Assembly: GCF_902833045.1 (NCBI RefSeq) | Contig: NZ_CADFDU010000009.1 | Coordinates: 1 to 64,000 of the forward strand | Direction of reading: 5' to 3' | Source of the DNA: Burkholderia sp. BCC0322 | GTDB taxonomy: Bacteria; Pseudomonadota; Gammaproteobacteria; Burkholderiales; Burkholderiaceae | Length of the DNA: 64,000 nucleotides | Shown here: in pieces, positions 1 to 64,000 of the stretch | How positions within the stretch are numbered: the stretch's first letter is position 1 | Layout: each line of letters opens with the position of its first letter | Notes under the pieces: generated by a model | What the model was told of the DNA's origin: nothing | Database searches by the model: none | The model's input: only the letters and a program-made list of their open reading frames with translations | Made by a program: the position numbers and the translations under genes

Positions 1-18
1 GAGACAGACTCGTTATAG

Positions 19-2899
<2,881 letters not shown>

Positions 2900-3030
2900 T
2901 ATAACAAGTCTGCCTCGCGCTGATAACAGCGCGTCGGACAAGTTGGATTCTCGTGTGTGATACACACAACTCAAAAATTACTGCTTCTTCCCAGATTGGT
3001 TCTGTTGGCCACGCTAGCAGAACAACCCTC

Positions 3031-3149
3031 TTTGCCTGATGATCATAGCGAGTCGGTCCCACCCCTTCCCATCCCGAACAGGACCGTGAAACGACTCTAC
3101 GCCGATGATAGTGCGGATTCCCGTGTGAAAGTAGGTAATCGTCAGGCTC
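3031..3149 (+). rRNA. rrf: 5S ribosomal RNA
   Basis: About 119 nt, starting ttgcctgatgatcatagcgag and closing with gtaatcgtcaggctc. The two ends (tgcctga / tcaggc) pair as the 5S helix I. The central loop ccatcccgaacaggaccgtgaaac is the standard beta-proteobacterial 5S sequence. It lies about 130 nt downstream of 23S in the same transcript. Confidence 0.95.
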
Positions 3150-3160
3150 CCTAAGCCAAG

Positions 3161-3188
3161 AACCCCCGCCCGAAAGGCGGGGGTTTTT
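3161..3188 (+). terminator. Rho-independent terminator of the rRNA operon
   Basis: An 8-bp GC stem, CCCCCGCC (3163-3170) with GGCGGGGG (3176-3183), around a CGAAA loop and followed by five T. Two further A-T pairs extend the stem. It sits 12 bases after the 5S gene and is a textbook intrinsic terminator. Confidence 0.92.
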
Positions 3189-3303
3189 GCATTGGCGCGA
3201 AGGAAATGCACGGGGGATCGGGATGGACGGCCTGGCTGGAGCCGAGACGACGAATGCGCTGATTCAGGCGCCTGCCGTTCTCGAGCAATGACGGCTCCCC
3301 CAC

Positions 3304-4020
3304 TCAAGAAACGACGACTGTAAATTCAACCCCCGATTCAAAGTCCAGGGTCGTGGTCGAAAACCGCGGGTCGTTGTCGAGGTAGTGTTTGTACGGTCGA
3401 ACGGCGTCCTCGGCTGTGTACATGTTGTCGGCCAGTACGACCGATCCGGGGTGCAGCAGGCGCTCGATCTGCTTGAACAGCTTCAGATAGGCATCGGCCC
3501 ATACGTCGATAAACACCATGTCGAAAACACCGTCGAGTTCGGCAACGGTCTCGAATACGTCGCCCTCCCGCATGTCGACATAGGCGTCCAGGCCCGCTGT
3601 TCTGACGTGAGCGCGCAATCGTGCGCACTTGAGCGCATCGCACTCGGTCGCGACGATCACGCCACGGCCCAACATGCGCAGCGCGTCGGCGAAATACAGC
3701 GTGGACACGCCGCATGAACTGCCGAGTTCGAGGATTCTGGCCGGCCGTTGCGAGAGCGCCATGTTGCGTAAAAATCCCCCCGTTTCCGGCGACACGGCCA
3801 ACGACAGCCGACCGCCTTCCGGGGACTCGAAGTCGTCGCTGGACAGCCCGAACGTTTCGAGAAACCGCCCTCGCAGACGGGGAGCGATCGCGTCGTATTC
3901 CTCGGCTAACGACAGAAAAACCTCGTTCGATCCCTGGAACTGCGCGCGGGCGCGGGCGATGATTTCGGTTCGGCTCTCTTCGTGGAGCCGTTGCAGAAGA
4001 GCGATGGTGGGTGAAGTCAT
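3304..4020 (-). CDS. O-methyltransferase-like class I SAM-dependent methyltransferase
   Basis: 238 aa, cytoplasmic. The glycine-rich SAM-binding motif I ILELGSSCGVSTLYFA lies near residue 95, an acidic motif II (ATECDAL) follows, and MVFIDVWADAYLKLFKQIE with VVLADNMYTA matches the post-I region of the O-methyltransferase (caffeoyl-CoA OMT-like) family, including the metal-binding style aspartates. An AAGGA site lies 8 bases before the ATG. The substrate cannot be told from the sequence. It reads towards the rRNA terminator and stands alone; the next gene upstream on the same strand ends 110 bases away. Confidence 0.8.
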   Translation of the reverse strand: MTSPTIALLQRLHEESRTEIIARARAQFQGSNEVFLSLAEEYDAIAPRLRGRFLETFGLSSDDFESPEGGRLSLAVSPETGGFLRNMALSQRPARILELGSSCGVSTLYFADALRMLGRGVIVATECDALKCARLRAHVRTAGLDAYVDMREGDVFETVAELDGVFDMVFIDVWADAYLKLFKQIERLLHPGSVVLADNMYTAEDAVRPYKHYLDNDPRFSTTTLDFESGVEFTVVVS

Positions 4021-4129
4021 ATGCGTTCCTTGACGCGATTGATCCGGTCGACGCTGTATCCAGCCAGCGACAGCCTCTCCCGTCAGGGTCGCTGCGCTGT
4101 CGCTCGATATCGGTGATACACGGATGTTG

Positions 4130-4432
4130 CTATGCCGTTCGGGCGAGCGTGATGGCGCGTTCGGGGCACGCCGTCACACACAATCCGCATGAACGGCAGG
4201 CATCCGCGTTTGGCGTGTAGGCGACTTTCATTCCATGCATACGCAGCTTCAGGCGATGCATCAGAGCAAGGCCGAGGTAATCGGCCTGGTCGATGCGCCG
4301 AATCTCGAACACGCTCTCGGGACACACCGCGACGCAAGCCCCCTTGCCTTCACAGCGTTTCAGATCGACGACCGGCGCTATCACGCCCGGTTTCTGTTTG
4401 CAGTCGCCCGTTGATTTTTCGCGCACGTTCAC
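4130..4432 (-). CDS. Two-cluster ferredoxin (4Fe-4S type)
   Basis: 100 aa electron-transfer protein. The second half has a canonical 4Fe-4S motif CRSCGLCVTACP. The first half has CEGKGACVAVCP, where the first spacing is longer than CxxC, as in some atypical or 3Fe/4Fe ferredoxins. Its ATG overlaps the stop of the preceding membrane-protein gene (ATGA), so the two are translationally coupled in an operon led by an ECF sigma factor. The redox partner is unknown. Confidence 0.8.
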   Translation of the reverse strand: MNVREKSTGDCKQKPGVIAPVVDLKRCEGKGACVAVCPESVFEIRRIDQADYLGLALMHRLKLRMHGMKVAYTPNADACRSCGLCVTACPERAITLARTA

Positions 4433-4737
4433 TCTCCCGTGGGCCGGTTGCTACCGGATCGCCACGCGGTCCGGAAAAGCTCGCGTTCTTCGGGTGTCAT
4501 GGATTCCCACTTGCGCCAGTGACGCCGGCCGCGCCAGCCGTGGTGTCCGCGGAATCCGCCGAACAGGATGCGGCTCAGCACGAGCAGGCCCAGCGCATGG
4601 GCGAAGTCGATCGTACGGGCGCCGACGAATAGCGCCGGAATCACCCAGTTCCATAACATCATGACGACCCATCCGAGCACGCCAATCGCGATCAACACGA
4701 GCAGCGCCTTGCCTGCACATCTGGTTCGGTAATTCAT
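4429..4737 (-). CDS. Small two-helix membrane protein
   Basis: 102 aa. Two hydrophobic segments, about residues 10-38 and 42-60, are followed by a basic Gly/His/Arg-rich stretch (GGFRGHHGWRGRRHWRKW) and a conserved-looking tail MTPEERELFRTAW that should face the cytoplasm. It lies 12 bases after the ECF sigma gene and overlaps the ferredoxin start. Position and topology would suit a small anti-sigma or sensor for that sigma factor, but no known anti-sigma domain is recognisable; that role is inference. Confidence 0.65.
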   Translation of the reverse strand: MNYRTRCAGKALLVLIAIGVLGWVVMMLWNWVIPALFVGARTIDFAHALGLLVLSRILFGGFRGHHGWRGRRHWRKWESMTPEERELFRTAWRSGSNRPTGE

Positions 4738-4749
4738 CTGTCGATTCCT

Positions 4750-5334
4750 TTAGGTGTTATCCAATTCGTCATAAATGGGTTGCAGTCGGGCACGCAAATG
4801 CAAGACCGCATAGCGTTTGCGAGCGAGCAGCGTATTGAGCGCGACACCGCTTTGTGCGGCCATTTCCTTGAAGGACCGGCCCTCCAACTCGTGTGTGATG
4901 AATACCTCACGCTGGTTCGCCGGCAACTCGTCGAGCGCATCCTGCAACGCCTTGAGCACTACCGTGCGAGCGTAGAGTGCTTCGGGGCCGGCATCATGCG
5001 CTGGTAGCGCGAGGTCCAGGCGATACTCGCTGTCCGCGTCATCGTCGACCTCGGACAGGTCGGCCAGCGGCTGCTCCTTCTTCTTGCGAAAGCGGTCAAC
5101 GATGCGGTTACGCGCGGCACGGAAAAGCCATGCACTCACCTGTTCAATTGGCGCAGGAAGCCGATAGGCTTGGACGAATTCGTGAAACACATCCTGCAGG
5201 ATGTCCTCGGCATCGTCCGGATCGCGTATCCGACGCCGGATAAAATTCACTAGCCTCGTTCGTTCACGCATCACTGTCGCAGTGATGTCGCGGTCTGGGT
5301 CGGTCATCGTGTGCGAAGTGGGTGGCGATTCCAT
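4750..5334 (-). CDS. ECF-type RNA polymerase sigma factor
   Basis: 194 aa. Region 2 is seen in LVNFIRRRIRDPDDAEDILQ and VSAWLFRAARNRIVDRFRKK; region 4 in LDELPANQREVFITHELEG and SFKEMAAQSGVALNTLLARK. There is an acidic linker (DLSEVDDDADSEY). Two in-frame ATGs are possible (5334 and 5307) and neither has a strong ribosome-binding site, so the start is uncertain. First gene of a three-gene operon with the small membrane protein and ferredoxin. No classical zinc anti-sigma gene is adjacent. Confidence 0.88.
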   Translation of the reverse strand: MESPPTSHTMTDPDRDITATVMRERTRLVNFIRRRIRDPDDAEDILQDVFHEFVQAYRLPAPIEQVSAWLFRAARNRIVDRFRKKKEQPLADLSEVDDDADSEYRLDLALPAHDAGPEALYARTVVLKALQDALDELPANQREVFITHELEGRSFKEMAAQSGVALNTLLARKRYAVLHLRARLQPIYDELDNT

Positions 5335-5865
5335 GCGCTTGAAGACGTTTCAGGCGCGCGAATATTGTGACGAGCGTAAAAATCTGCCGCTGAACACGCC
5401 AGCTTTGCGGGCATGCCATTTATCGCTGATCCAGCCAGCGGAACATGCATCGTAGGCGCCCCGTCGAACACGCCTGCCAGGGAAAGGGATGGGGCCCTCA
5501 TCCCGTCTGTTGCTTCGATCCGTTGACCGGATGCCATCCTGCAACTGCCCATGAGGGAGCCACCGGATCGCGATGCAGACAGATCCTCAGCCCTTCGCCG
5601 AACCGGCACATGACAACCGTCCGCGTATCCCGGCGATCGTGGCCAGTTCATCAGGGCTCCCCGCTACGCGCCCAGTCAGTCGGAGCGGTATCCGATCTTG
5701 CCGGATCAGCCCGTCCGTCCCCCAATCCGCGCATCTGCCGAGCCTTCGCCCGCACTGGTCTGGCCAGTCAGGCCTTAAGTTCCCGCGATCGCAGTCGTTA
5801 AACAGGACGTTGCCTGTTTTCGGCAACCCTATTCAAACAACGCGGTAACGGAGATCGAAGTCATC
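5335..5865. other. Gene-free divergent region
   Basis: 531 bases between the divergent sigma-factor and chemoreceptor genes. No convincing coding sequence. The one clear structure is a perfect inverted repeat, AAACAGG (5800-5806) and CCTGTTT (5813-5819), 46 bases before the chemoreceptor start. Confidence 0.6.
5800..5819. promoter_or_regulatory. Inverted repeat upstream of the chemoreceptor gene
   Basis: 7-bp perfect arms AAACAGG / CCTGTTT with a 6-base spacer. It could be an operator, or a weak hairpin because a T run follows. It lies in the likely 5' leader of the chemoreceptor gene. Function is inference. Confidence 0.35.
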
Positions 5866-7695
5866 ATGTTGTCCTCGATTCGTGCTCGGATACTTGCGAC
5901 TTGCGTCGCCATCGTGGTCACGGCGCTGGCCGTTACAGGCGGCCTGGTCTATTACGTGGTCAAGCAACACAACGACGAGGCAATCGACCAGAATCACAAG
6001 TCGATCCTCGCCGGGCACGCGCTTGCGATCAATGAATGGGTGGCCAGCCGGGGCCGGGAAACCCAGGCACTCGCGGACACGATCTCGATCGGCGAGGGCG
6101 ACCCGCTGCCGGCGCTGAAGTTGCTCGGCAAGTCGGGCGGCTTCGAGGTGTTGACGCTCGGCCTGCCGGACAAGACCGCGTTCTCGAACGTGCCGCTCGC
6201 GCCCGGCTACGACCCGACAGCACGTCCATGGTACAAGCAGGCCGTCGGCGCGGGCCACCTGGTCGTGACGGCCCTCTACCGGGATGCGACGAGCGGCAAG
6301 CCGGCTGTTGCGTTCGCGGTGCCCGTGGTGCGCGACGGCACGGTGAAGGGCGTACTGGCCGCCAGCCTGTTCATGGAGAGCGTGAGTTCGATAGTGACCT
6401 CGGTTCACCCGACACCGGCGAGCTTCGCATTCCTGGTGGACAAGAGCGGGCGCGTGATTGCGTCGGCCAAGACCGACCTGATCATGAAGCCCGCAACCGG
6501 TCTTTCGCCCGCACTCGACGCCGACCACCTCGGCGCGCTGCAAACAGCGTCCGAGCCCGTCGCCGTCGACATCGACGGGGCAACCAAGCTGATGCGCGCC
6601 CAGCCGATCGCCGGTACCGATTGGTCCCTCGTGCTCGCGCTCGACAAGGCGGACGTGACGGCCGGCATGCGCGCGGTCGCGACGACGACGCTGGCAGCGA
6701 TCCTGATCGTCGCCATCATCGCCGCGGCGCTCGTCGGTGCGATGACGAACGCGGCCTTCAAGCGCATTTTGCTGGTCCGCGACGCGCTCACGGATGTCTC
6801 GAGCGGCAGCGGCGACCTGACGAAACGCCTGCCCGCCGACGGCGTGGATGAAGCCGCGCAGATCGCGCATGCGTTCAACCTGTTCGCCGGAAAGATCAGT
6901 ACGATCCTGCTGCAGATTCGCGAATTCAGCGAATCCGTCAACCTCGCGAGCGCCGAGATCGCGCAGGGCAACCAGGATCTGTCGGGCCGGACCGAACATG
7001 CCGCATCGAGCTTGCAGGAAACCGCCGCAGCACTCGAGGAGATCGCCGGCACGGCCCGCAACTCGGCCGATGCCGCGAGCCAGGTGAGCCGTCTGGCGGA
7101 ATCGGCGTCGGACGTCGCGGTGCGCGGCGGCACGGTCGTCAGCGAGGTCGTCTCGACGATGAACGAGATCACGCAAGCGTCGAGCGAAATCGCCAACATC
7201 GTCGGCGTGATCGACGGCATCGCGTTCCAGACCAACATTCTCGCGTTGAACGCTGCCGTCGAGGCCGCACGTGCAAACGAGCACGGCCGGGGCTTCGCGG
7301 TCGTCGCGGGCGAGGTGCGCGCGCTCGCGCAGCGTAGCGCGCAGGCCGCCAAGGAAATCAAGCAATTGATTCACTCGTCGGTCGAGAAGATCGAGGGTGG
7401 CTCGGGACTCGTCCAGACGGCTGGTGCGACGATGAACGAAATCGTCGAGGGCGTGCGCAGCATCACGAGCGTCATTGCGGAAATTACCGTCGCCGCGAAG
7501 GAGCAGAGCACCGGGCTCGAGCAGGTCAATCAGGCGGTGTCGCATCTCGACAATGCGACACAGCAAAATGCGGCACTCGTCGAGCAGTCGGCGGCAGCCG
7601 CGACGTTGCTGCGCGAGCAGGCCGCGAAGCTCGCGCAGACGGTCGGCGAGTTCAAGCTCGAGGACAGTCGTGCGAGGACGTTGCAGCCAGCCTGA
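5866..7695 (+). CDS. Methyl-accepting chemotaxis protein with periplasmic Cache domain
   Basis: 609 aa transmembrane chemoreceptor. TM1 is at about residues 9-31. The periplasmic part (about 32-270) contains the Cache signature [12 protein letters not shown] and a second half with [12 protein letters not shown], typical of dCache receptors for small organic ligands. TM2 is near 275-297, followed by HAMP and the cytoplasmic signalling coiled coil with the hairpin tip [20 protein letters not shown]. There is no CheR/CheB pentapeptide tail. The ligand is unknown. It stands alone. Confidence 0.93.
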
Positions 7696-7745
7696 GAGGG
7701 GGCGACACGGGTATGTCTGGTTGCAGCGCCCGACAGGCGTTGCGA

Positions 7746-8210
7746 TCAGATCGTGATCCGCAGGATCGGGAAGAACCTGCCCGGGACGACGCCCGATTCC
7801 TTTTCGCCGATTTTTTCAGCCCCGAGCGCCAGATAGAACGGAACCGCATTGGGATCCGCTTCGATCACGAAGCTTCTGATCCCTCTCGCGGCGCTTTCCC
7901 GGCGGACTGCTTCCCACAGTGCCCGGGCGACACCGCGGCGCATGTGGTCGGGATGAACGAACAGCCATCCGGGCGTCGGGCGATCCGATTCCGAAGACGC
8001 CCTGATCCAGAATCCAATGATTGCCTCTCCGGATTCCGCGACGTAACCGATCGACCCGTCGATCGTCTCCGGCGCAATCGTGAGATCGCGCTGCCACAAG
8101 TCGAGCCAGTCCTCCGGATAGCCCCAGTGTGCTTTCGAAATGCGAGCCAGTCGCGTGAGTTCGTTCGCGTCCGCGGTACGGGCGGCACGTAGGGTGAATG
8201 ATTGGTGCAT
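7746..8210 (-). CDS. GNAT-family N-acetyltransferase
   Basis: About 154 aa from the ATG at about 8210 (MHQSFTLRAART); an ATG at 8225 is also possible. The acetyl-CoA-binding motif A region is WLFVHPDHMRRGVARALWEAV, followed by FVIEADPNAVPFYLALGAEKIGE, the standard motif B ending of small GNAT enzymes. Substrate unknown. Its start faces away from the NTF2-like gene's end, same strand. Confidence 0.82.
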   Translation of the reverse strand: MHQSFTLRAARTADANELTRLARISKAHWGYPEDWLDLWQRDLTIAPETIDGSIGYVAESGEAIIGFWIRASSESDRPTPGWLFVHPDHMRRGVARALWEAVRRESAARGIRSFVIEADPNAVPFYLALGAEKIGEKESGVVPGRFFPILRITI

Positions 8211-8319
8211 GTCGTCTCCTGTCATGGTCGATACCTTCTTCGAGGTATCGTCCGGCTCGCATCCATTCCACTCCGGATTCGCGGCTCGCCGGCTCGAAGG
8301 GCGCGCGAGCTCGACGCGG

Positions 8320-8691
8320 CTACATGACCTGCGATGCATGCCCGGCGACGACGCGCCAGCCGGCGCGCGATCGACGCCATAGCCGAGTATAGGCAAACAC
8401 GCCGTCGAACGCCGCGCCGTCGAAATGGCCGGCGAGTATCGCTTTCGTCGTGGTCAGGATCATCTCGCCGATCGCGCATGCGCGCGTTTCCTGCACATCG
8501 AGCCTGTCGAGACGCAGCAGCTTCGCGCGATGAGCGGCCAGATCGTCTTCTTTCGAGATGATCTGGCCGGTCGGAACGGTGAACACCAGATCGTCGTCCA
8601 GCAACGCATCGAGCGCTTCGACATCGTTGGTCAGCATCGCGGCACGAAGCGCGGCTTCGCTGGGTTCGATGGCTGTACGGATTGCATCCAT
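8320..8691 (-). CDS. NTF2-like (DUF4440 / SnoaL-type) protein
   Basis: 123 aa from MDAIRTAIEP; an ATG 15 bases upstream (8706) is an alternative. The pattern AALRAAMLTNDVEALDALLDDDLVFTVPTGQ, then TTTKAILAGHFDGAAFDGVFAYTRLWRR and GWRVVAGHASQV, is the cone-shaped NTF2-like fold used by small nuclear-factor-like, ketosteroid-isomerase-like proteins. No catalytic residues can be assigned. Confidence 0.75.
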   Translation of the reverse strand: MDAIRTAIEPSEAALRAAMLTNDVEALDALLDDDLVFTVPTGQIISKEDDLAAHRAKLLRLDRLDVQETRACAIGEMILTTTKAILAGHFDGAAFDGVFAYTRLWRRSRAGWRVVAGHASQVM

Positions 8692-8780
8692 TTCAGGGCC
8701 TCGCATCGTCTCTGAAGGTTGGTGGTGCTCATATCGGCGAGCAACGGCAGCAACGAACATACCGCACCGACGGATATTGT

Positions 8781-9386
8781 CTATCGCGTGTTCGACAGCG
8801 ATTGACGCCGGACGAGCATCACTCCGTAGATGCCGACCGACGCGATGACGTTGACGGCCGGGTAGAACGCGACAGCGACCGCGACGCTCCACGTGCTCAG
8901 GGCCAGCAGCGCCAGCATGTACTTGAGCACGCACGGCGCGAAATACGCGAGGCTCTCGCTCCACGGATCGCGGATCGTCTTGCGGACGGTCGGGCCGAGG
9001 CCAGCAAGCTCGATCAGCGCGACCAGACAGATCGAGATCGTCGGGGCGTCGGTCAACATCCACAGCGGAATGGCCGACAGGGCCGCGATCAGGAAAAACC
9101 AGTCGAGGCGCGTTCCGCCGCGTTCGCCGCGAAAGCGGCTTGCCACCAGCGTCAGCAAACATGTAACGGCAATGGCTGTCGTGCACCACGCGGACGGCCT
9201 GGCACCCGCGACGAACGGGCCGGCAGCCGCGATCGCCGTGACGACCGACCACACGAGCCATGTGAACAGATGCGGACGAACCGTGCGCCGGTAGATCGCG
9301 AGCGAGTACGGAATCGCCGCCGGCAAAGACACGGCCGTTCCGATCGTGCCAAAGATCGATGCGGCGCCCTGATCGACACGCATCAT
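8781..9386 (-). CDS. Hypothetical multi-pass membrane protein
   Basis: About 200 aa from MMRVDQGAASIFGTIGTAVSLPAAIPY (an ATG three bases on is equally possible). Six to seven hydrophobic segments. The opening SLPAAIPYSLAIYRRTVRPHLFTWLVW resembles the first helix pair of PQ-loop/SWEET-like proteins, but no full match is clear. The frame stays open far upstream only because of base composition; that upstream part is not protein-like. No operon partner is evident. Confidence 0.6.
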   Translation of the reverse strand: MMRVDQGAASIFGTIGTAVSLPAAIPYSLAIYRRTVRPHLFTWLVWSVVTAIAAAGPFVAGARPSAWCTTAIAVTCLLTLVASRFRGERGGTRLDWFFLIAALSAIPLWMLTDAPTISICLVALIELAGLGPTVRKTIRDPWSESLAYFAPCVLKYMLALLALSTWSVAVAVAFYPAVNVIASVGIYGVMLVRRQSLSNTR

Positions 9387-9770
9387 CGGCGCGTCCTCGT
9401 TCGCGCAGGCCGACCAGCGTGTGGTCGGACGGGCCGAGGCGCAACGTCGTACCGGCCGGGTGCCGCCGTGGGCGACACGTCGAATCCCACCGGAAAGCCG
9501 ACGGGGTCGCGCCCAAACAAACGGCGCCGGGATCGCGGCGTGGCAGCAAAACCCGCTGCACGACGGCAGGATGAATAGAAATAACCTCTTCAATGAGAAG
9601 AAAAACTGTTCTTTCAAATCTCTTTTTGACGACCGACAGTTGGCCAACCGGACGACTGCGGCAATGCGCGGCGCTCATGGGCATCGGTCGTGCCCGCTGG
9701 TGTCTTTCGTCGGGTCGAGTTCAGGCGGAGAACAACGCACAAACGCCTGGTCGTCAAAACGGAGCCTTGA
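9387..9770. other. Intergenic region before the aldehyde dehydrogenase
   Basis: 384 bases between divergent genes. It contains an AT-rich patch at about 9571-9632, likely holding promoter elements. No coding sequence or clear palindrome seen. Confidence 0.5.
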
Positions 9771-11276
9771 ATGAACCCAACTTCGGCAGAAAATCATCAG
9801 CATGCGGACTGGAGACGTCTCGCGGCACAAATCATCCCGAGGACGCTCGCGCATATCGGCGGCCGCAGCGTGCCGGCTCGAAGCGGCCGGACGTTCGCCG
9901 CGATCAATCCGGCGACGGAGGCGGTCATCGCGGAAGTCGCATCGTGCGATGCACCGGACGTCGACGATGCAGTGCGTGCCGCGCGTCACGCGTTCGAATC
10001 CGGCGTCTGGTCGCGCTGTGCGCCGGCGCAGCGCAAGCGTGTGCTTTGCCGGCTGGGTGAACTCATCGCATCGCACGGTGCGGAGCTTGCGTTGCTCGAC
10101 TCGCTCAACATGGGCAAGCGCGTGGCGGACGCGTTCAGCATCGACGTGCCGGCCGCGGGCGGTTTGTTCAGCTGGTACGGCGAAGCCGTCGACAAGCTGC
10201 ATGGCGAAGTCGCGTCGACCGACCCCGGCAACCTCGCGGTCGTCACGCGTGAACCGTTGGGCGTCGTCGGCGCCGTGGTGCCGTGGAATTTTCCGCTCGA
10301 CATGGTCGCGTGGAAGGTGGCGCCGGCGCTGGCGGCCGGCAACAGTGTCGTGCTGAAACCGGCGGAACAATCGCCGCTGTCTGCGTTGCGTCTCGTGGAA
10401 CTGGCGCTCGAGGCCGGGCTGCCGCCGGGCGTGCTGAACGTCGTGCCGGGCTACGGCGAGACCGCGGGGCGCGCGCTCGGGCTGCATCCCGACGTGGACG
10501 TGCTCGCCTTCACGGGATCGACGGCTGTCGGCAAGAAATTCCTCGAGTACGCCGCGCAGTCGAACATGAAGCAGGTGTGGCTCGAGTGCGGCGGCAAGAG
10601 CCCGAACCTGGTCTTCGACGATACGGACGATCTCGACCTGGCCGCACGCAAGGCGTGCTTCGGCATCTTCTTCAACCAGGGCGAGGTGTGCTCCGCCAAC
10701 TCGCGGCTGCTGGTTCAGCGTTCGATTCACGATGCGTTCGTCGATCGGTTGATTGCGCATGCCGCCGCGTTCATGCCGGGTGATCCGCTCGATCCGTCGA
10801 GCGGGATGGGCGCCATCGTCGACGAGCAGCAGCATCGGCGCTTGCGCGAGTGGATTGCACGCGGCCGCGATAGCGCGACGCTCGCGATCGGTGGAGGCGC
10901 GCCGCGCGTCGATGGCAGGGGTTACTTCATCGAGCCGACGATCTTCATCGACGTGAAGCACGACGATGCCATCGCACGCGAGGAGATCTTCGGGCCCGTG
11001 CTGTCGGTGATGGCGTTCGACACCGAGGACGAAGCCGTCCGGCTCGCGAACGACTCGATCTATGGCCTTGCCGCGTCGGTCTGGACCGGCAGCCTGTCGC
11101 GCGCGCACCGCGTGTCGGGCCGGCTGCGCGCCGGCACGGTGTCCGTCAACACGGTCGATGCGCTGAGCGCGCAGACGCCGTTCGGCGGGTTCCGCCAGTC
11201 GGGCTTCGGCCGCGATCTTTCGCTGCATGCGATCGACAAGTACACGGGCCTCAAGACAACCTGGATCAGTTACTGA
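9771..11276 (+). CDS. NAD(P)-dependent aldehyde dehydrogenase (PuuC/KauB-like)
   Basis: 501 aa cytoplasmic enzyme. It oxidises an aldehyde to the acid; closest in feel to the gamma-aminobutyraldehyde / 4-guanidinobutyraldehyde dehydrogenases of polyamine catabolism. Catalytic Glu272 (LECGGKSPN) and Cys307 (GEVCSANS) are present, with the oxyanion Asn in PWNF (about 173) and cofactor-binding KPAE (about 196). It is followed 81 bases later by an omega-aminotransferase and then a permease, which fits conversion of an amine through an aldehyde to an omega-amino acid. The exact substrate is inference. Confidence 0.9.
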   Translation: MNPTSAENHQHADWRRLAAQIIPRTLAHIGGRSVPARSGRTFAAINPATEAVIAEVASCDAPDVDDAVRAARHAFESGVWSRCAPAQRKRVLCRLGELIASHGAELALLDSLNMGKRVADAFSIDVPAAGGLFSWYGEAVDKLHGEVASTDPGNLAVVTREPLGVVGAVVPWNFPLDMVAWKVAPALAAGNSVVLKPAEQSPLSALRLVELALEAGLPPGVLNVVPGYGETAGRALGLHPDVDVLAFTGSTAVGKKFLEYAAQSNMKQVWLECGGKSPNLVFDDTDDLDLAARKACFGIFFNQGEVCSANSRLLVQRSIHDAFVDRLIAHAAAFMPGDPLDPSSGMGAIVDEQQHRRLREWIARGRDSATLAIGGGAPRVDGRGYFIEPTIFIDVKHDDAIAREEIFGPVLSVMAFDTEDEAVRLANDSIYGLAASVWTGSLSRAHRVSGRLRAGTVSVNTVDALSAQTPFGGFRQSGFGRDLSLHAIDKYTGLKTTWISY

Positions 11277-11357
11277 TTCGACTCGGCGGGCCGCAAGCGG
11301 TTGCGCCGCGCAACACGACAACGCCTTTTATCCACAAAACGAACCGGAGACTCGCCT

Positions 11358-12749
11358 ATGAATGCGCCCAATTTTCCGCATCGTACGACGCAGGACTATC
11401 AACGCAGCGACGCCGCGCATCACCTGCATGCGTTCGTCGACCAGAAGGCGCTGAACGAGGAAGGCGCGCGCGTGATGGTGCGCGGCGAAGGTGTCCATTT
11501 ATGGGACAACGACGGCAACCGCTACCTGGACGGCATGTCCGGGCTGTGGTGCACCAACGTCGGCTATGGGCGGCCGGAGCTGGTCGACGCCGCCGCGCGG
11601 CAGATGAAGGAACTGTCCTACTACAACATGTTCTTTCATACGACGCACCCGTCGGTGATCGAACTGTCGGAGCGGTTGTTCGCGTTGCTCGGCAACCGCT
11701 TCAGTCACGTGGTGTATACCAATTCGGGATCCGAATCGAATGAAGTGCTGATTCGTACCGTGCGGCGATTCTGGGACGTGATGGGCAAGCCGGAGAAGAA
11801 GGTGCTGATCGGCCGCGTGAACGGCTATCACGGATCGACGGTGGGCAGCGCGTCGCTGGGCGGCATGGCGTTCATGCATGAAATGGGCGACCTGCCGATT
11901 CCGAACATTACGCACGTGGACGAACCGTACTGGTACGCGAACGGCGGCGACCTGAGCCCCGAGGCATTCGGAAAACAGGCGGCGCTGTCGCTCGAGCGCA
12001 AGATCCTCGAGATCGGCGCGGACCGCGTCGCCGCATTCGTCGCGGAGCCGTTCCAGGGCGCCGGCGGGATGATCTTTCCGCCGGACGGCTACTGGCAGGA
12101 GATCGAGCGCATCTGCCGTCAGTACGACGTGCTGCTTTGTGCGGATGAAGTGATCGGCGGTTTCGGCCGCACCGGCGAGTGGTTCGCGCACCGTCACTTC
12201 GGCTTCGAACCGGACCTGATCTGCATGGCCAAGGGGCTGACCTCGGGCTACGTGCCGATGGGAGGGCTGATCATGAGCCGGCGCGTCGGCGAAGCGCTGG
12301 TCGACAAGGGCGGCGTCTATGCACACGGGCTGACCTATTCGGGGCACCCGGTCGCGGCTGCCGTCGCGCTGGCCAACCTCGACGTGCTCGAGCGCGAAGG
12401 CCTCGTCGAGCGGACGAAGACGGATACCGGACCGTACCTGCAGAAGACGCTGCGCGACGCATTCGACAGTCATCCGCTCGTCGGCGAGATCCAGGGCGTG
12501 GGCGCGGTCGGCGCGATCCAGTTCGCGAGGAACAAGGCGACGCGCGAGCGCTTCGCGAACGAGGCCGACCTGACCTGGCACAGCCGGACGGTCGGGTTCG
12601 AACTCGGCGCGATCGTGCGTTCGACGAACGGCCGCCTGATCGTCGCGCCGCCGCTGGTGATCGATCACGCGCAAATCGACGAACTGGTCGACACGATGCG
12701 CAAGGCGGTGGATGCGACCGCGCGCGAAGTGCTCGGGATCGACTGCTGA
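11358..12749 (+). CDS. Class III PLP aminotransferase (SpuC / omega-amine:pyruvate type)
   Basis: 463 aa. PLP-lysine K292 in CMAKGLTSGYVPMGG, Asp263 in LLCADEVIGGFGRTG, and SGSESNEV (about 123) for the phosphate cup. The overall sequence resembles the polyamine:pyruvate and beta-alanine:pyruvate transaminases. ATG at 11358 follows ccggaga; an earlier in-frame start has no basis. With the upstream aldehyde dehydrogenase it would convert a diamine to an omega-amino acid. A beta-alanine role is also possible because pyrimidine degradation, encoded at 21-29 kb, yields beta-alanine. Confidence 0.9.
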   Translation: MNAPNFPHRTTQDYQRSDAAHHLHAFVDQKALNEEGARVMVRGEGVHLWDNDGNRYLDGMSGLWCTNVGYGRPELVDAAARQMKELSYYNMFFHTTHPSVIELSERLFALLGNRFSHVVYTNSGSESNEVLIRTVRRFWDVMGKPEKKVLIGRVNGYHGSTVGSASLGGMAFMHEMGDLPIPNITHVDEPYWYANGGDLSPEAFGKQAALSLERKILEIGADRVAAFVAEPFQGAGGMIFPPDGYWQEIERICRQYDVLLCADEVIGGFGRTGEWFAHRHFGFEPDLICMAKGLTSGYVPMGGLIMSRRVGEALVDKGGVYAHGLTYSGHPVAAAVALANLDVLEREGLVERTKTDTGPYLQKTLRDAFDSHPLVGEIQGVGAVGAIQFARNKATRERFANEADLTWHSRTVGFELGAIVRSTNGRLIVAPPLVIDHAQIDELVDTMRKAVDATAREVLGIDC

Positions 12750-13048
12750 CGGGTTGGGCGACGCGCTTCCGTCCGGTGAGAGTCGGGCGGGAGCGCGGCG
12801 AGCCACAGGATCCGTTTCGGAGACAGGCTGGCTGCGTTCAGTCACTGCAGCGGCTCCCTGGCCGGTTGAAGATCGGGCGTTGAAGGCAGTCGTCCGATAA
12901 AGCGAGGGGCTGTCGGCCGCTTGTTGATAAGGAATACGAATAGCGTGGCTGATTCATCAAAGAGCGCGCGATTCGCGTGAGCCAGGCACGGTGCGCTACC
13001 CGTCGGCCGCCGAACCGACGGACATCACAACAGCAACAAGGAGACGAA

Positions 13049-14458
13049 ATGCGTCAGGGCGAGTCCATTGCTCATCTCGAGGAAAGCACCATCCAGCCGA
13101 TTCCGCTGACCGAGCGGCACGGCAGCGCGAAGGATCTGTTCACGATCTGGTTCGGGTCGAACATCATGATGCTGACGATCGTCACCGGATCGCTGGCGAC
13201 CACGGTGTTCAAGCAGCCGTTCTGGTGGGCGGCGCTTGCCACGCTCGTCGGCAGCCTGATCGGCGCGGTCTTCATGGCGCTGCATTCCGCGCAGGGGCCG
13301 CAGCTTGGCGTGCCGCAGATGATCCAGACCCGCGGGCAGTTCGGGTCGTTCGGCGCGCTGCTCGTGGTCGCGCTGGTCGTCGTGATGTACGTCGGCTTTT
13401 TCGCGTCGAACTGCGTGTTCGGCGGCCAGGCGCTGCACAGCCTGAGCGCCGACATTCCGCTCGATGCGGGCGTCGTGGCGATCGGCCTGATCAGCCTGCT
13501 CGGATCGATCTACGGCTACAAGCTGATCCACGCGTATGCGCGGCTTTTGAGCTGGTGCTCGGGCAGCGTGCTCGCGCTGGCGTTCGTGTGGATCATTTTC
13601 GTGCATGGATTGCCCGCCGATACGTTCTCGAAGCATTCGCTGAACCTGTCGGGCTTCCTGGGTGCGATGTCGGTCGCCGCACTGTGGCAGATCGCCTATG
13701 CGCCTTACGTGTCGGACTATTCGCGCTACCTGCCGCCCGATACCGGGCCGCGCACGGCGTTCTGGTCGAGTTACTGGGGCTGCGTGCTCGGCTCGTTCTT
13801 CCCGATGCTGCTCGGCTGCCTGGTCGGCCTCGCGACGCCCGACGGCAATGTCGTGAGCGGCCTCACCGGCCTCACGCAAGGGATCAGCGTACTCGTGATC
13901 GTCGTGCTGTCGTTCGGCATCGCGGCCAGCAATGCGATGGAGCTGTATTGCGGGGCGCTGTCGGCCATCACGGTGTTGCAGACGCTCTTTCCGTCTTGGT
14001 CGGGCAAGGCGCGTGCGCGGGCGATCACCGCGATCGTCCTGTGCGGCATCGCGCTCGCGATCGCGCTGTTCGGGCAGAACGATTTCCTCGCCGGCTATAC
14101 GAACTTCATCCTGCTGCTGCTGTATGTGCTCGTGCCTTGGACCGCGATCAACCTCGTCGACTACTACCTCGTCTGTCATGGCGAGTACGACGTCGATTCG
14201 TTCTTCCGGCAGGACGGCGGTATCTACGGACGCTTCAATACGGTCGCCGTCGGTTCGTATTGCATCGGCATCGTCGCGCAGGCGCCGTTCATGGCGACCG
14301 ATCTCTATACGGGCGAACTGGCGAGCCGGCTCGGCGGCGCGGACGTGTCGTGGATCGTCGGCTTGTCGTTGACGTCGCTCGTCTACTACGCGGGCTGCAA
14401 GCTGTTCTCGCGGCCGATGCAGGGTGTTGCCGCGAGCGTTGACGGGATTTCCCGATGA
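13049..14458 (+). CDS. NCS1-family (purine/cytosine permease-like) transporter
   Basis: 469 aa with about 12 hydrophobic segments. The start ATG has an AAGGAG site 6 bases upstream. NCS1 features include the amphipathic N-terminus before FTIWFGSNIMMLTIVTGSL in TM1 and WQIAYAPYVSDYSRYLP around TM6. Family members import nucleobases, hydantoins, thiamine and related compounds. It is the last gene of the aldehyde dehydrogenase / aminotransferase unit (about 300 bases after it), so it may import the amine or amino acid used there; that is inference. Confidence 0.87.
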   Translation: MRQGESIAHLEESTIQPIPLTERHGSAKDLFTIWFGSNIMMLTIVTGSLATTVFKQPFWWAALATLVGSLIGAVFMALHSAQGPQLGVPQMIQTRGQFGSFGALLVVALVVVMYVGFFASNCVFGGQALHSLSADIPLDAGVVAIGLISLLGSIYGYKLIHAYARLLSWCSGSVLALAFVWIIFVHGLPADTFSKHSLNLSGFLGAMSVAALWQIAYAPYVSDYSRYLPPDTGPRTAFWSSYWGCVLGSFFPMLLGCLVGLATPDGNVVSGLTGLTQGISVLVIVVLSFGIAASNAMELYCGALSAITVLQTLFPSWSGKARARAITAIVLCGIALAIALFGQNDFLAGYTNFILLLLYVLVPWTAINLVDYYLVCHGEYDVDSFFRQDGGIYGRFNTVAVGSYCIGIVAQAPFMATDLYTGELASRLGGADVSWIVGLSLTSLVYYAGCKLFSRPMQGVAASVDGISR

Positions 14459-14470
14459 ATCCGCGTCACG

Positions 14471-15766
14471 TTACAGCACGAATGTCCGCAGGCGTTCGGC
14501 GTGGGCTTCGAGACCGTCGAGGCCGAGGTAGTGGCTGAGCTTGCCGGCGCGGACCTGGGCGATGTCGGCGGTGAGCTTGCGCAGCAGCGTTGCGCTCGCC
14601 GCGCGGTAGGCGGCTGCCATATCGACGCCTTGTGCCGCGAGTGCCGCACCGATCAGGCGCGCGCTGTCGGTGCCGCCGCAGGCGATACAGCGCGCCATCG
14701 CGTCGGCATCCGGCTGCACGCCCGCGTCGAGTAGCGCGCGCGTCAGTGCGGGCGGCACATCGCCGGATACGGAGACCAGCGCATCGGGCTCGACCGGTGC
14801 GCCTGATTCGAGCAATGCGGCCGCCGCCGCAAATTTCCGACGTCGCAGCGCGTAGTCGATCGGAATCGAGCTGCCGGCGAACGCGGTTCCGAGATCAGCG
14901 ACGATCGGCGCGAGTTGCGCGGTGAGCGCCGCGTTGTCGCGGTCGATCGCATATCGCAGTGCGTGACGCGCGAGCACCGGCTGCGCGGCGAGCGTGCCGT
15001 CGGTAAGCGGCGTGCGCCAGTCGATCACGGCTTCGCGGTAGAACGCGATCAGCTTGTCCGCCAGTGGCGCCGACAGGCCATGCTCGCCCCGGCGTGCGTC
15101 GACATACTCGAGCAGCATTGCGCCGGTACCGGTTTCGCCGCCGGGTTCCAGCGGATCGGCGTGGAGCAGCAGCGCGCGAAAGGCGGCATGCAGATCGGGC
15201 GCGATCGTCGCGAGGCCGTCCTCATGCAACGCGCCGCGCCACGCGGGCGGCAGCCCCTGTTTCCACGCGAGCACGTGGCCGTGGTCCTTGGTGTCGGGCT
15301 CCGTCACGATGTAGATTCGGTCGGAATATGCGCATCCGCCGAACGGCAACGCATCGATCCTGCCGCTCCACGGCCGCGCGTGTTCTTGGGCGGCCTCCTC
15401 GGCCAGTTCGAGTTCATGGTCGATCCAGCCCTGCAGGTCGTGGTAGCCGTCGCTGCCGTTGTAGAACAGCTCGCTCCAGCCGATCCCTTCGATATGACCG
15501 TTCATCTCCAGCGTCAGGTCGTAGTCGAGGCTGCCGCCGGCCGTCGTGCGCCACAGGTCCAGCAGCGCGGGCGGGAGGTCGCCATGACAGCAGGCCTGCA
15601 CGGCCGCGATCTGGTCGGCCGGCATCGGCGGCTGCGCGTCGAAGATCACGCGGTCGGCAAACAGCACGATGCCGTGCGCGCGCAGGTCGGCCAGTTCAGT
15701 GTCGGAAAAGAGCGTGGCTGGCATCGGAGCGGGAGCAGTGAGGGTGGGTCGGGTGGTTGCCGTCAT
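14471..15766 (-). CDS. SUKH/SMI1-KNR4-like protein with ankyrin-like C-terminal half
   Basis: 431 aa, predicted cytoplasmic. Residues about 45-205 look like a SMI1/KNR4 (SUKH) domain: the opening PADQIAAVQACCHGDLPPALLDLWRTTAGG and an aromatic/acidic core with FNGSD-type turns. The C-terminal half has helical pairs such as DYALRRRKFAAAAALLESGAPVEPDAL and ALTRALLDAGVQPDADAMARC that resemble degenerate ankyrin repeats. SUKH proteins often act as immunity proteins to contact-dependent or polymorphic toxins; no toxin gene is next to this one. It converges on the permease gene (12 bases apart). Confidence 0.65.
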   Translation of the reverse strand: MTATTRPTLTAPAPMPATLFSDTELADLRAHGIVLFADRVIFDAQPPMPADQIAAVQACCHGDLPPALLDLWRTTAGGSLDYDLTLEMNGHIEGIGWSELFYNGSDGYHDLQGWIDHELELAEEAAQEHARPWSGRIDALPFGGCAYSDRIYIVTEPDTKDHGHVLAWKQGLPPAWRGALHEDGLATIAPDLHAAFRALLLHADPLEPGGETGTGAMLLEYVDARRGEHGLSAPLADKLIAFYREAVIDWRTPLTDGTLAAQPVLARHALRYAIDRDNAALTAQLAPIVADLGTAFAGSSIPIDYALRRRKFAAAAALLESGAPVEPDALVSVSGDVPPALTRALLDAGVQPDADAMARCIACGGTDSARLIGAALAAQGVDMAAAYRAASATLLRKLTADIAQVRAGKLSHYLGLDGLEAHAERLRTFVL

Positions 15767-15866
15767 TCATCGACAACGAACGGCAGTCGGCAAATCGCAT
15801 CGTATCAGCGTCGCGCGAGCGCTTCCGTGTCGACCGGGCATGCATCGTTGACGATTGCCTGCCGCA

Positions 15867-16886
15867 TCATCCGCTCGCCACCCCCGGCTCGCCTTCCGCC
15901 ACATGCACGTCCCGCCGGAACGCGCCGGGGCTCGTCCCCGTCCATTTCCGGAACGCGCGATGAAACGCGCTCGGCTCGGTGAAGCCGAGCTCGGCCGCAA
16001 TCTCCGCGACGCTGAGCGCATGCCCGCGCAGCAGCGACTGGGCCAGCGCGCCGCGCAGCTCGTCCTTGATTGCCGCGAAGCTTTGCCCTTCGCTGCGCAG
16101 ACGCCGCCGCAGCGTCGCGGGCGTCGTGCCGAGGCGCACGGCCAGCGTATCGAAGTCGGGCCACTCCGCGGCCGGTAGCGTTTTCAGCTGCGCGCGTATC
16201 TTCGCGACCCAGCCCGTGTCGTGCCGGTAGCGGACGAGCAGGTTGCCGGGCGCGCCGCGCAGAAAGGTCTTCAGCGCTTGTTCGGAGCGGATCGTCGGCA
16301 GCGCGAGGTACGCGGCGTTGAACGCGAGCCGGCTGTCGGGACGGTCGAAATGCACGGGCACGCCGAAGAACTGGTGATAGTCGCCGCGCTGGTCGGGGCT
16401 CGGGCACGCGAAGTCGATGCGCTGCAGCGGAATGCGCCGGCCGATCAGCCAGCACGCGACGCCCAGGAGGATCAGCCAGAACGTCCGGTACGCGAACGCC
16501 GGGTAGGGTGCGCCCGTTTGAGTCAGCACGATCTGGGCTTGTCCGTCGGCCACGACGAGTTCGCCATGCGGCTCGTCCAGCACCACGCGCAGGAACTGCA
16601 GCGCGCGCCGCAGCGCCTTGTCGAGGGTGCCGGCGTGCAGCACCGCATGGCACAGCAGCGTGAAGCTGCCACGCCGCATCGGGCGCGCGGCGAGGCCGAA
16701 GAATTCGTCGTCGAGCGTACCGGCGATCGCGAGCCACAGCCTGCCGTACTGCTGCGGCGTGACGGGCTCGCGTACGGCAGCAGGCAGGCCGGCGGCGCGC
16801 AGCACGGGCTCCGTCGGAAGGCCTTGCCGGCGCAGGCACGCGAGCGCGTCGTCGACGAAATCCGGTGAAATCATCTGCGGCCCCAT
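15867..16886 (-). CDS. AraC-family transcriptional regulator
   Basis: 339 aa from MGPQMISPDF (AGGA 4 bases and GGAGG about 12 bases upstream; an ATG at 16922 is possible). The N-terminal ~220 residues match the arabinose-binding-type domain of the OruR/VirS-like AraC group. The C-terminal two helix-turn-helix motifs include LAVRLGTTPATLRRRLRSEGQSF and SVAEIAAELGFTEPSAFHRAFRKWTGTSPGAFRRD. It is divergent from the acyl-CoA ligase operon and probably activates it. Confidence 0.9.
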   Translation of the reverse strand: MGPQMISPDFVDDALACLRRQGLPTEPVLRAAGLPAAVREPVTPQQYGRLWLAIAGTLDDEFFGLAARPMRRGSFTLLCHAVLHAGTLDKALRRALQFLRVVLDEPHGELVVADGQAQIVLTQTGAPYPAFAYRTFWLILLGVACWLIGRRIPLQRIDFACPSPDQRGDYHQFFGVPVHFDRPDSRLAFNAAYLALPTIRSEQALKTFLRGAPGNLLVRYRHDTGWVAKIRAQLKTLPAAEWPDFDTLAVRLGTTPATLRRRLRSEGQSFAAIKDELRGALAQSLLRGHALSVAEIAAELGFTEPSAFHRAFRKWTGTSPGAFRRDVHVAEGEPGVASG

Positions 16887-16941
16887 TTTCCTGCAACCTC
16901 CCGACATGGCAAAAGCGATCACGATTCTAGATTCCGTTTGT

Positions 16942-16955
16942 CATTGATTGCAATG
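16942..16955. promoter_or_regulatory. Palindrome between AraC regulator and ligase operon
   Basis: CATTG-ATTG-CAATG, perfect 5-bp arms, centred in the 144-base divergent intergenic region. Candidate regulator or RNA polymerase-proximal site; short arms mean chance is possible. Confidence 0.3.
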
Positions 16956-17030
16956 TGCGGGCTGTCTACTATCGAACTATCCCCGTCGCGCCCCTGGCTC
17001 GCCGGCGGCCATAACGCACAGGAGACACGC

Positions 17031-18698
17031 ATGTCTGATGGAGCTACCGCCCAAGCGGTGCCGGCCTACGCCGACGCCGTGGCCCGGTTCAGTATCGAGA
17101 CCGCCGCGCAGCAACTGCACGGCGACCTGGCGCGCGGCCTGAACGCATGCGTGGAATGCTGCGACCGGCACGCATCGGCGAACGCGATCGCGCTCGACTG
17201 GATCGACGCCGGCGGGCAGCACCACAGCTACACGTTTGCGCAGATGAAGGCGCTGTCGGCACGCGTCGCGAACCTGCTGGTCGCGCAGGGCGTGAAGCCG
17301 GGCGACGTGGTGGCGGGCCTGTTGCCGCGCACGCCGGAACTCGTCGCGACGATTCTCGGCACGTGGCGCGCGGGCGCCGTCTATCAGCCGCTGTTCACCG
17401 CATTCGGCCCGAAAGCGATCGAGCACCGGCTGCGCATGAGCGATGCACGCCTGGTCGTGACCAACCTCGCGAATCGCGCGAAGCTCGACGAGATCGCCGG
17501 TTGCCCGCCCGTTGCGACGGTGCGCGAGCCGGGCGAGACGCTGCCGGAGCGCGACATCGATTTCCTCGCGGCGCTCGACGCGCAGTCCGACACGTTCGAA
17601 CCGGTACTGCGCAAGGGCACGGACCTGTTCATGATGATGTCGACGTCGGGCACGACGGGCTTGCCGAAGGGCGTGCCGGTGCCGTTGCGCGCGCTGCTCG
17701 CGTTCGGCGCGTACATGCGCGACGCGGTGGACCTGCGTGCCGGCGACCGGTTCTGGAACATCGCCGATCCGGGCTGGGCGTACGGCCTCTATTACGCGAT
17801 CACGGGCCCGTTGCTGCTCGGCCACGCGACGACGCTCCACGAAGGCAGTTTCACGGTCGACAGTACGTACGACGTGATCGAGCGGCTCGGGATCACGAGC
17901 CTTGCCGGCTCGCCGACGGCCTTCCGGATGCTGATGGCGGCCGGGACGGAAGCGGCGGCGCGACTGCAGGGCAAGCTGCGCGTGGTCAGCAGCGCGGGCG
18001 AACCGCTGAATCCGGAAGTCGTGCGCTGGTTCGACGCGGCGCTCGGCGCGCCGATTTACGATCACTACGGCCAGACCGAACTCGGGATGGTCGTGAACAA
18101 CCATCACGGCCTCGCGCATGCCGTCCACGCGGGTTCGGCAGGCTTGGCGATGCCCGGCTACCGCGTCGCGGTGCTTGACGAGGCGAGCCGCGAGCTCGGC
18201 CCGGGCGAGCCCGGAAACCTGGCGATCGACATCGCGCGCTCGCCGCTGCTGTGGTTCCACGGCTACTGGCAGCAGGACACGCCGGCGATCGCGGGCGGCT
18301 ATTACCGGACCGGCGACAACGTCGAACTGGAGCCGGACGGCACCGTGAGCTTCATCGGCCGCGCGGACGACGTGATCACGTCGTCCGGCTACCGGATCGG
18401 CCCGTTCGACGTGGAAAGCGCGCTGATCGAGCATCCGGCCGTGAGCGAGGCTGCCGTCATCGGCGTGCCCGACGCGGAGCGCACGGAGATCGTCAAGGCG
18501 TTCGTCGTGCTGTCGAAAGGCCATGACGGCACGCAGGCGCTGGCCGAGGAACTGAGCCTGCACGTGAAGCGGCGGCTGTCCGCTCACGCCTATCCGCGCG
18601 CGATCGACTTTGTCGACGCGCTGCCGAAAACCCCGAGCGGCAAGATCCAGCGCTTCGTATTGCGCAAGATGGAAGCCGAGAAGGTCGCTCAACCCTGA
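17031..18698 (+). CDS. AMP-forming acyl-CoA ligase
   Basis: 555 aa. ATP/AMP motif [14 protein letters not shown] at about residue 205, A5-like [17 protein letters not shown], hinge region [15 protein letters not shown], and the acylation lysine in [13 protein letters not shown] near the C-terminus. The sequence is of the acetate / medium-chain / benzoate ligase type rather than the long-chain type. The start follows caggaga. It makes an acyl-CoA that the next two genes (3-hydroxyacyl-CoA dehydrogenase, thiolase) could take through the last steps of beta-oxidation. Confidence 0.9.
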
Positions 18699-18720
18699 AC
18701 ACATACTGTACGGACTGCGA

Positions 18721-19488
18721 ATGGATATCAAGGATCGCGTTTTTCTGATTACGGGCGCCGGTTCGGGCCTTGGCGCCGCGGTGGCGCGCATGGTGGTCGA
18801 GGAAGGTGGCAAGGCCGTGCTGCTGGACGTCAACGAAGAGGCAGGTGCGGGCCTCGCACACGAACTCGGTGCGGCCGCATGCTTCGTGAAGACGGACGTG
18901 ACGAGCGAAGCCGACGGTCAGGCTGCTGTCGCCGCGGCGCGTGACGCGTTCGGCCGCATCGACGCGCTGGTCAACTGCGCGGGCGTCGCGCCGGGCGAGA
19001 AGGTGGTGGGCCGCGACGGCCCGCATTCGCTCGACCGCTTCGCGCGCGCGGTGTCGATCAATCTGGTCGGCACGTTCAACATGATCAGGCTGGCCGCCGA
19101 GGCGATGTCGAAGCAGGACGCCGATGCGGAAGGCGAGCGCGGCGTGATCGTCAACACGGCGTCGGTCGCGGCGTTCGACGGGCAGATCGGGCAGGCCGCG
19201 TATGCGGCGTCGAAGAGCGGCGTGGTGGGCATGACGCTGCCGATCGCGCGCGAGCTCGCGCGGTTCGGCATCCGCGTGGTGACGGTCGCGCCGGGTATCT
19301 TCGCGACGCCGATGATGGCCGGCATGCCGCAGGACGTGCAGGACGCGCTCGGCAAGAGCGTGCCGTTCCCGCCGCGGCTCGGCCGCCCGGAAGAATTTGC
19401 GGCGCTGGTGCGCCACATCGCCGGGAACACGATGCTGAACGGCGAAGTCATCCGTCTCGATGGCGCGTTGCGCATGGCACCGCGCTGA
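18721..19488 (+). CDS. SDR 3-hydroxyacyl-CoA dehydrogenase (HSD17B10-like)
   Basis: 255 aa. Cofactor-binding TGAGSGLG at residues 11-18 with an Asp (LLDVNEE, about 36) preferring NAD; NNAG-equivalent VNCAGVA; catalytic Ser148, Tyr161 and Lys165 (YAASK). The insertion [29 protein letters not shown] is typical of the type-II 3-hydroxyacyl-CoA dehydrogenase subgroup. It starts 22 bases after the ligase gene and is followed 18 bases later by thiolase. Confidence 0.88.
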
Positions 19489-19506
19489 CACTGGAGGAAG
19501 CGAATC

Positions 19507-20697
19507 ATGACGACTCAGGATCCGATCGTAATCGTTGGCACGGCGCGTACGCCGATGGGTGGTTTTCAGGGCGACCTGGCGGCGGCCAGCGCGAGCGACC
19601 TCGGCGCGGTAGCGATTCGCGCGGCGCTCGAGCGCGCGAACGTGCAGGCCGAGCGCATCGATGAAATCGTGTTCGGCTGCGTGTTGCCGGCGGGCCAGGG
19701 CCAGGCGCCGGCGCGGCAGGCCGCGCTGAAGGCCGGGCTGCCGCTTGCGGCGGGCGCGACCACGGTCAACAAGATGTGCGGCTCGGGGATGAAGGCCGCG
19801 ATGTTCGCGCACGACCTGCTGCTGGCAGGTTCGGCAGGCGTGGCCGTCGCGGGCGGGATGGAGAGCATGACGAATGCACCGTACCTGCTGCCGAAGGCGC
19901 GCGCGGGGATGCGCATGGGTCACGGGCAGGTGCTCGATCACATGTTCCTCGACGGGCTCGAGGACGCGTACGAGAAAGGCCGCCTGATGGGCACGTTCGC
20001 CGAGGATTGCGCACAGGCGTACCAGTTCACACGCGAGGCACAGGATGCGTTCGCGATCGCATCGCTGACGCGCGCGCAACGCGCGATCGCCGACGGGCAT
20101 TTCGCGTCGGAGATCGCGCCGGTGACCGTGAAGGCCGGCAAGACCGAAACGGTCGTGTCGATCGACGAACAGCCGGGCAAGGCGAAGCTCGACAAGATCC
20201 CGACGCTGAAGCCGGCCTTCCGCGAAGGCGGCACGGTGACGGCCGCCAATGCGTCGTCGATCTCGGACGGCGCGGCCGCGCTCGTGATGATGCGCCGCTC
20301 GGAAGCCGAGCGCCTCGGGCTCACGCCGAAGGCCGTGATCGTCGGGCATTCGACCTACGCAGACAAGCCGGGCCTGTTCGCGACCGCGCCGATCGGCGCG
20401 CTGCGCAAGCTGTCGGAGAAAACCGGCTGGAACCTGCGCGACGTCGACCTGTTCGAGATCAACGAAGCGTTCGCGGTGGTGCCGATGGCCGCGATGCGCG
20501 ATCTCGACCTGCCGCACGACAAGGTCAACGTGCATGGCGGCGCGTGCGCGCTCGGGCATCCGATCGGCGCATCGGGCGCGCGCGTGATGGTGACGCTGCT
20601 GGCCGCGCTCGAAACGTATGGGATGAAGCGCGGCGTCGCGTCGCTGTGCATCGGCGGCGGCGAGGCGACGGCGATCGCGATCGAGCGCATCGTGTAA
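19507..20697 (+). CDS. Acetyl-CoA acetyltransferase (thiolase)
   Basis: 396 aa, normal length for a bacterial thiolase. Nucleophile Cys91 (NKMCGSGMKAAM), the GHPIGASGAR motif (NVHGGACALGHPIG), and the C-terminal Cys in SLCIGGGEATA. A good ribosome site (ggaggaag) precedes the ATG. It cleaves a 3-ketoacyl-CoA to acetyl-CoA, or condenses two. Third gene of the operon. No acyl-CoA dehydrogenase or enoyl-CoA hydratase is present in the unit, so those steps must come from elsewhere. Confidence 0.93.
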   Translation: MTTQDPIVIVGTARTPMGGFQGDLAAASASDLGAVAIRAALERANVQAERIDEIVFGCVLPAGQGQAPARQAALKAGLPLAAGATTVNKMCGSGMKAAMFAHDLLLAGSAGVAVAGGMESMTNAPYLLPKARAGMRMGHGQVLDHMFLDGLEDAYEKGRLMGTFAEDCAQAYQFTREAQDAFAIASLTRAQRAIADGHFASEIAPVTVKAGKTETVVSIDEQPGKAKLDKIPTLKPAFREGGTVTAANASSISDGAAALVMMRRSEAERLGLTPKAVIVGHSTYADKPGLFATAPIGALRKLSEKTGWNLRDVDLFEINEAFAVVPMAAMRDLDLPHDKVNVHGGACALGHPIGASGARVMVTLLAALETYGMKRGVASLCIGGGEATAIAIERIV

Positions 20698-20733
20698 CGC
20701 ATCGCGCGTAGTCCACATGCGGCGACGCGTCCG

Positions 20734-20770
20734 ACGGGTATCGCACGGGAAACACCGGTGCGATACCCGT
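20734..20770. terminator. Hairpin between convergent thiolase and TetR genes
   Basis: 13-bp perfect inverted repeat, ACGGGTATCGCAC (20734-20746) and GTGCGATACCCGT (20758-20770), with an 11-base loop. It lies midway between the ends of two convergent genes. Likely a bidirectional terminator, although there is no long T run. Confidence 0.65.
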
Positions 20771-20798
20771 TCCGCTTTGGGCGGATCGCGGTGCCGCG

Positions 20799-21491
20799 CT
20801 ATGCCTTCGCGTGCGGCGACACCGCCCCGCATGCGCGAATCACAAGCTGCACGACCTGTTCGGTCTTCTCGTCGAACGCCTTCCGCGTGAACGTACGCTT
20901 GCCGCTCAGCGCGCGGATCTGCGCATCGAAATCCGCGTAGTGCTGCGTGCTTGCCCAGATCAGGTACATCAGCGCATGCGCGTCGATCGGCGCGAGCAGC
21001 CCGCGCGCGATCCAGCCGTCGATGACCTTCACGCGCGTGTCGAACCACGGTTTCACGCGTTCCGACAGGATGTCCTGCATGTGCTCCGCGCCGTGGATGA
21101 TCTCGTTGGCCCAGACCTTCGAACCGAGCGGACGCCGCCGCGACAACGCCATCTTCGCGCGCACGTAGGCGCCGATCGCTTCGACGGGATCGTCGTCGGC
21201 CTCGAACGAACCGGCCGCACGATGCCAGTCCTCGAACAGGTCGTCGAGCACGCGGCGGTACAACGCAAGCTTCGTCGGGAAGTAGTAATGCAGGTTCGCT
21301 TTCGGCAGGCCGGCGCGCTCCGCGATCATCGCGGTGCTCGCGCCGTCGAGCCCGCGTTCTGCGAACACGGCCTCCGCGCAGGCGAGCAGATGCGCTTCGT
21401 TGGACTCGCGGATGTGCGCCTTGCGTCGCCGCAAAGGCGCAGGCGTTTCGTCGCTGTCGGTGGCTTCGGTTGCCGCCTCGTCATGTCTCAT
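20799..21491 (-). CDS. RutR-like TetR-family repressor of pyrimidine catabolism
   Basis: 230 aa. N-terminal helix-turn-helix DGASTAMIAERAGLPKANLHYYFPTKLALYRRVL, then a C-terminal ligand domain that matches the RutR (YcdC) group: KVWANEIIHGAEHMQDIL, DTRVKVIDGWIARGLLAPIDAHALMYLIWASTQHYADF. RutR binds uracil or thymine and releases DNA. It is divergent from the reductive pyrimidine-degradation operon, with a strong palindrome in between, so it very probably controls that operon. Confidence 0.88.
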   Translation of the reverse strand: MRHDEAATEATDSDETPAPLRRRKAHIRESNEAHLLACAEAVFAERGLDGASTAMIAERAGLPKANLHYYFPTKLALYRRVLDDLFEDWHRAAGSFEADDDPVEAIGAYVRAKMALSRRRPLGSKVWANEIIHGAEHMQDILSERVKPWFDTRVKVIDGWIARGLLAPIDAHALMYLIWASTQHYADFDAQIRALSGKRTFTRKAFDEKTEQVVQLVIRACGAVSPHAKA

Positions 21492-21640
21492 CGTTGTCCT
21501 CGCGCGGCGGGCGTGCCGCGTTGGGCTTCATTCTAGCCGCTGATTCGCATCGAACGCACGCGTGCGGACATCGCGCATGCATCGCCATGCTGCGTTGCGA
21601 TGGCACGTTTCTCGCTCCATTCATTCACGCAAGAAAGAGA

Positions 21641-21669
21641 TTGATTTGGTCATTTTGATCGTCTAAAAC
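21641..21669 (+). promoter_or_regulatory. Candidate promoter of the pyrimidine-degradation operon
   Basis: TTGATT (21641-21646), 17-base spacer, TAAAAC (21664-21669): 4/6 matches to each sigma-70 hexamer. The -10 overlaps the left arm of the operator palindrome. Confidence 0.5.
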
Positions 21670-21693
21670 CTGTCCAATCGGACAGGATTAGAC
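21661..21693. promoter_or_regulatory. Large palindromic operator of the pyrimidine operon
   Basis: Core CCTGTCC-AATC-GGACAGG (21669-21686) is perfect with 7-bp arms. Flanking GTCTA (21661-21665) and TAGAC (21689-21693) extend the symmetry to 33 bases with one extra base on the left. It overlaps the candidate -10 and start site, the right place for repression by the RutR-like protein encoded divergently. Confidence 0.7.
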
Positions 21694-21846
21694 GAGCGGC
21701 GGAAACCTTTCGGCCCGATTCGCCGGACGTTCCTCGCGAACGACCGGGGCATGCACCGCGCTTGGGCGGCGTTGCCCCGAAACAGGCATGACACGCACCG
21801 GCACGGACCGGCTGGCGGCATCACCGACCCCACAGGAGCGATACGA

Positions 21847-23127
21847 ATGAACGCGGTATCGGAAACAGTGAAGCGGGCAGCTTTCGACACGTCGATCAAG
21901 GTCGACGGCAAGCGGTTGTGGGACAGCCTGATGGAAGTCGCGAAGATCGGGGCGACGCCGAAGGGCGGCGTGTGCCGTCTCGCGCTGACCGATCTCGACA
22001 AGGCCGGCCGCGACCTGATCGTCAGCTGGGCAAAGGCCGCCGGCTGCACGGTGACGGTCGATACGATGGGCAACGTATTCATGCGCCGCGCGGGCCGCGC
22101 GGCCGATGCGGCGCCGGTCGTCACGGGCTCGCACGCGGATTCGCAGCCGACGGGCGGCCGCTTCGACGGCATCTACGGCGTGCTCGGCGGCCTCGAGGTG
22201 ATTCGCAGTCTCAACGATCACGGCATCGAGACCGAGCATCCGGTCGAGGTCGTGATCTGGACCAATGAGGAAGGCTCGCGCTTCGCGCCCGCGATGGTTG
22301 CGTCGGGTGTGTTCGCGGGCGTGTTCTCGCTCGAATACGGGTTGTCGCGCAAGGATGTGGACGGCAAGACGATCGGCGAGGAACTGGCGCGCATCGGCTA
22401 CGCGGGTGACGTGCCGTGCGGCGGACGCAAGCTGCACGCGGCATTCGAACTGCATATCGAGCAGGGGCCGATTCTCGAAGCGGAATGCAAGACGATCGGC
22501 GTCGTGACCGACGCGCAGGGGCAGCGGTGGTACGAGATCACGTTCACCGGCCAGGAAGCGCACGCGGGGCCGACGCCGATGCCGCGTCGCCGCGATGCGC
22601 TGCTCGGCGCGTCGCGCGTGGTCGATCTCGTCAACCGGATCGGCCTCGATCATGCGCCGTTCGGCTGCGCGACGGTCGGCATGATGCAGGTCTACCCGAA
22701 CTCGCGCAACGTGATTCCGGGGCGCGTGTTCTTCACCGTCGATTTCCGTCATCCGGACGATGCGGTGCTCGCGAAGATGGATGCCGCGTTGCGCGACGGT
22801 GTGGCGCGCATCGCAGCCGACATCGGGCTCGAGACCGACCTCGAGCAGATCTTCTATTACAAGCCGGTCGCGTTCGATCCTGCCTGTGTGGAAGCCGTGC
22901 GCAGTGCGGCCGACCGCTTCGGTTTCTCGCATCGCGACATCGTGTCGGGCGCCGGCCACGATGCGTGCTACCTCGCGCAGGTCGCACCGACGTCGATGGT
23001 GTTCGTGCCGTGCATCGACGGCATCAGCCACAACGAGATCGAGGACGCGACGCCCGCCTGGATCGAGGCCGGCGCGAACGTGCTGCTGCACGCGATGCTG
23101 TCGCGCGCATGCGAGCCGGTTTCATGA
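21847..23127 (+). CDS. Zn-dependent hydantoinase/carbamoylase-family amidase (beta-ureidopropionase)
   Basis: 426 aa, M20-type metallopeptidase fold. Metal ligands are visible in TGSHADSQPTGGRFDG, the catalytic/metal pair in IWTNEEGSRF, FELHIEQGPILE and, near the end, SGAGHDACYLAQVAPT and SHNEIED. Such enzymes hydrolyse N-carbamoyl amino acids. Here the last step of reductive pyrimidine breakdown is expected: N-carbamoyl-beta-alanine (or beta-aminoisobutyrate) to the amino acid, ammonia and CO2. ATG at 21847 is chosen because protein-like sequence begins there. First gene of the operon. Confidence 0.9.
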   Translation: MNAVSETVKRAAFDTSIKVDGKRLWDSLMEVAKIGATPKGGVCRLALTDLDKAGRDLIVSWAKAAGCTVTVDTMGNVFMRRAGRAADAAPVVTGSHADSQPTGGRFDGIYGVLGGLEVIRSLNDHGIETEHPVEVVIWTNEEGSRFAPAMVASGVFAGVFSLEYGLSRKDVDGKTIGEELARIGYAGDVPCGGRKLHAAFELHIEQGPILEAECKTIGVVTDAQGQRWYEITFTGQEAHAGPTPMPRRRDALLGASRVVDLVNRIGLDHAPFGCATVGMMQVYPNSRNVIPGRVFFTVDFRHPDDAVLAKMDAALRDGVARIAADIGLETDLEQIFYYKPVAFDPACVEAVRSAADRFGFSHRDIVSGAGHDACYLAQVAPTSMVFVPCIDGISHNEIEDATPAWIEAGANVLLHAMLSRACEPVS

Positions 23128-23254
23128 CACGGAGACCGTAGCAGCCGGCAGGCTGCGCATCGCCTGACCGTAGCAATCCCAAGAACGACCGCCCCGACTG
23201 TGCGTTCGCAGCCGGCGGGGACGGCTTTGTCTCCACCCAGTCGAAGGAATGCGT

Positions 23255-24592
23255 ATGACCACCAAGCCAACCGGCGATATCGCCGCGCATCGCCTGTCGT
23301 CCACGCAACTGTCGTGCGAATTCGCCGATATCGCGCCGCTGCTCGATCCGACGGCCGCCGCGGCCGCCGCCAGCCGCTGCCACTACTGCTACGACGCGCC
23401 GTGCGTGCAGGCCTGCCCGACCCGGATCGACATCCCGAGCTTCATCCGCAAGATCGGCAACGGCAACCTGAAGGGCGCCGCGACCGACATCCTGTCGGCG
23501 AATCCGCTCGGCGGGATGTGCGCCCGCGTGTGTCCGACCGAGATCCTGTGCGAAGGCGCATGCGTGCGCAATCACCAGGATGCGCAGCCCGTCGCGATCG
23601 GCGCGCTGCAGCGGCATGCGACCGACTGGGCGATGGAGACCGGTGCGGTGCGCTTCACGCGTGCGCCCGACACGGGCCGCCATGTCGCGGTGGTCGGCGC
23701 GGGGCCGGCCGGGCTCGCATGCGCGCACCGGCTCGCGCTCGCCGGGCACCGCGTCACGCTGTTCGACGCGCGCCCGAAGGCCGGCGGCCTCAACGAATAC
23801 GGGATCGCCGCATACAAGACCGTCGACGCGTTCGCGCAGCGCGAAGTCGAGTGGCTGCTGTCGGTGGGCGGGATCGCGTTGAAAACCGGCGTCGCGCTGG
23901 GGCGCGACATCGCGCTCGACGCGCTGCGCGAGCAGCACGACGCGGTGTTTCTCGCGATGGGCCTCGGCGGCGTGCGTGCGCTTTCGATCGACGGCGAGCA
24001 ACTGGCCGGCGTGATGAACGCGGTCGACTTCATCGAGCAGGTGCGGCAGGCCGACGCGCTGGAGCACGTGCCGGTCGGGCGGCGCGTCGTCGTGATCGGC
24101 GGCGGCAATACGGCCATCGACGCGGCGGTGCAGAGCCGCAAGCTTGGCGCCGAACGCGTGACGATGGCGTACCGGCGCGGCGTGGACGCGATGAGCGCGA
24201 CATGGGCCGAGCGCGAGTTCGCGCAGAAGAGCGGCGTCACGCTCGTCACGCACGCGAAGCCGGTGCGCATGACGGGTGTGGACGGGCAGGTGACGGGTGT
24301 CGAATTCGAGTCGGCGTCGGGCGAGCGCTTCACCGTCGATGCGGACATGGTGCTGAAGGCGATCGGCCAGACGCTGACACCGGACGGCGTCGACGCCGCG
24401 CTGCTGACGGCGGACGGTGCCCGCATCGCAGTGGACGCGGACGGGCGCACCGCATGGCCCGACGTATGGGCCGGCGGCGACTGCGCGGCGACGGGCGGCA
24501 TCGACCTCACGGTGCAGGCCGTGCAGGACGGCAAGCGCGCGGCCGCGTCGATCGACGCAACGCTTGCGCAGCGCGCCGCGAAGGCCGCGTGA
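23255..24592 (+). CDS. preT: NAD(P)-dependent dihydropyrimidine dehydrogenase, subunit PreT
   Basis: 445 aa flavoprotein subunit. N-terminal iron-sulfur domain with CHYCYDAPCVQACPTRIDIP and CARVCPTEILCEGACV; FAD site VVGAGPAGLACAHRLALAGH; NAD(P) site VVIGGGNTAIDAAVQSRKLGA; final VWAGGDCAATGG. It takes electrons from NAD(P)H to PreA for reduction of uracil or thymine to the 5,6-dihydro form. ATG at 23255 has AGGA 7 bases upstream; one at 23249 is less well placed. Confidence 0.93.
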   Translation: MTTKPTGDIAAHRLSSTQLSCEFADIAPLLDPTAAAAAASRCHYCYDAPCVQACPTRIDIPSFIRKIGNGNLKGAATDILSANPLGGMCARVCPTEILCEGACVRNHQDAQPVAIGALQRHATDWAMETGAVRFTRAPDTGRHVAVVGAGPAGLACAHRLALAGHRVTLFDARPKAGGLNEYGIAAYKTVDAFAQREVEWLLSVGGIALKTGVALGRDIALDALREQHDAVFLAMGLGGVRALSIDGEQLAGVMNAVDFIEQVRQADALEHVPVGRRVVVIGGGNTAIDAAVQSRKLGAERVTMAYRRGVDAMSATWAEREFAQKSGVTLVTHAKPVRMTGVDGQVTGVEFESASGERFTVDADMVLKAIGQTLTPDGVDAALLTADGARIAVDADGRTAWPDVWAGGDCAATGGIDLTVQAVQDGKRAAASIDATLAQRAAKAA

Positions 24593-24656
24593 CCGCACAA
24601 CGCGCGTCATACGCCACGAGCACAACGTACACGACCCCACTCTCACGGAGCCGACC

Positions 24657-25970
24657 ATGGCCGACCTTCGCTGCACCATCGCGGGCATCACTTCGCCGAA
24701 TCCCTTCTGGCTCGCGTCCGCACCGCCGACCGACAAGGCCTACAACGTGAACCGCGCGTTCGAGGCGGGCTGGGGCGGGGTCGTCTGGAAGACGCTCGGG
24801 CTCGATCCGCACGTCGTCAACGTCAGTTCGCGTTATGGCGCCGTGCAGTGGAACGGCCAGCGCATCGCGGGGCTGAACAACATCGAGCTGATCACCGACC
24901 GTCCGCTCGACGTGAACCTGAGAGAGATCGCGCAGGTGAAGCGCGACTGGCCGGATCGCGCGCTGATCGTGTCGCTGATGGTGCCGTGCAACGAGCGCGA
25001 CTGGAAATGGATCCTGCCGCTCGTCGAGGATACGGGCGCCGACGCGGTCGAGCTGAACTTCGGCTGTCCGCACGGGATGAGCGAGCGCGGGATGGGCGCG
25101 GCGGTCGGACAGGTACCCGAATATGTGGAGATGGTCACGCGCTGGGTGAAGGAAGGCACGAAGCTGCCGTGCCTCGTGAAGCTCACGCCGAACATCAGCG
25201 ACATCCGGATGGGGTCGCGCGCCGCATATAAGGGCGGCGCGGACGGCGTGTCGCTGATCAACACGATCAACTCGATCGTCGCGGTCGACCTCGATCACAT
25301 GGCGCCGATGCCGATGGTTGACGGCAAGGGCACGCACGGCGGCTATTGCGGCCCGGCGGTCAAGCCGATCGCGTTGAACATGGTCGCGGAGATCGCGCGC
25401 GATCCGGAAACGCCGAACCTGCCGATCTCGGGCATTGGCGGCATCTCGACCTGGCGCGACGCGGCCGAGTTCATGGTGCTCGGCGCCGGTAGCGTGCAGG
25501 TATGCACCGCCGCGATGCACTACGGCTTCCGGATCGTGTCGGACCTGGCCGACGGGCTGTCGAACTGGATGGACGAGAAGGGCTACGCGACGCTCGACGA
25601 CATCCGCGGCCGCGCGGTGCCGAACGTGACCGACTGGAAATACCTGAACCTGAAGTACGACATCAAGGCGCGCATCGACCAGGATCGCTGCATCCAGTGC
25701 GGGCTGTGCCATATTGCGTGCGAGGACACCTCGCACCAGGCGATCACGGCGACGAAGGACGGCGTGCGGCACTTCGAGGTGGTCGATTCGGAATGCGTCG
25801 GGTGCAATCTTTGCATGCATGTGTGTCCGGTCGAGCAATGCATCACGATGGAGCGTGTCGATTCGGGCGACTACGCGAACTGGACTACGCACCCGAACAA
25901 CCCGGCGAGCGCGGACGCGGGTGCGGGCACGGCGGCGGCACCCGAGAAGCACGCGAAGCAGGCTGCCTGA
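24657..25970 (+). CDS. preA: NAD(P)-dependent dihydropyrimidine dehydrogenase, subunit PreA
   Basis: 437 aa. FMN-binding dihydroorotate dehydrogenase-like barrel: SPNPFWLASAPPTDKAYNV at the N-terminus, ELNFGCPHGMSERGMGAAVGQ, VKLTPNISDI, and the phosphate site GIGGISTWRDAAEFMVLGA. Two C-terminal 4Fe-4S motifs, CIQCGLCHIACED and CVGCNLCMHVCPVEQC. The active-site Cys is probably in the NFGCPHG loop. It carries out pyrimidine ring reduction with PreT. Directly downstream of preT. Confidence 0.94.
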   Translation: MADLRCTIAGITSPNPFWLASAPPTDKAYNVNRAFEAGWGGVVWKTLGLDPHVVNVSSRYGAVQWNGQRIAGLNNIELITDRPLDVNLREIAQVKRDWPDRALIVSLMVPCNERDWKWILPLVEDTGADAVELNFGCPHGMSERGMGAAVGQVPEYVEMVTRWVKEGTKLPCLVKLTPNISDIRMGSRAAYKGGADGVSLINTINSIVAVDLDHMAPMPMVDGKGTHGGYCGPAVKPIALNMVAEIARDPETPNLPISGIGGISTWRDAAEFMVLGAGSVQVCTAAMHYGFRIVSDLADGLSNWMDEKGYATLDDIRGRAVPNVTDWKYLNLKYDIKARIDQDRCIQCGLCHIACEDTSHQAITATKDGVRHFEVVDSECVGCNLCMHVCPVEQCITMERVDSGDYANWTTHPNNPASADAGAGTAAAPEKHAKQAA

Positions 25971-26072
25971 CCGGCGTCCGGCGGCGCGGGCCATTCCGCA
26001 CCGCCGCTTTGGGTTCCACCCGGGCCGGCATCGCATGATGCCGGCGCCGACGTTTTTCGTGGAGTGCGTTCG

Positions 26073-29104
<3,032 letters not shown>

Positions 29105-29514
29105 GCGGAACGTGTCGCGGGGCGTGTTCGTTCGCGCGCCGCGCCCCGCGCGCGTTTGGACGTCCCGTTGCGCTCACGCCGACGGCCGGCCGGCGCGGGA
29201 CGGCTTGTCACGCAGGTGGCGGCCGTTCCCCGCTTCCGCATCTTCTTCGCATCCTGTCCGTCCGGTCAATATATGGCACGGCTTGTGCTTTATCCCCTCG
29301 GGTTTATCCGCGAAACGGTCCGAATGCTGACTGACCGGTCAAGTTCGGAGCGCACGCGCACTTGAAGCAGGCGGCGCGCCCGAATCTGGGGCAGCGGCCG
29401 ACCGCGGAGATCCGGGCCCGGCGCGCGGCATCGGGATATCGACAAGAGCAACGATCGGAAGGCGGGGTCAAGAGCATGCATATAGAAAAACTGAAAAAAT
29501 TGTCAAGGAGTGCG
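29105..29514. other. Intergenic region before tsx
   Basis: 410 bases with no coding sequence. It contains two copies of CCGGTCAA (29262-29269 and 29335-29342), 73 bases apart. The second lies inside the perfect palindrome TGACCGGTCA (29332-29341). Possible operator sites for the nucleoside operon. Confidence 0.5.
29332..29341. promoter_or_regulatory. Palindrome TGACCGGTCA upstream of tsx
   Basis: Perfect 10-bp palindrome about 175 bases before the tsx start; its right half CCGGTCAA recurs at 29262-29269. Candidate operator. Short, so chance cannot be excluded. Confidence 0.35.
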
Positions 29515-30474
29515 ATGAAAGAGATGAATGCGGCGGTGCGCACGGGCGCCATGCTGCTTGCGCTGTCGGTGGGGATGCCGGCGGCCGCGATCGCGCAGGA
29601 GGCGGGCACCGTCGCGCAGGCGGGTGCGACGCAGCTTGCCGAGAGCGGCACGGTCACGCCGAACGCGCCGCCGGCACCCGCGCCGTCGCCGTATCTGTCG
29701 AGCTGGTTTCACCAGAGCCTCGGCGTGATCGGGTCGAAGGACATCCGCTTCGGGCCGCACACGACCAACGACGTGTACCTCGAATACGAATACTTCGGCC
29801 GCAAGGGGCCGTTCGACCTGTACGGCTATGTCGACCTGCCGCGCGCGTTCGGCGTCGGCAACGGCTACGACTCGGGCTATACGAACAAGGGCTCGCCGCT
29901 GTTCAGCGAGCAGGAGCCGCGCGTGTCGATCGACGATCTCGTCGGCCGGCATCTCGGATTCGGGCCGTTCAAGGAATGGTATGTCGCGTTCGACTGGATC
30001 TACGACCAGGGGCACAACACGGCCGGGCGGCAGAACACGCTGTATGCGGGCCTCGGCACCGACATCGATACGCATACGAAGCTGATGCTGTCCGCGAACC
30101 TGTACCTGCGCCGGCAATGGGAGAACTACGGCGCGGCCAACCAGAACACGTGGGACGGCTATCGCGCGCAGATGAAATACATCTACCCGATCGGCACGTT
30201 TCACGGCGGCAACCTGACCTACGTCGGGTTCTTCAACTACGACTTCGGTTCGAAACTGCGCGAGGAGACGGGCGGCCATGCGCGCACCGACACCGCGTTC
30301 GTGTCGACCAACGTGCTGATCTATTCGTTCAAGCACTGGCGCTTCTGGACCGCGGCCCGCTATTTCCACAACGGCGGCCAGTGGGGCGGCACCGAGCTGA
30401 ACTTCGGCGACGGGCCGTTCCAGAACCGGTCGACCGGCTGGGGCTATTACGCGAGCGTCGGCTATCAGTTCTGA
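29515..30474 (+). CDS. tsx: Tsx-like nucleoside-specific outer-membrane channel
   Basis: 319 aa. Signal peptide of about 27 residues (MKEMNAAVRTGAMLLALSVGMPAAAIAQ). The mature part is aromatic-rich beta-strand sequence with the Tsx-type pieces SSWFHQSLGVIGSKDIRFGPH, DVYLEYEYFGRKGPFDLYGY and a C-terminal phenylalanine (YYASVGYQF) as in outer-membrane barrels. ATG at 29515 has AAGGAG 4 bases upstream; an upstream ATG at 29476 is unlikely because it would bury the signal peptide. First gene of a nucleoside uptake and salvage operon. Confidence 0.9.
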   Translation: MKEMNAAVRTGAMLLALSVGMPAAAIAQEAGTVAQAGATQLAESGTVTPNAPPAPAPSPYLSSWFHQSLGVIGSKDIRFGPHTTNDVYLEYEYFGRKGPFDLYGYVDLPRAFGVGNGYDSGYTNKGSPLFSEQEPRVSIDDLVGRHLGFGPFKEWYVAFDWIYDQGHNTAGRQNTLYAGLGTDIDTHTKLMLSANLYLRRQWENYGAANQNTWDGYRAQMKYIYPIGTFHGGNLTYVGFFNYDFGSKLREETGGHARTDTAFVSTNVLIYSFKHWRFWTAARYFHNGGQWGGTELNFGDGPFQNRSTGWGYYASVGYQF

Positions 30475-30492
30475 CGGGCTCGCAACACGATC

Positions 30493-31566
30493 ATGAATCT
30501 CACACGAACGAGGCAAGCAATGTGGAAGGGGAAAGTAGCGAAGTGGGCGGCCATCGTCGCGCTGGCCGCGACGATGACGGGCGGCGCGCACGCGGCCGGC
30601 GAACGCGCGCATCCGCCGCGCGCGATCAAGGTGCTGATCGTCACGATGTTCGGGCCGGAAGGCAAGGCATGGCTCGACCGGATCGGCCCGGTGCGGAAGA
30701 TCGCGGTGCCGGGCCTGTCGCCCGACTACCCGGCCGTCAGTTGCACGCGCAACGACGTTTGCGTGCTGACGACCGGCATGGGCCACGCGAACGCGGCCGC
30801 GTCGATGGCGGCGCTGGTCTATTCGCGCCGGTTCGACCTGCGCAAGACCTACTTCGTCGTGACCGGCATCGCCGGCATCGATCCGGCGCAGGGCACGCTC
30901 GGCTCGGCCGCGTGGGCGCGCTACCTGGTCGACTTCGGGATCCAGTGGGAGCTGGATGCGCGCGAAATTCCGGCCGGCTGGAAGTCGGGCTATCTCGGCA
31001 TCAACACGAAGAACGGGGACGAGAAGCCGCCGCTCGATTACCGCACCGAGGTGTTCCGGTTGAACGAGGCACTCCTCGACAAGGCCGTCGCGCTGTCGCG
31101 CGACGTGACGTTGCACGACAGCAAGGAGGCGGCCGCGTATCGCGCGAAGTATCCGGATGCGCCCGCGAACCGGCCGCCGACCGTGATCCAGTGCGATACG
31201 CTCGCGGGCGACACGTGGTTCTCGGGCACGAAGCTCGGCGAGCGCGCCAGGGAATGGACGCGCCTGCTGACCGACGGCAAGGGGGTGTACTGCACGACGC
31301 AGCAGGAAGACAATGCGACGTTCGAAGTGATCAAGCGGGCGGCCGCGGCAGGGCTGGCCGATACGCAGCGCGTGGCCGTGCTGCGCTCGGGCTCGGACTT
31401 CGACCGGCCGCCGCCGGGCGGCTCGGACGTCGACAACCTGCTCGATTACCAGAGCCAGGGCGGGTTCGTACCGGCGCTCGACAATCTGTACCTCGCCGGT
31501 TCGCCGCTCGTGAACGCGATCGTGAAGGACTGGGCGCACTGGAAGGACGGCGTACCGGCCGAGTAA
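30493..31566 (+). CDS. NUP-family ('purine nucleoside permease') periplasmic protein
   Basis: 357 aa from the ATG at 30493 (a second ATG at 30520 is possible). A signal peptide (GKVAKWAAIVALAATMTGGAHA) is followed by a soluble mature domain with no further membrane segment. Motifs include VLIVTMFGPEGKAWL, VCVLTTGMGHANAAASMAALVYS and FVVTGIAGIDPAQGTLGSAAWAR, which resemble the nucleoside phosphorylase (PNP/MTAP) fold, as does LRSGSDFDRPPPG. Though named permease after a yeast relative, it cannot itself span the membrane here. It sits between an outer-membrane channel and an inner-membrane carrier; binding or cleaving nucleosides in the periplasm is the likely job. Confidence 0.85.
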   Translation: MNLTRTRQAMWKGKVAKWAAIVALAATMTGGAHAAGERAHPPRAIKVLIVTMFGPEGKAWLDRIGPVRKIAVPGLSPDYPAVSCTRNDVCVLTTGMGHANAAASMAALVYSRRFDLRKTYFVVTGIAGIDPAQGTLGSAAWARYLVDFGIQWELDAREIPAGWKSGYLGINTKNGDEKPPLDYRTEVFRLNEALLDKAVALSRDVTLHDSKEAAAYRAKYPDAPANRPPTVIQCDTLAGDTWFSGTKLGERAREWTRLLTDGKGVYCTTQQEDNATFEVIKRAAAAGLADTQRVAVLRSGSDFDRPPPGGSDVDNLLDYQSQGGFVPALDNLYLAGSPLVNAIVKDWAHWKDGVPAE

Positions 31567-31644
31567 CGGCCGCCGTCGGCAGGACACGGGCGCGCATCGG
31601 GCGCGCTCCGGCATTTCAATAACATCGAGAGAAAGGAGCACAAG

Positions 31645-32919
31645 GTGGAAATTCTGCGCAGTCTCCTGGGTATGCTGTGCCTGCTGCTGGTGGCCTACCT
31701 GCTGTCGAACAACCGGCGCGCGGTGAGCGGCCGGACCATGATCGCCGCGCTGTGCACGCAGCTGGCGATCGGCGCGCTGGTGCTGTTCGTGCCGTCGGGC
31801 CGCACGGCGCTGGCGGCGGCCGCGAACGGCGTCAATCGCGTGCTCGACATGGGCAATCACGGCATCGCATTCGTGTTTGGCGGGCTGGTCGACAGCCGGA
31901 TGTTCCAGTTGTTCGGCGACGGCGGGTTCGTGTTCGGCCTGCGCGTACTGCCGATGATCATCTTCGTGACCGCGCTGATCGCGGTGCTGTACTACATCGG
32001 CGTGATGAAGTGGATCGTCGCGATCCTCGGCGCGGCGCTCGCGAAATTGCTCGGCGTGAGCCGCATCGAGGCGTGCTCGGCGGTGGCGACGATTTTTCTC
32101 GGGCAGAGCGAAATGCCCGCGCTCGTGAAGCCGTTCGTGCGGAACATGACGAGCGCCGAGATCTTCACGGTGATGGCGAGCGGCATGGCGTCGGTCGCGG
32201 GGTCGGTGCTGGTCGGCTACGCCGGCCTTGGCGTGAGGATGGAATACCTGCTCGCCGCGTCGTTCATGGCGGTGCCGGGCGGGCTGCTGTTCGGCAAGCT
32301 GCTGTACCCGACGGTCGAGCCGAGCCGCGTCGTGGTCGACGGGCTCGACTTCGACGACAAGCGGGCCGCCAACGTGATCGAGGCGGCGGCGTCCGGCGCG
32401 TCGGTCGGGCTGCGAATCGCGATCAACGTCGGCGCGATGCTGATCGCGTTCGTGGGGCTGATCGCATTGATGAACCTCATCGTCGGCGGCGTGGCCGCGT
32501 TCGCGGGCTTTCCGCAGATCACGCTGGTGGGTATCATCGGCCACCTGTTCGCGCCGCTCGCGTGGATCATCGGCGTGCCGTGGCACGACGCGGCGCTGGC
32601 CGGCAACTTCATCGGCGAGAAACTGATCTTCAACGAGTTCGTCGCGTATGGCGACCTGTCGCCGTACCTGAAGGGCGGCGCGCACGTCGCGGCGGCCGGC
32701 CTGCAGGTGCTCGACCCGAAGACGCTTGCGATCGTGTCGTTCGCGCTGTGCGGTTTCGCGAATTTCTCGTCGATTGCGATTCTCGCGGGCGGCTTCAGCG
32801 CGGTCGCGCCCGAGCGCCGCTCGGAAGTCGCGCGGCACGGCCTGCGCGCATTGACGGCCGCGACGCTGTCGAACCTGATGAGCGCCGCGATCGCCGGCCT
32901 GTTCTTTTCCCTGCATTGA
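31645..32919 (+). CDS. Concentrative nucleoside transporter (NupC/CNT family)
   Basis: 424 aa with about ten hydrophobic segments. CNT-family motifs: [45 protein letters not shown] (the conserved QSE substrate/cation site) and [16 protein letters not shown] with [11 protein letters not shown]. It imports nucleosides with protons or sodium ions. GAAAGGAG precedes the start, which is annotated as the GTG at 31645. Third gene of the nucleoside operon. Confidence 0.93.
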
Positions 32920-32957
32920 GCCCGCAGCGGCCATCGACCGATCGAGGAGAGGCAACG

Positions 32958-34274
32958 ATGTTCTTACCGCAGGAATTCATTCGCCAGAAGCGCGACCGGC
33001 AGCCGCTCGATCGCGACGAGATTGCCGCGTTCGTGCGCGGCGTGACCGACGGCAGCGTGACCGAGGGCCAGGTGGCCGCGTTCGCGATGGCCGTGTTCTT
33101 CAACGACCTGAGCACCGACGAGCGCGTCGCGCTGACGCTCGCGCAGCGCGACTCGGGCGACGTGCTCGACTGGCACACGCTCGATCTCGACGGACCGGTG
33201 ATCGACAAGCATTCGACCGGCGGCGTCGGCGATGTCGTGTCGCTGATGCTCGGGCCGATGGTGGCCGCGTGCGGCGGCTACGTGCCGATGATCTCGGGCC
33301 GCGGGCTCGGCCATACCGGCGGCACGCTCGACAAGCTGAGCGCGATTCCCGGCTACGACGTGACGCCCGATACGGACGCGTTTCGCCGCACGGTGCGCGA
33401 CGTCGGCGTCGCGATCATCGGGCAGACCGCGCGGCTGGCGCCGGCGGACATGCGCATCTATGCGATTCGCGACGTGACGGCGACCGTCGAGTCGGTCGCG
33501 ATGATCACCGCGTCGATCCTGTCGAAGAAGCTCGCGGCCGGACTCGACGGGCTCGTGATGGACGTCAAGGTCGGCTCGGGCGCATTCATGCCGACCGCCG
33601 AGCAGTCGGCGGAACTGGCCCGCAGCATCGTCGACGTCGGCAACGGCGCCGGCATGAAGACGACGGCGATCCTCACCGACATGAACCAGTCGCTCGCGCC
33701 GTGCGCGGGCAATGCACTCGAGGTGGTGTGCGCGATCGACTACCTGACGGGCAAGTCGCGTCCGGTGCGCCTGCATGACGTCACGATGGCGCTTTCGGCG
33801 GAGCTGCTGGTCACCGGTGGGCTGGCGCGCGACGTCGCGGACGCGCGCGCGAAGTTGCAGCACGCGCTCGATACGGGTGCGGCGGCGGAACGCTTCGCGA
33901 GGATGGTCACGGCGCTCGGCGGCCCTGCGGACCTGCTCGATGCGCCCGCACGTCATCTCGCGCGGGCGGAGGTGATCGTGCCGGTGCCGTCGCGCACGAG
34001 CGGCGTGGTGCAGCGGGTCGATTGCCGCGCGCTCGGGCTGGCGGTCGTCGCGCTCGGCGGCGGCCGCACGCGCGCGGCGGATGCGATCGACTACAGTGTC
34101 GGCCTGACGGCGCTCGCGGAAATCGGGCAGCGTGTCGAAGCCGGCCAGCCGCTCGGTTACGTGCATGCTCGCGACGCTGCCGCCGCGGCGCACGCGGTGG
34201 ACACGATCCAGCGCAGCTACGTGCTGGGCGAGACGGGCGACGCGCCGCCGACCATTTATCAGCGGATCGACTGA
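32958..34274 (+). CDS. deoA: Thymidine phosphorylase
   Basis: 438 aa. Family signature [22 protein letters not shown], phosphate-binding KHSTGGVGD, and [24 protein letters not shown]. It splits thymidine or deoxyuridine with phosphate to free base and deoxyribose 1-phosphate; released thymine or uracil can enter the reductive degradation operon upstream. ATG at 32958 follows GAGGAGAGG and is 38 bases after the transporter gene. Confidence 0.95.
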
Positions 34275-34384
34275 CCGATCTCACGGTGCGGACAACAGCG
34301 GCCCGCTTCACGTCACGCGAGTATCGTGATGGCTGGGTGCGGCCGCGCTCATACATCCCGGCACACAATCGGAGGCACGACGAG

Positions 34385-34774
34385 ATGGAACGACACGAAC
34401 TGATCGAGGCGGCGAAGGCGGCGCGCGAACGCGCGTACGCGCCGTATTCGCGCTTCAAGGTCGGCGCGGCGCTACAGGCGCGCGACGGGACGGTTTTTCA
34501 CGGCTGCAATGTCGAGAACGCATCCTACGGGCTCTGCAATTGCGCGGAACGTACGGCGATGTTTTCTGCCATCGCCGCCGGTTATCGTCCGGGGGATTTC
34601 GCGCGGCTCGCGGTCGTCGGCGACACGGATGGCCCGATCGCGCCGTGCGGCGCGTGCCGCCAGGTGATCATCGAGATCGGCACGCCCGACATCGAAGTGA
34701 TCCTGGCCAACCTGAAAGGCGCCGTCGAAGTTACGACGGCCCACGCATTGCTGCCGGGCGCGTTCCGGTTGTAA
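34385..34774 (+). CDS. cdd: Cytidine deaminase
   Basis: 129 aa, the size of small tetrameric cytidine deaminases such as that of Bacillus subtilis. Zinc ligands Cys53 (NCAERTA) with catalytic Glu55, Cys88 and Cys91 (PCGACRQ). It converts cytidine/deoxycytidine to uridine/deoxyuridine. Last gene of the nucleoside operon; converges with the Rieske oxygenase gene, 18 bases apart. Confidence 0.95.
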   Translation: MERHELIEAAKAARERAYAPYSRFKVGAALQARDGTVFHGCNVENASYGLCNCAERTAMFSAIAAGYRPGDFARLAVVGDTDGPIAPCGACRQVIIEIGTPDIEVILANLKGAVEVTTAHALLPGAFRL

Positions 34775-34792
34775 CGGCGCGCGCGATTCACG

Positions 34793-35908
34793 TCACGCGC
34801 CGTCGCGTGCGTCGCGGATCGGGATCACCGTGCGTGCGCCGCACTGGCGCAGCAGGTCGCGCAACTCGTTGATGACCGGGAACACCTCGTGGTTCCAGTC
34901 GGCGCCTTGGGCGTCGTGCGCTTCCTGCTCGCGCTCGACGATCCAGCGATCCTCGCGGAAGATCCGCTCGGTGAACCAGACGAGCAGCGGCCACGCAAGA
35001 TCGAGCGCGAACGGGATGCCGGGCTTGTGGATCGACAGCAGTCCGAACGTGCGGTTGGTGCGCTGCTCGGCGTCGAGCGGCACATAGACGATCCACAGAT
35101 CCATCACGAGCGTGCCTTCGCTCGAGCGGATCTGCAGCGTCTGGTACGGATAGGCGGTGCGCACCGTCATCACGCTCTTGTCGGACTGGTCGGCCGGCTT
35201 CTTGCTGGCGCCGAACACGAGCGCCTCGCCAACCGGCTGCTTGCCTTCCATCCGCGCGAACGTGTAGTCGACCTCGACCCAGTCGTCGCCGCGCCGCCGG
35301 CCCAACGAGCGCGCGCGCATCTGCCCCATCTGCTTGCGGTGCAGGAACTGATGGTTCATGTCCATCAGGTTCTCGTGCATGAACGAGTAATGGCACTTGA
35401 CCTCGCGGCCGAAACGGCGCGTCTTGTATGCGCGGTCGTCCGCCGATTCGAGCGCGGGGAACGGCCGCGTGTCGGCGAGCGTCGCATCCCCCGGGAACAC
35501 GAAGATCAGCCCGTGCGCTTCGCGGCACGGATACGCGCGCACGCCGTTGGGCAGGCGCTCGCGGCCGAGATACGGCACGTCGACGCAGCGGCCGCTGTCG
35601 CACGCGTAGGTCCAGCCGTGATAACAGCAGCGCAGCGTCTCGCCGCTCACGACGCCCGCGTGCAGCGGCACCTGGCGGTGCGCGCAACGATCCTCGAGCG
35701 CGTACACGGCGCCGGATTCGGTGCGCACGAGCACGATCGGTTCGCCGGCGAAGCGCACGCCGAGCGTCTTGCCGCGTTTCAGCTCGCGCGACCACGCGAG
35801 CGGGTACCAGTGATCGGGATGAATCGGCACGCGGCGCAGGTCGCGCACGGCCGCGCCGGAAGAGGGTTCTCCAAGGGTGCCGCTGTCAGGGAAGGGCACT
35901 GCGCGCAT
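34793..35908 (-). CDS. Rieske-type ring-hydroxylating oxygenase, alpha subunit
   Basis: 371 aa from MRAVPFPDSG (GGAG 9 bases upstream). Rieske 2Fe-2S ligands Cys75, His77, Cys94 and His97 (CAHRQVPLH ... CCYHGW). The mononuclear iron site is NLMDMNHQFLH, giving the expected Asp and two His. Such enzymes add dioxygen or demethylate aromatic or N-methyl compounds and need a reductase; no reductase or ferredoxin gene is adjacent. It stands alone between the nucleoside operon and the Msr operon. Substrate unknown. Confidence 0.88.
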   Translation of the reverse strand: MRAVPFPDSGTLGEPSSGAAVRDLRRVPIHPDHWYPLAWSRELKRGKTLGVRFAGEPIVLVRTESGAVYALEDRCAHRQVPLHAGVVSGETLRCCYHGWTYACDSGRCVDVPYLGRERLPNGVRAYPCREAHGLIFVFPGDATLADTRPFPALESADDRAYKTRRFGREVKCHYSFMHENLMDMNHQFLHRKQMGQMRARSLGRRRGDDWVEVDYTFARMEGKQPVGEALVFGASKKPADQSDKSVMTVRTAYPYQTLQIRSSEGTLVMDLWIVYVPLDAEQRTNRTFGLLSIHKPGIPFALDLAWPLLVWFTERIFREDRWIVEREQEAHDAQGADWNHEVFPVINELRDLLRQCGARTVIPIRDARDGA

Positions 35909-36146
35909 GCGTGACGTCTCCAGGCTGGACTGGGATTCCGGGCGCCGCACGACACGGCGGGGATCTGGAGAAGTCTACGCGAAGTTGCCTGTCTCGGCGG
36001 ACGCGATGCGGGTTTGCCCCGTCACGGCGGTCGCGGTTTCGTTGATGCAGCGCAAACCGGCTCGAAGGCGGCGTGCGCCGGCCGTGCGTGGCCGCACGTG
36101 CCCCGGCCGCGCGGCGGGTATCACCCGTCACGCGGCCGCTTGCGGG

Positions 36147-36890
36147 TCACGAGCCCGTATCGCGCCACAGTACCGGGTCGGTGCGGTACAGCGCCGGAAA
36201 GTGCTGCTTCAGCCCGGTGATCTTCGGCATGTCGTTGTACGCGATGTACGGCGCGTCGGGGTGCAGTTCGAGGTAGTTCTGGTGATAGGCCTCGGCCGGG
36301 TAGAACCCCTTGTAGTCCTCGACGCGCGTGACGACGGGCGCCGGAAACACGTGCGCGGTGCCGAGCTGCGCGATGTACGCGGTCGCGACCGCGCGTTGCT
36401 GCGCGGTGGTCGGGAAGATCGCCGAGCGGTATTGCGACCCTTCGTCGGGGCCCTGCCGGTTGAGCTCGGTCGGATCGTGCGCGACCGAGAAGAACACCTG
36501 CAGCAGCCGGCCGTACGTGACCCGGGTCGGGTCGTAGACGATGCGAACCGATTCCGCGTGCCCGGTCAGCCCCGAGCCGACGAGCGCGTAGTGCGCGGTT
36601 TCGGATGCGCCGCCCGCATAGCCGGCCGTGACCTGCTTCACGCCCTTCACGTGCTCGAACACGCCCTGCACGCCCCAGAAGCAGCCGCCGGCGAACACGG
36701 CCGTCTCGTCGTGCGATGCGCCGGGCGTTTCGTCGAGCGCCGGTGCGGGCACGGTGCGCATCGGCTCGGCGGACTGGACGATGCGCTGGTAGCCGAACAC
36801 GGCGGCGGCCGCGACGGCGATGGCGCCGATGCGGCGCAGCATCGCCGTGCGTCGTTGCGGCGCGGGACCGCGGGGGGAGATGGTGTTCAC
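36147..36890 (-). CDS. msrA: Peptide-methionine (S)-S-oxide reductase, exported
   Basis: 247 aa. Catalytic Cys70 in AGGCFWGVQGVFEHVKGV; GYAGGASE and YDPTRVTYGRLLQVFFSVAHDPTELNRQGPDEGSQYRS are the usual MsrA core. A hydrophobic N-terminal segment (about 18-35, IGAIAVAAAAVFGYQ) would anchor or export it. It reduces S-sulfoxides of methionine in envelope proteins. Third gene of an operon with msrB and dipZ, so electrons probably come from the DipZ thioredoxin-like domain. Confidence 0.95.
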   Translation of the reverse strand: MNTISPRGPAPQRRTAMLRRIGAIAVAAAAVFGYQRIVQSAEPMRTVPAPALDETPGASHDETAVFAGGCFWGVQGVFEHVKGVKQVTAGYAGGASETAHYALVGSGLTGHAESVRIVYDPTRVTYGRLLQVFFSVAHDPTELNRQGPDEGSQYRSAIFPTTAQQRAVATAYIAQLGTAHVFPAPVVTRVEDYKGFYPAEAYHQNYLELHPDAPYIAYNDMPKITGLKQHFPALYRTDPVLWRDTGS

Positions 36891-36975
36891 GGTGTGCTCC
36901 TTCGGAAGGCGGTATGGAAAACGGGTAGCCAGGAGGCGGCACCGGTGCGCCGCGTCCAGCCGGGATCAGCCTGGA

Positions 36976-38838
36976 TCAGCCGAACGTGAACGCATACGCA
37001 TTCACGCCGGGATCGAGAAACTCGACCGCGAATGTGCGGTCGGCGATCGCGCCGGGCTGCCGGACCAGCTGGTACAGGCGCTGCCCGGTCACGGTGCCGT
37101 AGCCTTGCGCATCGACGTCGGTGCCATGGGCGGCACCGGGCGCCGTGCCGTCGATCGTTACGCGAAAGCGCACGGGCTGGCCGTTCGCGCCCGGGCCGAG
37201 CACGAGGTGCAGGTCGCGGGCGTGGAAGCGGTAGACGATCCGTCCCGACGGCGCGTCGAGCGACGCGCGTTCCGCGCCGACCCGCCACGTGCCGGCGAGG
37301 CCCCAGTCGTTGAGGTCGGGGTGCGCGGGCGCGTCGTAGCGGTGCGCCGCATCGCGCACGACGCCGCCCGGCGACGTGAAGCTCTCCGCACGTGCGTAGC
37401 CGACATAGGTTTCGGGCGAACGGACGTCCGCGGCATCGGCTGCCGCGAGCACACCCGTCGTGGGTGCGGCGGCGAGCCCGAGCGGCACGTTCAGCGCTTC
37501 CGGATGGCCGGCCTCGGCGAGCAGCGACTGGATCGCGCGCTCGGATTGCGCGTATTCGCCTTCGCCGAAGTGGTGATGGCGGATCCGGCCTTGCGCATCG
37601 ATGAAATAGTGCGCGGGCCAGTATTCGTTGCCGAACGCGCGCCAGATCGAATAGCCGTTGTCGATCGCGACCGGGTAGTCGATACCGAGGTCATGCACGG
37701 CCTTTTTCACGTTGCCGATGTCGCGCTCGAACGCGAACTCCGGCGCGTGCACGCCGATCACGACGAGCCCGTACGGCGCGTACTTGCGTGCCCATGCGGC
37801 CGTGTACGGCAGCGTGCGCAGGCAGTTGATGCACGAGTAGGTCCAGAAATCGACCAGCACGACCTTGCCGCGCAGGCCGGCCGCCGTCAGCGGCGGCGAG
37901 TTCAGCCACTGCACCGCGCCGTCGAGCGAGGGCAGCGTGCCTTCGACGGGCAGCGCGGCAGGTGTCGCGGCGGCCGTGCGCATCATCGCGCCGCCGGCCA
38001 TTGCGCCGCCACCGGCCTGCGCGCCATCGGCAACCGCGGCCATCATCGCGCCGCCGCTTGCGTGGCCGGCGGCATCGCCCGTCGCGGCCATCGCCGCGGG
38101 TGCGCCGTTCGAACGCCCGCCGAGCCGGTCGACGAGTTTCGTCTCGAGCCCGCCGGTGGTCACGGTCGACAACTGCGCGAGCGCGCCCGTATCGAGGCCC
38201 AGCGCGATCGCGCCGACGCCGGCCAGCAGCGCCACGCCGATCCCGCGCTTGATCCATTCGCCGGCGCCGAGCGAGCGCTTCATCGCAGCGAACACCTTGC
38301 CGCCGATCACGAGTGCGACGCCGAGCGACGTCGCCGCGCCGGCCGCGTACGCGACCAGCAGCAGCGTCGTGCCGACACTTGCGCCTCGCAGCGCGGCGCC
38401 GGTCAGCACGAGCCCGAGGATCGGGCCTGCGCACGGCGCCCACAGCAGGCCGGTCGCGACGCCGAGCAGCAGCGACGACGCGGGGCCGGCCGGGCGGCCA
38501 TCGCGTTGCGCGAAGCCGGTGAGACGGTTGCCGGCGGCGACGAGCGGGCGGGTCAGGTGCTCCGCGAGGCGCGGCATCAGCAGGGTCAGGCCGAAGAACG
38601 CGAGCAGCACGATGGCGACCCAGCGTCCGGCCTGGTTCGCCTGCGCGACCCAGCCGCCGCCGACGGCGGCGAGCGTCGCGACGACGGCGAACGTGAGCGC
38701 CATACCGGCGAGCAGCGGCAGGCCGGTGCGTACGAACGGCTGGTCGGCGCGCGCGAACACGAACGGCAGCACGGGCAGGATGCACGGGCTCAGGATCGTG
38801 AGCACGCCGCCGAGGTAGGCAAGGACGATGAGCAGCAT
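36976..38838 (-). CDS. dipZ: DipZ-type thiol-disulfide transporter with thioredoxin-like domain
   Basis: 620 aa. Residues 1-220 are a CcdA-like membrane domain with the paired cysteines Cys19 (SPCILP) and Cys136 (APCAGP). A linker at about 245-295 is rich in Ala, Gly and Met (six Met between 250 and 286). Then a periplasmic thioredoxin-like domain with CINC (Cys336/Cys339) and a C-terminal beta-rich domain (about 480-620). It carries reducing power from cytoplasmic thioredoxin across the membrane. Lies between msrB and msrA in one operon, implying it feeds both. Confidence 0.92.
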   Translation of the reverse strand: MLLIVLAYLGGVLTILSPCILPVLPFVFARADQPFVRTGLPLLAGMALTFAVVATLAAVGGGWVAQANQAGRWVAIVLLAFFGLTLLMPRLAEHLTRPLVAAGNRLTGFAQRDGRPAGPASSLLLGVATGLLWAPCAGPILGLVLTGAALRGASVGTTLLLVAYAAGAATSLGVALVIGGKVFAAMKRSLGAGEWIKRGIGVALLAGVGAIALGLDTGALAQLSTVTTGGLETKLVDRLGGRSNGAPAAMAATGDAAGHASGGAMMAAVADGAQAGGGAMAGGAMMRTAAATPAALPVEGTLPSLDGAVQWLNSPPLTAAGLRGKVVLVDFWTYSCINCLRTLPYTAAWARKYAPYGLVVIGVHAPEFAFERDIGNVKKAVHDLGIDYPVAIDNGYSIWRAFGNEYWPAHYFIDAQGRIRHHHFGEGEYAQSERAIQSLLAEAGHPEALNVPLGLAAAPTTGVLAAADAADVRSPETYVGYARAESFTSPGGVVRDAAHRYDAPAHPDLNDWGLAGTWRVGAERASLDAPSGRIVYRFHARDLHLVLGPGANGQPVRFRVTIDGTAPGAAHGTDVDAQGYGTVTGQRLYQLVRQPGAIADRTFAVEFLDPGVNAYAFTFG

Positions 38839-38875
38839 GGTGCGTTCTCCAGTCGGTCGGGAGTTCGGGGCCGGA

Positions 38876-39406
38876 TCAGGCGGCGGCAGGGTGGAAGGTG
38901 AGCGCGAGGCCGTTCATGCAGTAGCGCAGGCCGGTCGGTTGCGGACCGTCGTCGAACACGTGGCCGAGATGGCCGCCGCAGCGGCGGCAGTGCACTTCGG
39001 TGCGGATCATCCCGAACGACGTGTCGGTATGGGTGGCGACCGCGTGGTCGAGCGGCTTCCAGAAGCTCGGCCAGCCCGTATGGCTGTCGAACTTGGTGGC
39101 CGACGAGAACAGCGCGAGGTTGCAGCCGGCGCACGCGAACGTGCCTTGCCGGTGCTCGTCGTTCAGCGGGCTGGTGTACGGCCGCTCGGTGCCGGCTTCG
39201 CGCAGGATCGTGTACTGGGCGGGCGTGAGCCGGCGATGCCATTCGGCGTCGCTGAGGGTGACTTCAAAAGGGGCGGCCGTCTGCGGGGTGACCGGCGGCG
39301 CGGCGAACGCGCGGCCGACCAGCGCGCGGCGGCCGGCGGACGACAGGGTCGCGAGCACGGCGAGGCCGGTAGCGCCGGCGAACAGCAGATGTCTGCGGGT
39401 GGGCAT
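38876..39406 (-). CDS. msrB: Peptide-methionine (R)-S-oxide reductase, exported (Tat-type signal)
   Basis: 176 aa. The N-terminus [21 protein letters not shown] is a twin-arginine-like signal, so the protein is exported. Zinc cysteines Cys92/Cys95 (CAGC) and Cys140/Cys143 (CRRC); catalytic Cys163 in GLRYCMN; HTGWPSF and [10 protein letters not shown] conserved. It reduces R-sulfoxides, complementing MsrA. First gene of the operon msrB-dipZ-msrA (37 and 85 bases between genes). Confidence 0.95.
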
Positions 39407-39943
39407 GATGGGCTCCTGGCAGCAGGTCCTGAAAACATGCGCCTATCGTAGTTAGCGGCCGGTGTCGAAGTCCTCACGGAAAGTTAAATGAATTGTGAAG
39501 GTTGGGGGGCTGTCGAGGTGCGTCGGAATCCGTCGCAGCGCCGACCGGCAAGGGGCTTCAAACGGATGAGCCGCGGATTTCTACCGAGTACCTGTTCGCA
39601 CCGCGATTTTTAGTGTTCGTCGAGTGGCGCGGCGAATCCGGATTTTGGGTTGCCGATCAAATGCGGTGACGTGGGACAGCCGGGGGCGACTGCAGCCGAC
39701 GGCTCCCGGCCATTTCAGCCGTTCGCTCCCGCCCCCGTATGGACACTCAAATGTCCGCGCCAGGCATGGCTGCGGCCCCTCATACATCTGGCTGATCAGC
39801 CGCAAGTAAGCCGGCACGATATCGACGCCCGCAGGCGCTTCGCATTGCCGGGCACCTGCGCAGCAGCCTGGCGATGCGCGGCTCGCAATGCCGCTGCCGG
39901 CTCCGGCGTGACTTTCCTCGAGGTACTGGCGAACCAGAAAAAC
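39407..39943. other. Gene-free region between msrB and the NmrA-like operon
   Basis: No supportable coding sequence. Contains a patch at 39683-39702 (ggggcgactgcagccgac...) that recurs at 47650-47669 with 18 of 20 bases the same. Confidence 0.5.
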
Positions 39944-39972
39944 TTGACAATGAGAGCATATGCTCCTAACCT
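39944..39972 (+). promoter_or_regulatory. Candidate promoter of the NmrA-like operon
   Basis: Perfect -35 TTGACA (39944-39949), 17-base spacer, weak -10 TAACCT (39967-39972). The first operator palindrome lies in the spacer. Confidence 0.55.
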
Positions 39973-39998
39973 TCGTGTCAAGGGAGCATATGCTCTCA
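39951..39998. promoter_or_regulatory. Twin palindromic operator
   Basis: TGAGAGCATATGCTC (39951-39965) and its exact reverse complement GAGCATATGCTCTCA (39984-39998) flank an 18-base gap. Each copy holds the 12-bp perfect palindrome GAGCATATGCTC, and the two palindromes are 30 bases apart (about three helical turns). One copy is in the promoter spacer, the other just past the start site: a classic repressor arrangement. The MarR protein at the end of the operon is the obvious candidate. Confidence 0.75.
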
Positions 39999-40019
39999 TT
40001 TTTCGAAAGGAGCGAAGCG

Positions 40020-40901
40020 ATGAACGAGCCTGAAATTCTTGTGAGCGGTGCAACCGGACGCACCGGAGGTATTGCCATTGACGAACTGCTCAAGATGCAC
40101 AAGCGCGTGCGGGCCTATGTGCGCACGGATGATGATCGGGCGGCAGCCCTGAGGCAGCGCGGTGTCGATGTCGCGGTCGGGGACTTCACCGACATCGACG
40201 ACATTCGGGCAGCGATGGAAGGCATCCGATCGGCGTATTTCCTTCATCCGATCGCGCCGGGGATCATCGGGGCCGCGGCCTATTTCGCGCAGGCAGCAAA
40301 GGAAGCGGGCGTCACGGCGATCGTCAACATGTCGCAGATTTCCGCGCGCCGGGCGTCGCTGAGCCACGCGGCACAGGATCACTGGGTCTCCGAGCAGGTG
40401 TTCGATTGGTCGGGTGTCGCGACGACGCATTTGCGCCCGACCTTCTTTGCCGATTGGCTCGTCTATCCACATTTTGCGCGGGAGATTTGGGCCACGAAGA
40501 AGATCGAATTTCCGTTTGGCGACGGCCGTCACGCGCCCATCGCCAGCGACGATCAGGGGCGCGTGATCGCCCGCATCCTCGCCAACCCCGAAGGCCACGA
40601 GGGCAAGACCTACACGCTCCACGGCCCCGTCGAGATGAACCACGTCGAGATCGCAGACGCGATGAGCGAGGTGCTCGGCGCCCGGATCGAATATGCGCCG
40701 ACTTCCATCGAGGAATTCCGAATCAAGATGGAAACCCTTTACAAGTTTCCGCCGTTCCTCACGCAGCATCTGGTCGAAGTCGCGCAGAACTACCGCGACG
40801 GCATCTTCTCGGGCACCAACGATGCCGTCGAGAAGATCACCGGAACGCCGGCGCTGTCGGTCCAGCAGTTCGTCGAGAAATATCGGGCCGCGTTCGTGTG
40901 A
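40020..40901 (+). CDS. NmrA-like NAD(P)-binding oxidoreductase (atypical SDR)
   Basis: 293 aa. Rossmann motif VSGATGRTGGIAIDELLK at the N-terminus (GxxGxxG), followed by VRAYVRTDDDRAAALRQRGVDVAVGDFTD, typical of NmrA/QOR2-type proteins that sense or reduce quinones. No Tyr-x-x-x-Lys of classical SDRs. A strong AAAGGAG site precedes the ATG at 40020. First gene of a unit with a small NTF2-like protein, an SDR and a MarR regulator. Confidence 0.85.
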   Translation: MNEPEILVSGATGRTGGIAIDELLKMHKRVRAYVRTDDDRAAALRQRGVDVAVGDFTDIDDIRAAMEGIRSAYFLHPIAPGIIGAAAYFAQAAKEAGVTAIVNMSQISARRASLSHAAQDHWVSEQVFDWSGVATTHLRPTFFADWLVYPHFAREIWATKKIEFPFGDGRHAPIASDDQGRVIARILANPEGHEGKTYTLHGPVEMNHVEIADAMSEVLGARIEYAPTSIEEFRIKMETLYKFPPFLTQHLVEVAQNYRDGIFSGTNDAVEKITGTPALSVQQFVEKYRAAFV

Positions 40902-40934
40902 ACGCGTCGTTGAAACGAACCGGGAGGTTTGAAA

Positions 40935-41309
40935 ATGTCACTCACTCAAGATGAGCGTCACCCGTTTCTCGATGATCTGACGGCCGACGCCGAGCTGGTC
41001 AGCTCGGTGTTGCGCGCGCCCGTCATCGGGCGCGACGAAATCCGGCTCGCCGTCGACGCCGTCGGGACTTTTTATGTCTCGCAGACGCCTACGTTTGTTC
41101 AAGCTGTCGGCACGCGGCTTTTTCTCGAATACGAGGCCGTTCTGACGAGCGGCGAAACGTTGAGCGCGGTCGTGGTCGTCGATCGCAATGCCGATGGCTC
41201 GGTGCCGCGCGTCAGCGTGCGGATGAGCCCGCTTGGCGCCGTACTGACTCTCGCGACCCATCTGCGGGAGTCGCTTTCGAAGCAGTTGCCGGACCACGTC
41301 TTTCTTTGA
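40935..41309 (+). CDS. Small hypothetical protein, possibly NTF2-like
   Basis: 124 aa, cytoplasmic. An alpha-plus-beta pattern (PFLDDLTADAELVSSVLRAPVIGRDEIRLAVDAVGTFY, then FLEYEAVLTSGETLSAVVVVDRNADGSV and a C-terminal helix) recalls polyketide-cyclase/NTF2-like proteins, but no catalytic residues can be named. GGGAGG lies 9 bases before the ATG. It lies 33 bases after the NmrA-like gene. Confidence 0.65.
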   Translation: MSLTQDERHPFLDDLTADAELVSSVLRAPVIGRDEIRLAVDAVGTFYVSQTPTFVQAVGTRLFLEYEAVLTSGETLSAVVVVDRNADGSVPRVSVRMSPLGAVLTLATHLRESLSKQLPDHVFL

Positions 41310-41382
41310 GCCAGCCACCCGCGCGCTCGTGGGTGGCGTCGACACCGCCCCCGGCACGCGGCTTTTGAAAAAGGAGCTTGTC

Positions 41383-42096
41383 ATGGATATCAAGAACGCC
41401 ACCGTCTTCATCACCGGTGCCAATCGCGGCCTGGGCCTCGCTTTTGCACGCGAGGCGCTTCGGCGCGGGGCGGCGAAAGTGTACGCGGGTATGCGCAACA
41501 CGAGCGGTTTCGACGAGCCGGGCCTCGTGCCGGTCAGGATCGATGTCACGGATCCGGCGTCGATCGCCGAGGCCGCGAAACGGGCGGCCGACACGACGCT
41601 GCTGATCAACAACGCAGGCATTGCCGCGCTGATCGACGGGCCCCTCGCGGCCGACGTCGAAGCGCAATCCACCCGCATGTTCGATACCAACTACTACGGC
41701 GTGGTGCGCGTCACACAGGCCTTCGAACAGATATTGGCGGCCCAGCGGCACGCCGCCATCATCAACGTGCTTTCCGACATCGTGTGGCTTCCGAGGCCCA
41801 TTCTGACGCCCTATGCCGCGTCGAAAGCCGCCGCCTGGAGCTACACGAACCAGCTTCGCTTTCACCTGCGCGAGCGTGGCATCCAGGTTCTCGGCCTGCA
41901 CGTCGGGTTCGTGGATACCGATCTGACCAACGGCATCGACGTGCCTAAAGCCAGTCCCGTGGACGTCGTGCGACAGACCTACGACGCGCTTGCCGCCGGC
42001 AAGAGCGAGGTCATGGCCGACGAGGGGACAGCGGTGCTGAAGCGCACGCTCGCGGCCGAGATACCCGGCTACATCACGCCGCCGGCAGGGCTTTGA
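41383..42096 (+). CDS. SDR-family oxidoreductase
   Basis: 237 aa. TGANRGLG cofactor motif (11-18), LINNAGIA (about 74-81), Ser131, Tyr144 and Lys148 (YAASK). Arg38 in GMRNTSG suggests NADP preference. An AAGGAG site precedes the ATG. Substrate unknown. Third gene of the operon behind the twin palindrome. Confidence 0.87.
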   Translation: MDIKNATVFITGANRGLGLAFAREALRRGAAKVYAGMRNTSGFDEPGLVPVRIDVTDPASIAEAAKRAADTTLLINNAGIAALIDGPLAADVEAQSTRMFDTNYYGVVRVTQAFEQILAAQRHAAIINVLSDIVWLPRPILTPYAASKAAAWSYTNQLRFHLRERGIQVLGLHVGFVDTDLTNGIDVPKASPVDVVRQTYDALAAGKSEVMADEGTAVLKRTLAAEIPGYITPPAGL

Positions 42097-42256
42097 ACAC
42101 CGCAGTCGACACGGGCCGGATTCGGCGGCGCGCCACGCGGTGCGCAGGTCGTACGCCGGCCCTGTCGCTCCCGGCTATCATTGACAGCTACCACCGAACC
42201 TCCGCGCGACACGCGCGTAGCGTTCGCGCAATGAACCGAAATCAGGAGTGCAACCG

Positions 42257-42718
42257 ATGTTGCCCGTTAACCAGCCGCTCGGAATCGATCAATGCAACTG
42301 CTTCACCGTCAGGAAGGCGAGCAGGCAGATCACCCGACTCTACGATAGCCATCTCGAGCCCTCGGGGCTGCGCATCACGCAATTCCTTACCCTGGCCGCC
42401 CTGTGCGAAGTGGGAAGTACCCCGGTCAACGCCCTTGCCGAACGGCTCGATATCGAACGAACGGCGATGGGGAAGATGGTGGGCTTCCTGGAGCGCGACG
42501 GCTTCGTCACGATCAAGCCGTCGCCCACCGACGGCCGAAGCCGCCTTGTCGAACTCACCGAGGAGGGGCGGCGCCTGCACGAACGGGCGGCCGCTCTCTG
42601 GCAGGAAGCGCAACGGGCGTTCGAGCAACTGAACGGCGTAGACAATGTGACGGCGTTGCGGAAGGGGTTGAAAGGCGTGGTCGTCGGCGACGTGCCGATG
42701 GGTTCGTCGGTCGACTAA
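42257..42718 (+). CDS. MarR-family regulator with N-terminal Cys pair
   Basis: 153 aa from MLPVNQPLG (AGGAG 8 bases upstream). Winged helix: TPVNALAERLDIERTAMGKMVGFLERDGFVTIKPSPTDGRSRLVELTEEG, standard MarR. Cys13 and Cys15 (DQCNCFTVRKAS) sit where redox-sensing OhrR-type MarR proteins keep their reactive cysteine, so thiol sensing is plausible. It is 160 bases after the SDR gene and probably represses this operon through the palindromes at 39951-39998. Confidence 0.85.
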   Translation: MLPVNQPLGIDQCNCFTVRKASRQITRLYDSHLEPSGLRITQFLTLAALCEVGSTPVNALAERLDIERTAMGKMVGFLERDGFVTIKPSPTDGRSRLVELTEEGRRLHERAAALWQEAQRAFEQLNGVDNVTALRKGLKGVVVGDVPMGSSVD

Positions 42719-43169
42719 GCCATCCGATGCATGGCGACAACAACATGATGCGTGACACCGGTCCTCCTTCGAGGAAGGGCTACGTTTCACGACCTGGAGT
42801 TCTTCTCAGCTGTCCGAGTGGTAGCGATGCAGGACCGTAGTGCGGTACGACGCGGGAGTCGTTCTGCAGTCCGACCCGCAACATCTTGAGGTCGGATTCG
42901 GGGGAGGCTCACAGACAAGCCGCCCGATGCCGCGGGGTTTCCGGTTGCCGAGATTTCGCAAGACGATTTCGAGAGCATGGCCCACTCATGCTGGCGCGAA
43001 TCGCCCACCCGAGAGGGCGTGCGCTCGAGGTTGACTGGCGCTCGGGCTTCGACCTCGAAACCGAGATGATCCCTCCCGTCCCGAACGGGAAACGATTGAT
43101 CGGGTTTGACGGCGCTCTGATCGGCAACGATCAAGACCTACCGCCCCACAACGCCATTCAACGCCGGCG
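42719..43169. other. Gene-free region between MarR and TetR genes
   Basis: 451 bases between convergent genes. A stretch at about 42985-43090 reads like a fragment of a small DUF2442-type protein in one frame but without a credible start or fold, so no gene is called. No repeats or terminator hairpin found. Confidence 0.45.
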
Positions 43170-43802
43170 TCAACTTTCCGGCCCCGCGTTTCCACGCCGC
43201 GGCAGGAGCACCAGGTCGGCCGCTTCCTCGGCATCCCTGAAGAGCGTCTTGCGCGGCGTGCCTAGCTGCGCACGCATGGTCAGCCCACGCGCCAAATCCG
43301 TGACTTGGGTGGCGCGCGCGGCTACGGGAAAGTCAGGGGGTATTTCTCCCGCGCTGATCGCGTCCCGGAAGCGACTTTCCACCAGCGCGGTGCCACCGGC
43401 GGCCGCGTTTTGCAGGAACTGCCGAACCTCGGGGTCGTCCACAAGCGGAGCGACGCACACCAGCAGGCAGCCCCGGGCGGACCCTTTCTCGGTCGCGCTT
43501 TCGACGGCGTACCTCAGAAAGCCCGTGATCGAGTCGCGAAGACTCGCTGGCGAGAGGAGTGCCTTCGCGGCCGATGCGCCTTTCCGTTCTGCGTACCCCC
43601 TGAGGACGCGCAGGAATATCGCCCGCTTGTCCCCAAAGACGGCATACAGGCTCGGCCGTCCGACACCCATCCCGGCGACGAGATCGTCAATCGTCACTCC
43701 GTCATAGCCTTTCGACCAGAACACCTGGGTGGCCTTTTCCAGTGCCCCCGTCTCGTCGAAGCTGCGCGGTCGCCCCCTCGGTCTACTCGTATTTTGAATC
43801 AT
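43170..43802 (-). CDS. TetR-family repressor (divergent from SDR genes)
   Basis: 210 aa from MIQNTSRPRGRPRSF, the only ATG start. The AcrR-like opening TSRPRGRPRSFDETGALEKATQVFWSKGYDGVTIDDLVAGMGVGRPSLYAVFGDKRAIFLRVL is the DNA-binding domain; a C-terminal domain with SARGCLLVCVAPLVDDPEVRQFL is the TetR_C type. It lies divergent from two SDR genes and one of two near-identical operator-like sites covers its own start codon. Confidence 0.9.
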   Translation of the reverse strand: MIQNTSRPRGRPRSFDETGALEKATQVFWSKGYDGVTIDDLVAGMGVGRPSLYAVFGDKRAIFLRVLRGYAERKGASAAKALLSPASLRDSITGFLRYAVESATEKGSARGCLLVCVAPLVDDPEVRQFLQNAAAGGTALVESRFRDAISAGEIPPDFPVAARATQVTDLARGLTMRAQLGTPRKTLFRDAEEAADLVLLPRRGNAGPES

Positions 43803-43812
43803 TTGGTTCAAA
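43793..43812. promoter_or_regulatory. TetR operator, site 1
   Basis: TTTGAA-TCATTTGG-TTCAAA, perfect 6-bp arms. On the minus strand it contains AACCAAATGATTC, nearly the same as site 2. It overlaps the TetR start codon (43800-43802), consistent with autorepression. Confidence 0.6.
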
Positions 43813-43817
43813 ATTCC

Positions 43818-43846
43818 TTGACGATTTGCATTGCGCAAATATATAA
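43818..43846 (+). promoter_or_regulatory. Promoter of the SDR pair
   Basis: TTGACG (43818-43823), then an AT-rich -10 region ATATAA/TATAAC at 43841-43847 with a 17-18 base spacer. Strong sigma-70 match, directed to the gene at 43930. Confidence 0.65.
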
Positions 43847-43859
43847 CCAAATAGTTCTA
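43845..43859. promoter_or_regulatory. TetR operator, site 2
   Basis: AACCAAATAGTTCTA; AAC/GTT are inverted and 11 of the 13 leading bases match site 1 read on the other strand. It covers the end of the -10 element and the expected start site of the SDR promoter. Confidence 0.6.
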
Positions 43860-43929
43860 AATTGGCAAGTCGTCCGTGGCCCCGCGGGGCCTCACGACTC
43901 GGCCTTCGCCCCTCACCACGGAGACACCC

Positions 43930-44904
43930 ATGGAACATTCGATCGCGCTCGTCACCGGCGCCACCTCCGGGCTTGGCCATGCGGCCGCCCGCCTGCTCGC
44001 CAAAGAGGGCTGGCACGAGATCATCGTCACCGGGCGCAGCCTGGCTCGGGCCCAGGAAGCGGCCGCTCAGCTCGCGGCGGAAACCGGAAGGCAGGTCTTC
44101 ACGCCGCTGGAGCTGGAGTTGGACACGCCGTCCAGCGTTCAGTCGGCCCTCGCCGAACTCGTCAAGCGAGGTCGGCCGATCGATTTCCTGCTGCTCAATG
44201 CCGGAATGGTCCCAGGCAAACAGCGCGTGATCACCGCGGCGGGCGTCGAGGCTTCTCAGGCCCCGCTGATCGGCCATCATCAACTGACTGTCGGGTTGCT
44301 CCGCGCCAACCTGTTGAGCCCCGACTCGCGGATTGTCATCGCCGGCGCGGAACCTGCCCGAGGGGGCGTACCCCTGTTCCGCTACACCGACGTGGACGCA
44401 TTCGCTGCCCAATATCACCAGGGCGACCTGACCGCTGCGATGGAAGCCCTGCTGCGCAACGGGCCGAACGTGAAGTACGTGCCGAACAATGCATATGCCG
44501 ACGCGAAGCTCATGATCGCCTGGTGGACCGCGGCGCTGGCTCGCCGGCTGCCTTCGGGCATGGCCGTGTACGCGGTCTCGCCCGGTGCGGCGACCGACAC
44601 CAGGGTGGTGCGAAACGCTGGCCCCGCGTTGAAGTATCTGTTCATCCCGATCACGAACCTCATTCCCGGCATGAATCAGACGCCGGAGACCGCGGCCCGT
44701 CGATACCTCCAGGCGTCGGAGTTCGGAACCGACGTCTCAGGGCAATTCTTTGCCTCGGCCAAAGGGAAGTTCACCGGCCCCATTGAGGCGCAGCGCCACC
44801 CGCACCTCCACGATGGCGCCAATCAAGAAGCCGCGTGGCAGGCCGTCGTCAATGTCTCCGGCGTCAATTGGTCATACGCGGAATCCCTGAGCGCGGCGTC
44901 CTGA
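43930..44904 (+). CDS. SDR-family NAD(P)-dependent oxidoreductase
   Basis: 324 aa, long for an SDR, like retinol dehydrogenase/WW-domain-oxidoreductase types. Cofactor motif VTGATSGLG at the N-terminus, LLLNAGM (NNAG position), catalytic YADAK. The ATG at 43930 follows cacggagaca. First of two SDR genes read from the TetR-controlled promoter. Substrate unknown. Confidence 0.87.
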   Translation: MEHSIALVTGATSGLGHAAARLLAKEGWHEIIVTGRSLARAQEAAAQLAAETGRQVFTPLELELDTPSSVQSALAELVKRGRPIDFLLLNAGMVPGKQRVITAAGVEASQAPLIGHHQLTVGLLRANLLSPDSRIVIAGAEPARGGVPLFRYTDVDAFAAQYHQGDLTAAMEALLRNGPNVKYVPNNAYADAKLMIAWWTAALARRLPSGMAVYAVSPGAATDTRVVRNAGPALKYLFIPITNLIPGMNQTPETAARRYLQASEFGTDVSGQFFASAKGKFTGPIEAQRHPHLHDGANQEAAWQAVVNVSGVNWSYAESLSAAS

Positions 44905-44942
44905 ATCAGAAGCGCAACCCGAATCTCTCTAGGAGAAACCAT

Positions 44943-45689
44943 ATGAACCGGTACCAGGATAAAAAGGTGGTGATTATCGGCGGCACGAGCGGCATGGGGC
45001 TCGCGACGGCGAAGATGCTCCTCGACGGAGGCGCGCGCGTTCTGGTGACCGGCCGCTCGCAGGCCGGCCTGGTGTCGGCGCAGCAAGCGCTTGGGGACGG
45101 CGCTATCGTGATTTCGAGCGACGCGCGGTCGTTGACCGATATCGACGCGCTCGCCGCTCAGGCGAAGACCGAGTTCGGCACCATCGACCTGCTTTTCGTC
45201 AACGCCGGGTTCAGCATGCCGACGCCGCTCGGACACGTGACCGAAGCCGTCTACGACGAGATGTTCAATCTGAACGCGAAGGGCCCCTTTTTCGCGGTCC
45301 AGACGTTCGCGCCGCTGATCAATCGGGGAGGCGCTGTCGTCCTCACGACCTCCGTCGCCAACGTCAAGGGGCTGCCGGGCCAAGCCACGTACGGAGCCGC
45401 CAAGGCTGCGCTGCGGGCATTCGCCCGGGTGCTCGCCGCCGAGCTGCTTCCTCTGGAGATCCGCTTAAACGCGGTGTCGCCCGGCCCCATCGATACGGGC
45501 ATCCTCGACAAGGTGTTTCCTGCGGAAGAGATGCGTACCCAGGTCAAGGAGCACACCGTCGGCATGATTCCCATGAAGCGCTTCGGGACGTCGGAGGAAA
45601 TCGCCAAGGCCGTCCTCTTCCTCGCGTTCGACGCGACCTTCACGAACGGCGCCGAACTGCCGGTCGACGGAGGGTGGTCGCAGCTATGA
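44943..45689 (+). CDS. Classical SDR oxidoreductase
   Basis: 248 aa. GGTSGMG cofactor motif, FVNAGFS, Ser in LTTSVAN, catalytic YGAAK, and the C-terminal FTNGAELPVDGGWSQL typical of classical (FabG-like) SDRs. It lies 38 bases after the preceding SDR gene with AGGAG before the ATG; the two form an operon. Confidence 0.9.
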   Translation: MNRYQDKKVVIIGGTSGMGLATAKMLLDGGARVLVTGRSQAGLVSAQQALGDGAIVISSDARSLTDIDALAAQAKTEFGTIDLLFVNAGFSMPTPLGHVTEAVYDEMFNLNAKGPFFAVQTFAPLINRGGAVVLTTSVANVKGLPGQATYGAAKAALRAFARVLAAELLPLEIRLNAVSPGPIDTGILDKVFPAEEMRTQVKEHTVGMIPMKRFGTSEEIAKAVLFLAFDATFTNGAELPVDGGWSQL

Positions 45690-45864
45690 ACGCGGTACCG
45701 ACCGCACGCATCGCCCGACGCGGGCTTCGCGATGAATAGGCTGGCAAGCGACCGCGGCCTGACCGGATGAGCGTCCGCTTCCGGGCGCTCGGTGCGGCCA
45801 GGCCGATGGCGGCATCGCGGCGCCCAGGGACGTATGCGGTCGATATCGCGTCCACCCAGCGCGC

Positions 45865-46890
45865 TCAGTCCACCAGCGCTTTACCGGCGACGTCCTTGAT
45901 TTTCGCCTTCCATTGCTTGCGAATTTCGGACACGACCGGATCGGGAAGCGAGATGTAGTCGAGATCCGTGGCAGCCTGGTTGCCATTGCGGAATGCCCAG
46001 TCGAAGAACTTCAGCGTTTCCTTGCCTTGTTCCGGCTTGTCCTGCTTCGCGTACAGCAGCACGAACGTCGCGCCGACGATCGGCCACGCGTCCTTGCCCG
46101 GCTCGTTGGTCAGGATCTGATAAAACGACTTCGACCAGTTCGCGCCGGCGGCAGCGGCCTTGAACGTTTCCGTCTTCGGTTCGACGACGGTGCCCGTCGA
46201 GTTCTTCATCGCGGTGTAGACCATGCCGTTCTTCTTCGCGTACGCCCACTCGACATAGCCGATCGCGCCCGGCAGGCGCTGCACGAAAGCCGCGACACCG
46301 TCGTTGCCCTTGCCGCCCGTGCCCGTCGGCCAGTTGACCGTCGTGCCTTCGCCGACCTTCGACTTCCATTCGCCGTTGACCTTCGACAGGTAGTTCGTCC
46401 AGATGAAGCTCGTGCCCGAGCCGTCAGCACGGCGAACCACGGCGATGTCCGCATCCGGCAGCTTGACCTTCGGGTTCAGCGCGGCGATCGCCGGGTCGTT
46501 CCACTTCTTGATCTTGCCGAGGTAGATGTCGCCGAGCACCGGGCCCGACAGCGTCAGTTCGCCTGACTTCACACCGGGCACGTTGACGACCGGCACCACG
46601 CCGCCGACCACCGTCGGGAACTGGAACAGGCCGTCCTTGGCGAGCTCGTCATCCTTCAGCGGCGCGTCCGAACCGGCAAAATCGACCGTCTTCGCGTTGA
46701 TCTGCTTCAGGCCACCGGACGAACCGATGCCTTGATAGTTGACCTTGCCGCCGCCCGACTTCTTGTACGCGTCTGCCCATTTTGCGTAAATCGGGGCGGC
46801 AAACGTGCTGCCTGCGCCGGTGATATCGGCGGCGTGAGCGGCGATGGCAGCGAGGGCCAGGGTGCAGGGAACCAGGATCCGGATGTTCAT
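45865..46890 (-). CDS. pstS: Phosphate-binding periplasmic protein PstS
   Basis: 341 aa with a signal peptide ([20 protein letters not shown]). Phosphate-binding elements: [33 protein letters not shown], and [17 protein letters not shown]. Length and motifs match PstS. A strong AGGAGG site precedes the ATG. No pstC, pstA, pstB or phoU gene is next to it in this window, so it is either separated from its transporter or an extra copy. Confidence 0.95.
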
Positions 46891-46941
46891 GTAGTACCTC
46901 CTGTCTACTGTCGGTATGCCGGCCCACCCGCGGGTGCTGAT

Positions 46942-47208
46942 CTAGAAGTCTGATTTGTCGAGCAGGATGTGCCGGCCGTCGTTCGGCAAGGTATGTCGAT
47001 TGACCGCAATCGCGATCTTCTCGCGATTGCTTTCAAATGCGGTGAGCAACTGTTCGGGTGTCGCCGTCTTTGCGCCGAGCGTTTCCCGAATGACGTCGAC
47101 CGGGAGCTTGATTGCAACGTACCCCCAACCGGCCCCATAGGCAGAGAACGACAGGCTCAGATCATCGCAAACGACCGGGGAGGTCAGACGAGTGGCGGAG
47201 TCCGTCAT
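46942..47208 (-). CDS. DUF1488-like small protein
   Basis: 88 aa from MTDSATRL; upstream in-frame starts at 47232 and 47274 are possible and none has a clear ribosome site. The body LGAKTATPEQLLTAFESNREKIAIAVNRHTLPNDGRHILLDKSDF matches the pattern of DUF1488 proteins. Function unknown. Lies 51 bases upstream of pstS on the same strand. Confidence 0.6.
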   Translation of the reverse strand: MTDSATRLTSPVVCDDLSLSFSAYGAGWGYVAIKLPVDVIRETLGAKTATPEQLLTAFESNREKIAIAVNRHTLPNDGRHILLDKSDF

Positions 47209-47782
47209 GGCGCGTGGCGAATGGTCTCGCATCGGTGGCTGATAGGAGTATTGCATCTGGATATGAAAACTCAAGGAGCGTGCGACTGCCGGAAATGCCG
47301 GGTTCAGTTCCCGCCACTTGCCACGCTGGAGGCCAACGCTCGATCGCCGTCACGTTGGGCCGTGTCGTCAGCGGAATGGCCAGCGCGAAATGGTGGATGC
47401 GGCTGTCAGCTATCTTCACGATCAAAAAAACGACATATGCACCGGGCGTACGAAACGCTGCGCCGTTCTCGATCGCTCGAAAATCATTCTGATGAATCTG
47501 CCACGATCGAGACGAAGCCTTCGCGATTTCAGGCGTGGTTGATCGCGCGGGATATTCGCAGGACGCCTGTCTGGCCAACGTTGCCGGGCGGGCAGCGGGT
47601 GCGGCTTTGAAACGGTTGTTTCGGTAGAGGGCGCCTGAACGGCTGCTGAGGGGCGGCTGCAGCCGACCGCAATCCGTCATCGGCGCGGCTTCTCATGCCC
47701 CACGTGTCCACGAGAAATGGACAATGGCGACATCGAAGCCATCCGATATCGGGATGACTAACTGAATAGCTGAACCAGCGCG
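47209..47782. other. Gene-free region
   Basis: 574 bases. No frame gives a convincing protein. Contains the second copy (47650-47669, ggggcggctgcagccgaccg) of the patch at 39683-39702. Confidence 0.5.
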
Positions 47783-48406
47783 CTATCCAACCGGACGAAG
47801 ATCGGCAAAATTGATTGTTCTTGCACCGCAGCCCTCTGTAAGCCATCGATCGTGACTCGAGAAGAACACCACCCGATCTTTTGCCAGCGTGCGGAAGAGA
47901 TCCATGAGGACGCCGCGCGCGGCGTCGTCGAGCCCGTTGCCAGGCTCGTCCGCAATGACGATCGAGGCTTCCCCGAGTGTGATCGCGCTCAAGAAAATCT
48001 TCTTGCGAGTGCCGAGGGACATCTGCTCAAAGCGCTTGTCCAGGTGCGGCGCCAACCCGAAACGATGAGCCAGATCGAGCGTGCGACGATCGACGACCGT
48101 TTTTTTAGTCGCGGCGACGAGTTCGAGGAACTCACGTCCAGTCTGGAACGGATACGCGATGCAGTCGTCGGGCACATATGCGAGTGACGACTTCGCCTTG
48201 AGCGGCGCTTCACGCAGCGAATGACCGTTGATCCAGACATCGCCTTCATCGGCATCGATGGTCCCGGCGAGGATGCCAAGCAAGGTCGACTTGCCGCTGC
48301 CGTTTTCGTCACAAAGCGCCACGCACCCGGCCCCGAAGCTGTGACGCAGCCCCTGGAATATGACGCGCTCGCCATAGCGTTTGTGGAGGTTGTCGATTCG
48401 AAGCAT
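47783..48406 (-). CDS. ABC transporter ATP-binding protein
   Basis: 207 aa. Walker A region is CDENGSGKST (Asp in place of the usual first Gly), signature MSLGTRKK in place of LSGGQ, Walker B IVIADEPGNGLDD, and H-loop SSHD. The degenerate signature is usual in some ABC-2 type exporters; the first-Gly change in the P-loop is unusual. Starts 11 bases after the permease gene and pairs with it. Cargo unknown. Confidence 0.85.
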   Translation of the reverse strand: MLRIDNLHKRYGERVIFQGLRHSFGAGCVALCDENGSGKSTLLGILAGTIDADEGDVWINGHSLREAPLKAKSSLAYVPDDCIAYPFQTGREFLELVAATKKTVVDRRTLDLAHRFGLAPHLDKRFEQMSLGTRKKIFLSAITLGEASIVIADEPGNGLDDAARGVLMDLFRTLAKDRVVFFSSHDRWLTEGCGARTINFADLRPVG

Positions 48407-48417
48407 CGTGAAGCCTA

Positions 48418-49620
48418 TCAGACGAAGATTTGCCATGCGGCGGCGATCCAGATCGCGGCGAGTATTGCGCCGAGCAACACGGATTCCCCCGGCGCACAGC
48501 GTTGTGGCAAACGCAGCAGCGCAAGCAGTGGCGCCCCGGCCAAGACGATGGCTGCCGCGACGTGGGCCGCCAGGACGCCGTGCACGACCAGAAACAGGGG
48601 CGCGGCAGCCGCGAATGGCAGTGCCAGCGTGGCGACGGTCAGTACATCCGCACGAACCTGCACGATCGAGGCAAGCGGGAGTGAGCGCACAAAATGGGCC
48701 GCGCGAACATGACTCGCGCGCAAATCGCGATAGGTCGTCGCCGAGATCAACGCGATCGCAGCCTGCGCGATCAGCGTCAATGGCACGACGCGTGCGTCGA
48801 AACCCCAAAGGTCAATCACGTAACAAGTGGACGCAGCGACCGCGCCCATGACGACGCAGCGGCTAACGGTTCCTGCGAGGTGAAACCTTACGATACCGAG
48901 CTGAAGTTTGACCAACGCCGGAAGCCGGCGCGATGCATTGACGGAAATGCGATTGGTGAATCGACGCCACGTTGCACCGAGCTGCCCCGCACGCGCAGAG
49001 GATGCCGCAGGCGCATGGATCAACGCGAACGCAGCAACGATCGACGCCGCCGCCAGCAGCGTCGTCTGCAGCGCGTGACCCGTCTGCAGCGCGCCGATCA
49101 GCATGAAATTGGCCATCACCAACGACACTCCGTTACTGATATTGCGCGACAACGCGACCAATTGCCATCCAAGCGTAATCATCGTCAAATCGATCACGTA
49201 CAGATAGTTCGAGGCCTTGTGCGGCAAGTAAGCGAACGCGATCGCAGCGGCAACGACGGGCAGCAGCAGCGGCGTACTCGCGATCAGCACGATGGTTGCG
49301 TCGAGGGCGCGGTGACGCCGATTGGAAACAGGCAACGACTTGACGAAGACGGCGAAGGGGCCGCCGCTGATGGCCGTACGTTGAATCAGCACCCAGAGCA
49401 TGCCCATGGCTTCGAGCATGTGCATCCAGACGAACCGCCATTCGAAGCCATGCTCCGGAGCCAAAGGTGCGAGTACGGGCGCGCCCAAGAGGCGGGACTG
49501 TGCGAACAAGGGCATTGCGGGTACCAGCAGCAGGACAGCAAGTAATAGAGCCTGCCAGTGCTTGTGCAGCGTCCGGGCCGTCGCCAGTACGTACCAACGC
49601 AATCGCCACGACAGCATCAT
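48418..49620 (-). CDS. ABC-transporter membrane protein
   Basis: 400 aa with roughly ten hydrophobic segments and charged loops. No named permease family is recognised, but the gene sits directly before an ABC ATPase (11-base gap), so it is the likely membrane half. An alternative ATG is one codon further on. Confidence 0.7.
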   Translation of the reverse strand: MMLSWRLRWYVLATARTLHKHWQALLLAVLLLVPAMPLFAQSRLLGAPVLAPLAPEHGFEWRFVWMHMLEAMGMLWVLIQRTAISGGPFAVFVKSLPVSNRRHRALDATIVLIASTPLLLPVVAAAIAFAYLPHKASNYLYVIDLTMITLGWQLVALSRNISNGVSLVMANFMLIGALQTGHALQTTLLAAASIVAAFALIHAPAASSARAGQLGATWRRFTNRISVNASRRLPALVKLQLGIVRFHLAGTVSRCVVMGAVAASTCYVIDLWGFDARVVPLTLIAQAAIALISATTYRDLRASHVRAAHFVRSLPLASIVQVRADVLTVATLALPFAAAAPLFLVVHGVLAAHVAAAIVLAGAPLLALLRLPQRCAPGESVLLGAILAAIWIAAAWQIFV

Positions 49621-49780
49621 TTTTCAATCCCTGTATTCAATCCCTGTAACGCACACCACGCGCCCCGCACGATCGAAGCGATATCCTGCCATGTCGGCCG
49701 ACAGGGTACAACTCGCCTGCCTTTTCAAGGCTGAGCCGCGGAGACGGATTCGAGTACCGCGGCGTTCAGCCCTCGTCGGC

Positions 49781-50650
49781 TCACGCGCACTCGATCGCCG
49801 CGGCGCGGGTCGACCGGCTGAGCCGGATCTCGCCCAGGTAGGCGCTGTCGCCCAATTCGCATGCTCGCGACGCGTTGCCGAGGGCATGCCGGATTTGCAC
49901 CCTGTAGGAGCCGCTGCCTTTGGCCAGACCATCGAACCGGAAATCGCCGAAGCCGTCGGAGACGGTTTCGGCTATCAACTGATTACCGGCGTACAACGCG
50001 ACGGCCGCATCCGCGACACACTCGACCACGTCTGCGGCTTGGACACTGACGCTTCCGCCGACGAAGCACGTTTCCCAGCGCTCAAGGCCGCTGTACCACA
50101 CGCGGGGCTTCGTACCCAGGTTGGGTCGCAATACCTTGAGCCCCTCGCGTCGGGCCTTCTCGGCCATCGCCGTGTCATCGAGCTTGACCGTCTCGAAGAC
50201 ATCGGTGGGGCACGACTGCTGGCAGCGCGGACGGGGCCAACCCTGGTCGAGCAAATGGGCATCGAAGATCCAGATCTGGGGCAGTTGCAGTTCTGCGTTC
50301 CACACGATCGCCTTGTAAGGGCAGGCCTTGACGATGTCCTGTCGGCCGCGCGCCTTGTCCGGATCGATGATGACGATGCCGTCGGCACGCTTGCGAATGG
50401 CGTTGCCGCCGACACGCATGCACGGCGCGTCGTCACAGTGGTTGCACATGACCGGCAAATACGTGGTCTCGATCATATGCGCGGCACCGTGCACGCGACG
50501 CAGGATGCGGATGGGGCTCTCGGCGTCGGCCGAGGCGGGCGCGGCGTAACCGGGGAAGTCGTTGCCGACGTGCTCGTCCCGCGCGGCGATCACGCAGTTC
50601 TGGCAGTTCTCGCAACGTCCGACCTTGATAATCAGGTTCCACTTGCTCAT
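49781..50650 (-). CDS. Iron-sulfur subunit of an AthS-like molybdenum enzyme
   Basis: 289 aa from MSKWNLIIKVGRCENC (GAGG upstream; 10 bases after the large subunit). It resembles the small subunit of Pelobacter pyrogallol-phloroglucinol transhydroxylase (AthS), e.g. DGIVIIDPDKARG, CPYKAIVWN, GTKPRVWYSGLERWE and a C-terminal beta domain (about 195-289) of the Cna-B type. Cysteines: 13, 16, 19, 69, 72, 77, 110, 143, 147. Compared with AthS (12 ligands, three clusters) it lacks the 4th Cys of motif I (Ala23) and the CxxC before the AHLLD segment (Trp127, Asp130). By ferredoxin pairing the three losses all belong to one cluster; two clusters, C13/16/19/147 and C69/72/77/110, stay complete. Confidence 0.85.
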   Translation of the reverse strand: MSKWNLIIKVGRCENCQNCVIAARDEHVGNDFPGYAAPASADAESPIRILRRVHGAAHMIETTYLPVMCNHCDDAPCMRVGGNAIRKRADGIVIIDPDKARGRQDIVKACPYKAIVWNAELQLPQIWIFDAHLLDQGWPRPRCQQSCPTDVFETVKLDDTAMAEKARREGLKVLRPNLGTKPRVWYSGLERWETCFVGGSVSVQAADVVECVADAAVALYAGNQLIAETVSDGFGDFRFDGLAKGSGSYRVQIRHALGNASRACELGDSAYLGEIRLSRSTRAAAIECA

Positions 50651-50660
50651 TGGAAAATCC

Positions 50661-53639
50661 TCACGCTGCGCGACCGAGCATGAACGCCTCGGCACCGCGC
50701 CATTTCTCGACCTGCACCAGGCAGGAATTCGGGCTCATGCTGCTCGTGCCGGCGGTCTGCGGCCGGTCGGGGGTGAGCATGTTCATGCAACCGCCAATCT
50801 CGACTTGCTCGCCGTCGATTTCGATCAGCTGGAATTCGGCGCTCGCCTCGTAGGATTTCACTACGCCGGCGTTCACCAGCGGCGAGACATCGGCCGCACA
50901 GATCACCGCGCCGCGGTCGTTGTGCACCTTGACGAGATCGCGATGGGCAATGCGCCGAATCGCGGCGTCGGCCGGATTGAGCCGCAGCAGCCAGAACCGG
51001 TGCCCGGCAATCAGCGCGCGATGATCGTCGACGCTGTTCACCGCGGAACGCTTGCCGTCGCAATGGGTATGAAAGCTGTAGCGGCTGTGGGTGGCGATCA
51101 ACTGCAGCGGGTAGCGTTGAGCCAGGTCCGAGCGCAGGCCTTCCCACGACGGGATATATCGGTTGAGCGGCGGCCGCTCGGGATTGTCCGCGGTGTGCCG
51201 CTTCAGCAGTTCGGGCACGAACTCGAGCTTGCCGCTCGGCGTCTGCAAGCCCCGGCCAAACTTCTCCGCGAACTGCGACGGTAGCGGATGCGGTTCCGGC
51301 AGATCCTTCTTCCGGTCTTCCGCATACCAGCGCATGTCCACGGGATGGCGAAGCTCGGGCTTTTCGGGCGGCACGACGAAATAGCCCTTGCGGCAGAATT
51401 CGCGCCACGACACGTGATCGGGCAGATCCGACGAATCGAACACGCGCTTGACCCAGTCGAGCTCGCCGCAGCCCTCGGTGAAAACGCCACCCAGGCCCAA
51501 CCGGGTCAGGATGGCGGTGAAGATGTCGTAGTCGGAACGCGATTCGCCCAAGGGCTCGATGCACTTGTGCTGCATCGTCAGCATCCGATGGTTGACCGTG
51601 CCATACCCGTGATGGGCGTAGCCGCCCGAATTCGCCCATTCTCCGATGTCCCAACGTTCCAGCGACGTGCACGCGGGCAGGATGATGTCGGCGAACTGGG
51701 CTTCGCCTTCCATCCAGATCGACTGATTGACGACGAACTCGATGCTCGAGTGCCGGTAGGCCTGCGTCCAGCGTCCGGAATTCGTCACGGTACTGAACGC
51801 GGATCCGCCGTAGCGATAGATCATGTGGATCGGCGAATAGCCGGGCATCGGGTAGGTGAACGGCGCGAACTGGGCTTCCTGCGACATGCCGTCCCACAGA
51901 TAACCGGTGGCATGGCCGTCGAGAATCGCATCGGGCATCTGCTGTCGCGGCACCATCTGCTTGACGGGATTCATGGTCAGGATGTGCGGCATGCGCTGGT
52001 AGTTGTCCACCGCATTGGCCGTCCACGCGAGGTCGCCTGAAATGCCGCCGTCCGCGTAGCCGGGGAAATAGAACTGGAGATCGTGCGGGGCGCCGATTTC
52101 GAGGCAGCCGAAATTCACCCCAGGCTTACCCCAGCCCTGCATGGCCATCATCATGATCATGCAGCGCGCCCATTGCGCGCCGGTCGCGCCGCGGCCCGCG
52201 CCACCGAATCCCGCGCCGGTCATCCCGACGGCGAGATGCACCTTTTTCCTTCCCCACAGGCGCGCAAGGGCGCGGGCGTCCTTGGCCGGCACGCCGGTCT
52301 CGCTCTCCTGCCACTCGGGCGTCTTGGGAATCCCGTCGGTTTCGCCCAGGAGGTAGGCTTTCCAATCGTCGAAACCGGTCGTGCGCGTGGCGACGTAATC
52401 CTGGTCGTACAGGCCCTCGACTGTCCATACATACATGATGGCGGTCGCCAGGGCGGCATCGGTTTGCGGCCGGATCGGGATCCAGCGGCCGCCCAGCAGC
52501 TGGGCGGTCGGATTGCAGTGCGGGTCGATGTGAACGAACTCGATCCCGAGCTCCTTGGCCCACAGGCGGCGCGGCGTTCCCTCGAATCCTGCGTAGGCGC
52601 CGTTGGTACTCTCGGGATCGCACGACCAGAAGACGATCATTTCGGCTTCCTTGAGACCATCCTCGAGGCCGCCATAGCCGGAGGGCACGCCCACACGCAT
52701 CGAGTTGCCGAAATGATGCATGGCGCCCCAGTACCAGCCTTCCCAGCTGTCCGGATTCGCGGCGACCCGGGTGAAGCCGATCAGGTTGGCGAAGCGCGTC
52801 AGCGCGCTGAGGTAGTAGCCCACGTTGCCCCACTGGTGGTGGGACGACATCGGGAACGTGATGGAACCGGGGCCGTGAACGCGCTTTTGCCGGTTGATCT
52901 CGTTGGCGACGATGTCCAGCGCCTCGTCCCAGCTGATACGTACATAGCCGGACTTGCCGCGGTTCTGCGGATTGCGCTCGCCGTCAGGGTCGAAGTCGAC
53001 TCGTTTCATCGGGTGAAGGATGCGCTTGTCGGAGTAGACCAGCGACTTGAGCGTCAACGCGTGGGGCGCGACCAGGCCGCGCCGTGGCGGGCTGAAGCGG
53101 CGTCCGCGTGCCTCGATCACCCAGCTTGGCGCATCCGTATCGTCCAGCTCGATGGGGGTCACGCGGACGATGCGGCCATCCTTGACGTAGACGAACAGAG
53201 GCCCGCCGTTGGTACACGTGGTGTAGCGCCGGGTGCCGTCGCGCATGGGGGTGCCCATCGGCTGGCCGACGGTGCGCATCATGCTCAGGGTTTGCATGAA
53301 CCAGACCAGCAGTGCGTCGTCGCCGTCGGTGACCACCTTGAAGTTCTTGGCGGCGTGGACGATTTCGCCCTGGTCCGGGCTGGGTGAAAGAAACTTCAGC
53401 GCGGTCGCGACATCCTTGAAGGCCATGCGGACGTCGGGCTGCAGGTGCTTGCCGGCGCGTGACCGGATGCGGCCATTCCTGATCTCGATGGCGCGGCCGA
53501 TGCTTTGATCCATGAGCCCGATCCACGCGACGAGATTGCGCTCCTCGAGACGTTCCCGGTAGGCGGGGAAGCGGCGGGCCGTCAGGTCCAGAACCTTGGG
53601 CAACGCAAATAGAATGGTCTTGAGAACCTGTCGTTTCAT
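50661..53639 (-). CDS. AthL-like molybdopterin oxidoreductase with N-terminal SCP2-like domain
   Basis: 992 aa from MKRQVLKTIL, cytoplasmic (no Tat signal). Residues about 35-125 (QSIGRAIEIRNGRIRSRAG to KNFKVVTDGDDALLVWF) resemble an SCP2 sterol-carrier domain. From about 140 the protein is a DMSO-reductase-family catalytic subunit closest to pyrogallol-phloroglucinol transhydroxylase large subunit. His267 (SSHHQWGN) and Asp297-Ser298-Trp299 (NPDSWEGW) match AthL His144, Asp174, Ser175 (molybdenum ligand) and Trp176 with identical spacing; FYFPGYADGGISGD follows at 523-536. There is no N-terminal Fe-S motif, as in AthL. The small subunit gene follows 10 bases downstream. Typical AthL is about 875 aa, so the extra N-terminal domain explains the length. 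Substrate unknown. Confidence 0.88.
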   Translation of the reverse strand: MKRQVLKTILFALPKVLDLTARRFPAYRERLEERNLVAWIGLMDQSIGRAIEIRNGRIRSRAGKHLQPDVRMAFKDVATALKFLSPSPDQGEIVHAAKNFKVVTDGDDALLVWFMQTLSMMRTVGQPMGTPMRDGTRRYTTCTNGGPLFVYVKDGRIVRVTPIELDDTDAPSWVIEARGRRFSPPRRGLVAPHALTLKSLVYSDKRILHPMKRVDFDPDGERNPQNRGKSGYVRISWDEALDIVANEINRQKRVHGPGSITFPMSSHHQWGNVGYYLSALTRFANLIGFTRVAANPDSWEGWYWGAMHHFGNSMRVGVPSGYGGLEDGLKEAEMIVFWSCDPESTNGAYAGFEGTPRRLWAKELGIEFVHIDPHCNPTAQLLGGRWIPIRPQTDAALATAIMYVWTVEGLYDQDYVATRTTGFDDWKAYLLGETDGIPKTPEWQESETGVPAKDARALARLWGRKKVHLAVGMTGAGFGGAGRGATGAQWARCMIMMMAMQGWGKPGVNFGCLEIGAPHDLQFYFPGYADGGISGDLAWTANAVDNYQRMPHILTMNPVKQMVPRQQMPDAILDGHATGYLWDGMSQEAQFAPFTYPMPGYSPIHMIYRYGGSAFSTVTNSGRWTQAYRHSSIEFVVNQSIWMEGEAQFADIILPACTSLERWDIGEWANSGGYAHHGYGTVNHRMLTMQHKCIEPLGESRSDYDIFTAILTRLGLGGVFTEGCGELDWVKRVFDSSDLPDHVSWREFCRKGYFVVPPEKPELRHPVDMRWYAEDRKKDLPEPHPLPSQFAEKFGRGLQTPSGKLEFVPELLKRHTADNPERPPLNRYIPSWEGLRSDLAQRYPLQLIATHSRYSFHTHCDGKRSAVNSVDDHRALIAGHRFWLLRLNPADAAIRRIAHRDLVKVHNDRGAVICAADVSPLVNAGVVKSYEASAEFQLIEIDGEQVEIGGCMNMLTPDRPQTAGTSSMSPNSCLVQVEKWRGAEAFMLGRAA

Positions 53640-53692
53640 CGTTCGATCCAATGTGTTGCTTCGATGCGGGGGTTGGCATCCGGGCGTCCCCG

Positions 53693-54430
53693 TCAGAACG
53701 TATAGGCGACGTTCAGGAACACGCTGAGGGGATTGAGCCGGAGCATCGATCTGGAAACGATCGGCGTGCCCGTCGCGGTCTGTCCGTATAACGTGAGGTG
53801 GGTTTTCACGGGCATGTAGTTGACGGAGGCCCCGACTGACCAGTGTCTTGTCAGCGCGTAATTCGCGCCGATCTCGAACACGGGATTCCACGACGCGCTG
53901 AGCGTCGCTCGTGCCGAGCCGCCCGGCCCGAAGCTGTCGGAGATGAACTGGCTGTTGGTTGCCCGAACCTGCGTGAACCACGTGTAGTTCGCGCCGATGC
54001 CCAGGTACGGACGGAATTTCGATGCGGCTGAAAACAGGTGGTAGCGAAGTTCGATGGCGGGCGGCATCGGCCGTGTCGTGCCGAGCGTGCCGTACTTCTG
54101 CAACGTCCCGTCGCCGATCAGATTGACTTTCAGCGGCATGCCCAACAGCATGGCGACACCCAGGTGGTCGGTGATGTAGTACTCGGTGGTTATTCCGAGC
54201 GTATCCGTCGAACTGGCATGTGCGCCGGTGCCGGCCAGTTGCTGATTCACCGTCATGCCGCCCACGCTCTGCACGGTCAGGGGCGTTGCGTCGCCCTGTG
54301 GGGCAATGTGCAGCCATCCTGCCGATGTCGTAATGCTGCCTGCCGTCTGCGCATCGGCATGGTCGGCAAGCGAGGCCGAGCAGATACAAACCGCCGCGCC
54401 TGCGAAACGCATCGTTCGCCTGAACTTCAT
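53693..54430 (-). CDS. OmpW/AlkL-family outer-membrane protein
   Basis: 245 aa. Signal peptide (FRRTMRFAGAAVCICSASLADHADA), then an eight-strand beta-barrel pattern: GITTEYYITDHLGVAMLLGMPLK, ELRYHLFSAASKFRPYLGIGANYTWF, PVFEIGANYALTRHWSVGASVNYMPVKT and a C-terminal Phe (NVAYTF). AlkL-type members admit hydrophobic compounds. Between the ligase gene and the molybdenum enzyme in one operon (53 bases before the latter). GGAG 8 bases before the ATG. Confidence 0.9.
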   Translation of the reverse strand: MKFRRTMRFAGAAVCICSASLADHADAQTAGSITTSAGWLHIAPQGDATPLTVQSVGGMTVNQQLAGTGAHASSTDTLGITTEYYITDHLGVAMLLGMPLKVNLIGDGTLQKYGTLGTTRPMPPAIELRYHLFSAASKFRPYLGIGANYTWFTQVRATNSQFISDSFGPGGSARATLSASWNPVFEIGANYALTRHWSVGASVNYMPVKTHLTLYGQTATGTPIVSRSMLRLNPLSVFLNVAYTF

Positions 54431-54569
54431 CTCGTGTCTCCTCTGTCTCGATCCATTTCATGAATGACAACTAATCTGGATACCTTATTGAATGCGGCGG
54501 CCTGCTTTCGATGTAGGTGTTATGCAGGCTAGCCGTGCTGCTCCATCGCCGCGGTTCTGTAGCGCTCGG

Positions 54570-56540
54570 TCAAGGCGACCTTATTGGCCGCGCGGCGATC
54601 GAGATCGAGAACGCAAACGGAAAGCGCCCCAGCACCAGTCGGGCCGCGGGCTCGAGCCCGGCGTCGCTCAACTCGACCGACACCGACATTCCGCCCGATT
54701 CGTTGGTCGTGACGTCGATCGATGCACCGGGGGCGCCGCCCTGCGCCAACGCTTCGCGGAGCGCGTCACGCGTCTCGCGGCGCTTGAGTTCCGGTTTGAA
54801 GATCTTGCCGACGCCCGTGAGCGGGATCGCTTCGACGATTCGGACGTGCTTGGGCAGCGCGGCGCGTTCAGTGATCTCCAGTTGCATGAACGCTGCCAGA
54901 TCGTGCTCGGTCGCGCTCATACCCGGCTTGAGCTGAACGTATGCGACCGGCAGCTCGCCGGCATGCGCGTCGGGGCGCCCGATTGCCGCGGCGATCTGGA
55001 CCGCCGGATGTCGATGAAGCGGTTCCTCGATCGCCGCGGGGTCGATATTGTGCCCGCCGCGGATGATCAACTCCTTCTTGCGGCCGGTCAGCCAAAAGTA
55101 ACCGTCGACATCGCAGCGGCCGAGGTCGCCGGTGTTGAGCCAGCGCTTGCCGTCGCCGAGATCGAGCCACAGGGCCCTGTTCTGATCGGGGCGCGTATAG
55201 CCGGTGAAAACGTTCGGCCCCGAGATGACGAGCAGCCCGTCCTCGTTCACCGCGCAATCGCGCAGATACCGTCCCGCATCGTCCACCACGACCGCCTTCA
55301 TCGCCTGGAACGGGATGCGCAGCCCGATCGATCCCAGCCGACGCTCGCCGTTCGGCGGGTTGACGCTACTCACGCACGTGCCTTCGGTCAGGCCGTAGCC
55401 TTCGAGAATCCGGATGCCGGTTTTTTCCTGGAAGGCCCTGAAGACGCCGACCGGCATCGGCGCCGCACCGCACAGGCCGTATTCGAGCGAGTCGATGGCA
55501 TGGCCGTCGGCGGGAATGTCGAGCAGCGACGCATAGAGTGTCGGGACGCCGCTGAAGAAATTGATGCGATGATGTTCGACGATTTCCCAGAAACGCTTGA
55601 CGACACCGTCGCCCCGGTAACCCTGCGGTGTGCCGAGCACGACATGGGCGCCGCGCGAGAACGGCAGCAGGCCGGTCACCATCGCCGCATTGACGTGAAA
55701 GAGCGGCAATCCGCAGAAGGTCGTCTTGCCGGGGCCGATGCTGTCGCCGAGAAACCGGCCGGCGCTCCATGCATTCGCGACCTCGTTGCCGTGGCTGCGC
55801 ATCGCGATTTTCGGCAACCCGGTGGTGCCGCCGGTACAGAAGAACGACGACATGTCGCCGGGTTGAAAGCGGCGCGCGTTGTCGAGCGCCGTACCCGATT
55901 CCCGCGCGATCGCCGTACCGAAGTCGTGAATCTGGATAGGTGCGGGCACCGCGCCGCGCAAACCGTCGTCGCCGTGCAGCTTCGTGCACGCGTCACGCTG
56001 GAGCGTTCGGGCAGCGGATTGCGCCGCGCCCCGCACGCGATCGGCCGGGTTGACCAGCACGAGATGCCGCAGCGACTCGACCCGGTGAAGGATGGCCGCG
56101 ACTTTCTGCCAGAGATCGGTGCCGGGAAATGGCGCGAGCGTCACGAGTACGCTCGCACCGGCGGCATCGAGCAGATTGCCTATCGCCTCGCTTTCGAGCA
56201 GCGGATTGATCGCGCAGACGATGCCGGCCGCCTGCCCGCCCCAGATCACGAAATGCGTTTCGGGAAGATTGGGCAGCACATAGGCGATCACCGAATCCGA
56301 ACTCACGCCGAGGCGCGTGAACAGGTTGGCCGTGCGCGTGATGTCGCTAACCAGCTCGCGATAGGTCCAGCGCTCGGCGTCGCGGTGCGCGTCGGCGCTC
56401 GGAAAGAAGGAGAGCGCGGGGGCGGACGGATCGATGGCCGCACCGGCGCAAATCATCTCGTACGTGCTGGCAGGGAGGTCCGCCGGCAGGCCCTGCGCCT
56501 CGATCGCCAGCACGTCGTCCCGGGTCGCGATGCCGTTCAT
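54570..56540 (-). CDS. AMP-forming acyl-CoA ligase
   Basis: 656 aa from MNGIATRDDV; the start overlaps the FAA-hydrolase stop (ATGA). ATP motif FCTGGTTGLPKIAMRSH at about 234-250, LEGYGLTEGTC, LNTGDLGRCDVDGYFWLTGRKKELIIRGGHNIDP, and the C-terminal TGVGKIFKPELKR with the acylation Lys. It would activate a carboxylic acid, perhaps the ring-cleavage product or a side-chain acid, to the CoA thioester. An extra ~90-residue tail follows the standard C-terminus. Confidence 0.9.
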   Translation of the reverse strand: MNGIATRDDVLAIEAQGLPADLPASTYEMICAGAAIDPSAPALSFFPSADAHRDAERWTYRELVSDITRTANLFTRLGVSSDSVIAYVLPNLPETHFVIWGGQAAGIVCAINPLLESEAIGNLLDAAGASVLVTLAPFPGTDLWQKVAAILHRVESLRHLVLVNPADRVRGAAQSAARTLQRDACTKLHGDDGLRGAVPAPIQIHDFGTAIARESGTALDNARRFQPGDMSSFFCTGGTTGLPKIAMRSHGNEVANAWSAGRFLGDSIGPGKTTFCGLPLFHVNAAMVTGLLPFSRGAHVVLGTPQGYRGDGVVKRFWEIVEHHRINFFSGVPTLYASLLDIPADGHAIDSLEYGLCGAAPMPVGVFRAFQEKTGIRILEGYGLTEGTCVSSVNPPNGERRLGSIGLRIPFQAMKAVVVDDAGRYLRDCAVNEDGLLVISGPNVFTGYTRPDQNRALWLDLGDGKRWLNTGDLGRCDVDGYFWLTGRKKELIIRGGHNIDPAAIEEPLHRHPAVQIAAAIGRPDAHAGELPVAYVQLKPGMSATEHDLAAFMQLEITERAALPKHVRIVEAIPLTGVGKIFKPELKRRETRDALREALAQGGAPGASIDVTTNESGGMSVSVELSDAGLEPAARLVLGRFPFAFSISIAARPIRSP

Positions 56541-57493
56541 GCCGCTTCGTCCACGATCTCGTTGCGTTGCACGCCCAGGTCGATCGTTCCGTCGCGGCTC
56601 GCGATCCGGGCTTCGACGATGTCTCCGGCCTTCAGGTACTGCGCGCGTCCCGCCTGCACCTTCATGAACATCTTCCACTTCACGGATTCGGGAAACAGCG
56701 CGACGGCCCGCTGCTTGAGCGGCGACGGGATGCTGAGTGCGCAGCCGGCCGGCGTGCCGGTCGCGAGCAGGTCGCCGGCGTGAAGGTCGTGCACGCCCGA
56801 CAGCTCGGTCAACGTCTCTGCCGGGCCGTAGACGAGGTTCGATGTCGAATCCTGCTGACGCACCGCGCCGTTGACGGTCAACGTCAGGTCGAGCGCCTTC
56901 AGCTTCGGGAAGTCACGCCGTTCGAGCAGGCACAGATACGGGCCGACCGGGCCGAACGTCCGGAAGCTCTTGCCCTTGTAGAACTGCATCTGCGGGATCT
57001 GGACATCGCGCGCGGAATAGTCGTTGACGATCACGGTGCCGGCGACGTAGTCGTGCAGGTTCGCGTCCGTGATCTGCCGGCGAGACGTGATGTCGCGTTT
57101 GAGAATGAGGCCGAGCTCGATTTCGTAGTCGAGAAACCGGACGTGCCGCGGTTTCACGACCGGCGAGTCGGCGGCGACGATGCAACTCGTCGCCTTCGTG
57201 AAGATCATGTTGAACTTTTTCGCGTCCGGATCCATGCCCGACTCGATCATGTGCCGGCGATAATTCGCGCCCTGGCAAACGAATTGCTGGTTGGCCGTTA
57301 CCGGGGGCAGCCATTCCACATCGGTCTCGGGAATCGTCGGCCCGTCGAGCGCGACGAGCCGCTCGACCGGATTCGCCGCGAGAAAGCGCGCGGTCGTTTC
57401 GAAGTCGCCGGGAATCGGCGTGACGGCACCGTTGGCGACCACGCCCCATTGGGCGCGGCCGTTATGCCGGAAGTGCAGGACTAGCAGTGACAT
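56537..57493 (-). CDS. Fumarylacetoacetate hydrolase-family protein
   Basis: 318 aa. FAH core: QGANYRRHMIESG, metal-binding acidic residues in FLDYEIELGLIL, NDYSARDVQIPQMQFYKGKSFRTFGPVGP, and DLLATGTPAGCAL. Members split C-C bonds in acylpyruvates or hydrate/decarboxylate ring-cleavage products. It follows the extradiol-type dioxygenase gene (37 bases) and couples to the ligase, consistent with processing a ring-cleavage product. Confidence 0.92.
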   Translation of the reverse strand: MSLLVLHFRHNGRAQWGVVANGAVTPIPGDFETTARFLAANPVERLVALDGPTIPETDVEWLPPVTANQQFVCQGANYRRHMIESGMDPDAKKFNMIFTKATSCIVAADSPVVKPRHVRFLDYEIELGLILKRDITSRRQITDANLHDYVAGTVIVNDYSARDVQIPQMQFYKGKSFRTFGPVGPYLCLLERRDFPKLKALDLTLTVNGAVRQQDSTSNLVYGPAETLTELSGVHDLHAGDLLATGTPAGCALSIPSPLKQRAVALFPESVKWKMFMKVQAGRAQYLKAGDIVEARIASRDGTIDLGVQRNEIVDEAA

Positions 57494-57530
57494 GAATCGG
57501 TCTCTCGTGAGTCGAACAGGCGGTAGGGGG

Positions 57531-58601
57531 TCAGGCGAACAGCTTCGCCAGGGTCAGCAGCTTGCTCAGCGTCAGGTCGGGGCTGCGGCGCAGGTTGCGA
57601 AACAGCGCCGCGACGCTCGACGGCGTGAAGCGGGGCTTCGTGAAGCTGCGCGGCATCGTCGGGCCCCACTGCGCCATCGCTTCGCGGCTGACCGCGTGCA
57701 CGCCCGTCGGCTCGTCGGCCGTGAACAGGTCGCCGTCGCAATAGTGTTCGTGCTTGTCGCCCCACGGGTCCTGCCAGTAGTCGAAGATCTGGCTGCCGAG
57801 AATGTGCCGGCCGATGCCCCACGCATGGGTCCACCCGCTGTCGCGAAGCATGCGCTGGCCCATGCCGACGGCATCGGCGTCGACCAGTTCGTACGCGCTA
57901 TGGCTATAAGTCGGCACGAATCCCTGGGCGAGCGCGAGCGTATGGTGATCGGCCGGCCTGTCGCCCAGATCGAGCCGCAGGAATGCGACCGCAGGGGAGC
58001 CGTCCGGCAGCACCTGGACATCGCTCGGGATGAACCCGAAATGCTGCGTGTACCACGCGCAGGTTTCCTGGTAGTCGGCGAGCTCGAGCACGACGTGCCC
58101 GAGCCGGATGACCTCGGGTGCGCTCGCCGGCGGCCGCTGCGTCTCGTTGATCCGCACGGGCGCGTCGACCGAGTTGAACCGGAGCGCGGCGCGATGCGGC
58201 AGCAAGCCGGCCGATGTCTGGCCCGCGATCGCGTCGACCCGAAAGCCGGACGGATCGGTGAGGCGCACCCGGTGGCCGCCACCGGGCCAGTCCGATGCCT
58301 CGACTTTCGACGCGCCCGGGATGCTGGCGAGGGCTTCCAGATCGGCCCGGCTGTCGACCCGCAATCCGAAGCCGACGAAGCGGGCCTGCCGCGCGTGGCG
58401 AACCACATAACAGAAGGGTGCGGCGCCCGTGCCGCGCAGCAACAACTGCGTGTCGTCCCGCAGCACGGTTCGCAGACCGAAGTCGTTGAGAAAGTGCTCG
58501 GCCTCGTCGAGGTCCGGACGATCGAAGATCAGATAGGCGAGCGCCGATGCCTTCGTTGTGGGGCGAGGGTGTCGCGCCGGCTGTGGGGTAGTCAGTTTCA
58601 T
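57531..58601 (-). CDS. VOC-family extradiol-type dioxygenase
   Basis: 356 aa with two VOC modules (about 20-135 and 165-300). Type-I extradiol iron ligands are visible: His in LGHVVLEL, His in DHHTLAL and Glu in GDKHEHYCDGD, with the expected Tyr in FDYWQDPWG. It most likely cleaves a catechol- or polyhydroxybenzene-type ring next to its hydroxyls. The C-terminal ~50 residues are an extension. No strong ribosome site; a possible small upstream ORF ends 12 bases before it. Confidence 0.85.
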   Translation of the reverse strand: MKLTTPQPARHPRPTTKASALAYLIFDRPDLDEAEHFLNDFGLRTVLRDDTQLLLRGTGAAPFCYVVRHARQARFVGFGLRVDSRADLEALASIPGASKVEASDWPGGGHRVRLTDPSGFRVDAIAGQTSAGLLPHRAALRFNSVDAPVRINETQRPPASAPEVIRLGHVVLELADYQETCAWYTQHFGFIPSDVQVLPDGSPAVAFLRLDLGDRPADHHTLALAQGFVPTYSHSAYELVDADAVGMGQRMLRDSGWTHAWGIGRHILGSQIFDYWQDPWGDKHEHYCDGDLFTADEPTGVHAVSREAMAQWGPTMPRSFTKPRFTPSSVAALFRNLRRSPDLTLSKLLTLAKLFA

Positions 58602-58613
58602 CGCGGATGACGG

Positions 58614-58934
58614 TCAGGCAGGTCGAATGGCAATCACGAAGGCAGGCGCCGTCGCATCGAGGGGCTTCGCGCGCGACCGCCGACATGCAATCGCACCGTC
58701 GCGCGGCACGACTCGCTGGCCCATGAATATCGCGCGGTCGATCGGCGATTTCGCATGGGGGCGGCGCGCTTCGTCGTGAGTACCGCGACTGGCCGGCAAA
58801 TGACCCGTTGCGGCGCCGGCCGGCCCGGATCCCGGGATCGGTACGCCGAGCGCCGAACGCAATCCGCGCTCGGGCGACAAGGGCAGGTTGCCGTGAATGG
58901 GCGCGCTGGCGCCCGTGTGCAGATGTGTCTCCAC
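58614..58934 (-). CDS. Possible small leader protein of the aromatic operon
   Basis: 106 aa from a GTG with GGAG 6 bases upstream; ends 12 bases before the dioxygenase start. No domain recognised and the composition is Arg/Pro/Ala-rich as in non-coding GC-rich frames. Its place in the ~390-nt leader of the operon is the main reason to record it. Confidence 0.3.
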   Translation of the reverse strand: METHLHTGASAPIHGNLPLSPERGLRSALGVPIPGSGPAGAATGHLPASRGTHDEARRPHAKSPIDRAIFMGQRVVPRDGAIACRRSRAKPLDATAPAFVIAIRPA

Positions 58935-58993
58935 CGTTTCTCCATTCGTCTTTCGATGGGTTCTAGAGGCCTCGTATCGCTGCCTTTAGTGAC

Positions 58994-59022
58994 ATTAAAG
59001 TCATAGATGATGACTTTGTCAA
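58994..59022 (-). promoter_or_regulatory. Promoter of the transhydroxylase operon
   Basis: On the minus strand TTGACA (59022-59017), exactly 17 bases, TTTAAT (58999-58994): 6/6 and 5/6 matches to sigma-70. The operator palindrome fills its spacer. Confidence 0.75.
58997..59017. promoter_or_regulatory. TetR operator in the divergent region
   Basis: Perfect 8-bp arms AAAGTCAT (58997-59004) and ATGACTTT (59010-59017) with AGATG between. TGAC/GTCA half-sites repeat outwards (58990-58993, 59018-59021). It lies between -35 and -10 of the operon promoter and next to the divergent TetR promoter. Confidence 0.8.
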
Positions 59023-59044
59023 TGTAGACATTTGAATCTATACT
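59016..59044 (+). promoter_or_regulatory. Promoter of the divergent TetR gene
   Basis: TTGTCA (59016-59021), 17 bases, TATACT (59039-59044). The -35 shares bases with the operator and with the opposing promoter's -35. Confidence 0.65.
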
Positions 59045-59071
59045 TGGGCACGAACAAGAATCGGAAACGTC

Positions 59072-59821
59072 ATGCCGAACACACCGAATCGCCGGACCCC
59101 AAAGCGCTCCGCGCCGGAAGCGCCCGCGCCCGCAGCCGCCGAAGAGCGCGAGCCGCGCGGCGCGCGCCGCAAGCGGGAGACCCGCGCCCGCCTGCTGGAC
59201 GCCGCGCTCAGGCTGATGGCCGAGAAGGGGATGGAAGGGGTCGCCATCAACGAAATTACCGAGGCCGCCGACGTCGGCTTCGGCTCGTTCTACAACCACT
59301 TCGAATCGAAGGAGGCGATCTACGCCACCCTCGTGGAATCGGTATTCGAGGAATTCGCGGATTCGCTCGATCGTCTGGCCAGCGGCTTGTCCGACCCGGC
59401 GGAAATCATCTCCGTGTCGGTGCGGCATACGCTGATGCGTGCACGGCGCGAGCCGGTATGGGGGCACTTCCTGATCCGCGAGGGTTTTTCGGCACGGGTC
59501 CTGACGTTCGGCCTCGGCCAGCGCCTGCTGCGGGACATCGAGCGCGGTATCGCCGAGAAACGCTTCGTGGTCGCCGATCCGTTCATCGGCTTCCTGTCGG
59601 TCGGCGGTACGGTGCTGACCGCCATTGCCGCCGAGCTCAACTTCGTCGCGCCGGGCGCGCCGGCCGCCGGTGTGCTGAAGGAACTGGGCTTCAGCGGGGA
59701 GCATTTTCCGGAACGCACGGCGGCAACGCTGCTGCATACGCTGGGACTCAAGCGCGCGGAAGCCGAGAAGATCGCGAGCCGGCCGCTGCCGGTCGTGGAG
59801 GCGGCCGAGACGGCACAGTGA
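59072..59821 (+). CDS. TetR-family regulator of the aromatic operon
   Basis: 249 aa. After a proline/arginine-rich N-terminal tail (1-30), the DNA-binding domain KRETRARLLDAALRLMAEKGMEGVAINEITEAADVGFGSFYNHFESKEAIYATLV is typical. The C-terminal domain has no recognised ligand signature. Divergent from the six-gene operon with shared operator, so a ligand-released repressor is the expected role. Confidence 0.92.
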   Translation: MPNTPNRRTPKRSAPEAPAPAAAEEREPRGARRKRETRARLLDAALRLMAEKGMEGVAINEITEAADVGFGSFYNHFESKEAIYATLVESVFEEFADSLDRLASGLSDPAEIISVSVRHTLMRARREPVWGHFLIREGFSARVLTFGLGQRLLRDIERGIAEKRFVVADPFIGFLSVGGTVLTAIAAELNFVAPGAPAAGVLKELGFSGEHFPERTAATLLHTLGLKRAEAEKIASRPLPVVEAAETAQ

Positions 59822-60551
59822 CGCAACGGGGGTGACGCAGGCGCTGGCCAGGTCACCCCGAGCGCTCGTGCGGCACGTGTCAGCTGACTGGATCGATGAG
59901 CCTCGCGTGCACCGTCCGGCCCGCGCCTGTCGAAGCGGGACAGCGCACGGTCGATGCGGGCGTCATGTCGGGCGCAGCCCACGCGGACATCGCGCGAAAA
60001 GCCGGCTTCGCCGCTACCGTGCGAATACCGACGTCGATCTTCGAAGCGATTTCTTCCAGCGCCCGACGGTGGCCATCGACGAGCGCATCGTTACCGTCGG
60101 AGAAGTTTTCCCGGATCACCCAGTGGCAAGTCAGCGTTTGCTGGCCGTGTGCGTGGCGCACGCTCCATATCGCATCAATCGGGACGTGCGAACCTGGTCA
60201 TGACTTGAATCACTGAATCTCGATGGCAATGCGATATACGGGAAGGTCGTCGTCGCGCGGGCCGTGATGCTCACCGATCTGCAGCCTTCGGCATGGCGCA
60301 TCGGGTCATGCGCGGGCGCGGCACCTCGGGCAGTGCGCCGCCAGCGCGCGGCGCGGTGGACGCTGAAACAGCGGGCGCATTCGTGGCAGGCGACCAGGTT
60401 CCAGGGTTTCATCGGGAATCCATCATGCGGGCCAAGGGAGGGCCCGGCGCTGCCGTGGTACTCACGGTACGCCGTGCGTCAGGTGTCGCGCCCGGGCCCG
60501 CGCGCGGGCGGCAAGGCGCGCACCGGCCCGATCCGTCGATCAATGCATCCG
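59822..60551. other. Gene-free region
   Basis: 730 bases between the ends of convergent genes. I see no convincing coding sequence, RNA gene or terminator hairpin. A minus-strand frame at 60131-60412 begins with a Cys-rich stretch but does not continue like a protein. Confidence 0.5.
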
Positions 60552-62018
60552 TTACTGCCGGGCCGCGACCGCCGTGCCGGTGTCGGGCGGCAACTCGCCC
60601 ATCGCCTGCAGGAGCGCCGCCGTATCGGTCATCCGGCGGCTCGCGGCACGCACCGCATCGAGCTCCGCGTTCAGGTATTGCTGCTCGCTCGCCTGTTGCG
60701 CGGACAGCGGAACGGCGCCCAGCGTGCGGCGCTGCACCGTTTCGTCGAAAGCCGTGCCTGCCGCGCGCGCCGCGATTTCGTTCGCGGCCTGTGCCTGGGC
60801 GTCGTTTTCCAGCGCCGCGAGCGAATCCGCGACATCGCCGAACGCGGACAGCACCGCCGACTTGTACTGAAGCACGGCCGCGTCGTACGAATCGAGCGCC
60901 GCGCGCCGATGGGCCAGCAGCGCGCCGCCGTGGAAAATCGGCTGCGACAGGCCGGCGCCGACCGCCCACAGCCCGCCCGCACCCGACAACAGGGCCGGCC
61001 AGCTGAAGCCGCCGCGCCCCATCGTCGCGGTGAGCGACAGGCTCGGGAACAACTGGGCGGTCGCCTCGCCGACGTCCGCCGAGGCGGCCTTCACGGCCGC
61101 TTCGGCCGCGCGGATGTCGGGGCGCGCCTTCAACAGGTCGGACGGCACGACGACGGGCACGTGCGCCGGCAGCGACAGGCTGGCGAACGCGGGGATCGGC
61201 GGCGGCGTGTCGGGCGTGCGGCCCAGCAGGATCGCGAGCGCGTGTACGGCGGTCGCGCGTTGCTGGCGCAGCGGCGGCAGCGTCGCAGCGAGCGACGCCG
61301 CACCCTGCGTCGACGCCAGCGCCTGCACGTGCGACACCGCGCCGAGCGCGTAGCGTTGCTGGTTGTCGCGTGCGGACGCTTCGGCGACGGCGACCAGGCG
61401 CTCGGTCAGCAAGATCTGGCGGTCGAGCGCCGCGGCGCCGATGGCGGTGCCGACGATGTTGGCCGCCAGCGCGCGCCGCGCCGCTTCGAGTTCGCAACCG
61501 CGCACGTCGACGCGCGCGGCGCTGGCCGCGTTCGCATACCGCGTCGCGCCGAACAGGTCGAAGGTGTAATGCGCTTGCAGTTGTCCGACGAATACGTTGT
61601 AGCGCAGGCTTTGCGTGCCCGCGCCGGAAATGTCCGGCGTGCGCGTGCGGGCGACCTGCGCGTTCGCGTCGATCGACGGCAGCGTCGACGCGCCGACCTG
61701 CGCGCGCAGCTCCTGCTGCGCGGCGGCGAGCGTCTTTTCGGTCGCGGCCAGCGTCGGGTTCGCGCGCAAGCCTTCGTCGACCAGCGCGTCGAGCGCGCTG
61801 GAGCGATACAGCCGCCACCATTGCGGGACGGGCGCGGCGCCGACGTCGAATTGCTGGGCGACGCCAGCCGCCTCGGCGGTCTGCGACGCCTGAGGCGTCG
61901 CGCCGTAGTGCGCCGGCGACGGCATCGCGGGCGGCGTGCTGCTCGGGGCCATCGCACAGCCGCTCAGGCCCAATGCCGCGCTCGCGGCGAGCACCGATGG
62001 GATACGAGAGAGTTTCAT
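60552..62018 (-). CDS. RND efflux outer-membrane factor (OprM/NodT family lipoprotein)
   Basis: 488 aa from MKLSRIPSVL. Lipobox LGLSGC gives an N-terminal lipid anchor. Two repeated barrel/alpha-helical TolC-type halves: FDLFGATRYANAASAARVD, LLKARPDIRAAEAAVKAASADVGEATAQLFPSLSLTATMG and QPIFHGGALLAHRRAALDSYDAAVLQYKSAVLSAFGDVADSLAALEND. Start chosen where the pump's stop TGA overlaps ATG (TGATG), with GGAG 8 bases upstream. Third component of an RND system. Confidence 0.93.
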   Translation of the reverse strand: MKLSRIPSVLAASAALGLSGCAMAPSSTPPAMPSPAHYGATPQASQTAEAAGVAQQFDVGAAPVPQWWRLYRSSALDALVDEGLRANPTLAATEKTLAAAQQELRAQVGASTLPSIDANAQVARTRTPDISGAGTQSLRYNVFVGQLQAHYTFDLFGATRYANAASAARVDVRGCELEAARRALAANIVGTAIGAAALDRQILLTERLVAVAEASARDNQQRYALGAVSHVQALASTQGAASLAATLPPLRQQRATAVHALAILLGRTPDTPPPIPAFASLSLPAHVPVVVPSDLLKARPDIRAAEAAVKAASADVGEATAQLFPSLSLTATMGRGGFSWPALLSGAGGLWAVGAGLSQPIFHGGALLAHRRAALDSYDAAVLQYKSAVLSAFGDVADSLAALENDAQAQAANEIAARAAGTAFDETVQRRTLGAVPLSAQQASEQQYLNAELDAVRAASRRMTDTAALLQAMGELPPDTGTAVAARQ

Positions 62019-64000
62019 CAGCATGTCTCCGAGGACGCGACGTCCATTGCGCGCGACTCGCGTTCGTCGCCGTGCACCTTGAAGCAGGTCGCATAGAGGG
62101 CCGGCAGGAAGAAGACGGTCAGCACCGTCGCGATCGTGATGCCGCCCATCAGCGCGGTGGCCATCGGGCCGAAGAAGCCGGAACGCAGCAGCGGAATCAG
62201 CGCGAGCACGGCGGCCGCGGCGGTCAGCATGATCGGCCGGAAGCGGCGCACCGTCGCGCCGACGATCGCCGTGAAGCGAGGCTGGCCGGCCGCGATGTCC
62301 TGGTCGATCTGGTCGACCAGGATCACGGAGTTGCGCATGATGATCCCGAACATCGCGATCACGCCGAGCAGCGCGACGAAGCCGAACGGCTTGCCGAACA
62401 GCAGCAGCGCGGCGACCACGCCGATCAGGCCGAGCGGCGCCGTCAGCACGACGATGAAGGTGCGCGAGAAACGCTTGAGCTGGATCATCAGCAGCGTCAG
62501 CACCGCGATGATCATGAGCGGCATCTGCGCGTTGATCGACGTCTGGCCCTTCATGCTTTCCTCGGCCGCGCCGCCGATCTCGACCCGGTAACCGGCCGGC
62601 AGCGTCGCGCGCACCGTCGCGAGCGCGCTGTCGATGTCGCGCGTCACGCCGATGCTCGGCGCTTCGCCGCGCACGTCGGCCTGCACCGTGACGGTCGGCT
62701 GGCGGTCGCGTTCCCAGATCACGCCGTATTCGAGCGTGTCGCGCACGTGGCCGATCGCGCCGAGCGGCACCGGGCCGTGCGGCGTCGGGATCGCGAGACC
62801 GGCGAGCCTCGACGGGTCGACGCGTTCGCTTTTCGGCGCGCGCAGGTCGACGTCGATCAGCTTGTCGCGCTCGCGATATTGCGTGACCGTGTAGCCGGAC
62901 AGCGTCATCGCGAGGAAGCCCGACACGTCCTCCGACGTCACGCCGAGCTGGCGGGCCTTGAGCTGGTCGATCTCGAACGACACCGACCGTTCGGCCGGCT
63001 CGTCCCAGTCGAACTGCACGTTGCGCGTGCGGGCATCGGCGCGCACCTTGTCCGCCACTTTTTCGGCGATGCCGCGCACGGTCGCGATGTCGTCGCCGCT
63101 GACGCGGAACTTGATCGGGAAACCGACGGGCGGCCCGTTTTCGAGCCGCGCGACGCGCGTGCGCACGGTCGGGAAGCGGCTTGCGAGCGTCGACTCGAGC
63201 CAGTGCGACAGCCGGTCGCGCGTCTCGACGTCCTTGGCCGTGATCACGAACTGCGCGAAGTTCGGCTGCTGAAGCTGCTGGTCGAGCGGCAGATAGAAGC
63301 GCGGCGCACCGGTGCCGACGAAGTCGACGACATGATCGATTTCAGGCCGACCGTCGAGCACCTTCTCGAGCCGCTTCGCCTCGCGCAGCGTCGCGTCGAA
63401 CGACGCGCCTTCCGGCAAGCGCATGTCGACCAGCAGTTCGGGCCGCTCCGAATTCGGGAAAAACTGCTGCGGCACGCGCGTGAATGCCGCCATCGCGATC
63501 GCGAACAGCACCGCCGTCACGCCGAGCACCACCCAGCGGCGCTCGATGCAGGCCGAGATCCACCCGGACAGCCGCCGGTAAAATCCCGTCTCGTACACCT
63601 CCTGTCCATGTGCATGACCGTCGTGATGCTGCCGCTCGGGCAGCATGTGGTAGCCGAGCAGCGGCACCAGCACGACGGCGGCGAACCACGACACGATCAG
63701 CGAGATCGCCGACACCTCGAAAATCGACCGCGTGTATTCGCCGGTGCTCGATTTCGCGAGCGCGATCGGCAGGAAGCCCGATACCGTGACGAGCGTGCCG
63801 GTCAACATCGGGAACGCCGTGCTCGTGTACGCGAATGCCGCGGCGCGCGCCCGGCTCCAGCCTTGCTCGAGCTTCACCGCCATCATTTCGACGGCGATGA
63901 TCGCATCGTCCACCAGCAGCCCGAGCGCGAGCACCAGCGTGCCGAGCGACACCTTGTCCAGGCCGATGCCGAACGCGTGCATGCACAGCGCGGTCACGGC
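62018..64000 (-). CDS. RND-family efflux pump inner-membrane subunit (partial at window end)
   Basis: The C-terminal ~660 residues are inside the window; the gene continues past the right edge. TM4-region LGLLVDDAIIAVEMMAVKLEQG carries the acidic proton-relay pair, and PMLTGTLVTVSGFLPIALAKS, VLVPLLGYHMLP, IAMFGIIMRNSVILVDQIDQD and PLLRSGFFGPMATALMGGITIATVLTVFFLPALYA are standard RND landmarks. The membrane-fusion protein gene should lie further right. Substrate unknown. Confidence 0.93.
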   Translation of the reverse strand, partial: AVTALCMHAFGIGLDKVSLGTLVLALGLLVDDAIIAVEMMAVKLEQGWSRARAAAFAYTSTAFPMLTGTLVTVSGFLPIALAKSSTGEYTRSIFEVSAISLIVSWFAAVVLVPLLGYHMLPERQHHDGHAHGQEVYETGFYRRLSGWISACIERRWVVLGVTAVLFAIAMAAFTRVPQQFFPNSERPELLVDMRLPEGASFDATLREAKRLEKVLDGRPEIDHVVDFVGTGAPRFYLPLDQQLQQPNFAQFVITAKDVETRDRLSHWLESTLASRFPTVRTRVARLENGPPVGFPIKFRVSGDDIATVRGIAEKVADKVRADARTRNVQFDWDEPAERSVSFEIDQLKARQLGVTSEDVSGFLAMTLSGYTVTQYRERDKLIDVDLRAPKSERVDPSRLAGLAIPTPHGPVPLGAIGHVRDTLEYGVIWERDRQPTVTVQADVRGEAPSIGVTRDIDSALATVRATLPAGYRVEIGGAAEESMKGQTSINAQMPLMIIAVLTLLMIQLKRFSRTFIVVLTAPLGLIGVVAALLLFGKPFGFVALLGVIAMFGIIMRNSVILVDQIDQDIAAGQPRFTAIVGATVRRFRPIMLTAAAAVLALIPLLRSGFFGPMATALMGGITIATVLTVFFLPALYATCFKVHGDERESRAMDVASSETC

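Follow-up and report, generated by a model that had tools for sequence, protein, structure and literature searches.

Gene content of the locus

The window, by which we mean the whole 64,000-nucleotide stretch analysed, carries a run of minus-strand genes headed by a divergent regulator gene. The original prediction had placed the gene of a 992-aa molybdenum (Mo) enzyme in this run without giving its strand; the gene is real and lies on the minus strand. The features are as follows.

49781..50650, minus strand: small iron-sulfur subunit, RehS-type, 289 aa; the Cys residues of two cluster sites are kept, and a third site lacks three of its four Cys
50661..53639, minus strand: large (Mo) subunit, RehL-type, 992 aa, ATG to TGA, assigned by solved-structure match, alignment and tree
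52743..52841, minus strand: active-site stretch from His267 to Asp297-Ser298-Trp299, aligned with AthL His144/Asp174/Ser175/Trp176; the Ser is the Mo ligand by homology
53229..53639, minus strand: N-terminal domain of the large subunit (residues 1-137) with an SCP2 (sterol-carrier-protein) fold, absent from AthL
53693..54430, minus strand: OmpW-family outer-membrane protein (PF03922, E 6e-28; match to the NCBIfam OmpW model under its cut-off)
54570..56540, minus strand: acyl-CoA synthetase (AMP-forming), 656 aa (NF005714, 935 bits, cut-off 632; start codon checked)
56537..57493, minus strand: fumarylacetoacetate-hydrolase (FAA)-family enzyme (PF01557, E 3e-47)
57531..58601, minus strand: two-domain VOC extradiol-type dioxygenase, metal triad His169/His234/Glu285
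58686..58868, minus strand: fossilised flavin (MhpA-type) mono-oxygenase gene, where sister operons have the intact gene
59072..59821, plus strand: TetR-family regulator, divergent (PF00440, PF21306)

The acyl-CoA synthetase gene (scanned against NF005714 as 54570-56546) overlaps the FAA-family gene by 4 nt. Relatives of the FAA-family protein in the PDB are FAA-fold hydrolases, isomerases and decarboxylases, and an acylpyruvate-type hydrolase appears plausible. In the VOC protein, His169, His234 and Glu285, which we take to be the metal triad by analogy with BphC, are conserved in 56 of 56 rows including the window, and all matches to NCBIfam dioxygenase models fall below their cut-offs; judged by its two domains and 2-His-1-Glu triad, it is a predicted class I (VOC) extradiol-type dioxygenase. 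The TetR-family regulator, an orthologue of which adjoins the operon in many relatives, probably controls it.

The large subunit belongs to the AthL/RehL branch of molybdenum enzymes

The best solved structure for the 992-aa protein is AthL of Pelobacter acidigallici (4v4c_A, E 9.5e-271), followed by DMSO reductase (2.4e-67), in agreement with the original prediction that AthL is a far better match than respiratory molybdoenzymes. A fold search again gave AthL (PDB 4v4c) as the best solved-structure match and separated the protein from the tested S/N-oxide reductase rows. His267, Asp297, Ser298 and Trp299 align with AthL His144, Asp174, Ser175 and Trp176, and 31 residues separate His from Ser in both proteins, so that the predicted AthL spacing of the active-site set holds; Tyr528 and Tyr674 likewise correspond to AthL Tyr404 and Tyr560, which are kept. 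Among 81 Reh-type rows (large subunits longer than 970 aa, window and L081, the second B. stagnalis sequence, included), none of the 81 varies at His, Ser, Trp or either Tyr, and Asp is shared by 79. The predicted model has pLDDT <50 at residues 265-280 and 293-320, that is, around the active site. Full-length near-identical copies of the large subunit were found in L001 and L011 (97%), L002 (96%) and on a B. stagnalis plasmid (96.3%).

In an 85-row tree of large subunits longer than 970 aa (without L081), the window protein and RehL of Aromatoleum (Azoarcus) anaerobium LuFRes1 (L055, which we take to be the published RehL of Darley et al. 2007) stand apart from AthL and the S/N-oxide reductases (SH-aLRT 99), AthL being a single sequence on a long branch. 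AthL branches outside all Reh-type rows, and the window lies within a 64-row clade (SH-aLRT 99). Two BisC-type rows and one S/N-oxide-type row (labelled DorA here) form a branch of their own, with DmsA as the outgroup and no TorA row. The tree thus leaves the AthL-like placement standing, on the AthL/RehL branch of Ser-ligand Mo enzymes and not among the S/N-oxide reductase rows tested.

RehL and AthL have been described from anaerobes. The earlier statement that such enzymes are known from fermenting anaerobes was too narrow: going by the title of its reference, RehL comes from a denitrifier, and Burkholderiaceae, rhizobia and pseudomonads are among the 80 loci retained of 340 relatives.

The enzyme pair resembles RehLS more than AthLS

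The window large subunit is 65% identical to LuFRes1 RehL over its full length (645 of 992) and only 50% identical to AthL (421 of 841), which lacks the SCP2 domain and whose partner AthS has three cluster sites. LuFRes1 has one strong match to the window protein and one PF21423 match. Common to LuFRes1 RehLS and the window pair are the N-terminal domain, the loss of three AthS cysteines, the catalytic set and a Tyr/Phe/Trp pocket; catalytic residues and their spacing are also those of AthLS. The label of transhydroxylase given in the original prediction is therefore not supported, and the pair at 49781-53639 is probably a water-using RehLS-type bis-MGD molybdenum hydroxylase, probably located in the cytoplasm.

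The N-terminal domain (~130 aa) shares 49% identity with that of L055 RehL (26 chosen rows aligned). It has the SCP2 fold, recognised by structure only: a profile search against PDB sequences gave no significant match, and PF02036 gave weak matches to 5 of the 26 members (best E 0.013), with the window row not among them. The domain would probably help to hold or present a hydrophobic substrate, but it is no proof of a lipid substrate because the same domain occurs in RehL, whose substrate, resorcinol, is no lipid.

In the pocket, AthL Arg153/Trp354/Phe468/Cys557, whose roles we presume from the AthL structure, are replaced by Tyr276/Phe478/Trp582/Ser671 in the window protein; the Arg153 position is Tyr or Trp in 81 of 81 Reh-type rows and the Phe468 position is Trp in 78 of 81. 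At the positions of Ala348 and Ser671, RehL, which lies outside the window's clade, has Leu and Cys respectively; the window enzyme may therefore have a substrate other than resorcinol.

In the small subunit, the positions of AthS Cys23, Cys126 and Cys129 lack Cys in 77 of 77 rows of at least 250 aa, window and L055 included, and the window subunit does not have the three [4Fe-4S] sites of AthS (the assignment of Cys to sites presumes the AthS ligand pattern). With one cluster site fewer than AthS, the small subunit makes the route of the electrons less certain.

A true transhydroxylase as in Pelobacter would transfer an OH from one polyphenol to another with no net redox change, and the dioxygenase would act on the resulting isomer. 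Such an enzyme would suit this smaller set of iron-sulfur sites, as well as the compared catalytic residues and their spacing, which are those of AthL. The pocket, which departs from AthL at the Arg153 and Phe468 positions in the same way as RehL, speaks against it, as does the exchange with a flavin enzyme described below, and we consider this explanation improbable.

The link to ring-cleavage genes is conserved

The original prediction had made the enzyme an operon-mate of an O2-using extradiol dioxygenase, and the VOC gene (57531-58601, minus strand) is indeed in the same gene run. Among loci of at least 18 kb, a VOC and an FAA hydrolase gene lie within 10 kb in 51 of the 55 grouped with the window (L060, not in the tree, counted with its clade) and in 1 of 9 outside, a comparison in which the VOC profile was built from proteins of these loci and could overlook further dioxygenases that are not in the clade. 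The sole outside locus with both is L067; L068 narrowly missed the VOC cut (3e-10). Around L055, neither a two-domain VOC dioxygenase nor an FAA hydrolase was found within 10 kb, the locus having a PDH-E1-like fusion together with a glyoxalase-type protein of one domain; in the window, no PDH-E1-like partner is among the 10 proteins scanned from the operon region.

The VOC/FAA/Mo link is kept across several bacterial groups despite differing gene orders, which argues against mere co-location of an enzyme performing another step, for example reductive dehydroxylation of a side intermediate. According to PMC7028382, some bis-MGD enzymes dehydroxylate catechols, but these are placed near acetylene hydratase and away from AthL, and this alternative seems very improbable.

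Molybdenum and flavin enzymes replace each other in the operon

In sister operons, for example in Burkholderia multivorans (L082), the same slot among VOC, FAA hydrolase, acyl-CoA synthetase, OmpW and TetR relatives is occupied by an MhpA-type (PRK06183) FAD mono-oxygenase, a protein unrelated to the Mo enzyme. MhpA-type enzymes are class A flavoenzymes using O2 and NAD(P)H. Among 76 operons of two genera, 40 had the Mo enzyme alone, 30 the MhpA-type flavin enzyme alone, 4 both and 2 neither. The 65 Burkholderia genomes contributed 26 operons (Mo 8, flavin 17, neither 1, both 0), defined as VOC places with at least 74% identity and leaving aside 7 weaker places (39-48%), and the 144 genomes of the second genus set contributed 50 (Mo 32, flavin 13, both 4, neither 1). 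Scoring took in at most 21 (65-genome set) or 9 (144-genome set) MhpA, 5 Mo enzyme and 14 VOC candidates per genome out of a longer first-look list, which means that some genes may have escaped; 35 and 32 loci that were checked directly agree with the tally. A split flavin gene (G324:C4, L138) was counted, a split VOC (L137) explains why the Mo gene of G340 is entered as having none, and G347 is likewise listed without VOC. Each of the 34 flavin orthologues found has a VOC gene no more than 10 kb away.

On the best VOC dioxygenase tree, with good support for 35 of its 77 inner branches, parsimony requires at least 8 switches between Mo and flavin; as the operons are not independent of one another, this count is safer than Fisher tests. 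Identity between dioxygenases of the two operon types reaches 96.9%, and no residue is state-specific at the 80% level.

In the fossil at 58686-58868, a degenerate FAD motif from the N terminus is fused to residues ~324-355. Its second part matched L044 (66% over 32 aa, E 3e-8) and L005 (58% over 33 aa, E 5e-7) in tblastn, the first part alone being weak (E 0.058), and a reversed-sequence control for flavin fossils gave no same-strand match at E<1. Flavin-gene remnants are present in 9 of 32 Mo operons, window included (L009 at E 0.03 and L012 at E 0.01, both borderline, not scored), and Mo-gene remnants in 3 of 30 flavin operons.

Our best reading is that the two enzymes are alternatives, reciprocally lost, that carry out the same hydroxylation. 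They could instead be peripheral modules for different phenols that feed a shared ring-cleavage core, with the alternation reflecting diet. Four operons carry both enzymes (in G302 the Mo match is partial, residues 1-886, and in G357:C21 the flavin match is only 60% identical), and known MhpA-type and RehL-type enzymes act on different phenols. L005, a Paraburkholderia related to P. elongata, is an example of a strain with both in one operon. However, the near-total exclusion, the fossils in both directions and the high identity (up to 96.9%) of dioxygenases across states argue against such modules, as does the scarcity of operons with neither enzyme: one of the two has a divergent flavin mono-oxygenase on closer look and the other a flavin remnant. 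We regard modules as rather unlikely, and retention of both hydroxylases in four operons may mean that they serve different substrates or oxygen levels.

Flavin mono-oxygenases carry out net hydroxylation. A redox-neutral isomerase could not stand in for such an enzyme, and transhydroxylation was thus rejected as the most likely function on the basis of pocket, clusters and swap.

Proposed pathway and relation to known systems

As a whole, we think it likely that the window encodes a water-using RehLS-type hydroxylase that performs the same step as the flavin enzyme, ahead of O2-dependent ring cleavage. The Mo enzyme would place a water-derived OH beside one already present on a phenolic (probably resorcinolic) ring, with two electrons passing to an acceptor; conversion of resorcinol to hydroxyhydroquinone with electron export, as expected of a RehLS-type resorcinol hydroxylase, is putative for the window pair. 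The catecholic product would be opened by the extradiol dioxygenase with O2, the FAA-family hydrolase would then cut the chain, and the acyl-CoA synthetase would activate the released acid. OmpW, which may take up hydrophobic compounds, would bring in the substrate, probably a hydrophobic resorcinolic or alkylphenolic compound. We know of no member of the window's clade with a measured activity.

More tentatively, and with some doubt on our part, these proteins could be widespread Mo hydroxylases with a built-in lipid-carrier domain by which aerobes use water to hydroxylate phenolic lipids (e.g. 5-alkylresorcinols) and keep O2 for ring cleavage alone, as true functional equivalents of the O2-using flavin hydroxylase with many mutual replacements in the same operon.

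A literature search found no description of this Mo enzyme/operon arrangement. Sorgoleone or alkylresorcinol catabolism was considered as an already described home of the operon and provisionally set aside, the gene set not being found in the literature searched, including passages of PMC12642758.

Nicotinate or quinoline oxidoreductases are xanthine-oxidase-family Mo hydroxylases that precede oxygenases. These aerobic enzymes follow a like principle, taking OH from water before an O2-dependent step, but belong to another Mo family with another cofactor and N-heterocycle substrates. If the proposed pathway is correct, relatives of RehL and AthL do the work of flavin mono-oxygenases without O2 in ordinary aerobic bacteria, and a 'pyrogallol hydroxytransferase' annotation in an aerobe should not be taken to mark a gene for anaerobic fermentation. 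The operon would then also be a natural experiment in which two unrelated hydroxylases have been exchanged, its fossils recording losses both ways. Proteins for the uptake of hydrophobic compounds vary by lineage among the relatives, comprising OmpW, FadL/TodX and DUF1302/DUF1329/MMPL.

Relation of the molybdenum enzyme to AthL and RehL

The original prediction likened the molybdenum (Mo) enzyme encoded at 50661-53639 on the minus strand to AthL, the large subunit of pyrogallol-phloroglucinol transhydroxylase, and among solved structures AthL was indeed the best match both by sequence (E 9.5e-271, runner-up 2.4e-67) and by fold (E 2.0e-76, runner-up 1.4e-40, for a predicted model with a mean pLDDT of 68); the alignment also bore out that the AthL catalytic residues and their 31-residue spacing are both kept. 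By sequence, the closest characterised relative is RehL, the large subunit of resorcinol hydroxylase, rather than AthL, with 65% identity over 992 aligned positions for RehL of Aromatoleum anaerobium LuFRes1 and 50% over 841 positions for AthL. LuFRes1 contained one strong match to the window protein, the eight others being partial (E 7e-20 or weaker), and only one PF21423 match; the gene is located on plasmid pLuFRes1 (locus L055), and we take it to be the published RehL. The enzyme family is already known: according to PMC10100899, resorcinol hydroxylase and pyrogallol-phloroglucinol transhydroxylase are Ser-ligand enzymes of a single RhL/PgtL family, and RehL converts resorcinol to hydroxyhydroquinone. 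In an 85-row tree, AthL, the sole sequence of its kind and on a long branch, lay outside all Reh-type proteins, and the window protein did not group with the S/N-oxide-reductase rows included, which lay apart. The 64-row clade that held the window protein (SH-aLRT 99) spans Burkholderiaceae, pseudomonads and rhizobia, among others, and LuFRes1 RehL falls outside it. Two loci (L070 and L085) showed Ile at the position of AthL Asp174, which is Asp in 79 of 81, and an altered reaction is possible in these two.

Operon organisation and conserved neighbours

Features of the Mo operon and its surroundings in the window
49781-50650, minus strand: iron-sulfur subunit, 289 aa, starting ten bases downstream of the Mo gene
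50661-53639, minus strand: large Mo subunit, 992 aa, ATG to TGA
53693-54430, minus strand: OmpW, upstream of the Mo gene
54570-56540, minus strand: acyl-CoA synthetase, upstream of the Mo gene
56537-57493, minus strand: FAA-family hydrolase, upstream of the Mo gene
57531-58601, minus strand: two-domain VOC dioxygenase, upstream of the Mo gene
58686-58868, minus strand: flavin-gene remnant, between the VOC and TetR genes
59072-59821, plus strand: TetR gene, divergent, beyond the VOC dioxygenase

The Mo pair and the OmpW, synthetase, FAA hydrolase and VOC genes fit one operon by the spacing of these same-strand genes (gaps of 37, 139, 53 and 10 bases and a single 4-base overlap), and the dioxygenase predicted to accompany the Mo enzyme is present as the two-domain VOC gene. 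The window DNA reads as Burkholderia-like; the nearest plasmid record, from B. stagnalis, covered the whole operon at 90.6% DNA identity, and large-subunit orthologues in B. catarinensis, B. ubonensis and B. stagnalis showed 96-97% protein identity. Directly downstream (47783-49620, minus strand) are genes for an ABC ATPase and for its partner, a 400-aa protein without a Pfam or NCBIfam match. Because tblastn (E 1e-10) matched the ATPase in one and the partner in none of 85 loci, these two genes are, on this comparison, not part of the conserved operon set.

When loci at least 18 kb long were compared, 51 of the 55 grouped with the window and one of nine outside had both a VOC protein and an FAA hydrolase within 10 kb, the VOC profile having been built from these same loci. 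Gene order depended on the group: Burkholderiaceae have the dioxygenase upstream, whereas in Pseudomonas it directly follows the small subunit, several of them having a second one upstream on the opposite strand. In LuFRes1, RehS is adjoined by a single-domain glyoxalase-type protein, so that the absence of VOC there refers to the two-domain kind, and in one Rhizobium (L023:16559-17847) two adjacent single-domain VOC proteins (204 and 225 aa) rather than one two-domain chain lie near the Mo pair. Another Reh-type paralogue, sharing 59-61% identity with the window protein, was present in one Burkholderia (G206) and, within the P. elongata genus, in 16 genomes, each time with no VOC place of the Mo/flavin operon within 10 kb of the paralogue; at one example (L135:8348-11278, G003:C125) no FAA-hydrolase relative was found. 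The Mo pair is also present at L136:9216-12788 (G186:C3), where the first ~66 residues of the Mo protein and the upstream operon genes were not found; this Mo gene is probably decaying.

Alternation with a flavin mono-oxygenase

In B. multivorans, the same operon carries an MhpA-type FAD mono-oxygenase (flavin enzyme) between the VOC and TetR genes, and the Mo enzyme is absent. Orthologous VOC places numbered 26 in 65 Burkholderia genomes (8 Mo, 17 flavin, 1 neither, 0 both) and 50 in 144 genomes of the P. elongata genus (32 Mo, 13 flavin, 4 both, 1 neither), giving 40 Mo, 30 flavin, 4 both and 2 neither, and each of the 34 flavin orthologues found had a VOC gene of this kind no more than 10 kb away. 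The operons with neither enzyme contained a flavin remnant (G171) or a more distant flavin mono-oxygenase (G329), and two Burkholderia genomes (G199 and G206) had one Mo and one flavin operon each. On the best VOC-protein tree (35 of 77 inner branches well supported), the state changed at least eight times. Dioxygenases from Mo operons shared up to 96.9% identity with those from flavin operons, and at the 80% level no position distinguished one state from the other, so both kinds of operon probably have a common ring-cleavage substrate. For the four operons with both enzymes, use at different oxygen levels is a natural guess.

The window remnant consists of a degenerate N-terminal FAD motif (E 0.058, weak alone) joined directly to residues 324-355 (66% over 32 aa, E 3e-8, against the flavin enzyme). 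Among the 32 Mo operons that lack an intact flavin gene, such remnants were detected at E<0.01 in nine (the window, L001, L002, L003, L006, L007, L010, L011 and L081; L002 and L081, one species, are counted separately) and in none of the other 23, and a reversed-sequence control gave no same-strand match at E<1. Mo-gene pieces directly followed OmpW in three of 30 flavin operons (L200, residues 1-39, 90%, E 4e-15; L204, residues 714-766, 89%, E 1e-24; L138, residues 4-32, 76%, E 5e-7; best match in the reversed-sequence control, E 0.009). The simplest reading of these sequences is that several lineages once had both hydroxylases and then lost one or the other. At L138 (19,501 bases, G324:C4) both are broken, the flavin gene being split by ~3.4 kb and the short piece being all that was found of the Mo gene; the same genome has a Mo-type operon on a separate contig.

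Proposed reaction and pathway

With O2 and NAD(P)H, MhpA-type flavin mono-oxygenases place one OH beside a phenolic OH. This reaction and that of RehL each yield a product open to cleavage by an extradiol dioxygenase, and the reciprocal loss indicates that the Mo and flavin enzymes fill the same need. The original prediction of a transhydroxylase does not agree with this pattern, as a redox-neutral enzyme would not meet the need served by a flavin hydroxylase, and for the same reasons the Mo pair is most likely a water-using hydroxylase that exports two electrons, placing an OH from water onto a phenolic ring. On the model of Pseudomonas orcinol catabolism, reportedly described by Ohta and Ribbons, the hydroxylated product would undergo extradiol cleavage, the acylpyruvate-like chain would be hydrolysed by the FAA-type enzyme and the released acid would then be activated. 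The small subunit is missing one AthS cluster site, and no membrane quinone subunit or ferredoxin reductase was found among the operon proteins scanned. Depending on the lineage, three unrelated uptake systems occur (OmpW; FadL/TodX, L023; DUF1302/DUF1329/MMPL, L034), which, together with the SCP2 domain and the acyl-CoA synthetase, suggests a hydrophobic substrate; against a lipid, RehL too has an SCP2 domain yet acts on plain resorcinol.

In the open-licence literature searched, which did not include the key papers on the family, no published description of the clade, the aerobic operon, the SCP2 fold or the two-way flavin replacement was found. The principle of O2-free Mo hydroxylation before an oxygenase is not new, since the xanthine-oxidase family does likewise. 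Elsewhere in the window, genes for dihydropyrimidine-dehydrogenase-like and amidohydrolase proteins (23249-24592 and 26174-29104, plus strand) suggest reductive pyrimidine degradation.
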